Shown piece after piece: positions 1 to 64,000 of a DNA stretch of 64,000 nt (positions within the stretch are counted from its first letter, which is position 1; every line of letters begins with the position of its first letter). Source of the DNA: an uncultured Bacteroidales bacterium (lineage in GTDB: Bacteria > Bacteroidota > Bacteroidia > Bacteroidales > Paludibacteraceae). The stretch is taken from contig ONBO01000009.1 of NCBI GenBank assembly GCA_900316125.1, positions 1-64,000 on the forward strand, in the 5' to 3' direction. The notes below the pieces were generated by a model. That model worked only from the letters and a program-made list of their open reading frames with translations. It was not told where the DNA came from and ran no database searches. Position numbers and translations under genes: made by a program.

Positions 1-1182
1 TTTCCTATATACTAGATGCTCGTCTTCATCAAGGATAAAATAATCTGGATTGAACACATTTCCTGTAGACTGCATTATGTTAGAGGCTTTCAGCTTCAAG
101 AGAATTCCTGGATTTTTTCTAATATTCTCTTTTACTATTGCGATACTCTTGGTTAGATCCATATTCATTACAGAAACCACAGCCCTTCCCCCTCTCTTGA
201 GCTTCTTATAAATGCTCTTGACTATGTTTTCATTCTCCTCGTAAGTTCTGTATGAGCCTATAACATCATACAAGCATATTATAGCATCAAAGGTGCCACG
301 ATAACTCAGGTGCCTACAGTCTCTGATGTCAAAAGTAACAGGCAAGTCACCAACATTCGCCCTTGCCTGAGTAATAAGAGCCTCTGATAAATCCACGCCT
401 ACAACATTGTACTGTCTTTTTGCCAGTTCAATACTATGACGTCCAAAACCGCATCCTACATCCAGAACTCGTTCACCTCCACGCAATCCACAAGCCTTCT
501 CTATGTAATCAATTTCCTTTGCCGTATGCCTTGTCCATGGTTGGTTTTTCATATCCATTCTGGAATAGGCCTCATTTAACTGTTCTGCAGAATAATCCTG
601 TTTGTCGTGATCTGGATAGAAATTTGTAAATATTTGTGACTGGGCACTGCTTAATGCAATATGATTAGCATCTGCAAACTCTATATCATCGCAAAGCCGT
701 TCAATCACATCGATATTATCAGCTATAACATCGGGAGAAACCTGCCTCCATGTTACAGCCTCCAAAGTTTTAATTGTAACTGTATTTGCAGTAGCAAGTC
801 CCCATGCATAATAGTTAGAGAAGCCCCAAGCGGATTGTAACAATTTAGTGGCGATATGTCTGCCCCTGTAAAATCTGTGAACCAACAATTGAGTCACCCA
901 TGTACATACCTTACCATCTTCAAGTTCCTTTCTCAGAAAGAAACACTGACCTATCAACAAATCATCACTATATGCCAATGACACCCACATGTTTCTGTTA
1001 CTAGCCAATCTTGCATAATAGCCGGCTTTTAGCACAATCCTCTTTCCCTTCTTGTTCTCGTCATCCTTCCCGCTATATATGCCATAATTTTCGGAGAACA
1101 ACTGGGAACATTGCTGCAACTGTTCCGCTGTTAACGCTGAACATAAAACAGTTTTGTATGTTATATTGGTTTTTATTGGCAT
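1..1182 (-). CDS. GNAT acetyltransferase-SAM methyltransferase fusion (partial)
   Basis: An open frame runs from an ATG at 1182 off the left edge of the window without a stop (394 codons visible). The N-terminal half resembles a GNAT acetyltransferase: a strand ending VTQLLV followed by HRFYRGRHIATKLL fits the acetyl-CoA-binding R-x-x-G/R-x-A loop. The second half is a class I methyltransferase with motif I VLDVGCGFGRHS (about residues 243-254), an acidic residue ending the next strand (VVGVDLS), and a motif IV-like FDAIICLYDVIG. I infer two transferase domains in one chain; the substrate is unknown. No T9SS or export signal is seen, so it should be cytoplasmic. It lies upstream of, and in the same direction as, genes beyond the window. 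The true C-terminus is not visible. Confidence 0.8.
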   Translation of the reverse strand, partial: MPIKTNITYKTVLCSALTAEQLQQCSQLFSENYGIYSGKDDENKKGKRIVLKAGYYARLASNRNMWVSLAYSDDLLIGQCFFLRKELEDGKVCTWVTQLLVHRFYRGRHIATKLLQSAWGFSNYYAWGLATANTVTIKTLEAVTWRQVSPDVIADNIDVIERLCDDIEFADANHIALSSAQSQIFTNFYPDHDKQDYSAEQLNEAYSRMDMKNQPWTRHTAKEIDYIEKACGLRGGERVLDVGCGFGRHSIELAKRQYNVVGVDLSEALITQARANVGDLPVTFDIRDCRHLSYRGTFDAIICLYDVIGSYRTYEENENIVKSIYKKLKRGGRAVVSVMNMDLTKSIAIVKENIRKNPGILLKLKASNIMQSTGNVFNPDYFILDEDEHLVYRK

Positions 1183-1219
1183 AACTCAATATTCTCAACG
1201 CAAAGGTAATAAAAAACTG

Positions 1220-3922
1220 CTATTTCACAAACCCGCTGTTCTCTTCAAGCTGCTGGATTACGTCTGACTCTTTGACTTGCAGGTTGTGGTCTAGGTAGAA
1301 GTCAATGTAGCGGAGCATGGACTCGCGGTCAAACACCTTTATGAAGTTATCAGAAGATATTACAAAGGCATGGTACTTCACACCCTTAAGAGCCTCAGCC
1401 ACGCCCGGGTCTGCAAGAACTGAGTTCTGATACCATACCGCCTCATTGAGTGAGGAGAGCGGGAACACCGATATGGCAAAGAGGTCATCTTCAAGGGTCT
1501 TGACCTTAAAGTCAAAGTCCTTAATCATGAAGCGGGTGAAGTTGTACTCAGCCATGGCAAAGAGCACGGCGTTCTTCTGCTGCTCGGTGCCGTTGATTGA
1601 TATTATAAATAGGTGTGAATCCTCAGGGTTGTATTCAAAGCCGGCGCGTTCTATAGCCTCAGCAAATTCAGCCTCCGATACTATCACCGCCTCGCGCTCC
1701 ATATTTATAGAGCTAACTGGCGTTGCACTGATAATCTCACGGCCTTGGCCCACAAGAGCTATCATGTCACGGGCGTACGGAACCACCTCACTCTCCGGAT
1801 ACTTCTCCACTATATGAAGCAGCTTCTCTTTGAACTTCTCACGCCCGTCTGAGCGGCCTGAAACAAGGGCTTCAGTGAAGTAGAACTTAGGCATAAGTGA
1901 TGATTCACCGCAGCATTTCTCAGCCTCGGCCAAGATTGATTTTACCCTCATTCCATCGGCAGATTTGAGGGCTGCGTAGGCCAGGCGGTAGAGAGAATCC
2001 GCCTTGAGTTCCACCACATCATTCACTCTTGTGTCAATCTTTCCGTACTGGGTGTGCGGGAAGCGGCGCTGAAGCTCAGCGTAGGTATCAAGCGCAAAGC
2101 GTTTGTTCTTTATGCGGTTGTCATAAACCAAATAAAGGTTATAGAGGCTCTCCTCAATGGCGGCGTCAGAGGCTCGTTTTGCATCATCTGTGAGAGGCAG
2201 AGTGAGCAGGTAGGAGTCAAGCTCGGCATCGCCGGTGGAGGTGAAAATATCATTTGACTGTACGCCACGAGGCCCGCTTATGCTGTCTGCGGCCTGTGCG
2301 GTCTCCTCATTATCTGTGTCAACGGTAGGGTCAAGTATTGTGGTGGCAAGTTTGGTTGAACGGCGCCAGTCATCTTCAAGTATACGTCCGCCCCACTCTC
2401 TCTGGAAATCCAGCTTGCCACGGCTTATGAGGGTTGAGTTATAGAAGTACCATGCTGAGTTCAGGCTCTCTCCAAGTGAAAGGCCTGCCGCAGCCGCCAT
2501 GGTGGCGCTACGCTCACGCTCCTCAGCCTGGCGAGCCTCAGCCTCAAGACGTTTCTGCTCGGCAGCCTCAGCAGCCTTCTTTTCCGCAATAACATTCTTT
2601 ACCTTGGCTATACGCTCCTTTTCAGGCAGCGCCGCCAGAGCCTGCAGGCTGTCCTGCAGCGTGACAGTGCCGCTGTACTTGGCCACATAGTCAAGGTTAA
2701 CGCTGCGCTCATGCAGCCACTTGTAATCCTTGTGTGTGTTTGGTATAATGTTCACAGCCTCAGCGTAGAGCGGCTGAGCCTCTAAGTACATCTCATCATT
2801 GTAGTACATCTGACCAAGAGCAAGCAGAGCGTAGGCCTTGTCAATACCGTTACGTGTGCTGCTCTCAATAGCCTTTTTCAGGTATTCAACCCCGGTATCG
2901 TGCATACCGTTATGCAGGTATAACATTCCAAGGGTGTAGTATATCTGGTCAAGATAGTCTGCGTTGCTGGCGCGCTTAATAAGGCGGTCTGTCTCCTTTA
3001 GTATAGGCTCCATGCTCTTGCCTTGGTAGCATCGTGCCATTCCAAGCACGGAGTTGAACTCCATAATATACTCAGTGCGGCGGTCTGCCACCTCCTCATA
3101 AAGGCCAAAGGCCTCTTTGAACCTCTCCTTGCGCTCCAGAATCTGAGCCTTTATGAACATGTATCGGCTCTTCTCTTGCCCCTTGCTGTCATCTATGGCG
3201 GTGTCAAGGAATGGCAACGCCTCCTCAAGCATGCCCTGGCGAATCAGCAGGTCAGCCTTTACAAGTACATATAATTTTGATGTCTTGGGGGAGAATGATT
3301 TCTCACTCAGGCGGTTAAGCATATCCTCTGCCTCATAGAACCAGCCCTGCTCTGCATATCCTTCAGCAGCCCAAAGGCTTGCCTCGGTGCAGACATCGGT
3401 GTTATCCCTGAAATGCTTGATTACGTATGAGAATATTGCCTCAGCAGCTATCAAATCCTGCAGGCAGTAGAGGGATTTTCCACGCAGCAGCCACGCCTTC
3501 TGCACCATAGGGTTGTACTCCTCCTTGGCCATGAAGGCCTTGTACTTAGGGTCACGTGACTTCTTAGGGTCCTTTTTAGGCTTCTTTACTATGGAGTGAA
3601 GGGCTATGGTCTTCTCGCTCTTCTCAAGAGCACGCTCCATGTCACTCTTGGCTGCGCCTAAAGCGCCGGTGTTGCTGAACTCAAAGACGGGAAGTATGTC
3701 ATTGTAGTTATCAAGGGGAACTGACGCCTTGTGGATGTTCTCCATACCCTTCTTAAACGCCTCATCGCCGTTGAACATCACATTATACTTTGCCTTGGTG
3801 CGGTGATAGCCACGGGTCACGGAGTTGTTCTTCTGCACTGAGCAGGAGCACAGCACTGCAAGCACGGCGGCAACCAAACCGCAGCGCACAACCCTTGATA
3901 TGAGGCAAATTTTTCTTCCCAT
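1220..3922 (-). CDS. TPR lipoprotein, SprE/PorW-like T9SS component
   Basis: 900 residues. The N-terminus is a lipoprotein signal (basic MGRK, hydrophobic stretch, then VLCSC, the second Cys being the likely lipidation site). The next segment (SVTRGYHRTKAKYNVMFNG) resembles the start of SprE/PorW lipoproteins needed for type IX secretion and gliding. Most of the chain to about residue 420 is tetratricopeptide-like helical repeats. A charged Glu/Lys/Arg-rich helix lies near 440-475, and a second TPR-like block and a C-terminal domain follow. The role as a T9SS accessory lipoprotein is inferred from this architecture and agrees with the many T9SS cargo proteins in the window. It is divergent from mdh, and its promoter box lies 14 nt before the start, implying a very short leader. 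Confidence 0.78.
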   Translation of the reverse strand: MGRKICLISRVVRCGLVAAVLAVLCSCSVQKNNSVTRGYHRTKAKYNVMFNGDEAFKKGMENIHKASVPLDNYNDILPVFEFSNTGALGAAKSDMERALEKSEKTIALHSIVKKPKKDPKKSRDPKYKAFMAKEEYNPMVQKAWLLRGKSLYCLQDLIAAEAIFSYVIKHFRDNTDVCTEASLWAAEGYAEQGWFYEAEDMLNRLSEKSFSPKTSKLYVLVKADLLIRQGMLEEALPFLDTAIDDSKGQEKSRYMFIKAQILERKERFKEAFGLYEEVADRRTEYIMEFNSVLGMARCYQGKSMEPILKETDRLIKRASNADYLDQIYYTLGMLYLHNGMHDTGVEYLKKAIESSTRNGIDKAYALLALGQMYYNDEMYLEAQPLYAEAVNIIPNTHKDYKWLHERSVNLDYVAKYSGTVTLQDSLQALAALPEKERIAKVKNVIAEKKAAEAAEQKRLEAEARQAEERERSATMAAAAGLSLGESLNSAWYFYNSTLISRGKLDFQREWGGRILEDDWRRSTKLATTILDPTVDTDNEETAQAADSISGPRGVQSNDIFTSTGDAELDSYLLTLPLTDDAKRASDAAIEESLYNLYLVYDNRIKNKRFALDTYAELQRRFPHTQYGKIDTRVNDVVELKADSLYRLAYAALKSADGMRVKSILAEAEKCCGESSLMPKFYFTEALVSGRSDGREKFKEKLLHIVEKYPESEVVPYARDMIALVGQGREIISATPVSSINMEREAVIVSEAEFAEAIERAGFEYNPEDSHLFIISINGTEQQKNAVLFAMAEYNFTRFMIKDFDFKVKTLEDDLFAISVFPLSSLNEAVWYQNSVLADPGVAEALKGVKYHAFVISSDNFIKVFDRESMLRYIDFYLDHNLQVKESDVIQQLEENSGFVK

Positions 3923-3935
3923 TTAAAATTAGGGT

Positions 3936-3944
3936 GCAAATGTA
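3936..3944 (-). promoter_or_regulatory. -7 promoter box of the SprE/PorW-like gene
   Basis: Read on the minus strand this is TACATTTGC, matching the Bacteroidota -7 consensus TAnnTTTGC. It is immediately upstream of the ATG at 3922. No well-spaced -33 TTTG was found. Confidence 0.5.
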
Positions 3945-3966
3945 GCAATTTTTGACAAAAAAAACC

Positions 3967-3975
3967 TATATTTGC
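3967..3975 (+). promoter_or_regulatory. -7 promoter box of mdh
   Basis: TATATTTGC matches TAnnTTTGC, 40 nt before the mdh ATG. The TTTG at 3951-3954 is only 12 nt upstream, shorter than the usual spacer of about 20, so I do not claim it as the -33 element. Confidence 0.55.
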
Positions 3976-4015
3976 AATTTAGAAACGAAATTAACCAATT
4001 AATATTATAAAAATT

Positions 4016-4957
4016 ATGTCAAAAGTAACAGTTGTGGGCGCAGGTAACGTAGGTGCTACCGCCGCCAATGTATTAGCTATCAATGAAGTAGCAAGCGAGG
4101 TTGTATTAATAGACATTAAAGAGGGTCTTGCTGAGGGCAAGGCTATGGATATTATGCAGACCGCCCAGCTAATAGGCTTTGATACTGTAGTTAAGGGTGT
4201 GACAAATGACTACTCACAGACCGCAGGCTCTGACGTGGTGGTTATTACATCTGGTATCCCACGTAAGCCAGGCATGACTCGTGAAGACCTTATAGGTGTT
4301 AACGCAGGCATAGTTAAGGCAGTGGCAAAGTGCGCTCTTGAGTACTCTCCAAACTGTATATTCATAATAGTTTCAAACCCAATGGACACCATGGCATATC
4401 TTACTCTTAAGAGCCTTGGTCTTCCACGTAACCGTGTGATAGGCATGGGCGGCGCACTTGACAGCAGCCGTTTCAAATATTTCCTTTCTCAGGCTCTCCT
4501 GTGCAATGCAGGCGAGGTTGAGGGTATGGTTATAGGCGGCCACGGCGATACCACCATGATTCCACTTGCACGCTACGCTACATATAAAGGTGTACCTGCC
4601 AGCTCACTCCTCAGCGCTGAGAAGCTTGACGAGGTTGTTAAATCAACTATGGTGGGCGGCGCCACACTTACAGGCCTGCTTGGCACATCTGCTTGGATGG
4701 CTCCTGGTGCAGCTATTTCATTCCTTGCTGAGTCAATCATCAATGACCAGAAGAAGATGATTCCTTGCTCTACATACCTTGACGGTGAGTACGGAGTAAA
4801 GGACCTTATGATAGGTGTTCCTGTAATTGTTGGCAAGAACGGTATTGAGAAGATTGTGGAGCTTGACCTCAACGATGATGAGAAAGCCAAGTTTGCCGCA
4901 TCTGAGGCTGCTGTACGCAAGACTACCAATGTTCTGCATGAAATGAACCTAATCTAA
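4016..4957 (+). CDS. mdh: Malate dehydrogenase (LDH-like class)
   Basis: 313 residues, the usual length for the LDH-like malate dehydrogenase of Bacteroidota. It interconverts malate and oxaloacetate with NAD in the TCA/fumarate branch, in the cytoplasm. The N-terminus carries the Rossmann motif GAGNVGATAA. The substrate loop IPRKPGMTRED has Arg83 and Arg89; an Arg at the discriminating position marks malate rather than lactate specificity. The catalytic His is in IGGHGDTTM (His176). It has its own promoter and is followed by a repeat and a strong terminator, so it is monocistronic. Confidence 0.95.
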   Translation: MSKVTVVGAGNVGATAANVLAINEVASEVVLIDIKEGLAEGKAMDIMQTAQLIGFDTVVKGVTNDYSQTAGSDVVVITSGIPRKPGMTREDLIGVNAGIVKAVAKCALEYSPNCIFIIVSNPMDTMAYLTLKSLGLPRNRVIGMGGALDSSRFKYFLSQALLCNAGEVEGMVIGGHGDTTMIPLARYATYKGVPASSLLSAEKLDEVVKSTMVGGATLTGLLGTSAWMAPGAAISFLAESIINDQKKMIPCSTYLDGEYGVKDLMIGVPVIVGKNGIEKIVELDLNDDEKAKFAASEAAVRKTTNVLHEMNLI

Positions 4958-4962
4958 TGCAT

Positions 4963-5011
4963 TCGTCATCCCGAACTACTTCCGTCATCCTGAACGTAGT
5001 GAAGGATCTCA
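4963..5011. repeat. CGTCA-type palindromic repeat, degenerate copy
   Basis: Two head-to-tail CGTCATCC... units, the second reading on to GTGAAGGATCTCA, lie just after the mdh stop. The same motifs recur at about ten places in the window, often as inverted pairs ending CGTCA...TGACG. This copy lacks the inverted half. Confidence 0.6.
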
Positions 5012-5042
5012 GTATCTGATTAACAAATATTAACCTATTATT

Positions 5043-5081
5043 AAGCCCTGTTGTGTTAAATAATGCACCACAGGGCTTTTT
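5043..5081 (+). terminator. Rho-independent terminator after mdh
   Basis: Arms 5043-5055 and 5066-5078 (AAGCCCTGTTGTG and CACCACAGGGCTT) pair over 13 bp with one mismatch around a 10-nt loop, and the hairpin runs into a T tract. Confidence 0.85.
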
Positions 5082-5107
5082 CATGCGGTTTTTTGAATGT
5101 TTGGTGT

Positions 5108-5115
5108 TACCTTTG
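5108..5115 (+). promoter_or_regulatory. -7 promoter box of the first alpha-amylase
   Basis: TACCTTTG matches TAnnTTTG and lies 43 nt before the ATG at 5159, directly after the mdh terminator. No correctly spaced -33 element was seen. Confidence 0.5.
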
Positions 5116-5158
5116 TGTCTGAGAAATTTTAACAGACACTAACATTTAAAAAGCTAAA

Positions 5159-7093
5159 ATGAAAAAGAAATTAACATCTTTTGTTTTCCAGCTGCTATTT
5201 GCAGCTAACCTCTGTGCGCAGGCTCCGGCCAATGCGCCAGACATCATGCTACAAGGGTTCTATTGGGACTCGTTTAGCAGCGGTGAGTACGGAGCCACCA
5301 ACTGGAACGCTCTGAAAAGCCAGGCTGCAGAGATTGCAGCCACATTCTCAATGGTCTGGCTGCCACCTTCTGCTCAGGCGGAGGGCGGTTCTCCCACAGG
5401 TTACCATCCCAAGCACTGGTGTGACCAGAACAGTTACTGGGGTTCCATGAGCGAACTTAAAAGCCTCATCAGCGCACTTAAAGACGCAGGAGCGTCAAAC
5501 CCTACGGGACACTGCTATGCCATAGCAGACATTGTTATCAACCACAAGGCGGGTACAAGCTGGCTTGACCTTATGGATGAGGATTTTGGCTCATACGGCT
5601 ATTTTAACCTACATCAGAACGGCTATAGTGATTATGTATGCCGTGATGACGAGGCAAGCCGCAACGGATATGACTGCCGTGGAAATAATGACGCAGGCTA
5701 CGAGAATATGTGTGACGCATGGGGCGGTTACTGTGCCGCTCGTGACCTTGACCACAGCAATTCCTACCTGCGCAGCGCCATCATAGCCTACATGAAATGG
5801 ATGAAGGGGGAGATGGGCTACAACGGTTGGCGCTATGACCTTGTAAAGGGCTATTTAGGCAAGTACAATAAGGAGTACAATGAAGCTGCAGGAGCATACT
5901 ATTCTGTGGGAGAGTATTGGGAGAACAGTTATGACGCTCTGAAACACTGGGTACAGGAAACAAACTACACATCCACTGTATTTGACTTTCACATGAAGTA
6001 TGAAGCGCTTAACAACGCTCTAACTTACGGTAACTACAGGGGGATGGCATCGGGGTACGCAGTACCTATAGGAATAGCCGGCGCCGATGAGATGAAACGC
6101 TACGCCACCACCTTTGTTGACAACCATGACACATTCCGTGACCACAACAGATACAACGGAGACTGGACCAAGGCAAACGCCTACATAATCTCCGCACCAG
6201 GTATTCCATGTGTGTTCTATCCTCACTGGGTACGCTGCAAAGATGACATCAAGAAGATGGCTGCGGCACGTTACGCCTGCGGCATAAACAGCCAGAGTTC
6301 ATGCACCACCGAGGGGACCTGCGACAGATTCTACAAATGCACCACCAAGGGAACAAAAGGCACGCTGGTTTGCTTTATAGGAACAGGTTGGTTAGCCCCA
6401 AGCGGCTTCACCCTTGCCTGCAGCGGCGACGGATGGGCATACTACACTAACACCACAGTACCACCTGGACCAGAACCAGGACCTGGACCTGAGCCTGGAC
6501 CAGGACCTGAACCAGGCCATACAAAGTACAGCGTCACACTGAACCACAATACAAAATTTGACGCCGTTGGCACTGGCGAGAAGGATTTCCAGGGCAGAGA
6601 CCAGTACATGGCGTCTGTATACATAAACCAGGGTGACAAGCTCTCATGCTTTGACAATGAGAACAATGTGGACTGGACCATTAGCAGGATAGACCCGTAC
6701 GGCAAATACCAGTGCTTTGACTCTGGCTATGAGGTGACATGTAACACATCGGGGTGCTATGACGTATACATAAAACTTGCATGGCAGGATGACGTCATCT
6801 ACATTGGCGAGGGCACTAACTGTCAGACCGTGGCTGTGGCTGTGGCGGAGGCTTCTGAAGGCTCTATTGACAACTTTGCCATGTTCCATCCTAACCCAGC
6901 CCGTGATGTGGTAACCATAGAGGGCGATGAGGAGGCCATATCGGCGTACGTGGTAACCCTTGCCGGCCAGTCCGAGAGACTCCAGGTAACCCAGAACCAG
7001 GTTAACGTTTCTAATCTTGAGACAGGCGTTTACATCATGAATGTGACATACGCCGGCGGCAGAACCGCAAAGAGCAAGCTTATAAAGCTGTAA
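5159..7093 (+). CDS. Secreted GH13 alpha-amylase with T9SS sorting domain (copy 1)
   Basis: 644 residues. A Sec signal peptide ends near CAQ (residue 21). The GH13 barrel (about 24-430) has region I DIVINHK, nucleophile Asp227 in GWRYDLVKG, acid/base Glu252 in VGEYW and Asp324 in VDNHDT, so it should be active on alpha-1,4-glucans such as starch. A Pro-Gly-Glu linker near 440-460 leads to a module of about 100 residues (FQGRDQYMASVY, CYDVYIKL) that recurs twice in copy 3; I infer carbohydrate binding. The last 70 residues form a type A T9SS sorting domain (FHPNPARD ... SKLIKL), so the protein should be secreted or surface attached. It is the first of three tandem amylases and has its own promoter and terminator. 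Confidence 0.93.
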   Translation: MKKKLTSFVFQLLFAANLCAQAPANAPDIMLQGFYWDSFSSGEYGATNWNALKSQAAEIAATFSMVWLPPSAQAEGGSPTGYHPKHWCDQNSYWGSMSELKSLISALKDAGASNPTGHCYAIADIVINHKAGTSWLDLMDEDFGSYGYFNLHQNGYSDYVCRDDEASRNGYDCRGNNDAGYENMCDAWGGYCAARDLDHSNSYLRSAIIAYMKWMKGEMGYNGWRYDLVKGYLGKYNKEYNEAAGAYYSVGEYWENSYDALKHWVQETNYTSTVFDFHMKYEALNNALTYGNYRGMASGYAVPIGIAGADEMKRYATTFVDNHDTFRDHNRYNGDWTKANAYIISAPGIPCVFYPHWVRCKDDIKKMAAARYACGINSQSSCTTEGTCDRFYKCTTKGTKGTLVCFIGTGWLAPSGFTLACSGDGWAYYTNTTVPPGPEPGPGPEPGPGPEPGHTKYSVTLNHNTKFDAVGTGEKDFQGRDQYMASVYINQGDKLSCFDNENNVDWTISRIDPYGKYQCFDSGYEVTCNTSGCYDVYIKLAWQDDVIYIGEGTNCQTVAVAVAEASEGSIDNFAMFHPNPARDVVTIEGDEEAISAYVVTLAGQSERLQVTQNQVNVSNLETGVYIMNVTYAGGRTAKSKLIKL

Positions 7094-7142
7094 GCTGCAT
7101 CCCGCTTAAAAAGCACACTGCGCTTAAAAAGTGTTAAAAAAC

Positions 7143-7175
7143 GCCTCCGATGCAAAATTCGGGGGCTTTTTTTTT
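7143..7175 (+). terminator. Terminator after the first alpha-amylase
   Basis: Arms GCCTCCGA and TCGGGGGC pair (one G-T) around an 8-nt loop and are followed by a run of nine Ts. The tail of the T run also gives the TTTG used as the -33 element of the next promoter. Confidence 0.8.
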
Positions 7176-7203
7176 GATACATACCTAAAATTAGGTATTT
7201 TTG
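7173..7203 (+). promoter_or_regulatory. Promoter and palindromic operator of the amylase-locus TA pair
   Basis: TTTG (7173-7176), a 19-nt spacer and TATTTTTG (7196-7203) form a near-consensus Bacteroidota promoter. A palindrome with 7-bp arms TACCTAA/TTAGGTA and a 2-nt centre fills 7182-7197 and overlaps the -7 box. That placement is what one expects of an operator for antitoxin autorepression (inference). Confidence 0.6.
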
Positions 7204-7237
7204 TAGTCTGATGCATAATAGCATTATTACAAACAAT

Positions 7238-7483
7238 ATGAGCACAGCAGCATTACAAGGATTACTTGATTACCTATACGGCACTCTCACGCCAGGTAAT
7301 ATGCGCTGGGTGGGTGAGCACCTTATTGAGCAGGCAAACAAAAAGGAGGCGCCACTCAAACCATATACCATGGATGAGGTTAATGCAATGCTTGACAGGG
7401 CGGAGCAGGAGATACAGGAAGGCAAAGGAGTTCCCAGTGAGGAGGTCTTTAGAGCGCTGGAATTAGAGTTTGAAACCGAATAA
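7238..7483 (+). CDS. Antitoxin of a ParE/RelE-type TA pair
   Basis: 81 residues from the ATG at 7238. A possible ATG at 7211 falls about where transcription should begin, so the inner start (MSTAALQGLLDYLYG) is preferred. It is small, acidic and helical with no membrane segment (KPYTMDEVNAMLDRAEQEIQEG), a composition and tail typical of antitoxins in Bacteroidota. I do not recognise a named DNA-binding fold. The stop lies 10 nt before the preferred start of a ParE-like toxin, the usual antitoxin-first order, and a palindrome covers the promoter. The pair sits between two amylase genes and probably acts independently of them. Confidence 0.65.
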   Translation: MSTAALQGLLDYLYGTLTPGNMRWVGEHLIEQANKKEAPLKPYTMDEVNAMLDRAEQEIQEGKGVPSEEVFRALELEFETE

Positions 7484-7493
7484 AAACATTTCC

Positions 7494-7814
7494 ATGAAAA
7501 TTATTTGGCTTTCAGATGCAAGGAAAGGATTGCTAAGCATTGGGAAATATATACAAAAGGAATTTGGGGTACAAAGAAGACTGAAATTCACAGAACAAGT
7601 CCGTAAAACAGAGTTTCTTTTATTAGACAACCCTCATTCAGGAAAAAGAGATCCGCTTTTTACAGAGCGAACATATCTGTATAGAAGTGTGGTTATAAAT
7701 GGATTAAGCAAATTAGTTTACCGTGTGGACGGTGAAAGTATTTATGTTGTGGCATTTTGGGACACGCGGCAGGAGCCAGAGGCGCAAGCCGGCAAACTGA
7801 AAGATAAAGATTAA
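7494..7814 (+). CDS. ParE/RelE-family toxin
   Basis: 106 residues from the ATG at 7494; an upstream ATG at 7470 would overlap the antitoxin and adds a non-conserved lead. The start MKIIWLSDARKGLLSIGKYIQKEFG, then a helix ending with LLDNPHSGK and the final strands LVYRVDGESIYVVAFWDTRQ, follows the ParE/RelE plasmid-stabilisation fold. ParE members poison gyrase and RelE members cut ribosome-bound mRNA; which applies cannot be told here. It forms an operon with the preceding antitoxin and ends 31 nt before the second amylase, which may be partly transcribed from the TA promoter. Confidence 0.8.
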   Translation: MKIIWLSDARKGLLSIGKYIQKEFGVQRRLKFTEQVRKTEFLLLDNPHSGKRDPLFTERTYLYRSVVINGLSKLVYRVDGESIYVVAFWDTRQEPEAQAGKLKDKD

Positions 7815-7845
7815 GCAGAAACACAATATTAAAAATTTAAATACT

Positions 7846-10227
7846 ATGAAAAAATTATTTACTACAGTGATGCTGTTTGCCGCAGCACTATTTGTGGCAA
7901 ACGCACAGGCGCCTCAGAACGCACCTGACATTATGCTGCAGGGTTTCTACTATGACTCTTACACTGACAAGGGTTACGGCAGAACCAAGTGGACAGACTT
8001 GACTAGCCAGGCGCAAGAGATTGCTGAAACATTCTCTATGGTATGGCTCCCACCTTCAGCCAGATCAGAGGGAGGTACAGGTTATCACCCAAAACAGTGG
8101 TGTAATCAATCTGGCGATTGGGGCTCAAAGTCACAGCTTACAAGTCTTATTAGTGCGCTCAACACTAACGGAGCAGCAAACCCTACAGGCCACTGCTACG
8201 CTATTGCTGATATTGTAATCAACCACAAGTCTGGTAACGGCTGGCTTGACCTTGACAATGAGGACTTTGGTTCATACGGTAAGTTCACACTTTATGAGGC
8301 TGGCTACAGCTCATACGTCTGCTCTGACGATGAGGCGGTGGGCAAAGGATACAGTTGCCGTGGAGCAAAAGACGCAGGCTATGACTGGCAGTGCGATGCT
8401 TCTGGCGGTTACTGCGCAGCCCGTGACCTTGACCACAGCAACAGCTATCTGCGCAGCGCTATCAAGGCTTATCTTCAGTGGATGAAGGGTGAGATAGGTT
8501 ACAACGGCTGGCGCTATGACCTTGTAAAGGGCTATCTTGGCAAATACACCAAGGAGTACAACGCTGCAGGTGGTGCTTACTACTCTGTAGGTGAGTACTG
8601 GGATGGCAGCTATGACGCACTAAAAAAATGGATTGAGGAGACTGGCTGGACATCAACAGCATTTGACTTCTGCCTGAAGTACAGCGCTCTTAATGAAGCT
8701 CTTGCATCAAACAACTACTCTGGCATGGCAGGCTACGGCTCTTTCACAGGTCTGGCAGGCAGCAATGATACAAAACGCTACGCTACCACCTTTGTAGACA
8801 ATCATGACACATTCCGTGACCACAATAAGTTTGGCGGTGACTGGACAAAAGCTAACGCCTACATTATTGCAGGTCCTGGTATTCCATGCGTATTCTGGCC
8901 TCACTGGGTAAACTGCAAGAATGATATCAAGAATATGGCTAAGGCACGTTACGCTTGCGGTATTCATAGTCAGAGTGCATGTACCACATCAAGCACTGGT
9001 TCATACTATAAGTGCGAGACCACTGGTACAAAGGGTAAACTTATCTGCTTTATTGGTAGCGGCTGGTCAGACCCTCAAGGCTTCACTAAAGCATGTAGCG
9101 GTACAGGCTGGGCATACTACACTAACGTAACAATTCCAACCGGCCCAGTTGTAACAATGACACCTCAAGGCGGTTATGTAGGCCAGGGCGGTAAAGTTAC
9201 TCTTACCACAACAAAGGGTACCATCTACTACACAACAGACGGCAGCACACCATCTGCAAGCTCTACAAAATACACCGCACCTATATCCATTACTGTAAAC
9301 AACACCACAGTAAAGGCTATAGCAATAGACGGCTCAGCAAAATCTGATATTGTGAGCGGCACATTCCTTACAGAGAAACCTGCAGGTCTTACAGTTCAGT
9401 TCAAGGCTCCTTCAAGCTGGAGTGCAGTAGCACTGTATGTATGGGATGAAGCAGAAGCAAAGCCACTTGGAGAATGGCCAGGTAAGACAATATCAAAGAG
9501 TGGAGATTACTACACTTACACTATTACTGAGACTGACGCACGTCCGATAAATCTTATCTTCAATGACAATAACAATGGTCATCAGACAACTAACCTTTCA
9601 GCTAGCGCAGACGCCTGCTGGGATGGCTCTAACGGTGGTTCATCAGCCAAGTTCACACCTACTACCTGCGGAGGTGGCCCTACCCCACCAGCATCAACTA
9701 TCCAGATTGGAGTTAAGAAGAGCGGTGTCTACGCCTCTACAACACCAAACCTATATGCATGGGATGAAGCAGGAGCAGAGCCACTTGGAGGATGGCCAGG
9801 TACAGCAATGAGATCACAGGATAACAACTGGTGGTACTATAACGTACCTGCTACAGGCTCTATCAGTATTATTATTAACGCCAGTGGAAAACAGACTGGT
9901 GATATATCAGGTATCACAGCTAAAACATGCTATGAGGTTTCTGACGGCATAAACTATGTCACTGTTGACTGCTCCGGTCTGGTTGATGTTGATGAGGATA
10001 CAGCAGAAGAGTTCTCAATCTATCCTAACCCAACCACAGGTGAGATTAACATCAAAGGCACAACTGAGTTTGTAAGCGCTCGTATCACCAATCTTGCCGG
10101 CCAGTCATTTGAGTACAACATCAATGGAAACTCTCTCAATGTAAGCAACCTTGCCGCTGGTCTATACATTATCGACCTTGAGAGCGCAAACGGTACAGTA
10201 GAAAAGAGCAAATTCATCAAGAAGTAA
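7846..10227 (+). CDS. Secreted GH13 alpha-amylase with two CBM26-like modules (copy 2)
   Basis: 793 residues. A signal peptide ends ANAQA. The GH13 barrel has Asp225 (GWRYD), Glu250 (VGEYW) and Asp321 (VDNHDT). Behind it comes a chitobiase/hexosaminidase-C-like Ig segment (GTIYYTTDGSTPS, about 453-510). Two starch-binding modules of CBM26 type follow, each with Trp-rich motifs (LYVWDEAEAKPLGEWPG and LYAWDEAGAEPLGGWPG, about 515-610 and 625-705). A T9SS type A sorting domain (IYPNPTTGE ... KSKFIKK) ends the chain. Catalytic and signal-peptide DNA is very close to copy 3, pointing to a recent duplication, whereas the binding modules differ. No separate promoter was seen; it may be read from the TA promoter. 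A strong terminator follows. Confidence 0.93.
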   Translation: MKKLFTTVMLFAAALFVANAQAPQNAPDIMLQGFYYDSYTDKGYGRTKWTDLTSQAQEIAETFSMVWLPPSARSEGGTGYHPKQWCNQSGDWGSKSQLTSLISALNTNGAANPTGHCYAIADIVINHKSGNGWLDLDNEDFGSYGKFTLYEAGYSSYVCSDDEAVGKGYSCRGAKDAGYDWQCDASGGYCAARDLDHSNSYLRSAIKAYLQWMKGEIGYNGWRYDLVKGYLGKYTKEYNAAGGAYYSVGEYWDGSYDALKKWIEETGWTSTAFDFCLKYSALNEALASNNYSGMAGYGSFTGLAGSNDTKRYATTFVDNHDTFRDHNKFGGDWTKANAYIIAGPGIPCVFWPHWVNCKNDIKNMAKARYACGIHSQSACTTSSTGSYYKCETTGTKGKLICFIGSGWSDPQGFTKACSGTGWAYYTNVTIPTGPVVTMTPQGGYVGQGGKVTLTTTKGTIYYTTDGSTPSASSTKYTAPISITVNNTTVKAIAIDGSAKSDIVSGTFLTEKPAGLTVQFKAPSSWSAVALYVWDEAEAKPLGEWPGKTISKSGDYYTYTITETDARPINLIFNDNNNGHQTTNLSASADACWDGSNGGSSAKFTPTTCGGGPTPPASTIQIGVKKSGVYASTTPNLYAWDEAGAEPLGGWPGTAMRSQDNNWWYYNVPATGSISIIINASGKQTGDISGITAKTCYEVSDGINYVTVDCSGLVDVDEDTAEEFSIYPNPTTGEINIKGTTEFVSARITNLAGQSFEYNINGNSLNVSNLAAGLYIIDLESANGTVEKSKFIKK

Positions 10228-10274
10228 TTTAACATTATTTAACGTTTCCGTTAATACGTTTTAAATAATCTTCT

Positions 10275-10320
10275 ACGCCCTGAAATGTGATTTTTAACAT
10301 TTCAGGGCGTGTTTTTTTTA
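10275..10320 (+). terminator. Strong terminator after the second alpha-amylase
   Basis: Arms 10275-10288 and 10297-10310 (ACGCCCTGAAATGT and its exact complement) form a perfect 14-bp stem with an 8-nt loop followed by G and a run of Ts. Confidence 0.92.
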
Positions 10321-10343
10321 ACATATATTACATTTATATTTCA

Positions 10344-10352
10344 TAATTTTGC
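10344..10352 (+). promoter_or_regulatory. -7 promoter box of the third alpha-amylase
   Basis: TAATTTTGC matches TAnnTTTGC. It lies 80 nt before the ATG, giving a leader of about 75 nt, longer than most in the window. Confidence 0.55.
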
Positions 10353-10432
10353 ATTGCAAATCAGGCTCAAAATAGGGGCCAATTTGTGAATAAACCTTAA
10401 AAACTATTTACTAACTTTAACTTATAATTACT

Positions 10433-13400
10433 ATGAGGAAAATCTTTACAACAATGATGCTGTTTGCAGCTGCTCTCTTTGTAGCAAACGCACAGGCGCC
10501 TCAGAACGCACCTGACATTATGCTGCAAGGCTTCTACTATGACTCATACAATGAGTCCAATGCTGCAAGCGCAAACGGACGTTCATACGGCAGAACCAAG
10601 TGGACAGACCTGAAAGAACAGGCCGCAGAAATTGCAGAAACATTCTCAATGGTGTGGCTTCCGCCATCAGCAAAATCTGAGGGTGGTACAGGCTACCACC
10701 CAAAACAGTGGAGTAATCAGAACGGTGACTGGGGTACAGTGTCACAGCTGAAGGATCTTATCAGCGCTCTCAATACCAATGGCGGCTCAAAGAATCCTAC
10801 AGGCCACTGCTACGCTATTGCGGATATTGTAATTAACCACAAGTCTGGCAACGGCTGGCTTGACCTTGACAATGAGGATTTTGGCACTTACGGCAAATTC
10901 ACTCTTTATGAGAAAGGCTACAGCTCATACATCTGCTCTGACGATGAGGCTGCCGGCAAGGGATACAGCTGCCGTGGAGCAAAAGATCAAGGTTATGACA
11001 CGCAGTGCAACGCTTCTGGCGGTTACTGTGCAGCCCGTGACCTTGACCACAGCAATTCTACCCTACGCAACGCAATCAAAGCATATCTTAAATGGATGAA
11101 GGAAGAGATTGGCTACAACGGCTGGCGCTATGACCTTGTAAAGGGCTATCTCGGCAAATACACCAAAGAATATAACAATGCAGCAGGAGCCTACTACTCT
11201 GTAGGCGAGTACTGGGATGGCAGCTATGACGCTCTAAAGCACTGGGTAAATGAAACTGGCAACACATCAACAGTGTTTGACTTCTGCTTAAAGTACAGTT
11301 CTCTTAATGAAGCCCTTGCATCAAACAACTATGCAGGTATGGCTGGTTATGGATCATTCACAGGTCTGGCAGGCAGCAGTGATACAAGACGCTATGCCAC
11401 CACATTTGTAGATAACCATGACACATTCCGTGACCACAATAAGTTTGGAGGTGACTGGACAAAGGCTAACGCCTACATTCTTGCCGGTCCTGGTATCCCG
11501 TGCGTGTTCTATCCTCACTGGGTAATGTGCAAAAGTGATATCAAGAAGATGGCAAAAGCACGCTACGCTTGCGGTATTCACAGCCAGAGCTCATGCACAA
11601 CTACCAGCACAGGTTCATACTACAAGTGTGAAACCACAGGTACAAAAGGTAAACTTATCTGCTTTATTGGTAGCGGCTGGTCAACACCAGCGGGCTATAC
11701 TCTTGCCTGCAGTGGTAACGGCTGGGCATACTACACCACAACACATGGCGGCCAGCAAGGTGGCGGCGAACAAGGTGGTGAGCAAGGCGGCGGCGAACAA
11801 GGCGGCAGTGTATCAGGCTCTTCTTTCTATATAAGAGTTAACGGTACTACAGATTATGCAGCAACTCAGCTTGCTGAGCCAGATTACCAAGGCAGAACAC
11901 AGTATATGGCAAGCGCTTACGTAAAAGCAGGTCAGACAGTTTCATGCTTTGATAAAGACAACAACGCTGAGTGGACTATCGCTACACTTGATCCATACGG
12001 TTCTTACCAGAACTTTACTATGAGCGGTACAGGCTCATCAGCCAAAATGACTTGCAATGTAGCAGGCTGCTATGACTTCTATATCAAGCTCAAGTTTAAT
12101 GATGACGTAATTTATGTAGGAGAAGGAACTAACTGCACATCACAGGGTGAGCAAGGTGGTGGCCAGGGCGGAAACCAAGGCGGCAACCAGGGTGGCGGTG
12201 CTACACCAACCACAGGCTTCAGCATCCTTGTAAACGGTGTTAACTATCCAGCAACCGCGGTTGGCGAGCCAGATGCACAAGGCAGAGATCAGTATATGAC
12301 AAGTGCATACGTAGAGGCAGGTCAGACAGTCTCTTGCTATGACAATGCAAACGCCGTTGAATGGACTATCTGCACACTTGACCCATACGGTTCTTACCAA
12401 AGCTTTACTATGAGCGGTACAGGCTCATCATGCAAACTGACATGTAACGTAGCAGGCTGCTATGACTTCTATATCAAACTCGCATTTAATGATGATGTAA
12501 TTTACATTGGTCCTGGAACCAGCTGCTCACAGCAGGGTGGCCAGCAAGGCGGCAACCAAGGTGGTGAACAAGGCGGTGGCGAGCAAGGTGGTAACCAGCA
12601 AGGCGGTGGCACTGCTACAGACCATATCTGGTACTTCAAGGGCTGGATTAACGGCGCCGATGTTGAGCCAAGCGGAGAGACACGTTTTGAGAACGGTATT
12701 GCAGAATACAACTTTACAGCTGACAGCTATGTATTTGTCCTATATCAGGTTCACGGAGAGCCAGGAGTACAGTATATGGCTAAGACATACACCACTGGCG
12801 TAACACACGGTACACTTTCAACGAGCGGTTCAGAAAAGATAATGATTCCTGCCGGAACTAAGAAACTCTACCTGTACGATAACGGTGACGGCACTGTAGA
12901 GATATCTACCCAGGTAATGTCTGGCAAGGCACTTGTTGACGGCGGCCAGCAAGGCGGCGGTGAACAAGGTGGTGAACAAGGTGGTGGCACACAAGGCGGT
13001 GGAACCCAAGGTGGTGAGCAAGGTGGTGGCAACACAACCAAATCTATCACTGTAAAGGTTGACCCTGCAAGCATACCTTGGACAGGCGATGTATCAGTAC
13101 ACGCATGGGAGACAGATGGTGGAAACCTTACAGGTGAGTGGCCTGGAACTCCAATGACCAAGGATGCAAACGGCTGGTGGTCTTACACATTCAATTTAGC
13201 CGGTGAACTTAACGTAATCTTTACTAACGGTCTTGCTACAGGTACTATAAAGACAAATAACATAGAGGAGATTAATGAGAACGCTTGCTATAAGGTACTC
13301 ACCACAACTATTATAGACGCCTTTGGTGGCGACGCATATGAGTTTGAGGCAGTTGATTGCTTGGCTGGCGGCGATGAGGTTGCAGCAGAGGAGGCTAAGG

Positions 13401-13624
13401 CATCTGTAACAACCATCTATCCTAACCCAGTTGATGAGGTGCTCAATATTGAGAGCCAGACAGAGTTTGACAGTGCGGTTGTAACCAACCTTGCAGGGCA
13501 GACAATGTTCTTTGCAATTGACAACAACACAATTGCCGTAGGTTCTCTTGCCAAGGGTCTATACATAATCAACCTTGTAAGTGAAGACGGCACTGTAGAG
13601 CAGGGCAAGTTCATTAAGAAATAA
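10433..13624 (+). CDS. Large secreted GH13 alpha-amylase with four accessory modules (copy 3)
   Basis: 1063 residues. After the signal peptide (ending ANAQA) the GH13 barrel has Asp234, Glu259 and Asp330 in GWRYD, VGEYW and VDNHDT. Gly-Gln-Glu-rich linkers (near 438-460, 577-590, 700-725 and 837-862) separate four modules. Two are copies of the module also found once in amylase 1 (about 462-575 and 592-697). The third is a beta-rich domain with WYFKGWINGADVEPSG (about 727-835). The fourth is CBM26-like (VHAWETDGGNLTGEWPG, about 866-965). The chain ends in a T9SS sorting domain (IYPNPVDEV ... GKFIKK). Function is extracellular starch hydrolysis with extended substrate contact. The linkers are encoded by imperfect repeats of GGTGG/CAAGG triplets and could vary in length by slippage. 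Confidence 0.93.
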   Translation: MRKIFTTMMLFAAALFVANAQAPQNAPDIMLQGFYYDSYNESNAASANGRSYGRTKWTDLKEQAAEIAETFSMVWLPPSAKSEGGTGYHPKQWSNQNGDWGTVSQLKDLISALNTNGGSKNPTGHCYAIADIVINHKSGNGWLDLDNEDFGTYGKFTLYEKGYSSYICSDDEAAGKGYSCRGAKDQGYDTQCNASGGYCAARDLDHSNSTLRNAIKAYLKWMKEEIGYNGWRYDLVKGYLGKYTKEYNNAAGAYYSVGEYWDGSYDALKHWVNETGNTSTVFDFCLKYSSLNEALASNNYAGMAGYGSFTGLAGSSDTRRYATTFVDNHDTFRDHNKFGGDWTKANAYILAGPGIPCVFYPHWVMCKSDIKKMAKARYACGIHSQSSCTTTSTGSYYKCETTGTKGKLICFIGSGWSTPAGYTLACSGNGWAYYTTTHGGQQGGGEQGGEQGGGEQGGSVSGSSFYIRVNGTTDYAATQLAEPDYQGRTQYMASAYVKAGQTVSCFDKDNNAEWTIATLDPYGSYQNFTMSGTGSSAKMTCNVAGCYDFYIKLKFNDDVIYVGEGTNCTSQGEQGGGQGGNQGGNQGGGATPTTGFSILVNGVNYPATAVGEPDAQGRDQYMTSAYVEAGQTVSCYDNANAVEWTICTLDPYGSYQSFTMSGTGSSCKLTCNVAGCYDFYIKLAFNDDVIYIGPGTSCSQQGGQQGGNQGGEQGGGEQGGNQQGGGTATDHIWYFKGWINGADVEPSGETRFENGIAEYNFTADSYVFVLYQVHGEPGVQYMAKTYTTGVTHGTLSTSGSEKIMIPAGTKKLYLYDNGDGTVEISTQVMSGKALVDGGQQGGGEQGGEQGGGTQGGGTQGGEQGGGNTTKSITVKVDPASIPWTGDVSVHAWETDGGNLTGEWPGTPMTKDANGWWSYTFNLAGELNVIFTNGLATGTIKTNNIEEINENACYKVLTTTIIDAFGGDAYEFEAVDCLAGGDEVAAEEAKASVTTIYPNPVDEVLNIESQTEFDSAVVTNLAGQTMFFAIDNNTIAVGSLAKGLYIINLVSEDGTVEQGKFIKK

Positions 13625-13635
13625 AAACATTTCTT

Positions 13636-13670
13636 GGTGAATCGGTTAATCGGTAAACCGGTGAACCGAG
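13636..13670. repeat. GGTGAATC-type octanucleotide tandem repeat
   Basis: Four consecutive 8-nt units (GGTGAATC, GGTTAATC, GGTAAACC, GGTGAACC) follow the third amylase stop. Related arrays lie at 18151-18239 and 57440-57479. Confidence 0.75.
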
Positions 13671-13673
13671 AGT

Positions 13674-13732
13674 TAATGGAATATCTATTGCACAAGTACG
13701 GTGCAATAGATATTCCATTATTCTTTTTTTTT
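13674..13732 (+). terminator. Very long terminator hairpin after the third alpha-amylase
   Basis: A perfect 20-bp stem (13674-13693 with 13701-13720; core GGAATATCTATTGCAC) with a 7-nt loop leads into ATTC and a T run. It is the longest perfect stem noticed in the window. Confidence 0.92.
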
Positions 13733-13745
13733 GTAAAAAAAATTG

Positions 13746-13754
13746 TAATTTTGC
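13746..13754 (+). promoter_or_regulatory. -7 promoter box of the esterase operon
   Basis: TAATTTTGC matches TAnnTTTGC, 38 nt before the ATG at 13792. Confidence 0.55.
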
Positions 13755-13791
13755 CAAATGTAAAACTCATTAACCAATAAATACAAGCCTT

Positions 13792-15039
13792 ATGAGAAAA
13801 CTTTTACTTACAACTTTAGCGGTACTGCTTACAACAGCAGGCCTGTACGCCGGACGTCAGGTGTACTCCACAACCATAGACAATGTAACCAGAAAGTACG
13901 TGGTCTATACACCAGGAATGTATCAAAGAGAACATGTTGTAATACTCCTACACGGCATGGGTGAGACGTATGATGACTATGATTCATACACAATGCAGTC
14001 TTTTGCCACCGAAAACAAATGTGTCTTGATACTTCCACAGGCTCTGCCTGAACAAGATGAAACTCTGCTTGATCTTTTGGACTTGATAGGTGGATTTAAG
14101 CCAGAGATGGGAGACCTAAAAACAGCATTAACTAAAAGCGCATGGGGTGCTAATGTCTATGTAACAATTGATGACCTGTGTACAGCCATTGGCACAACAA
14201 AGGCTGTGTTGGAAAGTCTTGTAAACAACATGCCAGCATATTACAAATACAAACATTTCGTAGATGCAGGCAAAATAGAGATAAACGCGGGTGTTAATGA
14301 CTGCAAATTCATTGGTCATCTACGTGATGAATATAGCTCCAACGATTATTATGACACAAACATTATAGGATGTTCATTAGGTGGCGCCATGGCATACAGG
14401 TATGCCTTTGAAAACCCTTCCAAAGTCAGAAAGTTAGTTGATGCAAGCGGTTTTGTGTCAAAAGGAGTTACAGTTCCAAGCAACTATAACATTCCAACAT
14501 TTATTATTCACAGTGATACGGATGAAATAGTTCCATACGACGGCGGATTTTTCAACCGTCCTATAGGTGAATTTATTAGCGAGCTGGTTCAAACTAATCC
14601 TCACGGCGCACCTTCTATTAGAATAATAAATCAATCAGAGCCTTATGATGAACAAATATATGTAAGAGACTGGAAGGAAAACCCAGAGGTTCTTGTTTAT
14701 GAGCCTCGTAAGGCAAGCCACTCTTTGGTTGGGGACCTGGCGAATCTTGGTGTTGATCTTTATGATACTATCGGTGACTTCTTGTTTAATGACCCATCTG
14801 CAGCTGATGAGGCTACCGCAGACTCTAAGAGACTTGCTATCTATCCTAACCCAGTTGAGGATATTGCAAATGTTAACATCGACGGTAAGTATGAAATCTT
14901 CAACCTTGCCGGTGTTAAGGTTGCAAGCGGCGATACTGAGAACGGCATAATTGACATGACATCTCTAATTGCTGGCAGATACATCCTCATGCTCACAAGT
15001 GGCAATGATGTATATCGTAGTATAATTATTAAGAAGTAA
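13792..15039 (+). CDS. Secreted alpha/beta-hydrolase (esterase/lipase-like) with T9SS domain
   Basis: 415 residues with a signal peptide ending LYAG. The oxyanion-side motif VVILLHGMGE lies near residues 45-54. The nucleophile elbow GCSLGG places Ser195, an acidic loop SDTDEIVP gives Asp near 242-244, and ASHSLVGD gives His310, so a complete catalytic triad is visible. The last 70 residues form a T9SS sorting domain (IYPNPVEDI ... SIIIKK). It is therefore a secreted or surface esterase of unknown substrate; acetylated polysaccharide or lipid would suit the neighbouring amylases (inference). It has its own promoter and is followed at 7 nt by the UPF0371 gene, so the two are probably cotranscribed. 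Confidence 0.85.
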   Translation: MRKLLLTTLAVLLTTAGLYAGRQVYSTTIDNVTRKYVVYTPGMYQREHVVILLHGMGETYDDYDSYTMQSFATENKCVLILPQALPEQDETLLDLLDLIGGFKPEMGDLKTALTKSAWGANVYVTIDDLCTAIGTTKAVLESLVNNMPAYYKYKHFVDAGKIEINAGVNDCKFIGHLRDEYSSNDYYDTNIIGCSLGGAMAYRYAFENPSKVRKLVDASGFVSKGVTVPSNYNIPTFIIHSDTDEIVPYDGGFFNRPIGEFISELVQTNPHGAPSIRIINQSEPYDEQIYVRDWKENPEVLVYEPRKASHSLVGDLANLGVDLYDTIGDFLFNDPSAADEATADSKRLAIYPNPVEDIANVNIDGKYEIFNLAGVKVASGDTENGIIDMTSLIAGRYILMLTSGNDVYRSIIIKK

Positions 15040-15046
15040 ACGAGAT

Positions 15047-16510
15047 ATGAAGATTGGTTTTGATAACGACAAGTATATCAGAATACAGTCTGAGCACATT
15101 AAGGAGCGCATAGCCAAATTCCACGGTAAACTCTACCTGGAGTTTGGCGGCAAGCTCTTTGATGACTATCACGCAAGCCGTGTGCTGCCCGGGTTCCAGC
15201 CTGACAGCAAGCTGAAGATGCTTATGCAGCTGCGTGATGAGGCTGAGATTGTGGTGGTTATTAGTGCTGTTGATATTGAAAAGAATAAAGTGCGTGGTGA
15301 CCTTGGCATCACATACGATGATGACGTACTGCGCCTTATAAATGAGTTTGAGAGCCGCAGTCTGAAAGTTAACTCTGTGGTTATCACCCACTTCACAGGT
15401 CAGGACAGCGCTAAGATGTTCCATGACCGCCTTGGAAGACTTAATATCAAGGCATACTATCACTATACTATTGAGGGGTATCCGCACAATGTGGAGCTTA
15501 TAGACTCTGATGAGGGATTTGGCAAGAATGAGTATGTGGAGACCACGCGTCCGCTTGTGGTTATCACTGCCCCAGGCCCTGGCAGCGGTAAGATGGCTGT
15601 ATGCTTGAGCCAGCTCTACCAGGATAACACAAAGGGCATTAAGGCGGGTTACGCTAAGTTTGAGACATTCCCTGTGTGGAATCTGCCGTTGAAGCACCCT
15701 GTAAACCTTGCATACGAGGCTGCCACTGCAGACCTTAATGATGTGAACATGATAGACCCGTTCCATCTGGAGGCCTACGGCAAAACCACAGTTAACTATA
15801 ACCGTGACATTGAGATTTTCCCTGTTCTGAACGCAATATTTGAAGGTATTTACGGCTACAATCCCTACAAATCACCTACAGACATGGGCGTGAACATGGC
15901 AGGGTTCTGCATCATAGATGATGAGGCTTGCTGTAACGCCTCTAATCAGGAGATTATACGCCGCTACTACACCACCCTAGGACGCTTTGCTGAGGGCAAG
16001 GCCAAGGAGAATGAGCTTAACAAGCTTAAACTGCTTATGCAGCAAGCCAAGATTTCTCCAGCCAACCGCCCTATTGTGGCTATAGCTAAGGAGCGTGCTG
16101 AGAAGACTGGCATGCCATCTGCCGCCATAGAGCTTAGTGACGGCACCATTATCACCTCCAAGACCACATCCCTGCTTGGAGCCAGCGCTGCGCTTCTGCT
16201 TAACGCCTGCAAGTATCTTGCCGGCATAGAACATGATGTGAAGCTGATTCCTGCGCAGATGATTGAGCCTATACAGAATATGAAGGTTTGCTACCTGCAC
16301 GGTGGCAACCCTCGCCTGCACACTGATGAGGTTCTGGTGGCTCTTGCCATGCTCAGCCTCAGCGATGAGAACTGCAAGCGCGCCCTGGAGCAGCTGCCTA
16401 AACTGAAAGGCTGCCAGGTGCACACCAGCGTAATGCTCAGTGAGGTTGACCGCAAGATATTCCAGAAGCTTGGTGTTGATTTGACATCGGAGCCGGTAAA
16501 AAAGAAATGA
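15047..16510 (+). CDS. UPF0371 (DUF1846) family protein
   Basis: 487 residues, close to full family length. Recognised from the family's N-terminus (MKIGFDNDKYIRIQSEHIKE) and the conserved segments RVLPGFQPDSKLKML, APGPGSGKMAVCLSQLY and YNPYKSPTDMGVNMAGFCI. The GPGSGK stretch looks like a phosphate-binding loop. The family is cytoplasmic and its biochemical role is not established, so none is assigned. No signal peptide or membrane segment. It starts 7 nt after the esterase stop, suggesting cotranscription, and three hairpins follow it. Confidence 0.85.
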   Translation: MKIGFDNDKYIRIQSEHIKERIAKFHGKLYLEFGGKLFDDYHASRVLPGFQPDSKLKMLMQLRDEAEIVVVISAVDIEKNKVRGDLGITYDDDVLRLINEFESRSLKVNSVVITHFTGQDSAKMFHDRLGRLNIKAYYHYTIEGYPHNVELIDSDEGFGKNEYVETTRPLVVITAPGPGSGKMAVCLSQLYQDNTKGIKAGYAKFETFPVWNLPLKHPVNLAYEAATADLNDVNMIDPFHLEAYGKTTVNYNRDIEIFPVLNAIFEGIYGYNPYKSPTDMGVNMAGFCIIDDEACCNASNQEIIRRYYTTLGRFAEGKAKENELNKLKLLMQQAKISPANRPIVAIAKERAEKTGMPSAAIELSDGTIITSKTTSLLGASAALLLNACKYLAGIEHDVKLIPAQMIEPIQNMKVCYLHGGNPRLHTDEVLVALAMLSLSDENCKRALEQLPKLKGCQVHTSVMLSEVDRKIFQKLGVDLTSEPVKKK

Positions 16511-16548
16511 AACAGTAATGTAATACTGCTGAAATAACGTTGAAATAA

Positions 16549-16588
16549 AAAGGAGGAATTTTAGGCTTTTAACTAAAATTCCTCCTTT
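16549..16588. terminator. Hairpin after the UPF0371 gene
   Basis: Arms 16549-16564 and 16573-16588 (AAAGGAGGAATTTTAG and its exact complement) form a perfect 16-bp stem. No T tract follows, so termination strength is uncertain. Confidence 0.65.
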
Positions 16589-16606
16589 GCTATGTATCTA
16601 CTATCA

Positions 16607-16636
16607 AAAATCACCATACATTTGCATTGTGATTTT
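16607..16636. terminator. Second hairpin between convergent genes
   Basis: AAAATCAC (16607-16614) and GTGATTTT (16629-16636) pair over 8 bp and are followed by Ts on the plus strand. It is the better candidate for termination of plus-strand transcripts. Confidence 0.6.
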
Positions 16637-16663
16637 TTCATAGTATTTGATTTTAAGGTTAGT

Positions 16664-16699
16664 AAATAGGGAGAGGCCTGGCGAGGCTACTCCCTATTT
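16664..16699. terminator. Third hairpin, 3' side of the minus-strand lipoprotein gene
   Basis: AAATAGGGAG and CTCCCTATTT pair perfectly (10 bp). The hairpin ends 4 nt before the stop codon of the minus-strand gene and is probably its terminator. Confidence 0.6.
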
Positions 16700-16703
16700 C
16701 ATT

Positions 16704-18134
16704 TTATAGTTTTATCCACTGGAAGAGCTGCTCTGGCTCTATGTTGCGGGCCACGATACGGTGGTCTTTGTCAATAACCACAATCATAGGTGTTTCTGAT
16801 GTGTCATACTTGCTCCAGTACTCTGATATGCGGTCAGGGTCCCATACATTTGTGAGGTTGGCTGTGCCGTGCTCAGATATGAACTGCTCCATCTTGGCCT
16901 TGTCATCTGTCATACAGAGCGCCACGCCTTTAACCTTGCCCTGCAGGGCTGGAATCTTGCAGAACTCAGCCACCTTAGGCAGGCGCACCTTGCAGTGGTC
17001 ACAGTCTGGCTCATAGAGCACGAATATGGTGTAATCTGAGCCTGAGAGGTCATACAGACGGTGATACTCTCCGTCAAGAGTGGCCACAGGAATATTGCGG
17101 GCTGTGTCTCCCACCATGCAGTTACGTATCTTGTTAGCCTTTTCTATAACCTTCTTAGCTATGATACTGTCAGCCTTTATGGTCTTGTCTGTCTGGTAAT
17201 AGCGGTCTGCAAGCTCCACCATTATGTTGTCAAGCCCCATTATCTTGCGCTCCTCAAAGAATCCTGGGATGTCATATCTGGTGGTGTAGGCCACAAGATA
17301 GTTAGCCATAATGCGGGCGGCTGAATCACTTACAGAACTTCTTTCATAGAGTTTCATAGCCTGCGGCACTATGGAGTCATACTTCTGCACAAGTATTCTG
17401 TTAAGGTACATCTCAAGCCTCTGCCCTATGTAAGGGGTGTAGTAAGAGCGCTCATCGCCGAGGTCAATGTTATCAAAGAAATTGTCACGGAAGTAGGCGT
17501 AGTAGTAGGCTCTCTGAAGTGAATCAGGATTTGTGCAGTTCTCTGGCACCTTAAATGGCTCCGGCTCTGGAACATCCATGCCGCCCACAAACACGCTTAT
17601 CATCTTGCCAGGGAACTTGGCTTTCAGGCTATCCACCAAGTGTTTCTGCTTCTCTACTATGCTTTTAGCCTCAGCCTCATACTTTTCATGCCCCTCAGCT
17701 GTAGTGTCTGCTATTGCCATTCCGCCCAACTCACGGAAACGGCGTTTCATCTCAAAATACTCCATTGAGTAGTTATAGAACGCCTCCTGCTGGCTTCCTG
17801 CCTCAAACTTCACGTTAAAAGGCATATTGGTGGTGTCTATGTTCACCTTAAAGTTCTGCTTGTCTCCCACAAGCATGTCCACATAGTTTCCATCGGGGAA
17901 GACAAGAAGATAGACACCTTCTTTCAGAGGCTTGTTCCCTTTGAAATGAGCCACTCCCTTATTCAATTTCAGGGAGTCAATAAAGTGTACTTTACCCAGA
18001 TAGTACCTGCCAAGGTAGATGCTGTCTGACTGCAGGGGCGACGTTATCTCTATGTCATACTTCTTTCCTGTAGCGGTGCAAGAGAATAGCACCACTGCCG
18101 CTAATACTAATACAATTGAAATTACTTTTTTCAT
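16704..18134 (-). CDS. Thioredoxin-fold (TlpA-like) lipoprotein
   Basis: 476 residues from the ATG at 18134. The frame stays open to 18224, but that extension translates an octamer repeat, and the inner start gives a clean lipoprotein signal (MKKVISIVLVLAA ... LFSC, Cys near residue 19). The N-terminal domain resembles the DUF4369-type region of Bacteroidota TlpA/ResA-like proteins, the middle is helical, and the C-terminal thioredoxin fold has CDHC near residues 378-381 (FVLYEPDCDHCKVRLP). Expected role: envelope thiol-disulfide exchange anchored in a membrane; partner unknown. It follows the CPBP and ammonia-lyase genes on the same strand. Confidence 0.85.
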   Translation of the reverse strand: MKKVISIVLVLAAVVLFSCTATGKKYDIEITSPLQSDSIYLGRYYLGKVHFIDSLKLNKGVAHFKGNKPLKEGVYLLVFPDGNYVDMLVGDKQNFKVNIDTTNMPFNVKFEAGSQQEAFYNYSMEYFEMKRRFRELGGMAIADTTAEGHEKYEAEAKSIVEKQKHLVDSLKAKFPGKMISVFVGGMDVPEPEPFKVPENCTNPDSLQRAYYYAYFRDNFFDNIDLGDERSYYTPYIGQRLEMYLNRILVQKYDSIVPQAMKLYERSSVSDSAARIMANYLVAYTTRYDIPGFFEERKIMGLDNIMVELADRYYQTDKTIKADSIIAKKVIEKANKIRNCMVGDTARNIPVATLDGEYHRLYDLSGSDYTIFVLYEPDCDHCKVRLPKVAEFCKIPALQGKVKGVALCMTDDKAKMEQFISEHGTANLTNVWDPDRISEYWSKYDTSETPMIVVIDKDHRIVARNIEPEQLFQWIKL

Positions 18135-18150
18135 AATACAATATCTTAAT

Positions 18151-18239
18151 GGTGAACCGGTGAATCGGTGACGTGTTGATGAACACGAAGTGTGAATAAC
18201 CGGACAATCGATTAACCGCATCACCGATTAACCGATTCT
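18151..18239. repeat. Octanucleotide repeat pair with diverged centre
   Basis: GGTGAACC, GGTGAATC and GGTGA units (18151-18171) are followed after about 25 nt by the complementary orientation (AATCGATTAACC, ATCACCGATTAACCGATTC). It fills the gap between the CPBP stop and the lipoprotein start and could fold into a hairpin. Confidence 0.65.
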
Positions 18240-18242
18240 ACG

Positions 18243-18866
18243 TTATATAGGGAACAGCACAAATGCTGCTGTGTCCCAAAGTGCGTGTGATATTACCAGC
18301 GCAGTGAATGACTGCGGCCATATTCTATAGATGAGCCCCCAGAAGGCGCCTGCCACCATTGCCGCCATTATGAGCATGAAATTGCCTGACGGTATGTGTA
18401 TGGCGGTGTAGAGAAGCAGAGTGACAATAAAACCTACATTGTCTGAGTAGAAGTCTGAGAGGTTCTTCTGTACAAACCCGCGCCAGAATATCTCCTCCAC
18501 AGGGCCTATAAGCAGTAGAAGTGACAACCCGATGCGCCAGAGGTCTGTCTCATGCTTCATTCCATAAATGCTGTCAACTTGCGGGCGGGCAAAGTCAAAC
18601 ATAAGCTGTGAAAGTTTGTCTCCCACATAGAAGACTCCCCAGAGTGCTGCAGCTAAAGCCACGCCCAGGAGCAGGTTCTTCCAGCTGAACACAATGCGGC
18701 GGGTCCAGCTGCTGTCAAACACCACGGTAAGAGTTATCAGCAGGATATCTGCCACCACCATTCCAGTCCAGAACGGCACATATTGCGCTGTGAGCGGCGA
18801 GAACAGCACAAACCACAGTGCTGCAGCCACAAGCACGGAACCGAATATTTTTAGTTTGTAGTACAT
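18243..18866 (-). CDS. CPBP-family intramembrane metalloprotease (Abi/CAAX-like)
   Basis: 207 residues with about five hydrophobic segments. The CPBP motifs are present: EEIFWRG (EExxxR, near residue 122), a His in HIPSGNF near 153 and a C-terminal HALWD near 196, which together form the intramembrane metal site in this family. Family members process prenylated or other peptides or act in immunity to bacteriocins; no substrate can be named here. Its ATG is 1 nt from the ammonia-lyase stop, so it should be translated from the same message. Confidence 0.85.
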   Translation of the reverse strand: MYYKLKIFGSVLVAAALWFVLFSPLTAQYVPFWTGMVVADILLITLTVVFDSSWTRRIVFSWKNLLLGVALAAALWGVFYVGDKLSQLMFDFARPQVDSIYGMKHETDLWRIGLSLLLLIGPVEEIFWRGFVQKNLSDFYSDNVGFIVTLLLYTAIHIPSGNFMLIMAAMVAGAFWGLIYRIWPQSFTALVISHALWDTAAFVLFPI

Positions 18867-18867
18867 A

Positions 18868-18885
18868 TTAGTTGAGAGTTGACAG
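18868..18885. repeat. TCAACT-type heptamer repeat spanning the ammonia-lyase stop
   Basis: On the minus strand CTGTCAACTCTCAACTAA encodes the final residues LSTLN and stop of the ammonia-lyase. Related arrays occur at 21364, 25860, 56554, 59770 and 59937. Confidence 0.6.
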
Positions 18886-20382
18886 TTTTTCTATATATTT
18901 ATATAACGGTTTATCATCTATTATTACAGGAACCAGCTCCCTTACTTTGCGGTACAGCTCCCTGGTTCTGTCTGACAATTCATTTTCAATATTCAGGCAG
19001 TCAACCGCCTGTGCCACAGAGATAAGATGTATGGCCTGCACCTGTCTGGCGTTGTCAATCACTCTTGCCGCTATAATAGCTGAGTTTGTGCCCATGCTCA
19101 CAATGTCCTGATTGTCATTGTTATTAGGAATAGAGTGAACATACATTGGATTTGATAGAGTCTGGCACTCTGCCGTGGTGGATGTGGCTGTAAACTGAGC
19201 CGCCTGCAAGCCATAGTTCAGGCCTAAGACGCCCATGTTCAGGAACGGAGGCAGGATTCCGTTTATTCGGTCATGGAACAGGTAGTTCATCTGGCGCTCC
19301 ATAAGCATTGTCATCTTGGCTACGGCGATTTTCAGCTTATCCATCTCAAATGAGACGTAATCACCGTGGAAATTTCCACCATGATAGACCATCTGGGTCT
19401 CAGGGTCAACTATAGGGTTGTCATCCACTGAGTTAAGCTCCTCTATAAGCACCTTCTCAGCGTTGTCAACCACCTCAAGCACCGGTCCTAATATCTGAGG
19501 GACGCAGCGCAGTGAGTAATATGGTTGTACTTTATGCTTGAATGTGCTCTCAGTATGCTCACGGTACAGAACCTCACTGCGGCTGAGAAGCCTTTTGCTG
19601 CTCGCAGACATGGCCGCCATACGCTCTGCAATAACGCTCTGCCCATAGTGGTTCTTAAGTGAGTTAAGCTCCGGCGCCATAAAGTCACTGTATGAAGAGG
19701 CTATCTCATTCACAAGAACTGAACATTCTAATGCTGTGTCAAGCAATTTGCGGGCCTTAATCACATTCATAAGCCCTATGCCAGTCATAACGCCCGTGCC
19801 GTTTGTTATGGCCAGACCTTCACGCAGGTGCATTTTGAGTGGTTGCATGCCTGTCTCCTGAAAAGCCTCTGAAGCTTTGCATCGGCGGCCGTTATAAAAA
19901 ACGTCACCCTCACCTATAAGGGCAAGGGCTATATGCGCAAGCTGAACAAGATCTCCGCTGGCACCCACACTGCCGTGCTGAGGCACTACAGGTATTATGT
20001 TTCTGTTTATGAACTCCTTAAGCAGGTTAACAGCGTTTACATGCACTCCTGATTTGCCCTGCAGAAAAGCACAGAGCCTGGAGAGCATGGCGCCCTTTAC
20101 GCACTCCTTTTGAAGAGGCTCACCTGCGCCTGTGGAGTGGCTGCGTATTATATTGTACTGCAAATCAAGCAGATTCTCATCAGATACACGGTACTGAGCC
20201 ATCGGGCCGAACCCGGTGTTTATGCCGTAGATTATCTTGTTGGCGGAGAACTCCTGCAGGAATCTGAAGCTACGCTCAACCCTCTCCATCGCCGCCGGGC
20301 TGATTGAAATCTCCTCATTGTCAATGAGTATCCTCCTGACCTCCGATATTGATAATCTGTTATCTAATGTAATCATCTGCAT
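18868..20382 (-). CDS. Tyrosine/histidine ammonia-lyase family enzyme (probable TAL)
   Basis: 504 residues. The MIO prosthetic group triad Ala-Ser-Gly is in GSVGASGDLVQLAH (about 142-144), and the active-site loops YGINTGFGPMAQYR and RSHSTGAGEP are intact, as is the Tyr/Asn-rich HSIPNNNDNQDIVSMG. Overall it closely resembles the Flavobacterium johnsoniae tyrosine ammonia-lyase of the flexirubin locus, as I recall that sequence, so I infer L-tyrosine to 4-coumarate rather than histidine to urocanate. No other histidine degradation genes are nearby. It is divergent from the polyene operon, whose starter unit it would supply. The start may be the ATG at 20382 or at 20376. The last residues come from a heptamer repeat. 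Confidence 0.88.
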   Translation of the reverse strand: MQMITLDNRLSISEVRRILIDNEEISISPAAMERVERSFRFLQEFSANKIIYGINTGFGPMAQYRVSDENLLDLQYNIIRSHSTGAGEPLQKECVKGAMLSRLCAFLQGKSGVHVNAVNLLKEFINRNIIPVVPQHGSVGASGDLVQLAHIALALIGEGDVFYNGRRCKASEAFQETGMQPLKMHLREGLAITNGTGVMTGIGLMNVIKARKLLDTALECSVLVNEIASSYSDFMAPELNSLKNHYGQSVIAERMAAMSASSKRLLSRSEVLYREHTESTFKHKVQPYYSLRCVPQILGPVLEVVDNAEKVLIEELNSVDDNPIVDPETQMVYHGGNFHGDYVSFEMDKLKIAVAKMTMLMERQMNYLFHDRINGILPPFLNMGVLGLNYGLQAAQFTATSTTAECQTLSNPMYVHSIPNNNDNQDIVSMGTNSAIIAARVIDNARQVQAIHLISVAQAVDCLNIENELSDRTRELYRKVRELVPVIIDDKPLYKYIEKLSTLN

Positions 20383-20397
20383 TTCCCAAGTAAAAAC

Positions 20398-20406
20398 GCA
20401 AAGATA
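20398..20406 (-). promoter_or_regulatory. -7 promoter box of the ammonia-lyase operon
   Basis: TATCTTTGC on the minus strand, 16 nt before the ATG at 20382. Together with the box at 20452 it makes a compact divergent promoter region. Confidence 0.55.
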
Positions 20407-20451
20407 CTATTTTTACAGCCATTATTCTGCATAATTCTCACACTTTATTTT

Positions 20452-20459
20452 TAACTTTG
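20452..20459 (+). promoter_or_regulatory. -7 promoter box of the pigment operon
   Basis: TAACTTTG matches TAnnTTTG and overlaps an upstream TTG at 20457. That makes the ATG at 20484 the likely translation start of the first gene. Confidence 0.5.
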
Positions 20460-20483
20460 TGCATTTGTATAAAATACTTCTGT

Positions 20484-21365
20484 ATGAGAACATTTAAGGA
20501 TTGGATAATTGCTGCAAGACCATGGTCACTTAGTGCCTCATTTATTGCAGCTGTAGCGCCAATAGCATATTGTTTCTGGCGCTTTGATGAAGTTCAGTAT
20601 TGGGGAATAGCCATACTCTGCGTGTTTATGATGCTTGTATTCCAGACAGCAGGCAATCTGCTTGGAGACTATGCAGACCACATCAACGGAGTGGACAGCC
20701 GTAATGACTACAACGGCGTAATGTCAATGAAATCAGGTAAATTCACCCCAGGTGAGATTCGTGCGTACGGTTTTGCAATGCTTTCATTAGGCATAGTGAT
20801 AGGTATGTTTATTGTGCTCTACACCCGTATATGGTGGCTTGCGGCGTTTGGCGCTTTTGGCGTTTTATGCACAGCCTTCTACTATTGGCTTAAATACCAT
20901 GCCCTCGGCGATGTTGACATCCTGTTCCTCTACTCCATGGTGCCAGCCTTGGGGCTCACCCTTCTCCTTACAGGAGAGTGGCACTGGGAGACACTCTACC
21001 TCTGCCTACCATACGGTCTTCAGACAGTAGCAATCCTTCACGCAAACAACACTCGTGACATTCTCTCAGACCGTGCCGCAGGCATACACACCATGAACGG
21101 CTACCTTGGCGGCAAGGTTGCAAAATGGCTCTATGTAGCTGAGATAATCATCCCATTCCTTTTAATAGCTGTATATGCCGCAATAGGCCAGATGCCTTAC
21201 TGGACACTTATCACATGGCTCACACTGCCAGTTGCTGTCAAGCTGAGCTCCATAATGATTAAGGCACCTGAGAACTCTGATGTAGCCATTGCAGACCTTG
21301 ACCAGCGTCAGGGCAAGCTGCAGCTAATGTTCGGACTTCTGTTCTGTGTAGGACTAATGATTTAA
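20484..21365 (+). CDS. UbiA-family prenyltransferase (MenA-like)
   Basis: 293 residues from the ATG at 20484, chosen because a TTG at 20457 lies inside the promoter box. About eight to nine hydrophobic helices. The two Asp-rich motifs of the UbiA superfamily are visible: NLLGDYADHINGVD (near 60-73) and a later NNTRDILSDRAAG. The N-terminal RPWSLSASF resembles MenA, which prenylates 1,4-dihydroxy-2-naphthoate for menaquinone. Its place as first gene of an aryl-polyene operon is unusual: it may simply be menA sharing the promoter, or may prenylate a pigment intermediate. The first is more likely on sequence. Confidence 0.82.
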   Translation: MRTFKDWIIAARPWSLSASFIAAVAPIAYCFWRFDEVQYWGIAILCVFMMLVFQTAGNLLGDYADHINGVDSRNDYNGVMSMKSGKFTPGEIRAYGFAMLSLGIVIGMFIVLYTRIWWLAAFGAFGVLCTAFYYWLKYHALGDVDILFLYSMVPALGLTLLLTGEWHWETLYLCLPYGLQTVAILHANNTRDILSDRAAGIHTMNGYLGGKVAKWLYVAEIIIPFLLIAVYAAIGQMPYWTLITWLTLPVAVKLSSIMIKAPENSDVAIADLDQRQGKLQLMFGLLFCVGLMI

Positions 21366-21391
21366 CTTTCAACTCTTAACTGTCAACTCAG
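21364..21391. repeat. Heptamer repeat between prenyltransferase and acyltransferase genes
   Basis: AACTTTCAACTCTTAACTGTCAACTCAG, a TCAACTx-type array, fills most of the gap. It starts in the prenyltransferase stop codon and ends where the acyltransferase reading frame opens. Confidence 0.6.
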
Positions 21392-21433
21392 GGCTCAAAT
21401 AAGTGGCAAGGCAAAACGGACGGGCTTCCGTGG

Positions 21434-22276
21434 ATGCAGAGGTCTCTGCTCTTCATGACGCAGGGCATAGGGCTTTATGTGGTTTACGGGATTACGTTTA
21501 TAGTCACGCTCTTCTACCTTATCACCAACCGCAGGGAGTACAAGGCCACAAAGGCGTTCTACATGAGAGTCTTTGGCATGAGCTCCGTTAAAGGCACCAT
21601 CTACGCGCACAGGAATTTTTACACAATGGGCAAGATTGTGATGGACCGCTTCTCAGCCTACGGAGGCAGGAAGTTTGACATCGAGGTGGAGAATAAGGAG
21701 AAATATGACGAGCTGGAAAACGGCGATGAGGGGTTTGTGCAGCTGTCGTCACACGTGGGGAACTATGAGATGGCGGGCTATATGAAACCTTTTGACAAGA
21801 AGCTCAATGTGCTGGTTTACAGCGGTGAAACGGAGACGGTGATGAAGAACCGCAAGCGCATGTTTGACGCCAACAACATCTCCATGATTATATCGGACGG
21901 CACCATGGACCACATTTTCAGCATCAATAACGCCCTGGAGCGCGGTGAGATTGTGAGCATTCCGGCCGACAGAATACACGGTTCGGCAAAAAGCATAAGC
22001 AGCCCGTTCTTTGACGGAAAAATAGCCCTGCCGATGGGGCCGTTCCTTATAGCGGCGCAGAAGGAGCTGCCAGTGACCATTCCGTTTGTAATTAAAAAAT
22101 CCGCCACACGATACGCCATTTACAACACCATATTCCGTTTCAGCCCTGAGCAGGCGGAGCTGCCAATACGTGAAAAGAGCGCCATCTTAGCGGACTTTTA
22201 CGCCAAAAGGCTCGAGGATGTGGTACGTGAGTATCCGCTCCAGTGGTTTAACTATTTTGATGTTTTTGTATCATGA
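21434..22276 (+). CDS. LpxL/HtrB-like lipid acyltransferase of the pigment cluster
   Basis: 280 residues from the first ATG at 21434. A membrane anchor lies near residues 8-30 (YVVYGITFIVTLFYLI). The catalytic HVGNYE is at 107-112, as in lauroyl-acyltransferase-like enzymes, and an R-x-H/G-rich second motif IPADRIHG follows. In aryl-polyene clusters such enzymes attach the polyene acyl chain to a lipid carrier; that role is inferred. The frame is open upstream to 21380 and would encode NKWQGKTDGLPW, which resembles the usual N-terminus of this family, but no ATG, GTG or TTG occurs there. Either a CTG starts it or the heptamer repeat removed the start. Its end overlaps the next start (ATGA). 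Confidence 0.82.
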   Translation: MQRSLLFMTQGIGLYVVYGITFIVTLFYLITNRREYKATKAFYMRVFGMSSVKGTIYAHRNFYTMGKIVMDRFSAYGGRKFDIEVENKEKYDELENGDEGFVQLSSHVGNYEMAGYMKPFDKKLNVLVYSGETETVMKNRKRMFDANNISMIISDGTMDHIFSINNALERGEIVSIPADRIHGSAKSISSPFFDGKIALPMGPFLIAAQKELPVTIPFVIKKSATRYAIYNTIFRFSPEQAELPIREKSAILADFYAKRLEDVVREYPLQWFNYFDVFVS

Positions 22277-22671
22277 TTTACGCCGATGTCAAAGAGCTGC
22301 TGCCCCAGCAGCCACCCTACATATTTGTGGATTGTATTGTGGATATATCGCCCAGCGATGCCACCACTCTGATGCAGGTGCGGGCTGACTCTCCGCTTGT
22401 GAGAGACGGCAAACTGCAGGAGGCAGGGATTTTGGAGAATATAGCGCAGACATGCGCCGTACATATAGGCTACTACTCTGACGATATAAAGATAGGCGTG
22501 GTGGGGGCTGTGCCTTCACTGGAGATTATGAGGCTGCCGCGAGTCGATGAGATTCTGGAGACCACCGTGACGGTTACTGCGGAGGTCTTTAACATGAGGG
22601 CGGTGGATGTTCAGGTCTGCTGCACCGGAACGCCTATCGCACGAGGCTCAATGAAGATTTCACTTACATGA
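22273..22671 (+). CDS. Hotdog dehydratase subunit (ApeP/FabZ-like), no catalytic His motif
   Basis: 132 residues with a single hotdog fold. The start LPQQPPYIFVD corresponds to LPHRxPFLFVD of FabZ-like dehydratases. The central helix GILENIAQTCAVH aligns with FabZ EAMAQ, placing Glu55 at the catalytic acid position. The FabZ HFPxxPxxPG motif is absent; 14 residues before Glu55 there is Pro, not His. Another hotdog gene downstream (26805) has the complementary pattern. Expected role: dehydration of 3-hydroxyacyl-ACP during polyene extension, probably as a heterodimer. Start and stop overlap both neighbours (ATGA), indicating translational coupling. Confidence 0.82.
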   Translation: MIYADVKELLPQQPPYIFVDCIVDISPSDATTLMQVRADSPLVRDGKLQEAGILENIAQTCAVHIGYYSDDIKIGVVGAVPSLEIMRLPRVDEILETTVTVTAEVFNMRAVDVQVCCTGTPIARGSMKISLT

Positions 22672-24323
22672 GAGAGATTGTAAAAATAGCTGATAACATT
22701 GTCTCACCGCTCGGCATGGGCACTGAGGCGAACTACGGCGCTGTGAAGGCTGGCGGGAGCGCGCTCAAGGTGTACCCGGAGATGTTCGGCATGGCAGGGC
22801 CTTTCTGTGCCGCTGTGTTTGAGCCTCTCACTATTGAGAGCGGCGTGGAGGGTGATTTCAGCCGTTTTGAGAAGCTTGCCATACTTGCTGTGCAGGGCGC
22901 GGTGAGAGGCTCAGACACTGACACCGCAAGTGGCGGCACGGTGTTTGTGCTCTCCACCACCAAGGGAGACTTGGAGACGCCGCTGGCCGTGTCCGCCAGG
23001 AAGATAGCTGCCTACTTTGGCAACAGTAACACGCCACTTGTGGTGTCAAACGCCTGCATCTCAGGCGTAGCGGCACAGATTGCTGCAATGCGCGCGCTAA
23101 GGAGCGGACGCTACAGCACCGCCGTGGTGGTGGGGGCCGACGAACTCTCACGCTTCACGCTCTCAGGCTTCCAGTGCCTGAAGGCGCTATCGGCAGAGCC
23201 GTGCCACCCATACAGTGCAGTGCGCAATGGGCTCAATCTTGGCGAGGCCGGAGCCTGCATAGTGTATAAAGCGGTTGATAAAGCCGCAGATGGAGACTGG
23301 GTTATAGAGAACGGCGTAATACGCAATGACGCCAACCACATATCAGGCCCCTCACGCACAGGCGAGGGGAGCTACAACGCCCTACGGGCGGTGCTCAGCG
23401 GCATCAGTCCTGAGGAGATTGCATTTATAAACGCACACGGCACCTCCACAAACTATAACGATGAGATGGAGGCCATTGCCATATCACGTACACCGCTTGC
23501 ATCGGCGCCTGTAAACACCCTGAAAGGGTGCTACGGCCACACACTCGGAGCCGCAGGCATACTTGAAACCATACTCTCAATGGCGGCTGTGGATGACGGC
23601 ACAGTGCTTGGCACGCACGGCTTTGAGAGCCTTGGAGTGTCAAAGCCAATCAGTGTAAGTGTAGACAATTCCGCTACACATAAGAGAGCATTTGTAAAAC
23701 TGCTGTCAGGCTTTGGAGGCGTTAACGCAGCCATGGTGATGAGGAAACGCGCGGCAGATGACCTCCCCTACTCCACTCCGCAGGCCGTATGCAATAAAGA
23801 GTTTACAGAGAGCGCCCCAGTGGAGCTGAGCCTAGAGAATTTCACTCTCAAAGGCTTCAACCCTAACACATTAGGCGCACCCTACCCTAAATATTTCAAG
23901 ATGGACAACCTGTGCCGCCTTGGCTACGTGGCGTCAGAGATACTGCTAAAGGATAGCACAAATAGGTTCACGCCAAGAGAAGACACGGCTGTGATACTCT
24001 TTAACGCCAACTCCTCATCAGACAATGACCGCAAGTACCTTGCCACCATCACGCCAGAGGAGTTCTACCCCAGCCCGTCACTGTTTGTCTACACCTTGCC
24101 GAACATAGTGACAGGCGAGATAGCCATCCGCAACAAGTTCATGGGTGAGACGTCTATGTACATTCTTGAGAAACAAGATATTACGGAGATGCAGGCAATA
24201 GTGTCAGAGGCGTTTCAAGACCCTGTGACAAAGAGAGTTATCTGGGGCTGGGTGGATTTTAAGAGCGAAGATGAGTTTTATACACAGTTGACATTTGACG
24301 TCATCCTGAGTGGAATGAAATGA
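22668..24323 (+). CDS. Ketosynthase fused to a second ketosynthase-like half domain
   Basis: 551 residues, about 150 longer than a normal KAS II. Residues 1 to about 365 form a complete condensing enzyme with Cys130 (SNACISG), His257 (NAHGTSTNYND) and His291 (GCYGHTLGAAG). The remaining 185 residues begin near YPKYFKMDNLCRLGYVASEI and contain SPSLFVYTLPNIVTGEIAIRNK, resembling the short ketosynthase-N-like proteins that stand as separate genes in flexirubin/aryl-polyene loci; no Cys-His-His set is visible there. I infer a ketosynthase covalently joined to a chain-length or structural partner. The last eight residues and the stop lie in a CGTCA-type repeat. Confidence 0.85.
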   Translation: MREIVKIADNIVSPLGMGTEANYGAVKAGGSALKVYPEMFGMAGPFCAAVFEPLTIESGVEGDFSRFEKLAILAVQGAVRGSDTDTASGGTVFVLSTTKGDLETPLAVSARKIAAYFGNSNTPLVVSNACISGVAAQIAAMRALRSGRYSTAVVVGADELSRFTLSGFQCLKALSAEPCHPYSAVRNGLNLGEAGACIVYKAVDKAADGDWVIENGVIRNDANHISGPSRTGEGSYNALRAVLSGISPEEIAFINAHGTSTNYNDEMEAIAISRTPLASAPVNTLKGCYGHTLGAAGILETILSMAAVDDGTVLGTHGFESLGVSKPISVSVDNSATHKRAFVKLLSGFGGVNAAMVMRKRAADDLPYSTPQAVCNKEFTESAPVELSLENFTLKGFNPNTLGAPYPKYFKMDNLCRLGYVASEILLKDSTNRFTPREDTAVILFNANSSSDNDRKYLATITPEEFYPSPSLFVYTLPNIVTGEIAIRNKFMGETSMYILEKQDITEMQAIVSEAFQDPVTKRVIWGWVDFKSEDEFYTQLTFDVILSGMK

Positions 24324-24381
24324 AACGAAGGATCTCATAAAAGTTACGAGATGCTTCGCTACGCTCAGCATAACGAGGACG
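24299..24381. repeat. CGTCA/TGACG-type palindromic repeat
   Basis: Inverted halves: CGTCATCCTGAG ... GAAGGATCTCA and GAGATGCTTCG ... CGCTCAGCATAACGAGGACG. It supplies the 3' end and stop of the ketosynthase gene and separates it from the ACP gene, the largest gap within the overlapping cluster. Confidence 0.7.
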
Positions 24382-24397
24382 ATTAAACTATTAAACA

Positions 24398-24652
24398 ATG
24401 AATACAGAAGAACTAAAACAACAAATCATCAAGGCCCTGAACCTTGAAGGCATGACGCCCGCCGACATCGACGACAACGCACCACTCTTTGGGGAGGACG
24501 GCATAGGGCTGGACTCAATAGACGCACTGGAGCTGATAGTGCTGCTTGAAAAGGCCTACGGCATAAAACTGCAGACCCCGGAGGAGGGCAAGGCAGTGTT
24601 CAAATCAGTGACCGTGATGGCAGAGTACATAGAGAAAAACAGGACAAAGTAG
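24398..24652 (+). CDS. Acyl carrier protein of the pigment cluster
   Basis: 84 residues, acidic. Ser40 in GLDSIDALEL is the phosphopantetheine attachment site (DSxD/E-type motif preceded by G-x-D). It should carry the growing aryl-polyene chain between ketosynthase, dehydratase and acyltransferase. Only one ACP is seen in the window. It lies between the two complete ketosynthase genes; the next gene starts 2 nt after its stop. Confidence 0.93.
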   Translation: MNTEELKQQIIKALNLEGMTPADIDDNAPLFGEDGIGLDSIDALELIVLLEKAYGIKLQTPEEGKAVFKSVTVMAEYIEKNRTK

Positions 24653-24653
24653 T

Positions 24654-25871
24654 TTGAGCAAGGTCTACATAACAGGTGCAGGCGTAGTTTCAGCCATAGG
24701 CTGCGGCAAAGAAGAGACGCTAAAGTCACTGCTTGACGGCAAATCAGGCATAGGGCGCGTGCGCTATCTCAAAACCGAGCATACAGAGCTTCCAGTGGGA
24801 GAGGTGAAGATGAGCAACGAGGAGCTCTGCAAAGCACTGGAACTCAACCCAGAAGAGACCCACTCACGCACAAAACTGCTTGGCATAATAGCTCTAAAAG
24901 AGGCGCTGGAAGAGGCGCACATCTCCCGTCATGCTGAGAGCAGCGAAGCATCTCGCATTCATTGTGAGATCCTTCACTCCGTTCAGGATGACGGAATTAC
25001 CTTTATTTCTGGAACCACCGTAGGCGGCATGGATATCACAGAGCGGAGTTTTATGCAGAGCGGCTACAGCAAAGAGCACCTGTGCGGAGCCACCACAAAT
25101 GCAATAGCAGACTATTTTGGCATATTTGGCCGCACAATAACACCGTCAACCGCCTGCTCGTCAGCACTTAACGCCATAATACTTGGATGCAGCATGATAA
25201 AGGCAGGGATGGCAGACATGGTGGTGGCAGGAGGAACCGAAGCCCTCACAATGTTCCACCTAAACGGCTTTAACTCACTGATGATACTGGACAAAGAGCC
25301 GTGCCGTCCGTTTGACGCCACAAGAGCAGGACTGAATTTAGGAGAGGGAGCCGCATACTTGGTGCTTGAGAGTGCTGAGTCCGTGAAGAGAAGAGGCGTA
25401 AAGCCAATAGGAGCAGTCACAGGTACAGCCAACCGATGTGACGCCTTCCATCAGACCGCAACATCGCCGGAGGGAGAAGGAGCCACACAATCAATGCTTG
25501 CCGCCCTGAAAGAGGCAGGCCTGAGACCAGAAGAGATAGACTATATAAACGCACACGGCACAGCCACACCCAATAATGACCTAACAGAGATAGCGGCGTT
25601 CAGGAGAGTCTTTGGAGAGCAGATACCGCCATTCTCATCAACCAAGGGCCTTACGGGGCACACAACCAGCGCGTCGGGGAGCATAGAGACCGTGATATGC
25701 TTGCTGGCCATGCAAAACGGCTTCATCCCAGCAAGCCACAACTGCCTCACCCCCATGGACCCCGCCGCCGTACCAGTGATGCAAACAGTAAAAAACACCC
25801 ACCTCCACCACGTGATGTGCAATTCATTTGGGTTTGGCGGGAACGACTCCACGATAATAGTTGAGAATTGA
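24654..25871 (+). CDS. Beta-ketoacyl-ACP synthase with in-frame repeat insertion
   Basis: 405 residues starting at a TTG (24654), two bases after the ACP stop; the N-terminus SKVYITGAGVVSAIG is exactly the family start, so TTG is well supported. Cys168 (TACSSALN), His301 (NAHGTATPNND) and His336 (LTGHTTSASG) complete the condensing site. Residues 92-114 are encoded by a CGTCA/TGACG palindromic element (24927-24993). In related enzymes this place is a short loop between helix ALEEA and the strand before SGTTVGG, so the element was accepted in a surface loop without breaking the frame. Role: extension or initiation of the polyene chain. The stop overlaps the next start. Confidence 0.9.
   Translation: MSKVYITGAGVVSAIGCGKEETLKSLLDGKSGIGRVRYLKTEHTELPVGEVKMSNEELCKALELNPEETHSRTKLLGIIALKEALEEAHISRHAESSEASRIHCEILHSVQDDGITFISGTTVGGMDITERSFMQSGYSKEHLCGATTNAIADYFGIFGRTITPSTACSSALNAIILGCSMIKAGMADMVVAGGTEALTMFHLNGFNSLMILDKEPCRPFDATRAGLNLGEGAAYLVLESAESVKRRGVKPIGAVTGTANRCDAFHQTATSPEGEGATQSMLAALKEAGLRPEEIDYINAHGTATPNNDLTEIAAFRRVFGEQIPPFSSTKGLTGHTTSASGSIETVICLLAMQNGFIPASHNCLTPMDPAAVPVMQTVKNTHLHHVMCNSFGFGGNDSTIIVEN
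24927..24993. repeat. CGTCA/TGACG palindromic element inside a ketosynthase gene
   Basis: CGTCATGCTGAG ... GAAGCATCTCG, then GTGAGATCCTTC ... TTCAGGATGACG: a complete inverted-repeat copy of 67 nt, read in frame as residues 92-114 (HAESSEAS ... SVQDDG). Confidence 0.8.
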
Positions 25872-25873
25872 CA
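25860..25873. repeat. Heptamer-type repeat at a coupled stop/start
   Basis: GTTGAGAATTGACA is the reverse orientation of the TCAATTG/TCAACTC heptamers. It holds both the ketosynthase TGA and the TTG start of the next gene. Being short it could be chance, but its position matches the other copies at gene ends. Confidence 0.4.
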
Positions 25874-26461
25874 AAAACAATTTACATAGTATCAAAGGTG
25901 GAAATCACCCCCCATAACCCGCTAACTCAAGAGTGGCTTTCAAGATTCATCAAGCCCTTGGAGGCGCGGAGGATGAGTGTGGGGCTGAGGCGGGCGCTGA
26001 CCACGGCGCTGACAGCGCTGCAGGAGGCAGGGCTGGAACGCCCCGACGCCATAATAGGCGGCACCGCACGGGGGCAGGTGGAAGACACCGAGACCCTGCT
26101 CACCGCACTCTGCACAGAGGGCGAGAGCGCCTCCATGCCCACCCGCTTCATGCAGTCCACCCACAACACCGTGTGCTCCCAGATAGCCATCCGCACCAAG
26201 TGCCACGGCTACAACTGCACCTACGCTCAGGGCGAGCAGTCTCTGGCGTGCGCACTGCTTGACGCCATGCTCCAGCTGAGATCAGGAGCCGCGGAGAGCG
26301 TGCTTGTAACACTGAATGATGAGGGGGAAGATTACACATCGGAAGCTATGGTGTTACAGACAAACCCGACATCGTCGCCCATAGGGATACTGGAAGAGGT
26401 AAAGATAGAGCATATAACCGGCAAGGGCGATGAAGCCCAAATAACCATAAGAAAATGCTAA
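25868..26461 (+). CDS. Ketosynthase-like factor (short, no complete active site)
   Basis: 197 residues. It starts at a TTG that overlaps the previous stop (TTGA). It resembles the N-terminal half of ketosynthases (ketoacyl-synt_2/chain-length-factor type): DAIIGGTARGQVEDT, RFMQSTHNTVCSQIAIRTK and a GEQSLACALLDAM helix. A Cys occurs in NTVCSQ, but the second half with the two His residues is missing. In aryl-polyene systems a short KS-like partner pairs with a full ketosynthase; I infer such a structural or length-determining role. It has high local GC and overlaps the next gene by 7 nt. Confidence 0.75.
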   Translation: MTKTIYIVSKVEITPHNPLTQEWLSRFIKPLEARRMSVGLRRALTTALTALQEAGLERPDAIIGGTARGQVEDTETLLTALCTEGESASMPTRFMQSTHNTVCSQIAIRTKCHGYNCTYAQGEQSLACALLDAMLQLRSGAAESVLVTLNDEGEDYTSEAMVLQTNPTSSPIGILEEVKIEHITGKGDEAQITIRKC

Positions 26462-26808
26462 GACTGATAATACTCATAATACTCCAGAGCATACTGCTCG
26501 TAGGCTCACAGACACTGCTGAAGATAGCCGTAGGCATATTCGGCAAGTTCTCATTCACATGGGCGTTCTTTTCCAAGGCGCTCACCACGTGGCAGTTCTT
26601 CATGAGCGGAGTGTGCGCCCTGTCAGCGTTTCTGATATGGATATACACCCTGCGCCACTATGAGTTCTCAGTAGCCTATCCCCTGCTTGGAATCAGCTAC
26701 ATAATAGGCCTGCTGGCAGCGTGGCTTGTGCTGGGAGAGACCGTCCCGCTTACACGGTGGATAGGCGTGATAATAATAGTTGTTGGAGTCTATTTTGTTG
26801 CAAAATGA
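26455..26808 (+). CDS. Small four-helix transporter (EamA/SMR-like)
   Basis: 117 residues with four hydrophobic segments. The third and fourth (EFSVAYPLLGISYIIGLLAAW, GETVPLTRWIGVIIIVVGV) resemble EamA/SMR half-transporters and ArnE/ArnF-type lipid-carrier flippases. In a cluster that builds a lipid-linked polyene it may move a lipid or polyprenyl intermediate across the inner membrane (inference). It probably acts as a dimer. It overlaps the genes on both sides (7 nt and ATGA), indicating coupled translation. Confidence 0.75.
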   Translation: MLRLIILIILQSILLVGSQTLLKIAVGIFGKFSFTWAFFSKALTTWQFFMSGVCALSAFLIWIYTLRHYEFSVAYPLLGISYIIGLLAAWLVLGETVPLTRWIGVIIIVVGVYFVAK

Positions 26809-27140
26809 ATATATATACACTTACCCCTGACATCGCGGTAGGCAATAATGTAAGTTACAACATAACCCTGAACCCCGATGATGAGATTCTAAAAGCCCAT
26901 TTCCCCGGCCGCCCGATAGTTCCGGGAGCAGTGCTGGTACAGATGGCCGTGGACGCCATTTCAATGCATGAAAAACGCCGCGTCAAGGTGGAGTGCGTAG
27001 CCAAGGTGAAGTTCCTGAAACCAATCACCCCGGAAACGAGCGGACTTAGCATCAATCTACACATTGAAGATGGCAAGTCCACAGCCGTGATATCAAACGC
27101 CGATGCCCGCTTTGCAGTCCTCTTAATCAATTTCAAATAG
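26805..27140 (+). CDS. Hotdog dehydratase subunit (ApeI/FabZ-like) with catalytic His
   Basis: 111 residues from the ATG at 26805, which overlaps the transporter stop; a longer open frame upstream is only read-through of the transporter gene. AHFPGRPIVPG carries His32, the FabZ catalytic His. Fourteen residues later, where FabZ has its Glu, there is Gln46 (VLVQMAVDAI). The upstream hotdog protein (22273) has Glu but no His. Together they could make one composite active site. Role: 3-hydroxyacyl-ACP dehydration in polyene synthesis. The next gene starts directly after its stop. Confidence 0.82.
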   Translation: MNIYTLTPDIAVGNNVSYNITLNPDDEILKAHFPGRPIVPGAVLVQMAVDAISMHEKRRVKVECVAKVKFLKPITPETSGLSINLHIEDGKSTAVISNADARFAVLLINFK

Positions 27141-30100
27141 ATGAAGCCCTGCGTACTCATACCCACCTACAATAACTGCACCACCATAAAGAGCGTTATT
27201 AATGACGCACTGGCGGCAGGCTATAGTGTGGTAGTGGTGAATGACGGCTCCACAGACTCCACCGCAGAGATCTTAGAGGAGTTTGGAAGCCGCATAAACG
27301 TGGTGAGCTACGCAAAGAACAGGGGCAAAGGCTATGCCATAAGGCAGGGGCTCAAGGAGGCCTACAGGCTTGGCTACACCCATGCCGTGACCATGGACTC
27401 AGACGGTCAGCACAAAGTGTGTGACGTGGCAAATCTCATAAAGGAGGCACAGCTCCACCCCGATGCCATCATTGTGGGAGAGAGGGAGTTGAGAGGCGTG
27501 GAACGCACGGCAGGGAGCAGTTTTGCCAACCATTTTGCAAACTTTTGGTTTACAGTCCAGACCCTCAGGCACGGCATAGACACCCAGTCAGGGTTCAGAC
27601 TCTATCCGCTCAGGCGCGTGCATAATATCCCCGTGGTAGGCAACCGCTATGAAGGAGAGCTGGAACTGCTTGTAAAGAGCGCATGGAGGCTTATAGAGAT
27701 ACGTAGCGCCAAGGTGAACGCCTATTATCCGCCCAAGGAGGAGAGAGTGTCGCACTTCCGCCCTGCAAGGGATTTTATGAGGATAAGCGTGCTAAACACA
27801 ATACTCACCCCACTCGCCTTTATCTACGGCTACCCCTCAATGCTTGTACGCAAGATTCTACGCAGCCGTACACTTACCCTGACACTCCTGCTGATACTTA
27901 CAGTCACCATGGGATGGCTGGCAAGCCGTGTGAGCCTCAGCGAGGATATCACAGGATTTCTGCCAGAGAGCGAGAGAGAACAGTATGAGAGCGCCAAACC
28001 ACGCGCCATGATGATGATAAAAGGCGTAACGGATGAGGAGTGCGGAGAGCTTGTAAGTGAGACATCGGGGCTGGAGCACTTTACAGAGAACATCCCCTAC
28101 CTGCTCACCCCAGATGACTATGAGCTGATGGAGGCGCGGCTGCACCCGGACTCCATACGCAAGGCACTCAGACGCAGCAAAGACGTTCTGCTTTCAGGGG
28201 CTGGAGAGTATGCGGAACAGTACATAGCCGCAGACCCCGTATGGCTCTATCTTCCCACCCTTGAGAAGCTGAGGGAGAGAGGCAGAGTAATCACTTTTGA
28301 AGACACCCCTGAGAAGATAAAAGCTATGGAGAGCGCCATAGCGGAGCTAAAGGAGGCATCGCCGCAGGCAGAGGTAATTCTATTCTCACCCTCTGAGGTG
28401 GCCAAGACCAACGCAGACTGCATAAAGCGTGACAGCATCATAGCCCTAACGCTCTCACTCATAATAATTTTCATACTGCTGATATCATTCTACAGAAGCG
28501 TCAAGCCGCTCGTCTACATAGCATTTTCAGTGCTCTTTGGAGGGATGTTCTCACTTGCCGCCATCTACCTGATAAAGGGCACAGTGTCCGCTATAGCCGT
28601 GGGGGCGGGCTCCATAATCTTAGGCATAGCCATTGACTACTCCCTGCACTTTATAACACACCTAAAATTCAACGGCAGCGCACGTGAGACCGTGCGTGAG
28701 GTGGCAAGACCACTCACAATAGGGAGTTTCACCACCATAGCCGCCTTCATAAGCCTGCTCTTTATAAGCGCGGAGTCTATGCGTGACTTTGGACTCTTTG
28801 CCGCACTGGCACTAATAGGCACGCTGATTTTTGTGCTTGTGTTCCTACCCTACTTAGTCTCAGACGGCAAACCAAACTCCGCCACGCCACGCCTTTTCCA
28901 TATCCTGACCTCCCGCACCATTGAGAGCAAAGGCTGGGTGATAATTGTAACAGTGGCGCTAACCGTTATTTTAGGCATATTCTCCTCCGATGTCAAGTTT
29001 GACACCAATATGCAGCACCTCACATACATGACACCAGAGCAGCGTGAGAGCCTTAACGCCATATCGGCGTACAGCATTGATGACGTGCCAGAGCGCACCG
29101 CCGCATGGAACAGCTTCTGGGAAGAGCACGGAGATGAGGTAAACCGCACCGTGAAGGAGGCGGCAGAGGCAGAGGGGCTTGACCCGTCGATGTTCACACC
29201 CTACGGAAAGCTGATTGAGAGCTCCATAGTGGAGCGAGCCATGAGCAACCTGAACCATGACTTTAACTACGTGCTCTGGGTGTGCGCCATAGTGGTGTTC
29301 ACATTCCTGCTGCTCTCAATGCGCAGCGCAGAGGCGGCTGTGATAAGTTTCCTGCCAATGACAGTGAGCTGGCTCTGGATTTTAGGCATTATGGCAATTG
29401 CAGGCATTGAGTTCAACATAGTGAACATAGTGCTCGCCACATTCATATTCGGCTTAGGTGATGACTACGCCATCTTCATGATGGACGGCCTTACGCAGGA
29501 GAACACCTACGGCAGCCGTATGCTGGAGGTTGACAAGAACGCCGTCACGCTCTCAGCTCTCACCCTTTTTGCCGGTGTTGTGACCCTTATAACCGCCACA
29601 CACCCTGCCATGCGCTCACTGGCAAGCGTCACAGCCATAGGTATGGTCTCAGTGGTGATAGTCACATTCATAATGCCGCCCTACGTCTACAGGCTGCTGA
29701 CTGAGAAGGGCGGCCGCCAGAGAGAGCTACCAATAACGTTTAGCAGAATATTTACATCGCTGTACGCAATAATCTACTATGTGATATTTGCGTTCATAAT
29801 ATCTGTGATAAGCTTCTTCATGAGAAAAGAGACATTCCATAAGCTTATGCAGAGGGTGACTCGATACACAATTACCCACATTCCGCACGTGCCGTTCACC
29901 TTGAACAACAAGAGCGGAGAGACATTTGAGAAGCCGGCGGTGATAGTGTGCAACCACCAGTCAATGCTTGACATTTTGGCCATTATGGCGCTGCACCCAA
30001 AGATAATTATCCTCACCAATGAGTGGGTATGGAACAACCCGTTCTGGAGCAGAATTGTTAGAAAATCCAACTTCTTTCCTATTACATTAGGCTATGACGG

Positions 30101-30740
30101 CGTGCTGCCGCACTTGAGGGAGGTGGTGGCGCAGGGCTACTCCGTGATGGTATTCCCTGAGGGCACACGCACCGTAAGCGGAGAGATTGGACGGTTCCAT
30201 CCAGGGGCGTTCCGCCTTTCAAAAGACCTTGGGCTTGACATTCTGCCGCTTATGATTCACGGATTCTGGCACGTGCTGCCCAAGACTGCGCCCCTTATAC
30301 GCAGAGGCTCGCTCTATATGGAGATATGCGAGCGTATAAACATAGAGAATATGTCTCAAGAGGATGACCCTTCATGCCTTAGAATAGCAAAACAGTTCCG
30401 CAACCTATACCGCACCAAATATGACAATCTGCGCCGTGAGCGTGAGACTGTGGAGTACTTCATTCCATACCTGCGTAATAAATATGCGCTCAAGTGCCGT
30501 GAGGTGCGTGAGGCAGCCTACTGTGATTTGCGTGACACGGAAGCGCTTAAAAAACTTTGCCTTACAGAGCCTGAAGGCGGCGCGGCATACATTGATGACG
30601 GTGGCGTGGGCGTTAAGGGTTGGATCTACGCTCTCACACACCCACAGGTGGAGGTTTACGCCCGCATCGGGGAGGAAAATAACCTTAAAGCCGCCCTTAA
30701 TACAGCCTGCATACCTCAAAATCTGCATTTTATTTCTTAA
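27141..30740 (+). CDS. GT2-MMPL exporter-PlsC acyltransferase fusion
   Basis: 1199 residues. Residues 1 to about 235 are a family 2 glycosyltransferase (IPTYNN, VVNDGSTDS, and MDSDGQH as the DxD-type site). From about 243 to 880 there are about 12 membrane helices in RND/MMPL layout, with a large soluble loop after helix 1 and another after helix 7, and GIAIDYSLHF and GLGDDYAIFM as the paired core motifs. Residues 900-1090 are a PlsC-type acyltransferase (NHQSMLD near 937, FPEGTR near 1004). The last 100 residues look like a degenerate methyltransferase-like Rossmann fold (IDDGGVGVKGWIYALTHPQVEVY) without a clear SAM motif. Such activities are separate or two-domain proteins in known aryl-polyene loci. 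Role inferred: lipid headgroup transfer, acylation and export of the pigment. Confidence 0.88.
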   Translation: MKPCVLIPTYNNCTTIKSVINDALAAGYSVVVVNDGSTDSTAEILEEFGSRINVVSYAKNRGKGYAIRQGLKEAYRLGYTHAVTMDSDGQHKVCDVANLIKEAQLHPDAIIVGERELRGVERTAGSSFANHFANFWFTVQTLRHGIDTQSGFRLYPLRRVHNIPVVGNRYEGELELLVKSAWRLIEIRSAKVNAYYPPKEERVSHFRPARDFMRISVLNTILTPLAFIYGYPSMLVRKILRSRTLTLTLLLILTVTMGWLASRVSLSEDITGFLPESEREQYESAKPRAMMMIKGVTDEECGELVSETSGLEHFTENIPYLLTPDDYELMEARLHPDSIRKALRRSKDVLLSGAGEYAEQYIAADPVWLYLPTLEKLRERGRVITFEDTPEKIKAMESAIAELKEASPQAEVILFSPSEVAKTNADCIKRDSIIALTLSLIIIFILLISFYRSVKPLVYIAFSVLFGGMFSLAAIYLIKGTVSAIAVGAGSIILGIAIDYSLHFITHLKFNGSARETVREVARPLTIGSFTTIAAFISLLFISAESMRDFGLFAALALIGTLIFVLVFLPYLVSDGKPNSATPRLFHILTSRTIESKGWVIIVTVALTVILGIFSSDVKFDTNMQHLTYMTPEQRESLNAISAYSIDDVPERTAAWNSFWEEHGDEVNRTVKEAAEAEGLDPSMFTPYGKLIESSIVERAMSNLNHDFNYVLWVCAIVVFTFLLLSMRSAEAAVISFLPMTVSWLWILGIMAIAGIEFNIVNIVLATFIFGLGDDYAIFMMDGLTQENTYGSRMLEVDKNAVTLSALTLFAGVVTLITATHPAMRSLASVTAIGMVSVVIVTFIMPPYVYRLLTEKGGRQRELPITFSRIFTSLYAIIYYVIFAFIISVISFFMRKETFHKLMQRVTRYTITHIPHVPFTLNNKSGETFEKPAVIVCNHQSMLDILAIMALHPKIIILTNEWVWNNPFWSRIVRKSNFFPITLGYDGVLPHLREVVAQGYSVMVFPEGTRTVSGEIGRFHPGAFRLSKDLGLDILPLMIHGFWHVLPKTAPLIRRGSLYMEICERINIENMSQEDDPSCLRIAKQFRNLYRTKYDNLRRERETVEYFIPYLRNKYALKCREVREAAYCDLRDTEALKKLCLTEPEGGAAYIDDGGVGVKGWIYALTHPQVEVYARIGEENNLKAALNTACIPQNLHFIS

Positions 30741-30746
30741 ATTTGC
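30738..30746 (+). promoter_or_regulatory. Internal promoter box before the ligase gene
   Basis: TAAATTTGC matches TAnnTTTGC. It uses the stop codon of the preceding gene and lies 21 nt before the ligase ATG, suggesting separate control of the ligase. Confidence 0.5.
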
Positions 30747-30766
30747 AGCCCTAAGCTTTAACAACC

Positions 30767-32071
30767 ATGTATAACCCCGATATTGAGTTTGCGTCAACGG
30801 CTGAGATTAAGGCGTATCAGGAGGTGCGTCTGAGAGAGCATCTTGCATACCTTAAGGCAAACTCACCCTTCTACCAGAGGCTTTTCAGAGATAATAACAT
30901 CGATATCGCCGATGTAAAGACTCTTGAGGACCTGCAGCGCATACCCTTCACAGACAAGAGGGACCTGCAGATACACGGCAGTGAGTTTATATGTGTGCCG
31001 CCAGAGAAGATTGTGGACTACATTACCACATCAGGCACATTAGGAGACCCTGTCACATTTGTATGCACAGAGGGCGACCTGCAGCGTCTTGCCTACAATG
31101 AGGAGCTCTCATTCCGCTGCGCAGGGGTTACAGAGAAGAGCAAAGTGCAGCTTATGACCACCCTTGACAAGCGTTTCATGGCAGGCCTGGCCTACTTCCT
31201 CGGCCTTAGAAAGATAGGCGCGGGAGTGATACGTGTGGGCAACGGCATACCAGAGCTGCAATGGGACACCATACGCCGTATAAAGCCAGACACGCTGATG
31301 TGCGTGCCGTCATTCATTCTACGCCTTATACAGTACGCTGAGACGCACAATATAGACTATTGCAGTTCAGGAGTAAAGCGCATCATAGGCATAGGAGAGA
31401 GCCTGCGCAATCAGGATTTCAGCCTTAGCTCCCTTGGACGCAAGATAAAGGAGAAGTGGGACGTGGAACTCTACGCCACATACTCATCCACTGAGATGAG
31501 CGCCACATTCCCTGAGTGCCAGTACCAGTGCGGAGGGCACCTGCACCCTGAGCTCCTTATAGTGGAGATTATAGGCGAGGACGGCCGTCCAGTGCCAGAG
31601 GGCGGCGTGGGAGAGGTGGTTGTTACCACCATAGGCGTGGAGGGCATGCCACTTCTGCGCTTCAAGACCGGCGACATGGCCAGTATGCACTATGAGAAGT
31701 GCGCCTGCGGCCGTAATACGCCACGCATCTCCCCAATAGTGGGAAGAAAGAACCATTTGATAAAACTGAAGGGCACCACACTCTACCCGCCTGCAATAAC
31801 TGACGTGCTCAGCAGCGTGGACTATGTGGCGGGCTACTATATAACCGTTGACACCAACGATACTGAGACTGACAACGTGACTGTGACCGTGGGGCTTAAA
31901 TATGAGCCGCCGTTTGACCCTGTGAAGGACCTTAAGGACCACTTCAGAGCCAAGCTGCGTGTGGCGCCGGAGATAGTGACAGACAGCGTTGAAAACGTGT
32001 CAAAAGTCAACTTTCCGCCCATGACTCGCAAACCTGTCACATTTTTTGACAATAGAAAGCAACTTTTTTAG
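30767..32071 (+). CDS. PaaK-like AMP-forming acyl ligase
   Basis: 434 residues, phenylacetate-CoA ligase type. The phosphate loop TTSGTLGDPV is near residues 85-94, the adenylate motif YSSTEMSATFPEC is in the middle, and a C-terminal lid domain follows with GRKNHLIKLKGTTLYPPAI. A Cys cluster (CACGRN and upstream Cys residues) resembles the metal-binding site of PaaK-like enzymes. With the ammonia-lyase in the same cluster, the likely substrate is 4-coumarate or another hydroxycinnamate, activated to CoA or loaded on the ACP as starter unit (inference). It has its own promoter box and lies directly before the outer-membrane protein gene. Confidence 0.85.
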   Translation: MYNPDIEFASTAEIKAYQEVRLREHLAYLKANSPFYQRLFRDNNIDIADVKTLEDLQRIPFTDKRDLQIHGSEFICVPPEKIVDYITTSGTLGDPVTFVCTEGDLQRLAYNEELSFRCAGVTEKSKVQLMTTLDKRFMAGLAYFLGLRKIGAGVIRVGNGIPELQWDTIRRIKPDTLMCVPSFILRLIQYAETHNIDYCSSGVKRIIGIGESLRNQDFSLSSLGRKIKEKWDVELYATYSSTEMSATFPECQYQCGGHLHPELLIVEIIGEDGRPVPEGGVGEVVVTTIGVEGMPLLRFKTGDMASMHYEKCACGRNTPRISPIVGRKNHLIKLKGTTLYPPAITDVLSSVDYVAGYYITVDTNDTETDNVTVTVGLKYEPPFDPVKDLKDHFRAKLRVAPEIVTDSVENVSKVNFPPMTRKPVTFFDNRKQLF

Positions 32072-32080
32072 TATCTTTGC
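32045..32080 (+). promoter_or_regulatory. Promoter of the outer-membrane barrel gene
   Basis: TTTG (32045-32048), a 23-nt spacer and TATCTTTGC (32072-32080). It overlaps the end of the ligase gene and places the start of transcription just before the ATG at 32098. Confidence 0.55.
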
Positions 32081-32097
32081 AGTTCAACCTGTTTTTT

Positions 32098-33018
32098 ATG
32101 AAAAAGATTATACTATCACTACTGTCTATTATCACAGCCGTGGCAGCGTATGCCGGGCAGTTTAACATAGGCCTGGAGGCAGGCTATGACTTTGCACATC
32201 TGCGTTCATACTTCATAACCACAGAGCAGAACGCATCAAAAAAAGAGGCCACAACCACAAGCGTGTCTCACGTAATATATCAGCACAGCGATGTTATTGA
32301 CACATACGATGAGGTGGAGATTAACGGACGCAAGCAGAAGCAGGACAAGAACACAACCCCTACGGGGCGTCTGCCGCAGATGCACGGCTTCCACGTAGGT
32401 CCTACTTTTGACTACCGTTTCAACGGTGTGCCATCACTTGGCCTGAGATTTGGGGCGCAATTTGTGTTCCTTGCCACTGGCGGCCTTATCTTTGACACCA
32501 AGAAGGAGCGTGATGAGCAGGCTGAGATTAACAAACAGTTTGAGAGCGTGAGCTACGTGACCCAGCAATACAAACTTCAGCTGCCGCTGCGCCTCTCATA
32601 CACATTCCACCTGAAGAAGGATATGGAGCTGTGGCTTATGACAGGCCCCAAGTTCAACATAGGCATAGCCATGGTTACAGATCATAACACATACTCAGCT
32701 GCCAAGGATATTGACCTCCGCGTACACACAGACTACTACTCAGGCAAATGCACCATCACAGACCACGGCGTAAAGGTTAACACCTACGATATAGAGTGGG
32801 AGGACAAATACATACCATTTGATGCGTCATGGGGCTTTGGCATTGGCTACTCCTACAAGAACTTTGGCATCTGCGCCGTATATGACATAGGCATCTCAGA
32901 CATGGGCGGCTACCAGAAGTACTCCAACAATGACCTCAAGCTTGACTACAAAGCCCTCACCTACATCAACCAGCTGCAGGTAGTGCTCAGCTACACCTTC
33001 ACGGCTAAGAAGAAGTGA
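32098..33018 (+). CDS. Outer-membrane beta-barrel protein
   Basis: 306 residues from the ATG at 32098; an upstream TTG at 32077 lies inside the promoter box. The signal peptide ends AYAG. The rest is alternating beta strands typical of a Bacteroidota porin-like barrel (FNIGLEAGYDFAHL, FHVGPTFDYRF, LGLRFGAQFVF, LQVVLSYTFTAKKK) with long charged loops. It ends the pigment locus and has its own promoter. A role in placing pigment or lipid in the outer membrane is possible but not shown. A hairpin follows. Confidence 0.8.
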   Translation: MKKIILSLLSIITAVAAYAGQFNIGLEAGYDFAHLRSYFITTEQNASKKEATTTSVSHVIYQHSDVIDTYDEVEINGRKQKQDKNTTPTGRLPQMHGFHVGPTFDYRFNGVPSLGLRFGAQFVFLATGGLIFDTKKERDEQAEINKQFESVSYVTQQYKLQLPLRLSYTFHLKKDMELWLMTGPKFNIGIAMVTDHNTYSAAKDIDLRVHTDYYSGKCTITDHGVKVNTYDIEWEDKYIPFDASWGFGIGYSYKNFGICAVYDIGISDMGGYQKYSNNDLKLDYKALTYINQLQVVLSYTFTAKKK

Positions 33019-33029
33019 TAAATAAAATC

Positions 33030-33056
33030 ATGCTGAGTGGCGGAGTCACTCAGCAT
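33030..33056. terminator. Hairpin from a short CGTCA-family repeat
   Basis: ATGCTGAGTG and CACTCAGCAT form a perfect 10-bp stem. The motif TCATGCTGAG ties it to the CGTCA-type repeat family. It lies between convergent genes and probably ends both transcripts. Confidence 0.65.
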
Positions 33057-33059
33057 CTG

Positions 33060-33692
33060 TCAAACAAACATGTTAATTACTTCAGTTATTACAGCGATAC
33101 AGATAGTAATAATCAACCATACCGCCACACTTCTAATTTTTTCAAAAAAGGAGATCCACTGAGAGATTTTAATTTCTCTACTATATTTTGAAAAAACATT
33201 TGTAATTTTATTATATGCAACAAAAGCATGCTTATAATATTCTTCAGCTTTTGAAGCATCTATACTCTCATTAATTTTGGCTTCCATCTCATATTTCTGA
33301 CCATCCTTCCAATTTTCTGAATAAACCCTCCATAATTCTCCATTTCCAATTCTTTGCCAATATGAGCTATAGAATTTATGTCTTGTGTATCTAATATCCT
33401 CTACAACGTATACAAACCACTGCTTATAACAATCATATTTTAACCTCTGCAGATGACCTTTTGCCTTGGATATCTCTTTCTGAAAAGAAATATCGTCAAT
33501 ATCCGCGGACTGAGCATCCTCAAATAACCTGTAACATCTCGCTATATGATCATTCATGGCCCTAATCTCATTAAGACAGTTAACAGGATATACGCCATGA
33601 TTTCTTGTTTTTACGGCCTCAAGTAATTTCTTAACATCAGAGCCATAGTCAAGCAAGACAGATTCTATAATATCTAATTGTTGTCTCTTCAC
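33060..33692 (-). CDS. Hypothetical protein with C-terminal membrane anchor (third gene of unknown operon)
   Basis: 210 residues, not recognised. It is strongly helical and charged, with aromatic-rich segments (CYKQWFVYVVEDIRYTRHKF), and a single hydrophobic helix at the very end (VAVWLIITICIAVITEVINMF), so the bulk should face the cytoplasm with the tail in the membrane. The preceding gene encodes a protein of nearly the same length with the same layout but no obvious sequence identity. Lower GC than the pigment cluster suggests a different origin. The gap to the upstream gene is 26 nt, so it is probably cotranscribed. Confidence 0.65.
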   Translation of the reverse strand: MKRQQLDIIESVLLDYGSDVKKLLEAVKTRNHGVYPVNCLNEIRAMNDHIARCYRLFEDAQSADIDDISFQKEISKAKGHLQRLKYDCYKQWFVYVVEDIRYTRHKFYSSYWQRIGNGELWRVYSENWKDGQKYEMEAKINESIDASKAEEYYKHAFVAYNKITNVFSKYSREIKISQWISFFEKIRSVAVWLIITICIAVITEVINMFV

Positions 33693-33718
33693 AACGGATA
33701 AAATTCACATAATCTAAG

Positions 33719-34357
33719 TCAACAAAAATGATGGAATATCTTTCCAACTATAACAGCCACCACAATACTAGAAACCCAACCAAATATTGTTTTAAGTTTG
33801 TAGTTGCCGTTTGCATGCACAAGTGTTTGAACATCACTAACACTGTTAATCAGACTTTCTATTTCTATTAACCGTTTGTAATATTCTTCAAATTTAATCT
33901 GATTGTCTGCAAAGTTTTTGATTATTTGGTAATCAATTATCCCTCGGTTCTTTTTTAAGGTCTTATTGATTTCTGCAACAGCTGGATTTAATGATTCTTT
34001 GCACCGTTTAATTTCAATTAAAACATCTTCATATTTCACGATGAACTCGCCATCATTCAATGACCGTCTAACATGTTTGTCATTCTCCTTTTCAAACCTT
34101 TCAACAACATTTTCCTCCATGAATGTTGCAATGTTAAAATAGCACATAGATATGCCACAATTCAGCGTGTCAACCATATTGTCAATGAAGTAAGTATTAC
34201 TGCTATCATTCACATAAAGATAGTAGTAATCAAACATCATTGACATACACATAGCCAGATTGTCCTGAATGGCACACATCCTTGCCTCCTGTTCGGCAAC
34301 CAAAGGTTTAAAGACGGTATTGTATCGCTTATAAATATCGCTTAACCTCTCCTGCAT
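33719..34357 (-). CDS. Hypothetical protein with C-terminal membrane anchor (second gene of unknown operon)
   Basis: 212 residues from the ATG at 34357, which lies 4 nt after the stop of the preceding gene; an in-frame ATG at 34405 would overlap it. Not recognised. It is mostly helical with a Met/Tyr-rich stretch (MCMSMMFDYYYLYVNDSSN), a coiled-coil-like middle and a single C-terminal membrane helix (GWVSSIVVAVIVGKIF). The tail-anchored layout matches the next gene. The close spacing suggests the three small genes form one functional unit; no function is assigned. Confidence 0.65.
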   Translation of the reverse strand: MQERLSDIYKRYNTVFKPLVAEQEARMCAIQDNLAMCMSMMFDYYYLYVNDSSNTYFIDNMVDTLNCGISMCYFNIATFMEENVVERFEKENDKHVRRSLNDGEFIVKYEDVLIEIKRCKESLNPAVAEINKTLKKNRGIIDYQIIKNFADNQIKFEEYYKRLIEIESLINSVSDVQTLVHANGNYKLKTIFGWVSSIVVAVIVGKIFHHFC

Positions 34358-34361
34358 ACCA

Positions 34362-34592
34362 TTAGTGATAAAGGAATGTACGCACGGCATCTTTAAGCCT
34401 TGCAATTCGGTTCATTTGCAGTAGCACTGAACCCCTCGGGGGAATCTCTGAAATGTTAGGATTCTGAAACGAAGACACCGCAGACCCATTCATTGAGACG
34501 CATGAACTGATTGGAGAAGATGCTATCTCAGCCACTTTTCCGCCTGTTATATCTTCTATAGCTCTATTAAATTCTGCAGTGATGTTCGTCAT
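34362..34592 (-). CDS. Small hypothetical protein (first gene of unknown operon)
   Basis: 76 residues, not recognised, no membrane segment. A Ser/Pro-rich middle (SSPISSCVSMNGSAVSS) precedes a basic C-terminal helix (LLQMNRIARLKDAVRTFLY). A clear promoter box lies 33 nt upstream, and its stop is 4 nt from the next ATG, which supports it as a real gene and the operon leader. It could be a regulator or adaptor of the two tail-anchored proteins (speculative). Confidence 0.55.
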   Translation of the reverse strand: MTNITAEFNRAIEDITGGKVAEIASSPISSCVSMNGSAVSSFQNPNISEIPPRGSVLLQMNRIARLKDAVRTFLYH

Positions 34593-34624
34593 TATATGGA
34601 AGATGTAGTAATTCTATCAACCGT

Positions 34625-34633
34625 GCAAAATTA
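34625..34633 (-). promoter_or_regulatory. -7 promoter box of the unknown three-gene operon
   Basis: TAATTTTGC on the minus strand matches TAnnTTTGC, 32 nt before the ATG at 34592. Confidence 0.5.
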
Positions 34634-34724
34634 CAAAAAAAATGTAATTAATATATAACGCCCCTCCCATTTTTTTACAATAATTATAAAAATATAAAGA
34701 TGGACGTAGTGCTTTAAATACGCA

Positions 34725-34756
34725 GGGCTCGATATATGTCATGATATACCGAGCCC
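34725..34756. terminator. Stem-loop in the intergenic region
   Basis: GGGCTCGATATAT and ATATACCGAGCCC pair over 13 bp with one mismatch and a 6-nt loop. No T tract is next to it, so it may be a structure other than a terminator. Confidence 0.5.
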
Positions 34757-34861
34757 CGAAACTCCTTCTGTTTACAGATGAGCACCGCAAAGTAATAAAT
34801 TATTTTTTTTCATGCAACTTTTTTGTTGAAAAGTTCACGATATCAACAGGTTCTCACATAA

Positions 34862-34906
34862 CCTCCCCCCCCACCACACTCCGCAGAGAATATAGGTGAG
34901 GGGGAG
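34862..34906. repeat. CCCCCTCA...TGAGGGGG palindromic repeat, copy 1
   Basis: Inverted ends of C-rich and G-rich type enclose a conserved core ACACTCCGCAGAG ... TATAGG. The same element occurs at 35559 and 36121. Confidence 0.8.
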
Positions 34907-34917
34907 TATTTATATCT

Positions 34918-34947
34918 CGTCATCCTTCGGCTAAAGCCTCAGGATTT
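34918..34947. repeat. Short CGTCA-family palindrome
   Basis: CGTCATCCTTCGGCTAAAGC then CTCAGGAT: a compact hairpin with arms around GGCTAAAGCC. Confidence 0.6.
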
Positions 34948-34953
34948 CATGCA

Positions 34954-35220
34954 TTATTTGGAATAGTGATATCTCATAGAGAAGACGTAAACATACACAC
35001 AACCATCACTAATGGAGTATACCATTCTGTGCTCATCATTAATTCGTCTACTCCATTTCCCATTTGTACCCTTTAGCAATTCCGGTTTCCCCATCCCAGT
35101 GAACGGGTGCAACAGAATATCATTCAAAAGTTCCGTAATACGCCTCATAATACGTTTGTTGCCCGTTTTAAGCCAATAATCACGGTCATCCCTCGCTTGT
35201 TTCAACAATACTATTTCCAT
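34954..35220 (-). CDS. Txe/YoeB-family toxin
   Basis: 88 residues, full length for the family. Recognised by the YoeB/Txe pattern: a charged N-terminal helix, LLNDILLHPFTGMGKPELLKG, then WSRRINDEHRMVYSI and a final VYVFSMRYHYSK with the C-terminal His-Tyr. Members are ribosome-dependent mRNA endonucleases. Its start overlaps the antitoxin end by 10 nt, the standard antitoxin-first order. The pair lies between two copies of the CCCCCTCA palindrome. Confidence 0.92.
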   Translation of the reverse strand: MEIVLLKQARDDRDYWLKTGNKRIMRRITELLNDILLHPFTGMGKPELLKGTNGKWSRRINDEHRMVYSISDGCVYVYVFSMRYHYSK

Positions 35221-35450
35221 AGATTATCAAGGCTTATAGGCTCAAATTTACCCTCCGCAATCTCCTTGTCACCATCATTTAGAATCTTTACCATAGCAGG
35301 AGAAGACATAATATAGTCTGTCTCATCAACCATACGCTTCTTGGCTGTGATCCTCTTAATGGCTTTAAGAGCTTTTCTCATTAAGTTCTCATCCTCCGCA
35401 ATAACGCTCAACTCACGGTACATTTCAGCATTTAGTTGTAGTGCAGTCAT
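35211..35450 (-). CDS. Antitoxin of the YoeB-type pair
   Basis: 79 residues from the ATG at 35450 (MTALQLNAEMYREL), the start that fits Bacteroidota antitoxins of this type; an ATG at 35462 would leave only about 8 nt of leader. It is helical and basic in the middle (MRKALKAIKRITAKKRM) with an acidic C-terminal tail (NDGDKEIAEGKFEPI) that should wrap the toxin. A near-perfect promoter precedes it. Confidence 0.85.
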   Translation of the reverse strand: MTALQLNAEMYRELSVIAEDENLMRKALKAIKRITAKKRMVDETDYIMSSPAMVKILNDGDKEIAEGKFEPISLDNLWK

Positions 35451-35477
35451 AATACAGTTCATTTAGATGATTCTTTT

Positions 35478-35510
35478 GCAAAAATAGATAAAGCCTTGCA
35501 TATCTCCAAA
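35478..35510 (-). promoter_or_regulatory. Consensus promoter of the YoeB-type TA pair
   Basis: On the minus strand TTTG (35510-35507), exactly 20 nt, then TATTTTTGC (35486-35478). Confidence 0.7.
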
Positions 35511-35558
35511 TTTATTTTCATTCCACCCCGATGCCACCACACATAAACACAAACACAA

Positions 35559-35600
35559 CTCCCCCTCATCCATACTCCGCAGAGAGTATAGGTGAGGGGG
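35559..35600. repeat. CCCCCTCA...TGAGGGGG palindromic repeat, copy 2
   Basis: CTCCCCCTCATCCATACTCC ... GTATAGGTGAGGGGG, with an extended run of G after it. It lies between the TA promoter and the kinase-like gene. Confidence 0.8.
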
Positions 35601-35639
35601 GGGGGATGGATTAGTTCACGTATCGTGAGACTCTTTCTT

Positions 35640-35670
35640 TTTGTGAAATCAAAAAAAAGCACTAATTTTG
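35640..35670 (+). promoter_or_regulatory. Promoter of the kinase-like small gene
   Basis: TTTG (35640-35643), a 19-nt spacer and TAATTTTG (35663-35670), 28 nt before the GTG start. Confidence 0.55.
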
Positions 35671-35697
35671 TAGCATTAAGATAAAAACCACACAACG

Positions 35698-36111
35698 GTG
35701 CATATATATGACATACCTAAACCAGTATCACAAGGAGAATTCGGAAGCCTGCATACGGCAAATTCAAGAATGGAGAAAATCACCGATGTTCTCAGACGAA
35801 AAACAACTTGTAGCATACATGATGAGAAACTACAAGCTTGCACTGAAGCTGACAAAGGACTACTCTGGAAAGAGCAACGAGTAGCCGAACAAAGATCCGT
35901 TTTCCCAATTGTAAAACAACAGTTAATCGACAACTTTCCCGCCACTGCAGATTTAATTGAAGCCCATTTGCAGAATCTGGGGTTCAAAAAAACAATCAAT
36001 AATCACTGGTTTAATGAAACATTTGAAATTTGGGACGTAGTTCCCAAAAACGCAATGACTGACATTAATGGCACTATCTACGTCATTGATGCTGAAATTC
36101 GTAAACTATAA
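35698..36111 (+). CDS. Polyvalent-protein kinase-like small protein
   Basis: 137 residues, starting at a GTG (35698) placed well after a promoter; no ATG gives the same N-terminus. The end WDVVPKNAMTDINGTIYVIDAEIR resembles the D-x-x-x-x-N ... DG-x-x-x-x-ID core of kinase-like domains found in phage and conjugative-element polyvalent proteins. The first half (HTANSRMEKITDVLRRK) precedes a helical region. It is short for a kinase and may be a cut-down remnant of a larger mobile-element protein. It lies between two CCCCCTCA palindromes. Family assignment is tentative. Confidence 0.5.
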   Translation: MHIYDIPKPVSQGEFGSLHTANSRMEKITDVLRRKTTCSIHDEKLQACTEADKGLLWKEQRVAEQRSVFPIVKQQLIDNFPATADLIEAHLQNLGFKKTINNHWFNETFEIWDVVPKNAMTDINGTIYVIDAEIRKL

Positions 36112-36120
36112 CACTAACAT

Positions 36121-36161
36121 CCCCCTCATCCACACTCCGCAGAGCATAGGTGAGGGGGGAG
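36121..36161. repeat. CCCCCTCA...TGAGGGGG palindromic repeat, copy 3
   Basis: CCCCCTCATCCACACTCCGC ... GCATAGGTGAGGGGG, starting 10 nt after the kinase-like gene stop and followed by a CGTCA-type repeat. Confidence 0.8.
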
Positions 36162-36170
36162 TATTTATAA

Positions 36171-36212
36171 CGTCATGCTGAGGGGCGTAGCCCCGAAGCA
36201 TCTGTTCTGACG
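36171..36212. repeat. CGTCA-family palindrome
   Basis: CGTCATGCTGAGGGGC and GCCCCGAAGCATC ... TGACG: a hairpin with outer CGTCA and final TGACG, 10 nt from the surface-operon end. Confidence 0.65.
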
Positions 36213-36221
36213 TTGCTGTAA

Positions 36222-36626
36222 TTATATGAGCTTCTTCCTCAGAGTGACGGCAAAGGCGGCGCCTACTGCCGCAAGAGCCAGCATAAACCACAGCGGAGCG
36301 TCAATGGGAGTTAGAGGAGGCTGACCGCTCCAACAATATTCCACACACTCATCATAATCATCTCTTGAATACTTGGTTGAGCAACATACAGAACACTCCA
36401 TTCCACCGCCTGAAACTTCACCGCTACCGTCACCCGCACAATTGCTATAGTCTCCAGTCCCTTGTGCAAGATAAGACCCTTTAATCATCAATCCGGAAGA
36501 ACCAACAGACTCATCATAAGACGGATCATACGATTGGTAGGAGGTAGTAGGCAAAGTTACCGCTAATGCTCCCTGTATGGCGAACATCACCATTAAGACT
36601 GCTATAATAAATTTATTCTGTTTCAT
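36222..36626 (-). CDS. Small secreted Cys-rich protein with C-terminal sorting-like tail
   Basis: 134 residues with a signal peptide (MKQNKFIIAVLMVMFAIQG, cut near ALA). The middle is Ser/Gly/Tyr-rich and holds six Cys (CAGDG, CSVCCS, CVEYC), so disulfides are likely. The end TPIDAPLWFMLALAAVGAAF followed by TLRKK has the layout of a short sorting signal (Pro-Ile-Asp, hydrophobic helix, basic tail), resembling the PID-type C-terminal domain described in Bacteroidota. It is the last gene of the surface operon, 10 nt after the T9SS-tailed half gene. Function unknown. Confidence 0.65.
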   Translation of the reverse strand: MKQNKFIIAVLMVMFAIQGALAVTLPTTSYQSYDPSYDESVGSSGLMIKGSYLAQGTGDYSNCAGDGSGEVSGGGMECSVCCSTKYSRDDYDECVEYCWSGQPPLTPIDAPLWFMLALAAVGAAFAVTLRKKLI

Positions 36627-36636
36627 TTATATAAGA

Positions 36637-38697
36637 TTATTTCAAAATAATTTTTTCTGTACGACTCATATTGTCTCCAATGGCTCTGACAATGTAAACT
36701 CCAGCACTTCCATTCATTGGAAGAACATTGAAATGCGCATTCTTAAGTTTATATTCAACTGTTCTACCAACCGTATCAGTAATATAAGCCTTGTTAAGAA
36801 TTACATTGCTGTTAGAGCGTATTACAACCGTATTACCGTCACTGATAATGTCAATGCTATAATTACTAGCATCTGCATCTTCAATATCTGTAGGCACGTC
36901 ATCACTACTTGTATTTTCAGCCGCTCCAAGATTGAGGAAGAATCTGCCTTCATAAGTACCTACCGGCAATGCCAGAGTACAACTTTCACCATCCAGAAGG
37001 TCATAAGTTTTATCCTCTGCTGTATCCACAAGCTCGATTTGGCTGAAATCACGCTGCTTGCCAAGACTGAATTGAACAGTTGTCTGGCGTGCAATTCGCA
37101 AACCAAGAGGTATTGTGCGTGAAACATCCGGAGTAGTCAAAGATGACAGGCTCTTACCATACTCCATAATATACAACTCAGGAACTGTATAATCGGCATC
37201 ATTAAATATCTTCAAACCGTCTGTAACCACATTATACTGATTATCCTTAAATGGATCATACGTCACCTTAATCTTACTTGCGCCAGCCTTAAAGAGATTT
37301 GAAACCTCCACTGTAAAATATGGTTCTGACATATTAGCGCTTCGGTATGAAGGCTTGGTTGAACCGTTCACGTAGCAGTCATTGGTCATTGTAAATTCTG
37401 TAATACCCACTGCCGGAGTGAACAAGAATCCTTGCTGAGGACAAATCACATCACCTTCCTCCCACGGGCCAAATGAATAATTTGACACATTGTACAGCTG
37501 GACATTTCCCCAACTCTTACCTTGCAGTGTTTGTGCATCTATGTTTGCCGGGTATGTATTGCAAAGTAAAGTTGCTGATCCTGGAGTGAGAGAACTGTAT
37601 GTGGTCAGACTCTCCTCATTGTACAAGTAACCTGTGAATGGGAACAAAACCTTCTCGGTTGGGGCGCTTGCCGCCTTGCTCGGATTATCTTCATAATACC
37701 AAGCTGCTGGCCACTTCTTAGGTCCATACTCATTAGGAATACGCATTGCAAAGACCTTAGTTGGTTCAAGAGATTTTGTCAGTTCAGGGAATGTCTTTTG
37801 CCAATAACTTGCAATCTCTCCACCAATCATAGCCTCACGCATGTAAACCTGCGGTTCTCCGTCACAGAAGAAGTCACCAGACTGAACCAAACGAGTACCA
37901 GTCTCGTCAAATGGTTTAATAACGGTACCAACAAGCTGCCATACACTACGCTCTCCTATCAGATGAGTTGAAGCCTGCGTATAGTATCTTGACGCACCAG
38001 ACTTAAGCCTGTTAGCATACATTAGGGCACCTCCATCTTCTATGTAGATGGTCTTAGCATAACCTCCATTGTAATGACGGTTAACCTTTTCTGTGTTTAC
38101 ACGGTCGAAGTTGGATGGAATTTCAGGATAGTTCACTATACCACCGGAAACCTTCACTGGATAATTAGCTGAGTTAGGAGCAGGAATTACCACACGCAAA
38201 GTGTCAGACAAGAAATCAAGACAAGTAACACGCTCTCCATTAAGTTTATACCAATTATTACGGTTATCCCAGTCTGACTCAGCATCAGTGGCACCACCAT
38301 TCCAAACAATAGTACCCACAGCCTTACTCTCATCAAAATCACCTGGATCTGTCTGCTGGTAAGCACCAAGTGTCCAACCATTAGCTTCAAGACCACGTCT
38401 TACTGCGTCCAAACCATTACTTGGGTGCAGACGGTCATTAAACATATTATTTGCACCTTTGCCTGAGACATCAGCAGGAACCTGATTTCCCCAGTTAAGA
38501 CCTGCTCCAACTATAATCAGTCCGTCAGGATCCTCAGCAGCTGTATGGCACATAAGGTCTGCCACATTAATAAATTTATTATTGCAGCCAATGGCAAACG
38601 CTGAAACCTCTGGAGTAGGAACCTGTGCCTCATCATATGTGGACCAGAAATTGTGAAAGCATACAGAAGTACACCAAGAATGGAGGATTATCTCCAT
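36637..38697 (-). CDS. C-terminal part of a frameshifted T9SS surface protein
   Basis: 686 codons open. The apparent start (MEIILHSWC) is not a plausible N-terminus: no signal peptide, yet the chain ends in a T9SS sorting domain (YIVRAIGDNMSRTEKIILK). It overlaps by 65 nt, in another frame, the end of the upstream gene, which has a signal peptide but no sorting domain. Together they would give one normal protein of about 1,460 residues. This part holds beta-rich repeats with a conserved NWYKLNG segment and a Cys pair, then a domain with FSLGKQRDFSQIELVD before the sorting tail, a layout common in Bacteroidota surface proteins. Treat it as the 3' half of one gene. Confidence 0.75.
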   Translation of the reverse strand: MEIILHSWCTSVCFHNFWSTYDEAQVPTPEVSAFAIGCNNKFINVADLMCHTAAEDPDGLIIVGAGLNWGNQVPADVSGKGANNMFNDRLHPSNGLDAVRRGLEANGWTLGAYQQTDPGDFDESKAVGTIVWNGGATDAESDWDNRNNWYKLNGERVTCLDFLSDTLRVVIPAPNSANYPVKVSGGIVNYPEIPSNFDRVNTEKVNRHYNGGYAKTIYIEDGGALMYANRLKSGASRYYTQASTHLIGERSVWQLVGTVIKPFDETGTRLVQSGDFFCDGEPQVYMREAMIGGEIASYWQKTFPELTKSLEPTKVFAMRIPNEYGPKKWPAAWYYEDNPSKAASAPTEKVLFPFTGYLYNEESLTTYSSLTPGSATLLCNTYPANIDAQTLQGKSWGNVQLYNVSNYSFGPWEEGDVICPQQGFLFTPAVGITEFTMTNDCYVNGSTKPSYRSANMSEPYFTVEVSNLFKAGASKIKVTYDPFKDNQYNVVTDGLKIFNDADYTVPELYIMEYGKSLSSLTTPDVSRTIPLGLRIARQTTVQFSLGKQRDFSQIELVDTAEDKTYDLLDGESCTLALPVGTYEGRFFLNLGAAENTSSDDVPTDIEDADASNYSIDIISDGNTVVIRSNSNVILNKAYITDTVGRTVEYKLKNAHFNVLPMNGSAGVYIVRAIGDNMSRTEKIILK

Positions 38698-41017
38698 CCG
38701 CTGGGTTCCTACCTATAACACATTCATCATGATCTCCGGAAACCTCATCGTATGAGTAACAGTTATTATATTGGAACGCAATATTGGAAGACTTATAGTA
38801 GCTTGTGTTACCGTCAAGCAAGCCCGCACTTAACTTTGAATTAGTGTACATTGAACCAATTCTAAAGAAGTCAACATAGCGCTCTGTATTTGCATCTGCA
38901 TTATATGCCAGATACATTGTGTTATAGTAGAATCCTATGTTAGTCACCGTTTCTGTAGTGTTTGACTGAGAAACCAAACGTACTACAGCGGTGTTTACAG
39001 TCTGCAAATTGTCATTCCAGCACACATTGTTCATAAAGAGCATTGTATTACACCCTTGAATCCAGAATGTAGTGGTGTGACTTCCTCTCATACTATTTCT
39101 GAGCATTACCACATCCTTACAGTGAATGAACTTAATGGAAGAGCCCCAAGCCAGAGCATTGTCTGATGATTCATCAGCAAAATCAGCCTTGATATCATTA
39201 TTTTCAAAGAATAGACCGCTGTACGCCGATGCGTGAATACAGGTGAAACCCTTTGAGTAGATATAGCAGTGCTTGAACTTGATATTGGCGTTTGCCACTG
39301 CACCCACAGACTGTGACAGCCAATCCTTGCTACCATTGTCAATATCCACGGCATTATCATGGACGGAACCGTATGCTGCGTCACGCCCCTCAATACGCAC
39401 TTTCTCCACTACGATGTTCTTACAATTTCGAATTACCAAGTGTTCAATTACCGGCTTGTTAATGACAGTCTCTTTTGACTCACGCCCTACACCACGTATT
39501 ATAAGGAGTTTTGACGGTGAAGAGATGTTGTTAATGTTTTTCAGTTTAACGCAGTATGCATTAACATCTCCACCGCTTACAATGGTACTGCTCTCTGATG
39601 TGGTTGACTCACCTACATAATGACGATCAGATTCCACAACCTCAAGAACAATGTTCTTTGTAAGTGTTACAATATCGCCATCAATTGTACAATAATCTGC
39701 TATTGAGAACACACCACTATAAGTGCTTAAAGCATCATCAAAAGAGTTGAATACCAAATTACACTTATCTGTATCCTTTGTATTATCAACCGTAACATAT
39801 ATGGTGTCACTTTGCGGATACGGGCACTCACTGCTAACCCTAAACTTGCCAGTCTCCTTAGACAGGTAAATTACATTATCAGACCCTTTGGCGTATGATC
39901 TGTATGAATACCAACTTGGATATGCAAGATTACTCAGGTCTCCGCTAAAGTCACTGCCTTGAACTAAGGCTGTTGGGCACTGGGATGCCACAAGCTTTGT
40001 GTTTGCTGTAGTAGGAGTTCCATCTCCTGACATATAATAGAATCCATACTCTGTTATAGAGGCGTCACAACCAGTATATTGCAGGTAACCGTTCAAAGTA
40101 ACATTGTTACCTAATACGTCTGCCGCTCCAATAAGAGGAACCGGTCTGTTGCCATCTGAGCCCTGAAGCTCCACTGTAACTGGAGTCCCCTTTGTTGGTG
40201 TTATAGTAAGAGTGGCTGTTTCTATTGTCGTGGAACTACCTGTATATTTAACAGTGACACCTGTAGTGCTAATACTTGTTACCGTAAAGCTACTTGCGCC
40301 AGAACCTGTAATGTCGTAAGAAGGAGTGCTTTGTGTGCCTACAGAAGTAAATGTAATGCTCTTAGATTCATTCTGCTGCTTAAATTTAAGAGAAGAAGCG
40401 CTAAGATTTTTAATTCCAACGTACGTGAAGGAAACCCTATAATTATTACTGCTGCCTCCGTTACTCAAATATTTTGTAGTAGAGCAGTTTGATGTTCCAC
40501 TTTGATTTGTATTTGCCTCAAACCAATACTGTATCTCGTACGTACCAGGAACGTTATTGCAAAGTTTTGAGATTATATTTATACTAAGGTTTACGCCTTT
40601 CCCCCATGTTTGCTTAGTTTGGTTATTCTCATAGGCGTCTTTCCCATCAAAATGATCACCAATTAGAGTGTACTTCTTAGTATCATCAGTCCCCAGACGG
40701 TAATACATTTTTACCCCACATACGTCACCGCTGTTGTTATTCTTCCACACCTTGGCCCACCACTGGTTCAGCCAAAGTTGTGTAACCTCTCCCATATCGT
40801 ATGTGGAAGCGCCAGTTCCGTTATAGCCGTTATCTCCGCCAAGCCATATATCTTGACCGCTGGAACCTGTATGCCTGTACATATAAGTGTTACACGCTCC
40901 ATTTGTAAAGAAACCTGCATTGTCTGCTAGCGCGACAGATGATGTTGACAAGAGCATGCCAGCAACCATTAGCGGCAACCTTACTCTATTGTATATACTC
41001 TGTAATGTGTGTTTCAT
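38633..41017 (-). CDS. N-terminal part of a frameshifted surface protein (parallel beta-helix)
   Basis: 794 codons open with a signal peptide (MKHTLQSIYNRVRLPLMVAG, cut after VALA). Residues 33-200 share a domain with the next upstream protein (GFFTNG, WLNQWWAKVWKNNNSGDVC). An Ig-like domain and an FN3-like domain follow (GYLQYTGCDASITEYGFYY). The last third looks like a right-handed parallel beta-helix with Asn-rich turns (CKNIVVEKVRIEGRD, GLFFENNDIKADF, DVVMLRNSMRGSHTTTFWI). The frame ends in a non-conserved FLVYFCMLSQFLVHI, after the break that separates it from the T9SS-tailed part. I infer an exported adhesin or glycan-binding protein. Confidence 0.75.
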   Translation of the reverse strand: MKHTLQSIYNRVRLPLMVAGMLLSTSSVALADNAGFFTNGACNTYMYRHTGSSGQDIWLGGDNGYNGTGASTYDMGEVTQLWLNQWWAKVWKNNNSGDVCGVKMYYRLGTDDTKKYTLIGDHFDGKDAYENNQTKQTWGKGVNLSINIISKLCNNVPGTYEIQYWFEANTNQSGTSNCSTTKYLSNGGSSNNYRVSFTYVGIKNLSASSLKFKQQNESKSITFTSVGTQSTPSYDITGSGASSFTVTSISTTGVTVKYTGSSTTIETATLTITPTKGTPVTVELQGSDGNRPVPLIGAADVLGNNVTLNGYLQYTGCDASITEYGFYYMSGDGTPTTANTKLVASQCPTALVQGSDFSGDLSNLAYPSWYSYRSYAKGSDNVIYLSKETGKFRVSSECPYPQSDTIYVTVDNTKDTDKCNLVFNSFDDALSTYSGVFSIADYCTIDGDIVTLTKNIVLEVVESDRHYVGESTTSESSTIVSGGDVNAYCVKLKNINNISSPSKLLIIRGVGRESKETVINKPVIEHLVIRNCKNIVVEKVRIEGRDAAYGSVHDNAVDIDNGSKDWLSQSVGAVANANIKFKHCYIYSKGFTCIHASAYSGLFFENNDIKADFADESSDNALAWGSSIKFIHCKDVVMLRNSMRGSHTTTFWIQGCNTMLFMNNVCWNDNLQTVNTAVVRLVSQSNTTETVTNIGFYYNTMYLAYNADANTERYVDFFRIGSMYTNSKLSAGLLDGNTSYYKSSNIAFQYNNCYSYDEVSGDHDECVIGRNPADGDNPPFLVYFCMLSQFLVHI

Positions 41018-41052
41018 AGCATTTATGTATATGTAAAGGTATTTGTCAATTA

Positions 41053-42603
41053 TTAATCATCACACCCTTCATCAGCCTCGTTTACAAGGGTGATAGTGCA
41101 ACTGTCTTCAGCACTTTCATCTCCGTTCACGGCTTTAACTGTAATGGTATATGTGACAGGAGTGAATGTTGTGCCTGCGGTACCGCTTGGACGCGGTAGT
41201 TTAAGTCTCATGGTTTCACTAATTGAACTTACTACTGTTACTTCCATTTGGCCCTCATCACCTTCTGAAGTAACAGTCCACAAAAGATTCCCTACATAAT
41301 TCTCTCCAGCGGCACTAAAATTCACCCACTCGTACGGGGTTACCGTGCTAGAGGCACATGTAAGGGCCACATTAGGAATTATCTGCTCAATAGTAAAACT
41401 TCTGGTTTCATCAGATACCACACACTCTCCGTCAGCTACAACGTATGACTTATAATAGTACGTCCCAGCTGTTAAAATCTCTCCAGTTGCAGAAAAAGAG
41501 CCTTTTGCATTAAGGGCTGTTGGGGCATCTGAAGCTTGCAGTTTTTCTCCTCCACTACAGAAATCAGCTGTAAACTGGTCTGTGGTGTAATAGAATCCAT
41601 AGTCTGTAATACTTGCAACAGGGCATCCTGTATATTTAAGATAGCCGAACAATTCTACATCCTTAATATTTGTTACAATGGGGTTCTTAGAGATATAAAC
41701 CGTTGTTGACTCGTTTGATATTCCGTTACCTGTAAGTGTACAGGTATATGTCTTGCCATTATCATCCGTGAGTGTCAGAGTTGCAGTTTTTAAACCTGTA
41801 GTAGTAGGTTTGAATTTTACTGTAACCTGATCAGACTCAATGTCTCCGACAATTTCAAATTGATTTGCGTCTGTCCCGGTAATGGCGTCTTGTTTACTAG
41901 TTGTGATAGTTGTGGAGCCATACATTGTGTATTCGTTGGTAATAGATTCATTATCACCAACTCTTACTCTGCCGAAATTCATTGATTCTCCCTGCGCCGG
42001 AGAGAAACCAGAAACGGTAAACTGTACGGTATGATAATTTGCATTAGTGTTACTATATACCCAGTTTGAACATCCCTGATTACAACTATTATCGCAGGCC
42101 CTCATTCTAAAAAAGTAGTTTAACTTGTACAAGCCTGCTTTATATGTTGTGTTATCTGGGTTTTTCCCAATTATATCCAGTACGTTTATGTTCATACTGG
42201 TATTTTTCCACACTTGATCTGTTGAACCCTCTACTCCATTATTACCATAATATGCAGTATTGGAGACTGTTTCCACATAATAGCACAAGCTTGCCTCACA
42301 AATATCACCAGAACCATTCTTCCATGTTTTTACCCACCACTCCTTTAAGTATAGTTGGTCAATATTTCCTATGTTATCTGTATGTCCACTCGTTCTACCG
42401 CACCCACTTGAAGCACATGCCCAGTGGTTGTCAGTCCAATTAGCAGCTCCCGTAGCTAAATAATTCATCTTTATATTAGCCGTACCATTATCAAAGAAGC
42501 CATAGCCAGCCCATGCCGTAAGACTTGCCACTGTGGTAAAAAGTACAGCACATACACGCATACGCGTCTGTTTTGCCATAATATCTAAACTGTGTCTTTT
42601 CAT
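41053..42603 (-). CDS. Secreted multi-domain surface protein, paralogue of the adjacent beta-helix protein
   Basis: 516 residues. Signal peptide after a long basic lead, ending LTAWA. Residues 32-200 are the paralogous domain (GFFDNG, YLKEWWVKTWKNGSGDIC). Then come an Ig-like domain with PTTTGLKTATLTLTDDNGK (choice-of-anchor/abnormal-spindle-like), an FN3-like domain (LFGYLKYTGCPVASITDYGF) and a final Ig-like domain ending EADEGCDD. No T9SS tail. Four of the secreted proteins in this operon share parts, so they may assemble or be alternative ligands. The gap to the next gene is 35 nt. Confidence 0.75.
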   Translation of the reverse strand: MKRHSLDIMAKQTRMRVCAVLFTTVASLTAWAGYGFFDNGTANIKMNYLATGAANWTDNHWACASSGCGRTSGHTDNIGNIDQLYLKEWWVKTWKNGSGDICEASLCYYVETVSNTAYYGNNGVEGSTDQVWKNTSMNINVLDIIGKNPDNTTYKAGLYKLNYFFRMRACDNSCNQGCSNWVYSNTNANYHTVQFTVSGFSPAQGESMNFGRVRVGDNESITNEYTMYGSTTITTSKQDAITGTDANQFEIVGDIESDQVTVKFKPTTTGLKTATLTLTDDNGKTYTCTLTGNGISNESTTVYISKNPIVTNIKDVELFGYLKYTGCPVASITDYGFYYTTDQFTADFCSGGEKLQASDAPTALNAKGSFSATGEILTAGTYYYKSYVVADGECVVSDETRSFTIEQIIPNVALTCASSTVTPYEWVNFSAAGENYVGNLLWTVTSEGDEGQMEVTVVSSISETMRLKLPRPSGTAGTTFTPVTYTITVKAVNGDESAEDSCTITLVNEADEGCDD

Positions 42604-42636
42604 ATTTTGAATTCCTTTTATCAGTTAAACAAGTCC

Positions 42637-43860
42637 CTATTCGCAGACTACATTTGGTCCGTTTATAATTGAGAATGTGAAATCACGTGTGGCATCGCAC
42701 GTTCCATCACTGGCTGTAACTCTCATAATGTATTTGTTCGTTTTGCCCGAGGTAGAGTCATACGGACCCTTGAATAAATATTGATGAGCCGTTTCTGTAG
42801 ACTCGAATACATAGTTGTACTCTACCTCCGTATCAGAGGATTGAGGTAGATAATCATCTGCATCATAAGAATAAATCCTCCACACATAACCTACCGCACC
42901 TGTGGCATCTGACGCTGTTACTGTGGTGGCCTCCCACGGATATGAGGTGGTGGCGCTTACAGAACCAGTGCCGCTCAGTGTGAATGACTGACCACAGTAG
43001 TTCAGTGCAAGCTCATCTGAAATTACAAGGCCGTTTTCATTGACGGCGTAAGCCACTACATACACTTTCTGAGGAGCACCAGATGTTCCAGATATTCCAT
43101 TGAACGCAGGGTTACTGACTGAAAAGTCAGTCCCTATGGAAGGGTTACTGCATGCAACCTCCAATATGTTTGTTTTAGAACCATCAAAATTAGTGCTAAC
43201 TTGAGACTGAGTGATTCCACCTGTAGTACTATAGTAGAAACCCCAGTTTGTAACGGTTTCACACCCTCTTTCAGCCAAGTGACCGCTCAAGACGCTCTGT
43301 TCTGGTGTAGCACCCAACCAAACCTTAGGAGTGCTCCCTCCACCTCCGCCGCCACCGCCATTAGTTACAGTTACAGTACTATTATCTCCGTCAAAAGTTA
43401 CAGAAATGGTAATGTCTATTGGTGTATTTACTCCATAATATATTTTGTAAATAGGACCATTAAATTTTTCGTTTGGACTGTTAAAATCATTAATACTGTA
43501 ATCTCCAGAACCTTTATAGGTACACACATACCTATTCGAGTATGCTGTAGAAGCCGTGTTTGTATTATTTGTTGAAAGAAAGAAGAATTGATCTCCATCA
43601 CTTCCGCCTCCTCCTGTTATAGAAATGGTACAACTGAATCCTGTAGCGCTTGATCCAGAAAATTCCACATTATTGTAAGCAGGAGTATCACTTGGTCCAG
43701 GGCTACTAAGGCCAGAGTACCACCATAATCTAAGACTAGAAGGAGGAGTCCCGTAAACATCAATCGTAAAAAATGCAAATATAGCCAACAGCCACATTAC
43801 CCTGCCATATCTTCTCAAGCCTATGGCAACAAAGTTTAATATACTAAGTGTCTTTTTCAT
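42637..43860 (-). CDS. Secreted protein with FN3-like and Ig-like domains
   Basis: 407 residues with a signal peptide (LLAIFAFFTIDVYG). The N-terminal beta domain includes FFFLSTNNTNTAS and ends in a Gly8 linker (about 168-175). An FN3-like domain follows, sharing HLAERGCETVTNWGFYYST with its neighbours, then an Ig/PKD-like domain ending TFSIINGPNVVCE. The C-terminus stops on a Cys-containing acidic tail like the two adjacent proteins, and no T9SS tail is present. Export may end in the periplasm or rely on a partner. Second gene of the operon. Confidence 0.72.
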   Translation of the reverse strand: MKKTLSILNFVAIGLRRYGRVMWLLAIFAFFTIDVYGTPPSSLRLWWYSGLSSPGPSDTPAYNNVEFSGSSATGFSCTISITGGGGSDGDQFFFLSTNNTNTASTAYSNRYVCTYKGSGDYSINDFNSPNEKFNGPIYKIYYGVNTPIDITISVTFDGDNSTVTVTNGGGGGGGGSTPKVWLGATPEQSVLSGHLAERGCETVTNWGFYYSTTGGITQSQVSTNFDGSKTNILEVACSNPSIGTDFSVSNPAFNGISGTSGAPQKVYVVAYAVNENGLVISDELALNYCGQSFTLSGTGSVSATTSYPWEATTVTASDATGAVGYVWRIYSYDADDYLPQSSDTEVEYNYVFESTETAHQYLFKGPYDSTSGKTNKYIMRVTASDGTCDATRDFTFSIINGPNVVCE

Positions 43861-43886
43861 ATTATTTTAATTTGGCAAGGTTATTA

Positions 43887-45923
43887 TCAGCAATCTTCAG
43901 AGTCAGCTCCTACAGTAATCTCAACAGACCGCTCTTTAGTACAACCAGCGTCCGTAGCAGTTACGGTGACAGTGTGCGTGCCTGCAGGAGCCTTGAAATT
44001 CACAGCGGTTCCTGTCGTAGTGGTTGTTGTAGTAAGTTTGGTTGTTGTATCATACAGCGCAGCACCATCTGAGCCAGCGCTAAGTGTAATATTAGAAACA
44101 CTGGTACCAGTCACCGTTACTTCAACCGGCTCATACGGTGTGATGCCAGACGTCTTTTCAGCCGATATAGCCATATCTCCCTTAACTGTCACGGTAACCG
44201 TGTTGCTCATCTCTGTCTTTGTGTTCTCACATCCATCCTCCCAAGCTATCACGCCATAAGTGGTCGTTGTCTCTGAAGGGTTTACCGTCCAAGAAAGTTC
44301 ACTACCTATGCCAGATTTAGGATCTCCTGTCTCCACTCCATTTTGGAGTAATTTGTAAACATAACCGTTATCCGAGTCTGCAAGAGTTATGGTTACCTCA
44401 GCACCTTGGCATATAGATGTGTCTGGAGATTTTGAAACTGCATACTGTGTAGCGGTAGGACACGAAGGTGCCACCTTCATCTTATAGCGTTTGTTTGTGT
44501 TATCCCAAGTTACAGTTATCAGCAGATTATCATTTGCACTATAACTTGAAGTGTACTTAAAGTTTGTTTCTGCACCACTTCTATCGGAATAACTCCATGC
44601 AGGAGTCTCTCCATCTGCCACAAAAATGTATCGTCCATTAAGAATATTATTATCTTCACTACTTGTAGATGCGCTTAAAGTGAATTCACCCGATGCTCCA
44701 TCACATGAAGAATTCTTTGCTGAAATAATCTTGGTAAAAACAACATTTCCCGAACCTTCTTTATCAAATGCCGTGTTATCATATCCGCCATCCCAGCAAC
44801 TAGCATCACGCAAAGGGCCTTTTATGTAGATATTACTAGAAACGCTCTGTGCTGATGGGGTTATAGTTATTTGTGGATTATCACTGGCATCTTTACCATC
44901 ATAGTGGAACGTGTATGTTATTCCGTTTTGAACGTACAATTTACAAATACCATCATTGCCTGATATTGTATGACTTACCCCTAAAAGCATTTTCTTACCA
45001 TTACCATACCATGTGCCGTTATAGAGTTTAAATTCAACGTATCCATTTGAGGTTGCTGTATAGGTGTAATTTCCCGAACTATTAAACTCTTTCATGCCTT
45101 CCCAGCTATCCAAACCCTTAATCACATAAGGAGAATAGACTGTCTTAAAATGTACAGTTGAAGATTCAAGAGAATTAACTGATATATTGGAACTAGATGA
45201 GTTACTGTCACACCCTTTCCCCTTTACCTTTGCAGAATAATTCGTTCCAGCTACCGCACTAGCAAAAACCTGTTTCGTTGAGGTAGTAGAATAACTACCA
45301 TACTCTCCACTATTTACTTTAAAGTTGTACCATGCAGACATAGAATTATCAGCCTTGGTACTGCTTGCCTGAACTTGTATTGTTGTCCCTGCTACAACTC
45401 TATATGGATCATCAGACGTTCCAGTACCACCATACGTTGTTGTATTGTATTTATCAAGAGAGACTGTGGTGAGCGGTGGAGTCTTACAATCGTGAAAGTC
45501 AACCTTGTTAGAACTGGTACTATTGACATCCCAACAACAATTTGACAAAGCGTCACTAAAATGTTGCCAGCCATCTAAAGCCTTCTTGTTCATCCCATAA
45601 GTATCTCCATCCACATAAAACCTAACCGCAGACACATTATCATGACTTGTGAAGTTATCCGTATAGTATAAATAGTCTGAACCACTTACAAGTGTCATTT
45701 CAGCAGTATTGGAGGCACTTTTATCATTACCGTAGTACATTTGACAATAAAATTTAGTGCTACTGGTTAGTCCCCACTTTGTTTTCACAACGGATGCATC
45801 AAAGTAAATACGATGAGAGGGGGTAAACCACGCCCACACACCCTGGCTTATAGTTATAAGCGTCAGCAATAATAGCAACGTACGCCAGTTATGTTTTAAT
45901 AAATTTTGTAGTTTGTGTTTCAT
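43887..45923 (-). CDS. Secreted protein with carbohydrate-module-like and Ig-like domains (operon leader)
   Basis: 678 residues with a signal peptide ending GVWA. The N-terminal region (HRIYFDASVVKTKWG, DNVSAVRFYVDGDTYG) and a central repeat (NIYIKGPLRDASCWDGGYDN) resemble carbohydrate-binding beta modules of the starch-binding type. Two Ig-like domains follow (ICQGAEVTITLADSDNGYVY; ITPYEPVEVTVTGTSVSN) and the chain ends VEITVGADSEDC. No T9SS tail. It is Thr/Ser/Asn-rich and lower in GC than the core genes. As the first gene of a five- or six-gene operon it probably sets expression for the rest; no TAnnTTTG box was found before it. Confidence 0.72.
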   Translation of the reverse strand: MKHKLQNLLKHNWRTLLLLLTLITISQGVWAWFTPSHRIYFDASVVKTKWGLTSSTKFYCQMYYGNDKSASNTAEMTLVSGSDYLYYTDNFTSHDNVSAVRFYVDGDTYGMNKKALDGWQHFSDALSNCCWDVNSTSSNKVDFHDCKTPPLTTVSLDKYNTTTYGGTGTSDDPYRVVAGTTIQVQASSTKADNSMSAWYNFKVNSGEYGSYSTTSTKQVFASAVAGTNYSAKVKGKGCDSNSSSSNISVNSLESSTVHFKTVYSPYVIKGLDSWEGMKEFNSSGNYTYTATSNGYVEFKLYNGTWYGNGKKMLLGVSHTISGNDGICKLYVQNGITYTFHYDGKDASDNPQITITPSAQSVSSNIYIKGPLRDASCWDGGYDNTAFDKEGSGNVVFTKIISAKNSSCDGASGEFTLSASTSSEDNNILNGRYIFVADGETPAWSYSDRSGAETNFKYTSSYSANDNLLITVTWDNTNKRYKMKVAPSCPTATQYAVSKSPDTSICQGAEVTITLADSDNGYVYKLLQNGVETGDPKSGIGSELSWTVNPSETTTTYGVIAWEDGCENTKTEMSNTVTVTVKGDMAISAEKTSGITPYEPVEVTVTGTSVSNITLSAGSDGAALYDTTTKLTTTTTTTGTAVNFKAPAGTHTVTVTATDAGCTKERSVEITVGADSEDC

Positions 45924-46066
45924 ATTGTATTTGATTTTTTTGGGTTTTATGTTTGTCTTCTCAATGTTTTACATTATTCATAATCCTTTTGGTTTCATTA
46001 ACTGCTATCGGGAAATATCTACATCGTTTCTCCATGTTCATTTCTGGATTCTGCAATGTTATAAAA

Positions 46067-46735
46067 TTATTCTCTCGCTCTAATATGTGCCTCTCTAACA
46101 TCTAATAAATAATTACCATTATCAGGATTACTTCCCCACTTTTTACAAACATGAACAAGAGAATATATGTATGCTCCACCCTTGCTTGTATCCACCGAGG
46201 ACTCATCCTCACTTGCTGAATATAGGATGGACAAACCTTTTTCTGCCTCCATAACAGCCTTATTAAAAGTTCTACGAATGTCTGAACTACTTGTCTGGAC
46301 AGAAAACGATTTTATCATCCTCTCTGTTAAAGGTCCAGAAAAATATCCTCTACATGCGTCAATAACTAAAGTCTGTCGAGGTGCTGCAGTGATTAAATTA
46401 GATAAGGCAATATCACCATCTATGACTTCAATATATTGTAAATTGTTATCTTTGAATATGCAACCATGCCCAGAAAAAACAACAAAACTGTAATCCACTC
46501 CTACAAACCCTGTCTTAATGGTATACTTCACTTCCTCAACATTTGGATTGTGCAGTGATATGATCTCATCGTCATACCATTTACCACCTGTATCACTTTT
46601 CAAATAGCTTCTTATAGCACAATTATCCGCCGTAGGTCCGCTCAACTCTCCACTTGAAGTGTCAGTACAATATATAATCAGAGCCTTCCGTTTTATATCC
46701 GTGTTTTTTATTATTTCCATGTCTTTATATCTCAT
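46067..46735 (-). CDS. Caspase-like (peptidase C14) protein
   Basis: 222 residues, cytoplasmic, essentially just a caspase-type domain. The p20 core is visible: KALIIYCTD as the first strand, the catalytic His90 in VVFSGHGC and the catalytic Cys128 in TLVIDACRGYF. An alternative start is the ATG six codons in (MEIIKN). No fused effector or sensor domain. It lies 38 nt after a small membrane-protein gene on the same strand, so the two form an operon. Bacterial caspases often sit in defence systems that kill the infected cell by cleaving a partner; that is a hypothesis here. Confidence 0.82.
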   Translation of the reverse strand: MRYKDMEIIKNTDIKRKALIIYCTDTSSGELSGPTADNCAIRSYLKSDTGGKWYDDEIISLHNPNVEEVKYTIKTGFVGVDYSFVVFSGHGCIFKDNNLQYIEVIDGDIALSNLITAAPRQTLVIDACRGYFSGPLTERMIKSFSVQTSSSDIRRTFNKAVMEAEKGLSILYSASEDESSVDTSKGGAYIYSLVHVCKKWGSNPDNGNYLLDVREAHIRARE

Positions 46736-46773
46736 GATGTTCGGATTCTAAACACAGTGATTTTAAACAAGCA

Positions 46774-47214
46774 CTATTTTAGATATTCATCTATAAGCCT
46801 TCTGAATTTAACGTCATACCCATCAACATTTTCGTACAGCTCTGTTGGATTCTCCCAATTCTGCTTATGCATTCTAATCCAATTTTTTATATCTATATAA
46901 TTCTCTATTTCCTTTTTATCATAATTAAAATGTTTACATACAGAATGAAGGTAATTGTATAAGATGTTACAGTAATTGTCATATCGTAAATACCTTTCAT
47001 CTCCATTCCCTTTGGATTCATTCCATTTACTGGTAAAGTTTCTGTCTTCCATGTACGGGTATTGGAGTCCAAGTTTTATTATGGCATCTAACCGTTTAGT
47101 CAGATCATCCTTTTTATCTCTCTTCCTATATCTCCACTGTATTACCAGTGGAATAATGCATGACACAAAGGACACTACAACTGCCGATATTGATATTATT
47201 AACTCAGTATTCAT
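46774..47214 (-). CDS. Small membrane protein paired with the caspase-like gene
   Basis: 146 residues, not recognised. One N-terminal hydrophobic helix (LIISISAVVVSFVSCIIPLVI) followed by a basic stop-transfer (RYRKRDKKD) predicts an inner-membrane anchor. The rest is cytoplasmic, helical and aromatic-rich (YCNILYNYLHSVCKHFNYD, KNWIRMHKQNWENP). It is the first gene of the pair with the caspase-like protease and so a candidate substrate, activator or membrane effector. No gasdermin-like architecture is recognised. No promoter box was found; the upstream kilobase is repeat-rich. Confidence 0.65.
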   Translation of the reverse strand: MNTELIISISAVVVSFVSCIIPLVIQWRYRKRDKKDDLTKRLDAIIKLGLQYPYMEDRNFTSKWNESKGNGDERYLRYDNYCNILYNYLHSVCKHFNYDKKEIENYIDIKNWIRMHKQNWENPTELYENVDGYDVKFRRLIDEYLK

Positions 47215-47296
47215 TGATTTAACTTATCTTTTATGCATTTTAGGATTATCCCGTGATTACCAAAACGACCTCACCTTATTCAGTCCCGCTCGCTTT

Positions 47297-47330
47297 GAGA
47301 TCCTTCGCTTCACTACGTTACGCTCAGACG
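47297..47330. repeat. CGTCA-family half element
   Basis: GAGATCCTTCGCTTCACTAC ... CGCTCAGACG, the second half of the CGTCA/TGACG palindromes. Confidence 0.6.
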
Positions 47331-47372
47331 AATTGATGAGGGCTTGTCCCGAATAATGACGGATGTGACGCG

Positions 47373-47612
47373 TTGCGTTCCTTTGCTGTTGCGCCCATAA
47401 GAGTCCCCGCTGAAAAAGCGAGGAGGAGCGAGAGCAGAAGCAAAGCTTGCTTTGATTATGCCGAGTCCTGACGAGCTTCACGCAAGTAAACCGTTGCGAT
47501 TGGAGCTTGCGACGTCTGTCTGAGCGTTAGCGAGTTCAGGAGCAAGCGAACATTAGCAGGTTTTTCAAGGGATTAAGAGCTCGACTTGCGGCGAAACAGC
47601 AAAGGAATGCAA
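47373..47612. repeat. 240-nt non-coding element with 23-bp imperfect terminal inverted repeats
   Basis: The left end TTGCGTTCCTTTGCTGTTGC (continuing GCC) and the right end, reversed, match at 21 of 23 positions. The interior has no gene and many short GAGCAAGCGA-type inverted pieces. It could be a small non-autonomous mobile element or a structured RNA; no clear target duplication was seen. Confidence 0.5.
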
Positions 47613-47871
47613 TGCCTGTGCGTATTTGCTTTGCATCGCGGCATTATGGTATGTAATTGTATTTCAATAGTATGCGCATGGCACACATAACGCTTTTTCA
47701 GTTTTAAGGTTTGTGGTGTCGGGTACTTCCGCAAACGTTTACCAAAACAGGCGCGGCTAGTTATAATACACCACATTGCAAAGTTAGGCGGTTATGGGGT
47801 TGGTACTTCCCAAACCCAGTAGCGGATAGTTCCGCATATATGTAGCGGAAAAGACAACGAACCGCATCAGA

Positions 47872-47902
47872 GCATACTGAGGGGCGGAAAGCTGCGCATC
47901 GG
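47872..47902. repeat. REP-like element, copy A
   Basis: ATACTGAGGGGCGGAAAGC ... GCATCGG. It is almost identical to 48882-48912 and related to the CGTCA family, lacking the outer CGTCA. Confidence 0.6.
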
Positions 47903-48051
47903 GGTGGATTTTTTTAAACTTTTACGCCATGGGGGGGACAGGAATTCAACTCTCTGATACCTCTTCAAATAAACAGTCTATCTTAAAGTTAAATTAAACC
48001 CAAACTATAACTTTTGGTTTAATTTAGTTTATTGAAAATTAGTGAGTTATA

Positions 48052-48084
48052 TTTGGAAAATAAGTTTTTAGTACATATCTTTGC
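48052..48084 (+). promoter_or_regulatory. Consensus promoter of a truncated small gene
   Basis: TTTG (48052-48055), exactly 20 nt, TATCTTTGC (48076-48084). A Shine-Dalgarno-like AAAGGAG at 48091-48097 precedes the ATG at 48106, which is unusual in this window. Confidence 0.7.
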
Positions 48085-48105
48085 AGGCAGAAAGGAGATA
48101 GAACT

Positions 48106-48204
48106 ATGGCAAGACCTATTAAAGAGACACCAACGCTATATGGAGAAGATGCACGACGCTTTGCTTATGCAATAGGCATCGGCGTAGGAAAATTTGGAAT
48201 TTAA
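48106..48204 (+). pseudogene. Truncated MARPIKET-type small protein
   Basis: Thirty-two codons beginning MARPIKETPTLYGEDARRF, the conserved N-terminus of a small Bacteroidota protein that is often annotated as hypothetical and in my recollection usually runs to 55-90 residues. Here the continuation (AYAIGIGVGKFGI) is short and unlike the family, and the end of the frame overlaps the -33 element of the next promoter. Promoter and ribosome-binding site are intact, so a truncated peptide may still be made. I interpret it as a deletion product. Confidence 0.55.
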
Positions 48205-48224
48205 CATGACATTGCTTACCTTTG
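48193..48224 (+). promoter_or_regulatory. Consensus promoter of the decayed PIN-type TA locus
   Basis: TTTG (48193-48196), exactly 20 nt, TACCTTTG (48217-48224), 18 nt before the antitoxin ATG. Confidence 0.7.
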
Positions 48225-48242
48225 TAACAAAAGAATATCGTT

Positions 48243-48527
48243 ATGACAGAAATGATAGTACAAATAGAAGATTACTCTCTCTTGTCAAAACTTAAGAAGA
48301 TCATTTCTTATCTACCTGGTGTGATTAATGTCCAGATAGTCGATAAGACCGCAAAAGTCAAAAAATCGGATAAATCCTTAGATTCTGATTTGAGTGCATT
48401 GGTTGGCTCTGTTTCTATTACAGAATCCGACCTGCAGCATGATGACCGCCTAGCCTACTTGATTGGAAAATGGAACTGTCACTACATGTGTCAACCCTTA
48501 CAATGGCAAATGTGGCGTATATATTGA
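48243..48527 (+). CDS. Antitoxin of a PIN-type TA pair, with altered C-terminus
   Basis: 94 residues. The first 75 look like a normal small antitoxin (MIVQIEDYSLLSKLKKIISY; then acidic SDKSLDSDLSALVGSVSI and DDRLAYLIGKW). The remaining residues (NCHYMCQPLQWQMWRIY) look like the PIN toxin sequence read in another frame. So a deletion has joined the antitoxin end to the middle of the toxin gene. The antitoxin may remain functional, since its core and promoter are intact. Confidence 0.6.
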   Translation: MTEMIVQIEDYSLLSKLKKIISYLPGVINVQIVDKTAKVKKSDKSLDSDLSALVGSVSITESDLQHDDRLAYLIGKWNCHYMCQPLQWQMWRIY

Positions 48528-48784
48528 GAAAATCCTTTGTTGGAGAATCTCTTTATGATAAACTACAAACCATAAGCAGTAAGTTTGCTATAGATTCTCT
48601 GAGCTCAGAGAACTTTAAAGATGCGTTAGATTTACGAGCCAAGGATTTTGAGGATGCGTTACAATATTTTTGCGCAAAAGAAAATAGTTGTGAAGTCATA
48701 ATCACAAGGAATGCAAAGGATTTTTCATTTAGCGACATTCCTGTTATGAATGCCTCTTCGTTTTTGTCCGTCATTAATGCCTAA
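48470..48784 (+). pseudogene. PIN-domain (VapC-like) toxin lacking its N-terminal half
   Basis: The frame encodes STLTMANVAYILRKSF, ALDLRAKDFEDALQYF and EVIITRNAKDFSFSDIPVM, the middle and end of a PIN toxin, including the late acidic residues (KDFEDALQ, TRNAKDF). The N-terminal strand with the catalytic Asp (DTN-type) and about 45 residues are missing, and the first codons overlap the antitoxin gene in another frame. The nuclease should be inactive. A terminator follows. It is a disarmed TA module. Confidence 0.7.
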
Positions 48785-48794
48785 AAATACTAGA

Positions 48795-48840
48795 CCCCGC
48801 CAAGCCTACTAACAGTGCTAAAATCCGCGGGGCGTTTTTT
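48795..48840 (+). terminator. Terminator after the decayed TA module
   Basis: CCCCGC (48795-48800) and GCGGGG (48827-48832) form a GC-rich stem over a long loop, followed by CG and six Ts. Confidence 0.65.
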
Positions 48841-48870
48841 GTTCGGTTATATCTGCAGGTCTAACCGAAC
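48841..48870. terminator. Second hairpin after the decayed TA module
   Basis: GTTCGGTTA and TAACCGAAC pair perfectly (9 bp) around 12 nt, followed by ATTTTT. Confidence 0.6.
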
Positions 48871-48881
48871 ATTTTTAATAT

Positions 48882-48912
48882 GTATACTGAGGGGCGGAAA
48901 GCGGAGCATCGG
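48882..48912. repeat. REP-like element, copy B
   Basis: ATACTGAGGGGCGGAAAGC ... GCATCGG, matching copy A at 47872. The two direct copies bracket the decayed TA block at about 1 kb distance. Confidence 0.6.
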
Positions 48913-48945
48913 AGTGAGAACTGGCCGCATTTTGCTACCGGTTAA

Positions 48946-49182
48946 TTACTCCAAACGCTGGAGGGTGTCTGCTTTGTAGTAGTTGCTGATATTAGCAAAG
49001 AAATCCACGCCAAGGATGGTGCTTATCTTGTAGAGAAGGCCGGTGTCTATGCTGTCCTTTGAGAAAATCTTATAAACATTTGTGCGGTCACAGCAGAGCT
49101 GGCGGGCAAACCAGACTACGGTTCTGCCTTGTTCTTTCAGTGTGGTCTGAATAATATGACCTATGTGCGGTTGTGTAGACAT
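48946..49182 (-). CDS. Small helix-turn-helix DNA-binding protein
   Basis: 78 residues. The segment TVVWFARQLCCDRTNVYKIF followed by SIDTGLLYKISTILGVDFF is an XRE-like helix-turn-helix of a type common in Bacteroidota accessory regions. No effector domain and no membrane segment. It probably binds near its own gene; a long nested inverted repeat (49209-49330) lies directly upstream and could be its target (inference). Confidence 0.78.
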   Translation of the reverse strand: MSTQPHIGHIIQTTLKEQGRTVVWFARQLCCDRTNVYKIFSKDSIDTGLLYKISTILGVDFFANISNYYKADTLQRLE

Positions 49183-49499
49183 AATAAAAATACGGCCTCA
49201 AAGTTTATGACTATAAAGGTCCTTCCACAAACCTACGTAACGATAAACGATGAAGCCGTACAAGAGTACGGCATTCATTTTTTTACATCGTTACGTTGAA
49301 CGTTATAAGAGGTGGAAGGTTCTTATAGTCTTGATAAAAAACAAATGCAATAAAAGCAGGCTTTCTCTGGCACTCCAGCATACACCTGCTGTATTTTCCG
49401 CAAATATACAAACTTTTTCTATATGGTTGAATAACAAAAGCGTAGCCGTAATCTCCACACTAGAGATTACGGCTAGTTTTGTTCGTAAGTTAATAATAT
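49183..49499. other. Gene-free region with long nested inverted repeat
   Basis: No coding sequence supported. It contains the nested inverted repeat at 49209-49330, A/T-rich sequence, and an inverted pair CCGTAATCTC/GAGATTACGG near 49448 and 49465. Confidence 0.65.
49209..49330. repeat. 122-nt nested inverted repeat
   Basis: Three nested arms. Outer 49209-49228 with 49312-49330 (GACTATAA...CCTTCCAC, imperfect). Middle ACGTAACGAT (49235-49244) with its exact complement (49287-49296). Inner GCCGTAC/GTACGGC (49255-49272). The whole could fold as one long hairpin in RNA or as a cruciform. It lies upstream of the HTH gene. Confidence 0.7.
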
Positions 49500-49531
49500 G
49501 ATCCTTCGGGGTTGCACCCCTCAGGATGACG
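49500..49531. repeat. CGTCA-family palindrome
   Basis: GATCCTTCGGGGTTGCACCC then CTCAGGATGACG: a hairpin with arms GGGGT/ACCCC, 8 nt from the end of the alpha-2-macroglobulin gene; it may serve as its terminator. Confidence 0.65.
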
Positions 49532-49539
49532 TGCTAGTA

Positions 49540-52500
49540 TTATTGCACAACCTTGCAGGTTCCGGCGGCGGTGCGGGCGGATATCTGCGAGTTGTACATG
49601 GCCTCACACTTGATTGACGGCAGTGTGTAGGTGCCTATGTATGACGCTGTGAGCTTGATGGTCACAGTGGTCTGCTTGCCAGAAGGCAGGTAGTCAATAT
49701 AGGTGAGCACACGGTCATCACGCACATCCTGGTAAGATATAGAGCCAGAGTATGCGTCCTGCTCCTCAGAGGCGAACTTGGTGTTAAGGATTTCCCAGCC
49801 TGACGGAACAATCTGGGTGAGAGCCAGGTTGGTGACATCGAGGGCTGTGTTATTCTTAACCGTTACAGTGGCAATGAAGTTTGTGCCTTGAGCCAGTTTG
49901 GTAACATCTACAGGGCGCATATCAGCGTCAGTGTAGCTTACAGCCACGCCTATGCCGTTTGACATGGCCTGAGTGTCATCACCCTTTACAGTACCCTTGT
50001 TAATGAAGTGTACAAAGAGCTGCTGCTCGCCGTTGTTCTTTATAACTATCTCGCCAAACTTGTCTGCGTCGTATGCAAGCGCCTGGATGTAGCCCACAGT
50101 GGTGTTGAACTTCTCTGTAGAGCCGCCGTAGCTAATGCTGCCCTTGGCAGGCTCAGGCTTGCCGTACTTCTTCTGGTACTTGGCTATTGAAGCCAGCGAT
50201 GTGGAGATATCCTGTGTACTGTACCAACGGTCTGACGCAAGGTTACTTGCTATCTGGTTGTAGATGGCGGTAGCCTCAGCCTGCTTGCCCAGTACGCAGA
50301 GAACCTGCAGACGCAGGGCGTTGTCACGTATGTCAGAGCCAAAGGTTGGGTTGGCGCCAGAGTAGTCACTCTTGAGCTCATCTGTGGCAGATATGAACTT
50401 CTCACACATATCCTTTCTACCCGCCGATGCGTAAGCGCCTGCCACAAGCCACTTGGAGAGCGATGTGTTAGCCTCCTCCTTGAGGCGGTTAAGGCTGCCA
50501 AGGTCTGAGTTTCCGCTGAGGCCGAGCACATAGAGGCGGTAGGCCTGAGTGTTAATCTCATTTATCTTGGTCCACTGAGAAGCGTTGTCAGAGAGTTTCC
50601 AGCCCTTGGCGGAGTTCTTCAGATACTTGAAGATATTCTGCTTGAGGCTGTACGGAATGTTGTAGCCTGCCTTCTCAGCCTCAGCTATGAAGTGGCCGGC
50701 ATAGATTGTACCCCATACATTGGTGTAGCTTGAGCCTGGCCAGTAAGAGAGGCTTCCGTCAAATATCTGGTAAGAGGAGAGTTTGCCAAGAACGTATGTA
50801 ACGTACTCAGCGCACTCCTTCTTCTGCTCATCAGAAAGAGATGTGATATCACCAAGGAACACCTGCGGGAATGCCTTGGATACAATCTGCTCCACGCATC
50901 CGTGAGGATAACCCAGCAGATACTCTAAACGAGATGAGAGGTTGATAGGCTTAACGCCTGACACCTCTACACGGAGAGCGTTGGTGCCGCTAAGACCAAA
51001 GGCGTCAATTGTGCCCTTCCACTCCTTGCCGGCAGGGATGGTTATATCCTGGTATTTGGTTATCTCATCAGCCACTGAACGAACCTCAAGTTCTGTCTTA
51101 TAGACTGACTCGGAGTTGCCAGACTTGGCTGTGATGGTCACTGTGCCCGTGCCTGTGGCGTTGCCTGCAAGCAGAGTGAAGGTGGCCGGCATATCGCCCG
51201 CCTTAGAGAAGTTGAGAGTGGTCTCACTGCTACCCTGCACGCTGAACTTATTAGAGCAAGATATTGTAACCTTTACGCTTCCCACGTTATCCTTGGTGGC
51301 AAAGATTGTGGCTGGCACTGTAATCTGCTCGCCCTGCCCTACTATACGTGGCAGTGTGCCAAGCACCATCACAGGCTGGCGTACAAGGATGCTCTTCTCT
51401 GCGCTACCGTAGGCGTTGCCGTTACCAGCCACCACCATGGTGCGCACCTTGCCGTTATAGTTAGGCATATAGAACTTGTGGGTCTCACTGCCGCCCTTCT
51501 TCAGGTAGAACGGACCTGCGAACTTAACCACAGGGGTGAAACGGTTTATAAGAGCCTTGGCTCCGCTACCCTCAGATTCCTCATCACCACCGATGCTGAA
51601 CATCTGCTCTATCTTGCCGCCGTAAGCGCCAATAACCAGGTTATAGAGGTCCCAAGTGCGAACACCGAGAGCCTCGCGGGCGTTGAAGCTGTCCCATGGG
51701 TTAGGGGTCTTGAAATGTGTAAGGTCAAGCAGACCCTCGTCCACAATGGCTATGGTATAGGCCATCTCCTTGCCGTCCTGCTCCTTAACCTTTACTGTGA
51801 ACTCCTCATTTGGAAGTATCTCATCCTTGGCTGTGATTACAGGGTTCAGGTGGCTGTCCGGGTCATTTACGGTAACACCAGCCACGCCGTAGAGGCGGAT
51901 AGGCATATCGTTGGCTGTCTCAGCGTAAGGCTGAACAAGGCTGATGTGGATATATGCGTTAGGACGCATCACTGATGTTACTGGCAACTCAATGGCTGTG
52001 GTTGTACCGGTGCAGTTGTAGGTCTGAGCGCTAAGCACACGGCTTGAGTTCTCTACTGTTACAAGTGCCTTTGAACCAGATACAGAAGGTATGGTAATCT
52101 TAATCTTCTCACCTACGGTGTATGTCTCCTTGTCTGGCTTGAAGCTTAGCATTGTGGCTGCATCGCCGCCGCCATACTGGGTTGGGTTACCTGGATAGTC
52201 AAAGTATGCAAGCAGGGCTGCTGAGTGGCCGGAATCCACGTCACGGGCATAGACGAGGTATGCACCCCAGTCCGCCTTCTTGCAGGTATAGTCGTATGTA
52301 GCTGTACCTGAGCCGCTGGTCACAACGGTCTCATTAACCACTGGCTTGTTATATGAGCTGGAGGCGTAGTCTGCCAGATATGAATCATCTGAACTCCACC
52401 ACCAGTACCAGTCTACCTTGTAAATTCTAATGTTTATGCGCTCACCGCCTACAGGGTTGCCGTTTGGATCAACAGTAGCAAAGCTGAACTGAGCCTTTTG

Positions 52501-55050
52501 GTCTGTATCAAGGGCGTCACGGCCGTTTTGCGGGCTCTTGATACCTACGTAGCTCTTGTATGGTGAGTATTTCTTACGGGTCACGTCTATGCTGAACTGG
52601 CCTGAAGGCTCGTAAACCTTAGTGGTTATGGTGGCGTTAAGCATACCAGGAGCGCTGCTGCCGCCGTCAAGAGTAAAGTTAAGGTTGGCATCGCCGTTTT
52701 CATTGGTAATGCCTGTATAGAGCTTGCTCTCCTCACTCTGGAAGCCGCCGTTCATATTGGTGAACACATAGCCTTTGTATGCGCTGAATGATGTGGATGT
52801 GTTTGTGAATGTGGCCTGCATATCATACCTGAGGTTGCGGGCCTGTGCGCCGTTAAGCCACTCTGTGTGGAGCTTGCCGGTTATTGGCTTGCCCTTCTGC
52901 AGCACCTTGTCACCAAAGTCAGGCTGAACTTTCAGGCGGTTCGGCATCACTGTCTCTATGCGCAGGAACTTGGTGAATGTGGCACCACCCACGGTGATGT
53001 CAGCAGTGTACATTCCTGTAGGAGCGTCAGCAGCCACTGGGATGTTGAAGGCGTAGAGTCCGAGTGTGCCCTTTGACTGCACACGGCGAGCCACCTTCTG
53101 ACCTAGAGGGTTGGTGAGCTCAAATGTTACTGGGTGCTCCTTAGGCAGAGCCTCTGAGCGGTCACCCAGCATGAAACCAATGTGCAGGGTGTCACCTGGA
53201 CGCCATACACCGCGGTCTCCGTATATGAATCCGCCAAGGCCTGACTGCAGGTGCTTGCCTGATGTGTCAAAGCTTGACATTGAGAGGCTGTTGCCGTCAT
53301 CTATTCTCAGATAAGATGTATCGCCGTCTTTAACTGCCACAAGGTAGTATGGACGGCCGTTTGTATATGAGAGGCAGGCGTAGCCTTCACTGTCTGTAGT
53401 ACCCTCTGCTGTGAGGTAGTGCTGGTAGTTGTAAACCTTAACGTTTACTCCTCCCTCCACCTTGGCGCTGTTCAGGTTGCTTGTCCAGATGTTTATCTTG
53501 CCGTCTGCACCGCACTTGGCTACCACGCCTATGTTGGTGGCCATTACATTCTTGGAAGCCTTGAGGTCATCATAGTATGCTGTCTTGCAAGGGTCATCAT
53601 TATCCCACCAGCTGTAGCCGTCACCGTTACTGAAGTAGTAGTAGTAACCGCTGCCCTCAAGTGAGCGTTTCTCCTCTGCAAACTTCTGTGCAAAGTAGGC
53701 CTTTACATCCTCCTTTGACGCTGTGAGGCCCTCACTGCATGGATAGAGGCTCAGCTTGGAGTAGCCACTAAGCTCTATGTGGTAGAGGCTGCCTGGGTTG
53801 GCGTTGAAAAGGTTGTTCAGGTTGATTGAGAATATGTGAGGCTCTGTGAGGTCTATAGTAGGATCCTCATCAAGGAATATCACCTCCTGGTTTACAAGGC
53901 GTCCTACACGGCGCATCTCTGAGTCTTCATCGATGTTTGATGCCTGCAGGAACTGGGCCATGTTACGCTGTGGAACTTCAACCACGCGCACCACTACGCC
54001 ACGCATGTAGGCGCTCTTGAACTGCACCGTGAGGTTTGATGAGAGCGGAAGTATTGCGCCCTGCGATACAAAGCCTATGTATGGTTTGGAATCACCGCCC
54101 AGTGTGCGCTGGAAGGCTGAGTTCTCTGTGAGGGTGAGCCCTTTTGAGCTCTTTATACCCTTGTTTACAAAGATGTTAACCTGCCCGCTCAATTTCTCAT
54201 CATAGTAGAGTTTGAGGCAGTTCTTCTCTATCTGGACACGCTCATTTGTGTTACCGTCTATGTAGGCAAGGCCCTTGATGTCCTGCTCCATATCCAGATT
54301 CTTGGTGAAGTATATGTAGACGCAGCGCTCTGAGCCGCCCTTTACATTTACGTCATACACGCCAAAGCGGGTCTTATCAGGAATCATACATGTACCCTCT
54401 GAAGGATAGTCTCCGCTATTCTTGAGGCTGAACTTGAGCTGACGGTCTGAGTTGCCTGCCTCAATGCCGCTGAGAAGCGCCGTGTGGATGCGGCCGGTGG
54501 CATCGTGGCTCCACTGGGCGTTAACCCTCTCAGAGAATGACACAAGTGACTCTGCGTCTGAGGCGTTCTCACTGTCAGCCGTTACAAGGGTGAATGGAAC
54601 GTCATATTTGGAATCATCATCAGAATTTATACCAAGTGCGCCAAAACTGCCGTGGCAGAGCAGCGGAAGCGTGCGTACAGTGAACTCAAAGGTTGACAGC
54701 TTGGAGTCAACACCCTCAATGATGTTATCCATGTCAAGCTTTACGGTGTACTCAGTGTCACGCTTGAAACTCTCCTTTGGCTGAATGGTCACAATGTAGT
54801 TGTCTGTAACTGCATAGTTGACATCGGCGGAAGGACTCAGCTTAATGTTCTTTGAAAGGAACTCCTGAGTCTGCTTCTCTGCCGGCAACTCCTCTGTGAA
54901 TGAGATTGACACGGCTGCGTAACGCGATATCACTCCTGATGTATATGCCTGTATGTTAGGGTGATACTTGGGAGAGTCACCGCTACTACACGATGTCAGC
55001 ATAAACACCGCTGCTAAAATAAATAGCGCAAAATGTCTGATTCTGTCCAT
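49540..55050 (-). CDS. Alpha-2-macroglobulin family lipoprotein
   Basis: 1836 residues, typical of large bacterial alpha-2-macroglobulins. A lipoprotein signal ends LTSCSS (Cys near residue 21). N-terminal Ig-like and MG domains, the bait region, then the thioester motif YPHGCVEQ (Cys1385, Gln1388) within an alpha-alpha toroid of helices, and a C-terminal receptor-like beta domain. Such proteins trap proteases in the periplasm or on the surface and protect the envelope. In many bacteria the gene is next to penicillin-binding protein 1C, as here, where the two are divergent. The intact Cys-x-x-Gln supports an active thioester. Confidence 0.93.
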   Translation of the reverse strand: MDRIRHFALFILAAVFMLTSCSSGDSPKYHPNIQAYTSGVISRYAAVSISFTEELPAEKQTQEFLSKNIKLSPSADVNYAVTDNYIVTIQPKESFKRDTEYTVKLDMDNIIEGVDSKLSTFEFTVRTLPLLCHGSFGALGINSDDDSKYDVPFTLVTADSENASDAESLVSFSERVNAQWSHDATGRIHTALLSGIEAGNSDRQLKFSLKNSGDYPSEGTCMIPDKTRFGVYDVNVKGGSERCVYIYFTKNLDMEQDIKGLAYIDGNTNERVQIEKNCLKLYYDEKLSGQVNIFVNKGIKSSKGLTLTENSAFQRTLGGDSKPYIGFVSQGAILPLSSNLTVQFKSAYMRGVVVRVVEVPQRNMAQFLQASNIDEDSEMRRVGRLVNQEVIFLDEDPTIDLTEPHIFSINLNNLFNANPGSLYHIELSGYSKLSLYPCSEGLTASKEDVKAYFAQKFAEEKRSLEGSGYYYYFSNGDGYSWWDNDDPCKTAYYDDLKASKNVMATNIGVVAKCGADGKINIWTSNLNSAKVEGGVNVKVYNYQHYLTAEGTTDSEGYACLSYTNGRPYYLVAVKDGDTSYLRIDDGNSLSMSSFDTSGKHLQSGLGGFIYGDRGVWRPGDTLHIGFMLGDRSEALPKEHPVTFELTNPLGQKVARRVQSKGTLGLYAFNIPVAADAPTGMYTADITVGGATFTKFLRIETVMPNRLKVQPDFGDKVLQKGKPITGKLHTEWLNGAQARNLRYDMQATFTNTSTSFSAYKGYVFTNMNGGFQSEESKLYTGITNENGDANLNFTLDGGSSAPGMLNATITTKVYEPSGQFSIDVTRKKYSPYKSYVGIKSPQNGRDALDTDQKAQFSFATVDPNGNPVGGERINIRIYKVDWYWWWSSDDSYLADYASSSYNKPVVNETVVTSGSGTATYDYTCKKADWGAYLVYARDVDSGHSAALLAYFDYPGNPTQYGGGDAATMLSFKPDKETYTVGEKIKITIPSVSGSKALVTVENSSRVLSAQTYNCTGTTTAIELPVTSVMRPNAYIHISLVQPYAETANDMPIRLYGVAGVTVNDPDSHLNPVITAKDEILPNEEFTVKVKEQDGKEMAYTIAIVDEGLLDLTHFKTPNPWDSFNAREALGVRTWDLYNLVIGAYGGKIEQMFSIGGDEESEGSGAKALINRFTPVVKFAGPFYLKKGGSETHKFYMPNYNGKVRTMVVAGNGNAYGSAEKSILVRQPVMVLGTLPRIVGQGEQITVPATIFATKDNVGSVKVTISCSNKFSVQGSSETTLNFSKAGDMPATFTLLAGNATGTGTVTITAKSGNSESVYKTELEVRSVADEITKYQDITIPAGKEWKGTIDAFGLSGTNALRVEVSGVKPINLSSRLEYLLGYPHGCVEQIVSKAFPQVFLGDITSLSDEQKKECAEYVTYVLGKLSSYQIFDGSLSYWPGSSYTNVWGTIYAGHFIAEAEKAGYNIPYSLKQNIFKYLKNSAKGWKLSDNASQWTKINEINTQAYRLYVLGLSGNSDLGSLNRLKEEANTSLSKWLVAGAYASAGRKDMCEKFISATDELKSDYSGANPTFGSDIRDNALRLQVLCVLGKQAEATAIYNQIASNLASDRWYSTQDISTSLASIAKYQKKYGKPEPAKGSISYGGSTEKFNTTVGYIQALAYDADKFGEIVIKNNGEQQLFVHFINKGTVKGDDTQAMSNGIGVAVSYTDADMRPVDVTKLAQGTNFIATVTVKNNTALDVTNLALTQIVPSGWEILNTKFASEEQDAYSGSISYQDVRDDRVLTYIDYLPSGKQTTVTIKLTASYIGTYTLPSIKCEAMYNSQISARTAAGTCKVVQ

Positions 55051-55091
55051 AATTGTATTACTTTTGTTGTATGTTTCTGATTATATTCTTA

Positions 55092-55099
55092 CAAAAGTA
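55092..55099 (-). promoter_or_regulatory. -7 promoter box of the alpha-2-macroglobulin gene
   Basis: TACTTTTG on the minus strand matches TAnnTTTG, 41 nt before the ATG at 55050. Confidence 0.5.
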
Positions 55100-55109
55100 G
55101 GTATAAAAT

Positions 55110-57452
55110 TTGAAAAGAAGGTTTAAAATAGTGAAATTATTGCTCTCTGTACTAATTATTTTAACAGTATGGGTGATAATTATGGCCATAACCACTCCGC
55201 ACGGGGTGTTCCGCTCTGTGTACAGCACCCTTCTCTACTCTTCTAACGGCACTCTGATGAACGCTCACATAGCCTCTGACGGGCAGTGGCGCTTCCCGCC
55301 CTGTGACACTGTGCCTGAGAAGTTCCGCAAGGCTATTGTGAACTATGAGGACCGCTGGTTCTACTGGCACCCTGGGGTGAACCCTGTGTCAATGGTGAAG
55401 GCGGCTGTGCTGAACTTTAAGAGGGGGCGGATTGTGAGCGGAGGCAGCACGCTCACCATGCAGGTGAGCCGTATCTCATCTGAGAGCCGCGAGCGCACCT
55501 ACTGGCGTAAGTTTGTGGAGCTTAACCGCGCCCTTTACATTGAGCTGCGATATTCAAAAGATGAGATACTGGCCATGTACGCCTCCCACGCCCCGTTCGG
55601 CGGCAATGTGGTGGGCATAGAGGCTGCAAGCTGGCGGTACTTCTCCTGCCCCGCCTCCCACCTCACATGGGCGCAGGCGGCTATGCTGGCCGTGCTGCCA
55701 AACTCTCCGTCACTGGTGCACATATCCCGCAACAGGGAGCTGTTGCTCAAAAAACGCAACGCCCTGCTCGCCACACTGCATGAGCGCGGCGTAATATCTG
55801 ACGATGACTACTCACTGGCTGTGGAGGAGCCTATTCCTGCCGCACCTGAGAACCTTCCCCAGGCCGCTCCGCATCTGGCCTCCACCCTGCTCAAGACGCA
55901 TCGTGGAGAAGCCATCCACACCCATATAGACCTGCAACTGCAGAACGCCCTGCAAAGCATGGCTGACCAGTACGCCCGTGAGTACACACTGCGCAACCAG
56001 CTGCATAACATTGCCATACTGGTGCAGGAGGTTGGGAGTGGGAACATAATAGCCTACGTGGGCAATGCCTCATTCAAGGCCGACGAGCGTTTCTGCAACA
56101 GCGTGGATATCATAACATCGCCGCGTAGCACGGGCAGCATACTCAAGCCGGTGCTCTACGCCGCCATGCTCTCAGACGGCATGATACTGCCACACACCCT
56201 TATCCCAGACGTACCGCTCTACCTCAAGGGCTTCAATCCGCAGAACTACAACAAGGGCTACAGCGGAGTGGTTCCTGCCGACGAGGCCATTATCCGCTCC
56301 CTGAACGTACCGCTTGTACGCATGCTGCGTGACTACGGCATAGACCGTTTCCTCAAGCTGCTCCGCTCCCTCGGCATCACCACCATGAACCGCGATGCTG
56401 ACCACTACGGCGCCTCCCTCATCCTCGGTGGCGCGGAAGCCACGCTCCAGGAGATTTGTGGGATGTATGCACTTCTTGCCCGTCATGCTGAGCGGAGCGA
56501 AGCATCTCATAATCATCATGAGATTCTTCGGCTAAAGCCTCAGAATGACGGGGACTGTCAATTGTCAACTGTCAATTGTCAACTAAACCAAAGTTCACTT
56601 TGGTTTATGTTCGAGGCAATGAGCAGGTTAAACCGCCCTGAGGAGGAGGCAGACTGGCAGCAGTTTGAATCCATGAAAAAGATAGCCTGGAAGACCGGAA
56701 CAAGCTTCGGCGGCAAAGACGCGTGGGCCATAGGCGTGAACCCGCAGTACGTGGTGGGTGTATGGGTAGGCAACGCCACCGGCGAGGGCCGCTCAGGCAT
56801 GACAGGCGTGGGCTACGCCGCCCCAGTGATGCTACGAGCATTCTCACATCTACGCACATCATCATGGTTTGAACCCCCGTATGACGACATGGCGGAAGAA
56901 GCAGTATGCCGCGCATCGGGTCATAGAGCGTCAGAATACTGCACAGAGGTGGACACAGTGCCCATTCCGCACAGCGGCGTCAGGAGCGACATCTGCCCAT
57001 ACCACAAGTTAGTACACCTGAACAAAGAACGCACCTACAGAGTGAACAGTTCATGCTACAGCCTCTCAGAGATGATAAACGAGCCTTGGTTTGTGCTGCC
57101 GCCTGTGCAGGAGTACTACTATAAGCTGAGCCACATAAACTACCGTCAGCTTCCCCCCATGATGCCAGGCTGCGATGGTGCAGACATACGTCCGCTTGAC
57201 ATTATCTACCCCAACCACGGGGCCATACTCTATATGCCTGTTGATTTTGAGGGAAAGAAGCAGAGCATAGTTTGCGAGGCCACCCATCATAACCCCGATG
57301 CCGTCATCTACTGGCATCTTGACAACGAGTACCTCGGCTCCACCCAGTACATGCACAGCATGGCTATCCAGCCCGCTCCCGGCCTCCACACACTCACGAT
57401 AGTGGATGATGCGGGGAATAGGAAGTCCATACAATTGACGGTGAATCGGTGA
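55110..57452 (+). CDS. pbpC: Penicillin-binding protein 1C with in-frame repeat insertion
   Basis: 780 residues. The start is uncertain: TTG at 55110 (MKRRFKIVKLLL) or GTG at 55131; no ATG fits. One N-terminal membrane helix. The GT51 glycosyltransferase has Glu80 in YEDRWFYWHPG and GGSTLTMQ. The transpeptidase has Ser343 in STGSILKP, SLNVP as the SxN motif and KTGTSFGG. A BiPBP-type C-terminal domain closes it. It polymerises and may crosslink peptidoglycan. Residues 458 to about 492 are encoded by a CGTCA/TGACG palindrome followed by a heptamer array (HAERSEAS ..., then CQLSTVNCQLN) inserted between MYALLA and LWFMFEAM, outside the catalytic motifs. The last four residues lie in an octamer repeat. 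Confidence 0.92.
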   Translation: MKRRFKIVKLLLSVLIILTVWVIIMAITTPHGVFRSVYSTLLYSSNGTLMNAHIASDGQWRFPPCDTVPEKFRKAIVNYEDRWFYWHPGVNPVSMVKAAVLNFKRGRIVSGGSTLTMQVSRISSESRERTYWRKFVELNRALYIELRYSKDEILAMYASHAPFGGNVVGIEAASWRYFSCPASHLTWAQAAMLAVLPNSPSLVHISRNRELLLKKRNALLATLHERGVISDDDYSLAVEEPIPAAPENLPQAAPHLASTLLKTHRGEAIHTHIDLQLQNALQSMADQYAREYTLRNQLHNIAILVQEVGSGNIIAYVGNASFKADERFCNSVDIITSPRSTGSILKPVLYAAMLSDGMILPHTLIPDVPLYLKGFNPQNYNKGYSGVVPADEAIIRSLNVPLVRMLRDYGIDRFLKLLRSLGITTMNRDADHYGASLILGGAEATLQEICGMYALLARHAERSEASHNHHEILRLKPQNDGDCQLSTVNCQLNQSSLWFMFEAMSRLNRPEEEADWQQFESMKKIAWKTGTSFGGKDAWAIGVNPQYVVGVWVGNATGEGRSGMTGVGYAAPVMLRAFSHLRTSSWFEPPYDDMAEEAVCRASGHRASEYCTEVDTVPIPHSGVRSDICPYHKLVHLNKERTYRVNSSCYSLSEMINEPWFVLPPVQEYYYKLSHINYRQLPPMMPGCDGADIRPLDIIYPNHGAILYMPVDFEGKKQSIVCEATHHNPDAVIYWHLDNEYLGSTQYMHSMAIQPAPGLHTLTIVDDAGNRKSIQLTVNR
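56481..56550. repeat. CGTCA/TGACG palindromic element inside pbpC
   Basis: CGTCATGCTGAGCGGAGCG ... GAAGCATCTCA then ATGAGATTCTTC ... CTCAGAATGACG, a complete inverted copy of 70 nt read in frame. Confidence 0.82.
56554..56584. repeat. Heptamer tandem array inside pbpC
   Basis: ACTG followed by TCAATTG, TCAACTG, TCAATTG, TCAACT: four near-perfect 7-nt units directly after the palindromic element, in frame. Confidence 0.8.
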
Positions 57453-57479
57453 ACTGGTGAATCGGTGAACCGATTAACC
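57440..57479. repeat. Octamer array at the pbpC/rpoN junction
   Basis: GGTGAATC, GGTGAACT, GGTGAATC, GGTGAACC, GATTAACC. It carries the pbpC stop on one strand and the rpoN stop on the other. Confidence 0.8.
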
Positions 57480-58994
57480 ATTTATTCTTTCTCTGGTACT
57501 TGGAATTCCGAGGGTCCCACGATACTTCGCTACGGTGCGACGTGCCACGTTGTAGCCTTGCTTGTTAAGTGTGGCGGCGATGGCATCGTCCGTGAGAGGA
57601 GAACTCTTATCCTCACCCTCCACAAGAGATTTTATGGTCTCCATAATCATCTTGTTAGAGACAGTCTCGCCGCTCTGGGTGGTGATACCCTCAGAGAAGA
57701 AGTGTTTAAGACGGAACGTGTACTGATGGTCCACATCAATATACTTGCTGTTTGCCACACGTGACACGGTGGATATGTCACAATCCGCCATCTCAGCCAC
57801 CTGTTTCATGGTGAGCGGCTGCAACAGAGAATCATCACATCCGCCCTGGAAGAAGGCTCTCTGAACCTTTATGATGGCAGTCATGACCTTGGAGAGGGTG
57901 GCGTTGCGCTGGGCTATAGCGTCTATGAACTGCTGGGCGCTCTCAATGCGGTCACGCAGAAACACCTCTGAGCCCTCACGGTCCTTATGCCCCTCCTTCT
58001 TGAGTTTCTCCACCTGCTCCAGCATCTTGGTGTACTCCCTGCTCACAGAGAGCGCCGGTATACGGCCGCTGCTCACTGTAAGATGGTCAGACTGGGAGTC
58101 ATAGTAGAAGTCAGGGGTTATGCTGTCATAGCCTCTGAGATATTTGACATCTGTGTAGATATGGCACGGATGTGGGTTAAGCCCCTGTATGAACTCTATG
58201 GCGGCGTCGAGCTCATCCTTGGTTATGCGCTCAAATACGCCCTCCTTGGTGCGCTCCACCTCTACACGCCTTAGTATGCGGTCATACTTCTTGGCCGTGA
58301 AGTCATCAAAAAACTCGTCAAGTATGGCCACGGCGATGCGGCAGATGAAGTCCTTGCTGAAATCTCCGCTCATACGGCGCTCCGCCTGAAGGCGCAGGCA
58401 CTCATTAACTGAGCGGGCGCACACACCAGCAGGGTCAAGGCTCTGCACAAGCAGCACTGCCTCAAGCAGTTCTGAGGTGGTGACATCGAGGCCTTGGTAG
58501 ATGTTAAGGTCATCAGTGAGTTTCTGGATGTCATCCTGCAGGTAGCCGTCATCATCAAGGCTGCCTATTATATAGTGGCATATTCGCTTGCTCTCTTCTG
58601 ACGCCGATATGGCGTCTATCTGGCTGTCAAGGTAGCCTGTAAGACTCTCATTATCAGCGTATGCGGAGTTGTAGTCCTCAGGGATGGCAAAACCTTCACC
58701 TGAAGATACGGCGTCATCATAATCGTCCACATCGTAGTCCGTACTCTGACCGTAATCATCCATGCTATCATCAGAGTAGTCTGAATCCTCAGCATCGGGG
58801 GTGTCAGAATCCATGCTTTCTGAGTGCGGCTCAGCCTCCTCAAGAGCTGGGTTTGACTCTATCTCCTTCTTCACCTTGTCCTCAAGCTCCACTATGGAGC
58901 CCTCTATGAGACTGGCCACCAAAAGCTGCTGCTGGCTCAGCCTGAGCTGCTGTTTCTGGCCTATCTGCTGCGATATTTGCTGTTTAACTGCCAT
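57474..58994 (-). CDS. rpoN: RNA polymerase sigma-54 factor
   Basis: 506 residues. The N-terminal Gln/Leu-rich activator-interaction region (QQLRLSQQQLLVASLIEG) is followed by a very acidic stretch (about 60-100, DSDTPDAEDSDYSDDSMDD) longer than in enterobacteria. Then come the core-binding domain, a helix-turn-helix (TMKQVAEMADCDISTVSRV) and the RpoN box ARRTVAKYRGTLGIPSTR near the C-terminus. It directs transcription from -24/-12 promoters with enhancer-binding proteins. The promoter lies in the short gap to plsC. The stop codon is inside the octamer array shared with pbpC. Confidence 0.95.
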   Translation of the reverse strand: MAVKQQISQQIGQKQQLRLSQQQLLVASLIEGSIVELEDKVKKEIESNPALEEAEPHSESMDSDTPDAEDSDYSDDSMDDYGQSTDYDVDDYDDAVSSGEGFAIPEDYNSAYADNESLTGYLDSQIDAISASEESKRICHYIIGSLDDDGYLQDDIQKLTDDLNIYQGLDVTTSELLEAVLLVQSLDPAGVCARSVNECLRLQAERRMSGDFSKDFICRIAVAILDEFFDDFTAKKYDRILRRVEVERTKEGVFERITKDELDAAIEFIQGLNPHPCHIYTDVKYLRGYDSITPDFYYDSQSDHLTVSSGRIPALSVSREYTKMLEQVEKLKKEGHKDREGSEVFLRDRIESAQQFIDAIAQRNATLSKVMTAIIKVQRAFFQGGCDDSLLQPLTMKQVAEMADCDISTVSRVANSKYIDVDHQYTFRLKHFFSEGITTQSGETVSNKMIMETIKSLVEGEDKSSPLTDDAIAATLNKQGYNVARRTVAKYRGTLGIPSTRERING

Positions 58995-59002
58995 ATTTCC
59001 TA

Positions 59003-59010
59003 CAAAATTA
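59003..59010 (-). promoter_or_regulatory. -7 promoter box of rpoN
   Basis: TAATTTTG on the minus strand, 8 nt before the ATG at 58994, so the leader would be almost absent. Confidence 0.5.
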
Positions 59011-59022
59011 GTTAAAAATAAC

Positions 59023-59030
59023 TAACTTTG
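59023..59030 (+). promoter_or_regulatory. -7 promoter box of plsC
   Basis: TAACTTTG matches TAnnTTTG, 20 nt before the ATG at 59051. Confidence 0.5.
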
Positions 59031-59050
59031 TAGCACTCAAATGAAAAATC

Positions 59051-59776
59051 ATGAAAAATCCTGTTTTAAAACTCCTTTGGCTTGTTTATATTATATGTGT
59101 GTGGTATCCGCTTGGCATCATAGCCACCATACTGTGCGCTGTTACAACTTGGGTTGGCTGCACATTAGGCAGTGACAGAGTCTGGGGGTTCTACCCTGGC
59201 ATGATTTGGTCAAGGTTCATGTGCATTCTTGCCTGGTGCAGGGTTTCTGTGAAAGGTCTGGAGAATATACGCAAGGGGCAGTCATACGTGTTTGCCTCTA
59301 ACCATACCAGCATCTATGATGTTTTCCTTATCTATGGTTACATCGGGGTGCCGTTTAAGTGGATTATGAAGAAGGAGATTGAGACATGGCCGTTCATTGG
59401 CTGGGCTTGCAAGGCCGCCGGCTTCCTCTTCATCAACCGCCAGAAGGGGCGCGAGGCGTTTAACACTCTGCAGGCCGCCAAGGGTGTGTTCACAGGTGGA
59501 GTGAGCCTTGTGGTGTTCCCTGAGGGCACCCGTACCCGTGACGGCGAGATAGCCAAGTTCAAGCGTGGCGCCTTTGAGATTGCCAAGGCTGTGGAGCTGC
59601 CTATTATCCCGATGCGTATTGACGGCGGCTTCCAAGTTATGCCGCATGACAAGTTCTACCCTATCCCTGGCCGTCTGCACCTCACCATTCTGCCTGAGGT
59701 GGAGTTCCACCCAGTAGACCACGATGATGAGATTGTGCAGATTGAGAAAATCAGAGAGTTAATTGTTAACAGCTGA
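59051..59776 (+). CDS. plsC: 1-acyl-sn-glycerol-3-phosphate acyltransferase
   Basis: 241 residues with N-terminal hydrophobic segments. The acyltransferase motifs are complete: NHTSIYDVF (near 83), VFPEGTRTRDGE (near 157) and LPIIPMRI. It converts lysophosphatidate to phosphatidate at the inner membrane in phospholipid synthesis. The stop is followed by a heptamer repeat, and the next gene appears to follow in the same transcript. Confidence 0.92.
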   Translation: MKNPVLKLLWLVYIICVWYPLGIIATILCAVTTWVGCTLGSDRVWGFYPGMIWSRFMCILAWCRVSVKGLENIRKGQSYVFASNHTSIYDVFLIYGYIGVPFKWIMKKEIETWPFIGWACKAAGFLFINRQKGREAFNTLQAAKGVFTGGVSLVVFPEGTRTRDGEIAKFKRGAFEIAKAVELPIIPMRIDGGFQVMPHDKFYPIPGRLHLTILPEVEFHPVDHDDEIVQIEKIRELIVNS

Positions 59777-59790
59777 GAGTTGAGGATTGA
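59770..59790. repeat. Heptamer-type repeat after plsC
   Basis: CAGCTGAGAGTTGAGGATTGA, reverse orientation of the TCAACTC/TCAATC units. It holds the plsC stop and the apparent TTG start of the next frame. Confidence 0.5.
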
Positions 59791-61543
59791 CGTCACTCTG
59801 AACGAAGTGAAGAGTCTCATAAAGTTTTTGAGAGACTTCATTAAGCAGTGCTTCACTCTGCATGACGTACGTATATTGTTTCTTCTCCTACTAATTCTCA
59901 ACTTTATTCACACTCCGTGTTCATCAACACGTCAGATCTCAACTCTCAACTCCTACGCAGAGAACCCCTACGTAACCACAGTCTCCCTCCTGCAGGCGGG
60001 TGAGACGGAGCAGGCCACTCTGATGCTGGAGAAGCAGGTTAAGAAGAGTAAGAAAGAGAGCCAGTGGTACAAGATGCTCGACGACACCTACAAGAGCTAT
60101 GACCTTGTGGATAAGCGTATCACACTGCTGGAGAAGGCGTTAGACGTAAAAGGCGTGGAAGAGCCCGAGACTCTGAGGTACCGCCTTGCCTTGGCGCTGT
60201 TTGACGCGGAACGCTTTGATGAGAGCATCGCGCAGCTGCAGAAGTTAAAACAGACCTCTCTTGTTAAACGCACAATAGCAAAATGCCAGGAGGCAAAACT
60301 GCTTAAGGAGGATGCCCTTGACATTGAAATCACTCCTATGAGTGACAGCATCAACACCCCCTATGACAATATCTGGCCTTTTATTGACAACGATAAAAAA
60401 CATTTCTACACAACTGTGGTCATGGGCAAAAGCAGTGTCATGGCTAAATCTCTTGACATTCAGGAGGATATTTTCTATAGTGTTCTATCTGCAGACGGCA
60501 GGTGGCTGCCAGTGACGCCTATTCAGGGAGAGCTGCGCAGCAGTGAGAACGAGGGTGCGTGCTGCATATCGGCCGACGGCAGGTACCTCTTCTTTGCGGC
60601 TTGTAACCGCCGAGGCGGCGGGGGCGGCTGTGAACTGTACTACGCCACAAACAAGAACGGCAAGTGGAGCCGCCCTGTGCTCTGCCCCGTCCCGCTCAAC
60701 TCCCTCCGCTGGCAGAGCACCCCAAGCCTCAGCGCAGATGGCAAAACCCTCTATTACAGTGCTATAGGCAATAATCCAGACGGATCACCTAAGGGAGATA
60801 AAGATATCTATCGCTGCAGCGTAATCTATAACAAGGACGGCTCTCTCAGCTTCACCAAAGTGGAGGTATTAGGGCCGGAAATTAACACTCCAAATGATGA
60901 GATTTCACCATTCATTAGCCCCTACGGAGATATACTCTACTTCTCTTCTGACGGTCACGGCGGCATGGGCGGACTTGACGTATGCTATAGCCGCCTTGAC
61001 TCCACTGGAATTTGGGGCAAGGCAGAGAACATAGGATACCCAATTAACACCCACCGTGATGAGTTTGGTTTTGTGGTTGACGCCACTGGTGACATGGGCT
61101 ATATGTCATGTAACGGCCTCTCAGGCGGCGAGTTCTGGCAGAACAAACGCATCGTGAGCATTACGCTGCCTTCAGAACATCGGGCTGGTTCAGGCTTTGA
61201 GCAGAAAGGGGAGGCATTCACACTTGAGAACATCTATTTTGACATAGATAAGAGCACGCTGCGTCCTGAATCATTCCCTTATCTTGACTCCTTTACCCAG
61301 TTCCTCACGGTTCACCCCAAATACAGAGTCCACATAACCGGCCACACAGACAGCACTGGCACAGAGGAGCATAACCTCCAGCTCTCTAAGGAGCGTGCCG
61401 CAAGCGTTGCCTCCTACCTGACTGAGCATGGCATCTCCTCTGACCGCATCACCACCGAAGGTCTCGGAGCCTCACAGCCAGTCTCACACACAGACAACTC
61501 CCTGAACCGCAGAATTGAGATCCATCTATTAATGGAAAATTAA
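59780..61543 (+). CDS. OmpA-family protein with TPR and PD40 domains (PorE-like)
   Basis: 587 residues from a TTG at 59780; a TTG at 59876 would give 555 residues and a better signal (LFLLLLILNF ... PCSS). The first 30 residues of the long form are translated from repeats, so the inner start is favoured. A TPR-like helical part (about 60-170) is followed by a six-bladed PD40/WD40-type propeller (ISADGRYLFFAA, LSADGKTLYYSA, ISPYGDILYFSS) and an OmpA peptidoglycan-binding domain (YFDIDKSTLRPES, GHTDSTGTEEHN, LNRRIEIHL). TPR-PD40-OmpA order matches PorE of the type IX secretion system; I see no separate regulatory beta domain, so a general OmpA role is also possible. Confidence 0.82.
   Translation: MRIDVTLNEVKSLIKFLRDFIKQCFTLHDVRILFLLLLILNFIHTPCSSTRQISTLNSYAENPYVTTVSLLQAGETEQATLMLEKQVKKSKKESQWYKMLDDTYKSYDLVDKRITLLEKALDVKGVEEPETLRYRLALALFDAERFDESIAQLQKLKQTSLVKRTIAKCQEAKLLKEDALDIEITPMSDSINTPYDNIWPFIDNDKKHFYTTVVMGKSSVMAKSLDIQEDIFYSVLSADGRWLPVTPIQGELRSSENEGACCISADGRYLFFAACNRRGGGGGCELYYATNKNGKWSRPVLCPVPLNSLRWQSTPSLSADGKTLYYSAIGNNPDGSPKGDKDIYRCSVIYNKDGSLSFTKVEVLGPEINTPNDEISPFISPYGDILYFSSDGHGGMGGLDVCYSRLDSTGIWGKAENIGYPINTHRDEFGFVVDATGDMGYMSCNGLSGGEFWQNKRIVSITLPSEHRAGSGFEQKGEAFTLENIYFDIDKSTLRPESFPYLDSFTQFLTVHPKYRVHITGHTDSTGTEEHNLQLSKERAASVASYLTEHGISSDRITTEGLGASQPVSHTDNSLNRRIEIHLLMEN
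59791..59867. repeat. CGTCA/TGACG palindromic element at a gene start
   Basis: CGTCACTCTGAACGAAGTG ... AGAGTCTCAT then GAGACTTCATT ... CTCTGCATGACG. It is translated as the apparent N-terminus of the PorE-like protein and separates plsC from its likely true start. Confidence 0.7.
59937..59952. repeat. Heptamer-type repeat in the PorE-like gene
   Basis: TCTCAACTCTCAACTC, two TCAACTC units in frame, encoding ISTLNS just after the signal region. Confidence 0.5.
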
Positions 61544-61553
61544 GTTCTCCATT

Positions 61554-62108
61554 TTATTCAACTTTTATATATATCCTAATCACTTCCCAATTTTCTTTTA
61601 AGTCTGGAAGCTTAGCAAGCTCATCAAGACTCTCTATCCTGCCTGATTTGAGACTGTTGCGATACTCCACAATGGCTTTTGCTTCAAAGAATGAGATGTA
61701 GGGATGGCGTTTCAGCTCCGCAATGCCGAGCTCATTGATGTTAAGTTTTTGGATTTTTGAGGCATCAACAGTGACGTGGGGTGACACCTGCTTATATAGG
61801 GAGTCTGTGAAGCCGTAAACCTCCATAAGCTGCTCCTTGGCATAGTAGCCGCCAAGCTTCTCTCTGTACTTTACAATGCGACGTGCAAACCCAGGGCCTA
61901 TGCCTCTTAGCTCCTGCAGTTGGAGCGTATCGGCGGAGTTAAGCTCCACCATAACATCTTTCTCAGTGCGTTTGGTGTAAGGCTTGTATTTTGGTGAATC
62001 ACCAACAATAAACACTCTCACCCCAAACAGCAAGAAAATAACCACTAGCAGCGCCGTCACTCCGCGACGCTCATCTTTTGTGAAATAGAAATAGTCTTTT
62101 AGTGCCAT
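61554..62108 (-). CDS. Membrane-anchored helix-hairpin-helix protein (ComEA-like)
   Basis: 184 residues. One N-terminal membrane helix (VTALLVVIFLLFGVRVFIV) with the C-terminal part outside. Two helix-hairpin-helix motifs are visible (LQELRGIGPGFARRIVKYRE and, less typical, AELKRHPYISFFEAKAIVEY), giving DNA binding of ComEA type. A role in DNA uptake is possible; other competence genes are not in the window. It lies 56 nt after the sodium symporter on the same strand and convergent with the PorE-like gene (10 nt between stops). Confidence 0.82.
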   Translation of the reverse strand: MALKDYFYFTKDERRGVTALLVVIFLLFGVRVFIVGDSPKYKPYTKRTEKDVMVELNSADTLQLQELRGIGPGFARRIVKYREKLGGYYAKEQLMEVYGFTDSLYKQVSPHVTVDASKIQKLNINELGIAELKRHPYISFFEAKAIVEYRNSLKSGRIESLDELAKLPDLKENWEVIRIYIKVE

Positions 62109-62164
62109 AACTACACATAATTAGTTACGGCAAGACCAAGAAATAAGGGAAGTTCAGGAACCTA

Positions 62165-63505
62165 TTACGAGAAGAACTGTGATGCAAACACACCTCCAAC
62201 CGTAACTGGCACTATATAGCGTAAAAAGAATATATATACACTTAGTAACTTATACTGCTTGGGCGACTCCACCTTCAGTTGGCTGGCCACCACTTTGCGG
62301 TCAAGTCTCCATCCCACAAAAACAGAGATGAGTACACCGCCCACAGGCAGCAGGATATTTGAAGCAAGATAGTCCATCAGCTCAAATATGGTCATGTCAA
62401 AAAGAGTGACATCTTTTAACGGCCCAAAAGACAGCGACGTAACTGAACCAATCACAACAAAGATTGCTCCTATGATAATTGACGATGTCAGTCTTTTCAG
62501 GTTAAATGTCTCAGATGCGTATGCAACCACCACTTCCGTAATGGATAGGAATGAGGTGAGGGCTGCAATAAAGAGCAGCAGGTAGAACATCACAGACCAC
62601 AGCCAGCCTATTTTCATCTGTGTAAACACGCTTGGAAGCACTTTGAATACAAGTCCAGGCCCCTGCTCAGGCTCGGCTCCAAAAGTGAACACGGCTGGGA
62701 ATATTATCAAACTTGAAACCACAGCCACTAAGAGGTCTATCACGGCTATCTGAGTGGCGGTTTTGGTAATGTTAATGTTATCATCAAAATAAGATGAGTA
62801 AGTTATAAGGGCGCCCATTCCTATACTGAGCGAGAAGAACGCCTGACCTGCCGCATCAAGGAATGTGAAGAGAGTGACATTGCTTTTGCTTGGTACAAAC
62901 ATAAACTTAAGCCCGTCTAAAGCACCTGGCATAAGACATGAGTTCACTGCAAGGATTATAAGAGTGACAAAGAGCATAGGCAGCAGCACCTTGGATACAT
63001 TCTCTATACCTTTCTGTACTCCCATGACAAGTATGCCGCAAGTTATAATCACAACAACAATCAACAAGATTATAGGCAGCCATGTATCAGCCGCAAATGC
63101 ACTGAACATCTGTGCGTAACTATCCATAGTACCACCAAGAAGAGAGCCTGTAACTGACTTATATAGGTAGTAGAGGGTCCAACCTGTAACCACACAGTAG
63201 TAGCAGTCTATTATAAAGCCTGTAAACACACCTAAATAGCCCACTCCCGTCCAAGATGTCTTAGGGGCAAGCGATTCAAAAGCCCCCACGGCATTACGGT
63301 GTGTATGGCGTCCTATGATAAACTCCGCCATCATGGCAGGGACACCCATAAAGAACACACATATCACATACATCAAAAGGAAAGCGTCACCACCATTATC
63401 GGCCATCTGATAAGGGAAACGCCAAATGTTACCTAAGCCTACCGCAGAACCCACGGTGGCCATAAGAACACCAAACTTGGATGCGAATGAACCTCTTGAT
63501 GCCAT
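62165..63505 (-). CDS. Sodium-dependent neurotransmitter-family symporter
   Basis: 446 residues with about 11-12 membrane helices. The NSS family start SKFGVLMATVGSAVGLGNIWRFPY is intact, including the Gly-Asn sodium and substrate site of helix 1, and the unwound helix 6 region FFSLSIGMGALITYSSYF is recognisable. It should import amino acids with sodium. The substrate cannot be told. It starts 5 nt after the proC stop, so the two are cotranscribed. Confidence 0.93.
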   Translation of the reverse strand: MASRGSFASKFGVLMATVGSAVGLGNIWRFPYQMADNGGDAFLLMYVICVFFMGVPAMMAEFIIGRHTHRNAVGAFESLAPKTSWTGVGYLGVFTGFIIDCYYCVVTGWTLYYLYKSVTGSLLGGTMDSYAQMFSAFAADTWLPIILLIVVVIITCGILVMGVQKGIENVSKVLLPMLFVTLIILAVNSCLMPGALDGLKFMFVPSKSNVTLFTFLDAAGQAFFSLSIGMGALITYSSYFDDNINITKTATQIAVIDLLVAVVSSLIIFPAVFTFGAEPEQGPGLVFKVLPSVFTQMKIGWLWSVMFYLLLFIAALTSFLSITEVVVAYASETFNLKRLTSSIIIGAIFVVIGSVTSLSFGPLKDVTLFDMTIFELMDYLASNILLPVGGVLISVFVGWRLDRKVVASQLKVESPKQYKLLSVYIFFLRYIVPVTVGGVFASQFFS

Positions 63506-63510
63506 AGTTC

Positions 63511-64000
63511 TTACTTAATAAGACTGGCTTTCAGGCCCTTGATTACTGAATTAGTGAAACCGTAGGCCTCCATCTCATTAAGACCCTTAATAGTTATACC
63601 GCCAGGGGTTGTAACCTTGTCAATCTCCTCCTCTGGATGAGAATCATTAGTATCTATAAGGTCAATGGCGCCACGCAGAGTCTGAGTAACCACCTGCTTT
63701 GCCACCTGTGGGTATATGCCCATCTCCACAGCGCCCTCAACTGCCGCTCTTATGTAACGGAATGCGTATGCTATACCGCAGCTTGAGAGTGACATAAAGG
63801 CGTTAAGGTCCTTCTCCTGTACAAAGAACACTTTGCCTGTCTCATTGAAAATATCGGCGATGAGAGCTTTCTGCTCCTCTGAAACATTATTGAAAGGTGC
63901 TATTGTGAGCACACTCTGCAGCACATCGATGGCTGTGTTAGGTATCATTCTGAACATCGGTGGAAGTGAGGCCTCCTCATAAAGGTATGAGCAGAGTTTC
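63511..64000 (-). CDS. proC: Pyrroline-5-carboxylate reductase (5' truncated by window edge)
   Basis: 162 residues visible; the frame enters from the right edge (in frame from 63999) without a start, so the NAD(P)-binding N-terminus lies outside the window. The C-terminal dimer domain is clear: MIPNTAIDVLQS, LSSCGIAYAFRYIRAAVEGA and VTTPGGITIKGLNEMEAYGF, the proC signature. It makes proline from pyrroline-5-carboxylate in the cytoplasm. The internal ATG at 63957 (MFRMIPNT) is not the true start. Confidence 0.88.
   Translation of the reverse strand, partial: KLCSYLYEEASLPPMFRMIPNTAIDVLQSVLTIAPFNNVSEEQKALIADIFNETGKVFFVQEKDLNAFMSLSSCGIAYAFRYIRAAVEGAVEMGIYPQVAKQVVTQTLRGAIDLIDTNDSHPEEEIDKVTTPGGITIKGLNEMEAYGFTNSVIKGLKASLIK

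Follow-up and report, generated by a model that had tools for sequence, protein, structure and literature searches.

The ketosynthase gene at 24654–25871 of the window (the whole stretch of 64,000 nucleotides under analysis, from an uncultured Bacteroidales bacterium) carries an in-frame copy of a short palindromic repeat. Our data support the view that this repeat is dispersed and mostly non-coding, and that it is also found inside genes as a tolerated peptide. The best explanation, to which we assign a probability of about 80%, is that it is a CGTC-tagged REP-like element that spread through one clade, turns over slowly and is on rare occasions tolerated as an insertion in a protein loop or linker.

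Two complete copies of the repeat lie in frame in conserved genes

The ketosynthase element (24927–24993, plus strand, 67 nt) reads CGTCATGCTGAGAGCAGCGAAGCATCTCGCATTCATTGTGAGATCCTTCACTCCGTTCAGGATGACG and has the form CGTCATGCTGAG...CAGGATGACG. It is an inverted dimer of two 26-nt hairpin units, one on the plus strand (24928–24953) and one on the minus strand (24967–24992), separated by a 13-nt spacer. This dimeric make-up was missed in an earlier note on the same DNA. The first codon of the element is exactly codon 92 of the host open reading frame (ORF, plus strand), and the element supplies residues 92–114 of the product (RHAESSEASRIHCEILHSVQDDG). As claimed in that note, the ketosynthase is otherwise intact: the ORF is uninterrupted and encodes a beta-ketoacyl synthase of 405 amino acids with matches to Pfam KS domains (E values of 1e-28 and 2.5e-32), and the motifs TACSSA, AHGT and GHT, which are conserved across relatives, are preserved. 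A structure model places the insert between helix 72–87 and strand 115–120, in a loop of low confidence (pLDDT < 50 at residues 93–105 and 107–112).

The second in-frame dimer (56481–56550, plus strand) is found in pbpC, the gene for penicillin-binding protein 1C (55110–57452, plus strand; 780 amino acids; E value 7e-199), where it reads RHAERSEASHNHHEILRLKPQND from residue 458. Both halves are complete (56482–56507 on the plus strand and 56521–56549 on the minus strand); the right half, with its longer apical stem GGCTTTAGCC, for this reason escapes a fixed 26-nt search pattern. Of the three forward frames, the pbpC element leaves only one open throughout. The peptides are those previously reported, HAESSEAS in the ketosynthase and HAERSEAS in PbpC.

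The repeat unit is conserved as a hairpin

Each unit consists of a CGTC tag, a stem (ATNCT/AGNAT), two G.A mismatches in tandem, a two-pair apical stem and a tip. The stem starts with an A-T pair followed by a T-A pair, and comprises 7 Watson-Crick pairs and 2 G.A mismatches. Loops are 3 nt long in units of 26 nt and 4 nt long in units of 27 nt, and the short tail reads CTC. In nearly all units recovered by our search patterns, which require GTCA, the tag lies outside the covarying stem.

Among 42 distinct units, 97.6% of the cells were paired, compared with 82.5% in shuffles, and five of the seven pairs were altered on both sides; the invariance of the G.A mismatches is partly built in, as the search patterns fixed these letters. 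Of 53 dimers, 52 have their tags pointing outward. Both units self-pair at the variable stem position in 43 dimers, and 31 of these differ in letter there between their two units. Hence, it is the single unit, and not the long palindrome, that covaries. Covariation was used in place of folding energy because the energy of a single 28-nt unit, calculated with standard DNA parameters, was no better than that of shuffles (z values of 0.45 and 0.11). Our reading of the latter result is that standard parameters give no credit to the tips and the G.A pairs.

The tip itself follows a pattern. Of 136 distinct 26-nt units, 100 have GNA at the tip; of 17 distinct 27-nt units, 15 have GNNA, which is mostly GTTA and conforms to GNRA in one case only. 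In units of 27–36 nt, the apical part is swapped for other self-complementary sequences: 41 of the 43 units whose length is not 26 nt retain the outer two apical pairs, against 4.9 expected. The 36-nt units show a GNA/GNA internal loop beneath a second two-pair stem, with all four pairs kept in 15 of 16. Longer units add GNA/GNA internal loops, and the rule for the tip, which lies above the tandem G.A mismatches, can be stated as GNA or GNNA closed by two pairs. For a poorly understood class of elements, this is a concrete structure rule that can be tested.

Extraordinary stability has been described for DNA mini-hairpins that have two or more G-C pairs and a GNA or GNNA loop (PMC4686876). The tips fit such DNA mini-hairpins rather than the RNA GNRA rule, and the sequence pattern thus suggests single-stranded DNA as the relevant form. 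One may speculate further that the form in which the units are maintained is a mini-hairpin of single-stranded DNA and that the dimer with its 13-nt spacing is coding-tolerant by geometry, offering hydrophilic frames in either orientation. We hold this extended proposal as tentative; if true, such REPs would be enzyme-less parasites of single-stranded DNA, partly pre-adapted to protein loops.

A different possibility is that the units are kept as RNA hairpins, either terminators or stabilisers of mRNA 3' ends, and that the copies inside genes are accidental. Such a function would suit the location of most copies, which are intergenic and often lie directly past stop codons. However, the GNNA tips (mostly GTTA) of 27-nt units go against the RNA GNRA rule, an Rfam scan of the window gave no match, and presence of the repeat is patchy among related species. 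We therefore consider a role as RNA unlikely.

Distribution and turnover

In the gut-type Bacteroidales genome from which the window derives (2.07 Mb), 37 units were detected with the first search pattern and 51 with a pattern that allows a variable apex. The reversed pattern, used as control, yielded 0 matches, and the repeat is thus far beyond chance. In the genus, the repeat is present in 6 of 16 genomes: the five other carriers hold between 14 and 118 units, while ten genomes have none, and the reversed pattern gave zero in all the genus genomes searched. With a stricter pattern, 18 of 148 genomes of the order showed matches. The most likely history is a spread of copies along the lineage leading to one sub-clade of the genus, followed by slow turnover today, with copies persisting mainly between genes.

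Alignment of ketosynthase orthologues showed that the segment is absent from all 24 relatives compared. The earlier note had named sharing of the segment by all orthologues in distant relatives as grounds for refuting its reading, and this was not observed. In the closest relative (G015, with 81% identity), 69 nt are missing in frame, and the first 12 nt of the element, CGTCATGCTGAG, are still in place. Truncated heads are common around other copies, an observation that favours partial loss in G015. Most likely, judging from these sequences, the insertion in the ketosynthase predates the split from the sister species, and G015 would have later lost 69 nt in frame while the first 12 nt stayed.

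The opposite polarity would make the sister state the original one: the 12 nt of G015 would be a chance target, and the element would have been copied by homology into the genome under study only. The loop of G015, with 13 residues, has indeed the same length as that of two outgroups. However, an exact 12-nt match right at the end of the element is not easily put down to chance, and heads truncated in this way are frequent at other places in these genomes. An origin by insertion at a pre-existing chance match seems improbable to us.

At the pbpC site, genomes G011–G014 have a short loop. The corresponding locus of G015 (L084, contig C27) harbors an unrelated palindrome-rich insert that is open in frame. 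At another orthologous site (L058/L226), similar hairpins are found in place of the REP.

Intergenic sites were compared with G015 using a 6,987-nt query of joined flanks that left out the last four sites. Several sites are occupied in both genomes. At one site, located between a stop codon and the ATG that follows, G015 cleanly lacks the element. This single clean empty site gave no sign of an exact target-site duplication, a trait that, along with terminal repeats, would mark a MITE of a known insertion sequence. As the G015 assembly is 83% complete, a site that is missing from it altogether is not counted as evidence. Several other intergenic sites in G015 hold a different short repeat. The proposal of "active mobility" made in the earlier note can therefore be retained in part: clade-limited presence, the clean empty site and the different repeats found in the sister species speak for turnover. 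Current activity finds no support: several of the compared sites are common to the sister species, and matches to Y1 or RAYT transposases are lacking in the six genus carriers. With occupied and empty sites, this genome and G015 make a matched pair for working out the copying route.

Copies inside genes

Copies of the repeat are strongly depleted from genes. Strictly gene-internal copies make up 2 of about 34 sites in the genome under study, compared with about 91% coding sequence; the latter figure is a greedy ORF count on the window, while coding position was judged on stretches around the copies. When 276 non-redundant units from eleven genomes were examined, in-frame internal copies were found in eight genes with Pfam matches. 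Besides the ketosynthase and pbpC genes, these encode WecE-type and DesI-like sugar aminotransferases (both in G011), a RecB-like helicase (G012), an FAD-dependent protein and DsbD (both in G014), and an M56-peptidase/TonB protein (G155). N-terminal copies that appear to be in frame (L064, which is the copy at 59791 in the window, L061 and L108) were excluded as probable start mis-calls, and three short ORFs with internal copies and no Pfam match (L267, L299 and L306) were left uncounted.

Gene-internal copies mostly fall in loops or linkers. Solved homologues of both aminotransferases are devoid of 12 residues at that place of the fold, and the insert carried by the RecB-like protein, like that of DsbD, falls between Pfam domains. 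The data support the idea, put forward in the earlier note, that non-coding palindromes have spread into genes as tolerated peptide. The frame RHxERSExS, used in six of the eight genes, is the most hydrophilic of usually four open frames (GRAVY values of about −1.9 to −2.8). The P value of this bias is 0.004 for that frame and 0.017 for any frame, in a small sample of eight genes that may not be fully independent as two of them are paralogues.

A "selection for frame", also proposed before, is better explained by survivorship. Insertions that do no harm persist; those of any other kind would disrupt the gene, and so the copies still seen inside genes are in frame. What is observed is the bias toward the hydrophilic frame, in six of the eight genes. 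A copy inside a gene may survive, on rare occasions and in a loop or linker, because the dimer reads stop-free in a hydrophilic frame and the resulting peptide is tolerated, presumably as a neutral addition.

Two arrangements can be described separately. The paralogous aminotransferase genes of G011 (L099:1501–1526 and L104:1501–1526, both on contig C20) lie 7.6 kb apart and carry the same unit, in frame and at the same place of the fold; either independent insertion or gene conversion may account for this. In the gene for the FAD-dependent protein of G014 (L297:1458–1527), a tandem array that preserves the reading frame consists of two truncated heads of 21 nt followed by one full unit, and the encoded peptide is RHPELPS RHPELPS RHPERSEGS.

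Search for a dedicated transposase

The earlier note had proposed a search for a REP-associated transposase (RAYT). No RAYT was detected in any genus carrier: Y1_Tnp (PF01797) gave no match in any of the six genomes of the genus that carry the repeat, the genome under study included, and one match in each of two non-carriers. Because the genome under study is 96% complete, a RAYT encoded in it can be mostly refuted as the mover. At the level of the order, Y1_Tnp is found in 13 of 18 carriers and in 88 of 130 non-carriers, with no association (Fisher P = 0.79). Inspection of 12 Y1_Tnp loci from carriers revealed no unit inside the flanks examined (up to 1.5 kb).

These data bear on the possibility that the repeat moves by active transposition of the REPIN/RAYT type, catalysed by a tyrosine transposase of the genome itself. 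Inverted hairpin dimers with a 4-nt tag are indeed typical of REPINs, and Y1_Tnp genes exist in many carriers outside the genus. The results of the searches described above point, however, in the opposite direction, and the tag is CGTC instead of GTAG. We regard this route as quite improbable. Still weaker is the notion that the ketosynthase segment is ancestral coding sequence, palindromic by chance, which has the open frame and nothing further in its favor and is refuted by the 24 relatives that lack the segment and by the occurrence of this DNA in pbpC as well and at dozens of intergenic sites.

As no dedicated transposase was found, spread of the CGTC-tagged element would rely on a trans-acting enzyme, on an enzyme since lost, or on template switching at replication forks. 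During copying, the feature that is recognised, or that forms as single-stranded DNA, is most likely the conserved hairpin with its CGTC tag, AT-first stem, tandem G.A mismatches, short apical stem and GNA/GNNA tip.

Relationship to known elements

CGTC-tagged REPs have been described in Bacteroidetes and Chlorobi, also inside genes (Di Nocera et al. 2013, PMC3733652). Their consensus includes an unpaired CGTC tag, a stem of 8–9 bp that starts A-T, T-A, and a loop of 4–5 nt; the tail is short and unpaired, and contains CCA in most members but not in all. They seem to lack a dedicated transposase (PMC3733652). The element described here shares with them the unpaired tag, the AT-first stem and the short tail, the organization as mostly inverted dimers, often heterodimers, the mainly intergenic location with some copies inside genes, and the absence of a flanked transposase gene. 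Differences are the GNA/GNNA tip over tandem G.A mismatches, the variable apical stems, the tail (CTC versus CCA) and the 3-nt loop of 26-nt units, compared with 4–5 nt in the consensus. The element is thus confirmed to fit the CGTC-tagged REP superfamily and is of a kind already known; however, because loop length and tail differ, it was not assigned to any of the four numbered families.

Rickettsia palindromic elements (RPEs; Ogata et al. 2000, reviewed in PMC2229807) have 105–146 bp and were found in 19 reading frames. A Gmk protein with an in-frame RPE remained active (PMC2229807), and RPE-4 and RPE-6 are CGTC REPs according to PMC3733652. By description, RPEs resemble our element in being palindromes that have become part of the reading frame of conserved genes (eight in this study), but the units described here form elements of 67–70 nt that are mostly intergenic and reside in a Bacteroidales host. 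REPINs and GTAG REPs with RAYT are also dispersed inverted hairpin dimers located between genes; unlike them, our element showed neither a GTAG tag nor a dedicated transposase. What this study adds, within the limited literature searched, are the rule for the tips, the bias in reading frame and the eight genes from Bacteroidales. The insertion of REPs in frame, for which Rickettsia is the best-known case, is thereby extended to Bacteroidales with eight verified genes.

Other repeats in the window

Five elements not listed in the earlier note were detected in the window, all outside gene interiors. A single intergenic unit is located at 4983–5009 (plus strand). A dimer between genes (24299–24375, plus strand) has a left unit of the 36-nt type that ends a ketosynthase-like ORF (22668–24323) upstream of the ketosynthase gene: the final codons (DVILSGMK) and the stop codon of this ORF come from the dimer, and the site is common to G015. 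The unit at 36171–36203 (plus strand), between predicted ORFs, has a long apical stem (GGGGC-GTA-GCCCC). Another single unit, with one mismatch, lies on the minus strand (49499–49531), outside the neighboring long ORF (49543–55050, minus strand). Lastly, a dimer whose second unit is degenerate (59791–59867, plus strand) is found at the 5' end of ORF 59780–61540, probably upstream of the true start.

Repeats of other kinds were also observed. Heptamer-type repeats (TTGACAGTTGACAATTG and similar) are found beside the REP or replacing it at several sites (56551–56600 inside pbpC; L046/L233; L066/L241). Arrays of 8-mers (CGGTGAAC/CGGTGAAT) lie between genes at 13635–13667 and 57439–57479, and a similar array occupies the place of a REP in G015 (L197/L219). 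Finally, a 42-nt repeat (CTCCCCC...ATAGGTGAGGGGG) is present in three copies in 34863–36160, the last of which ends near the unit at 36171.
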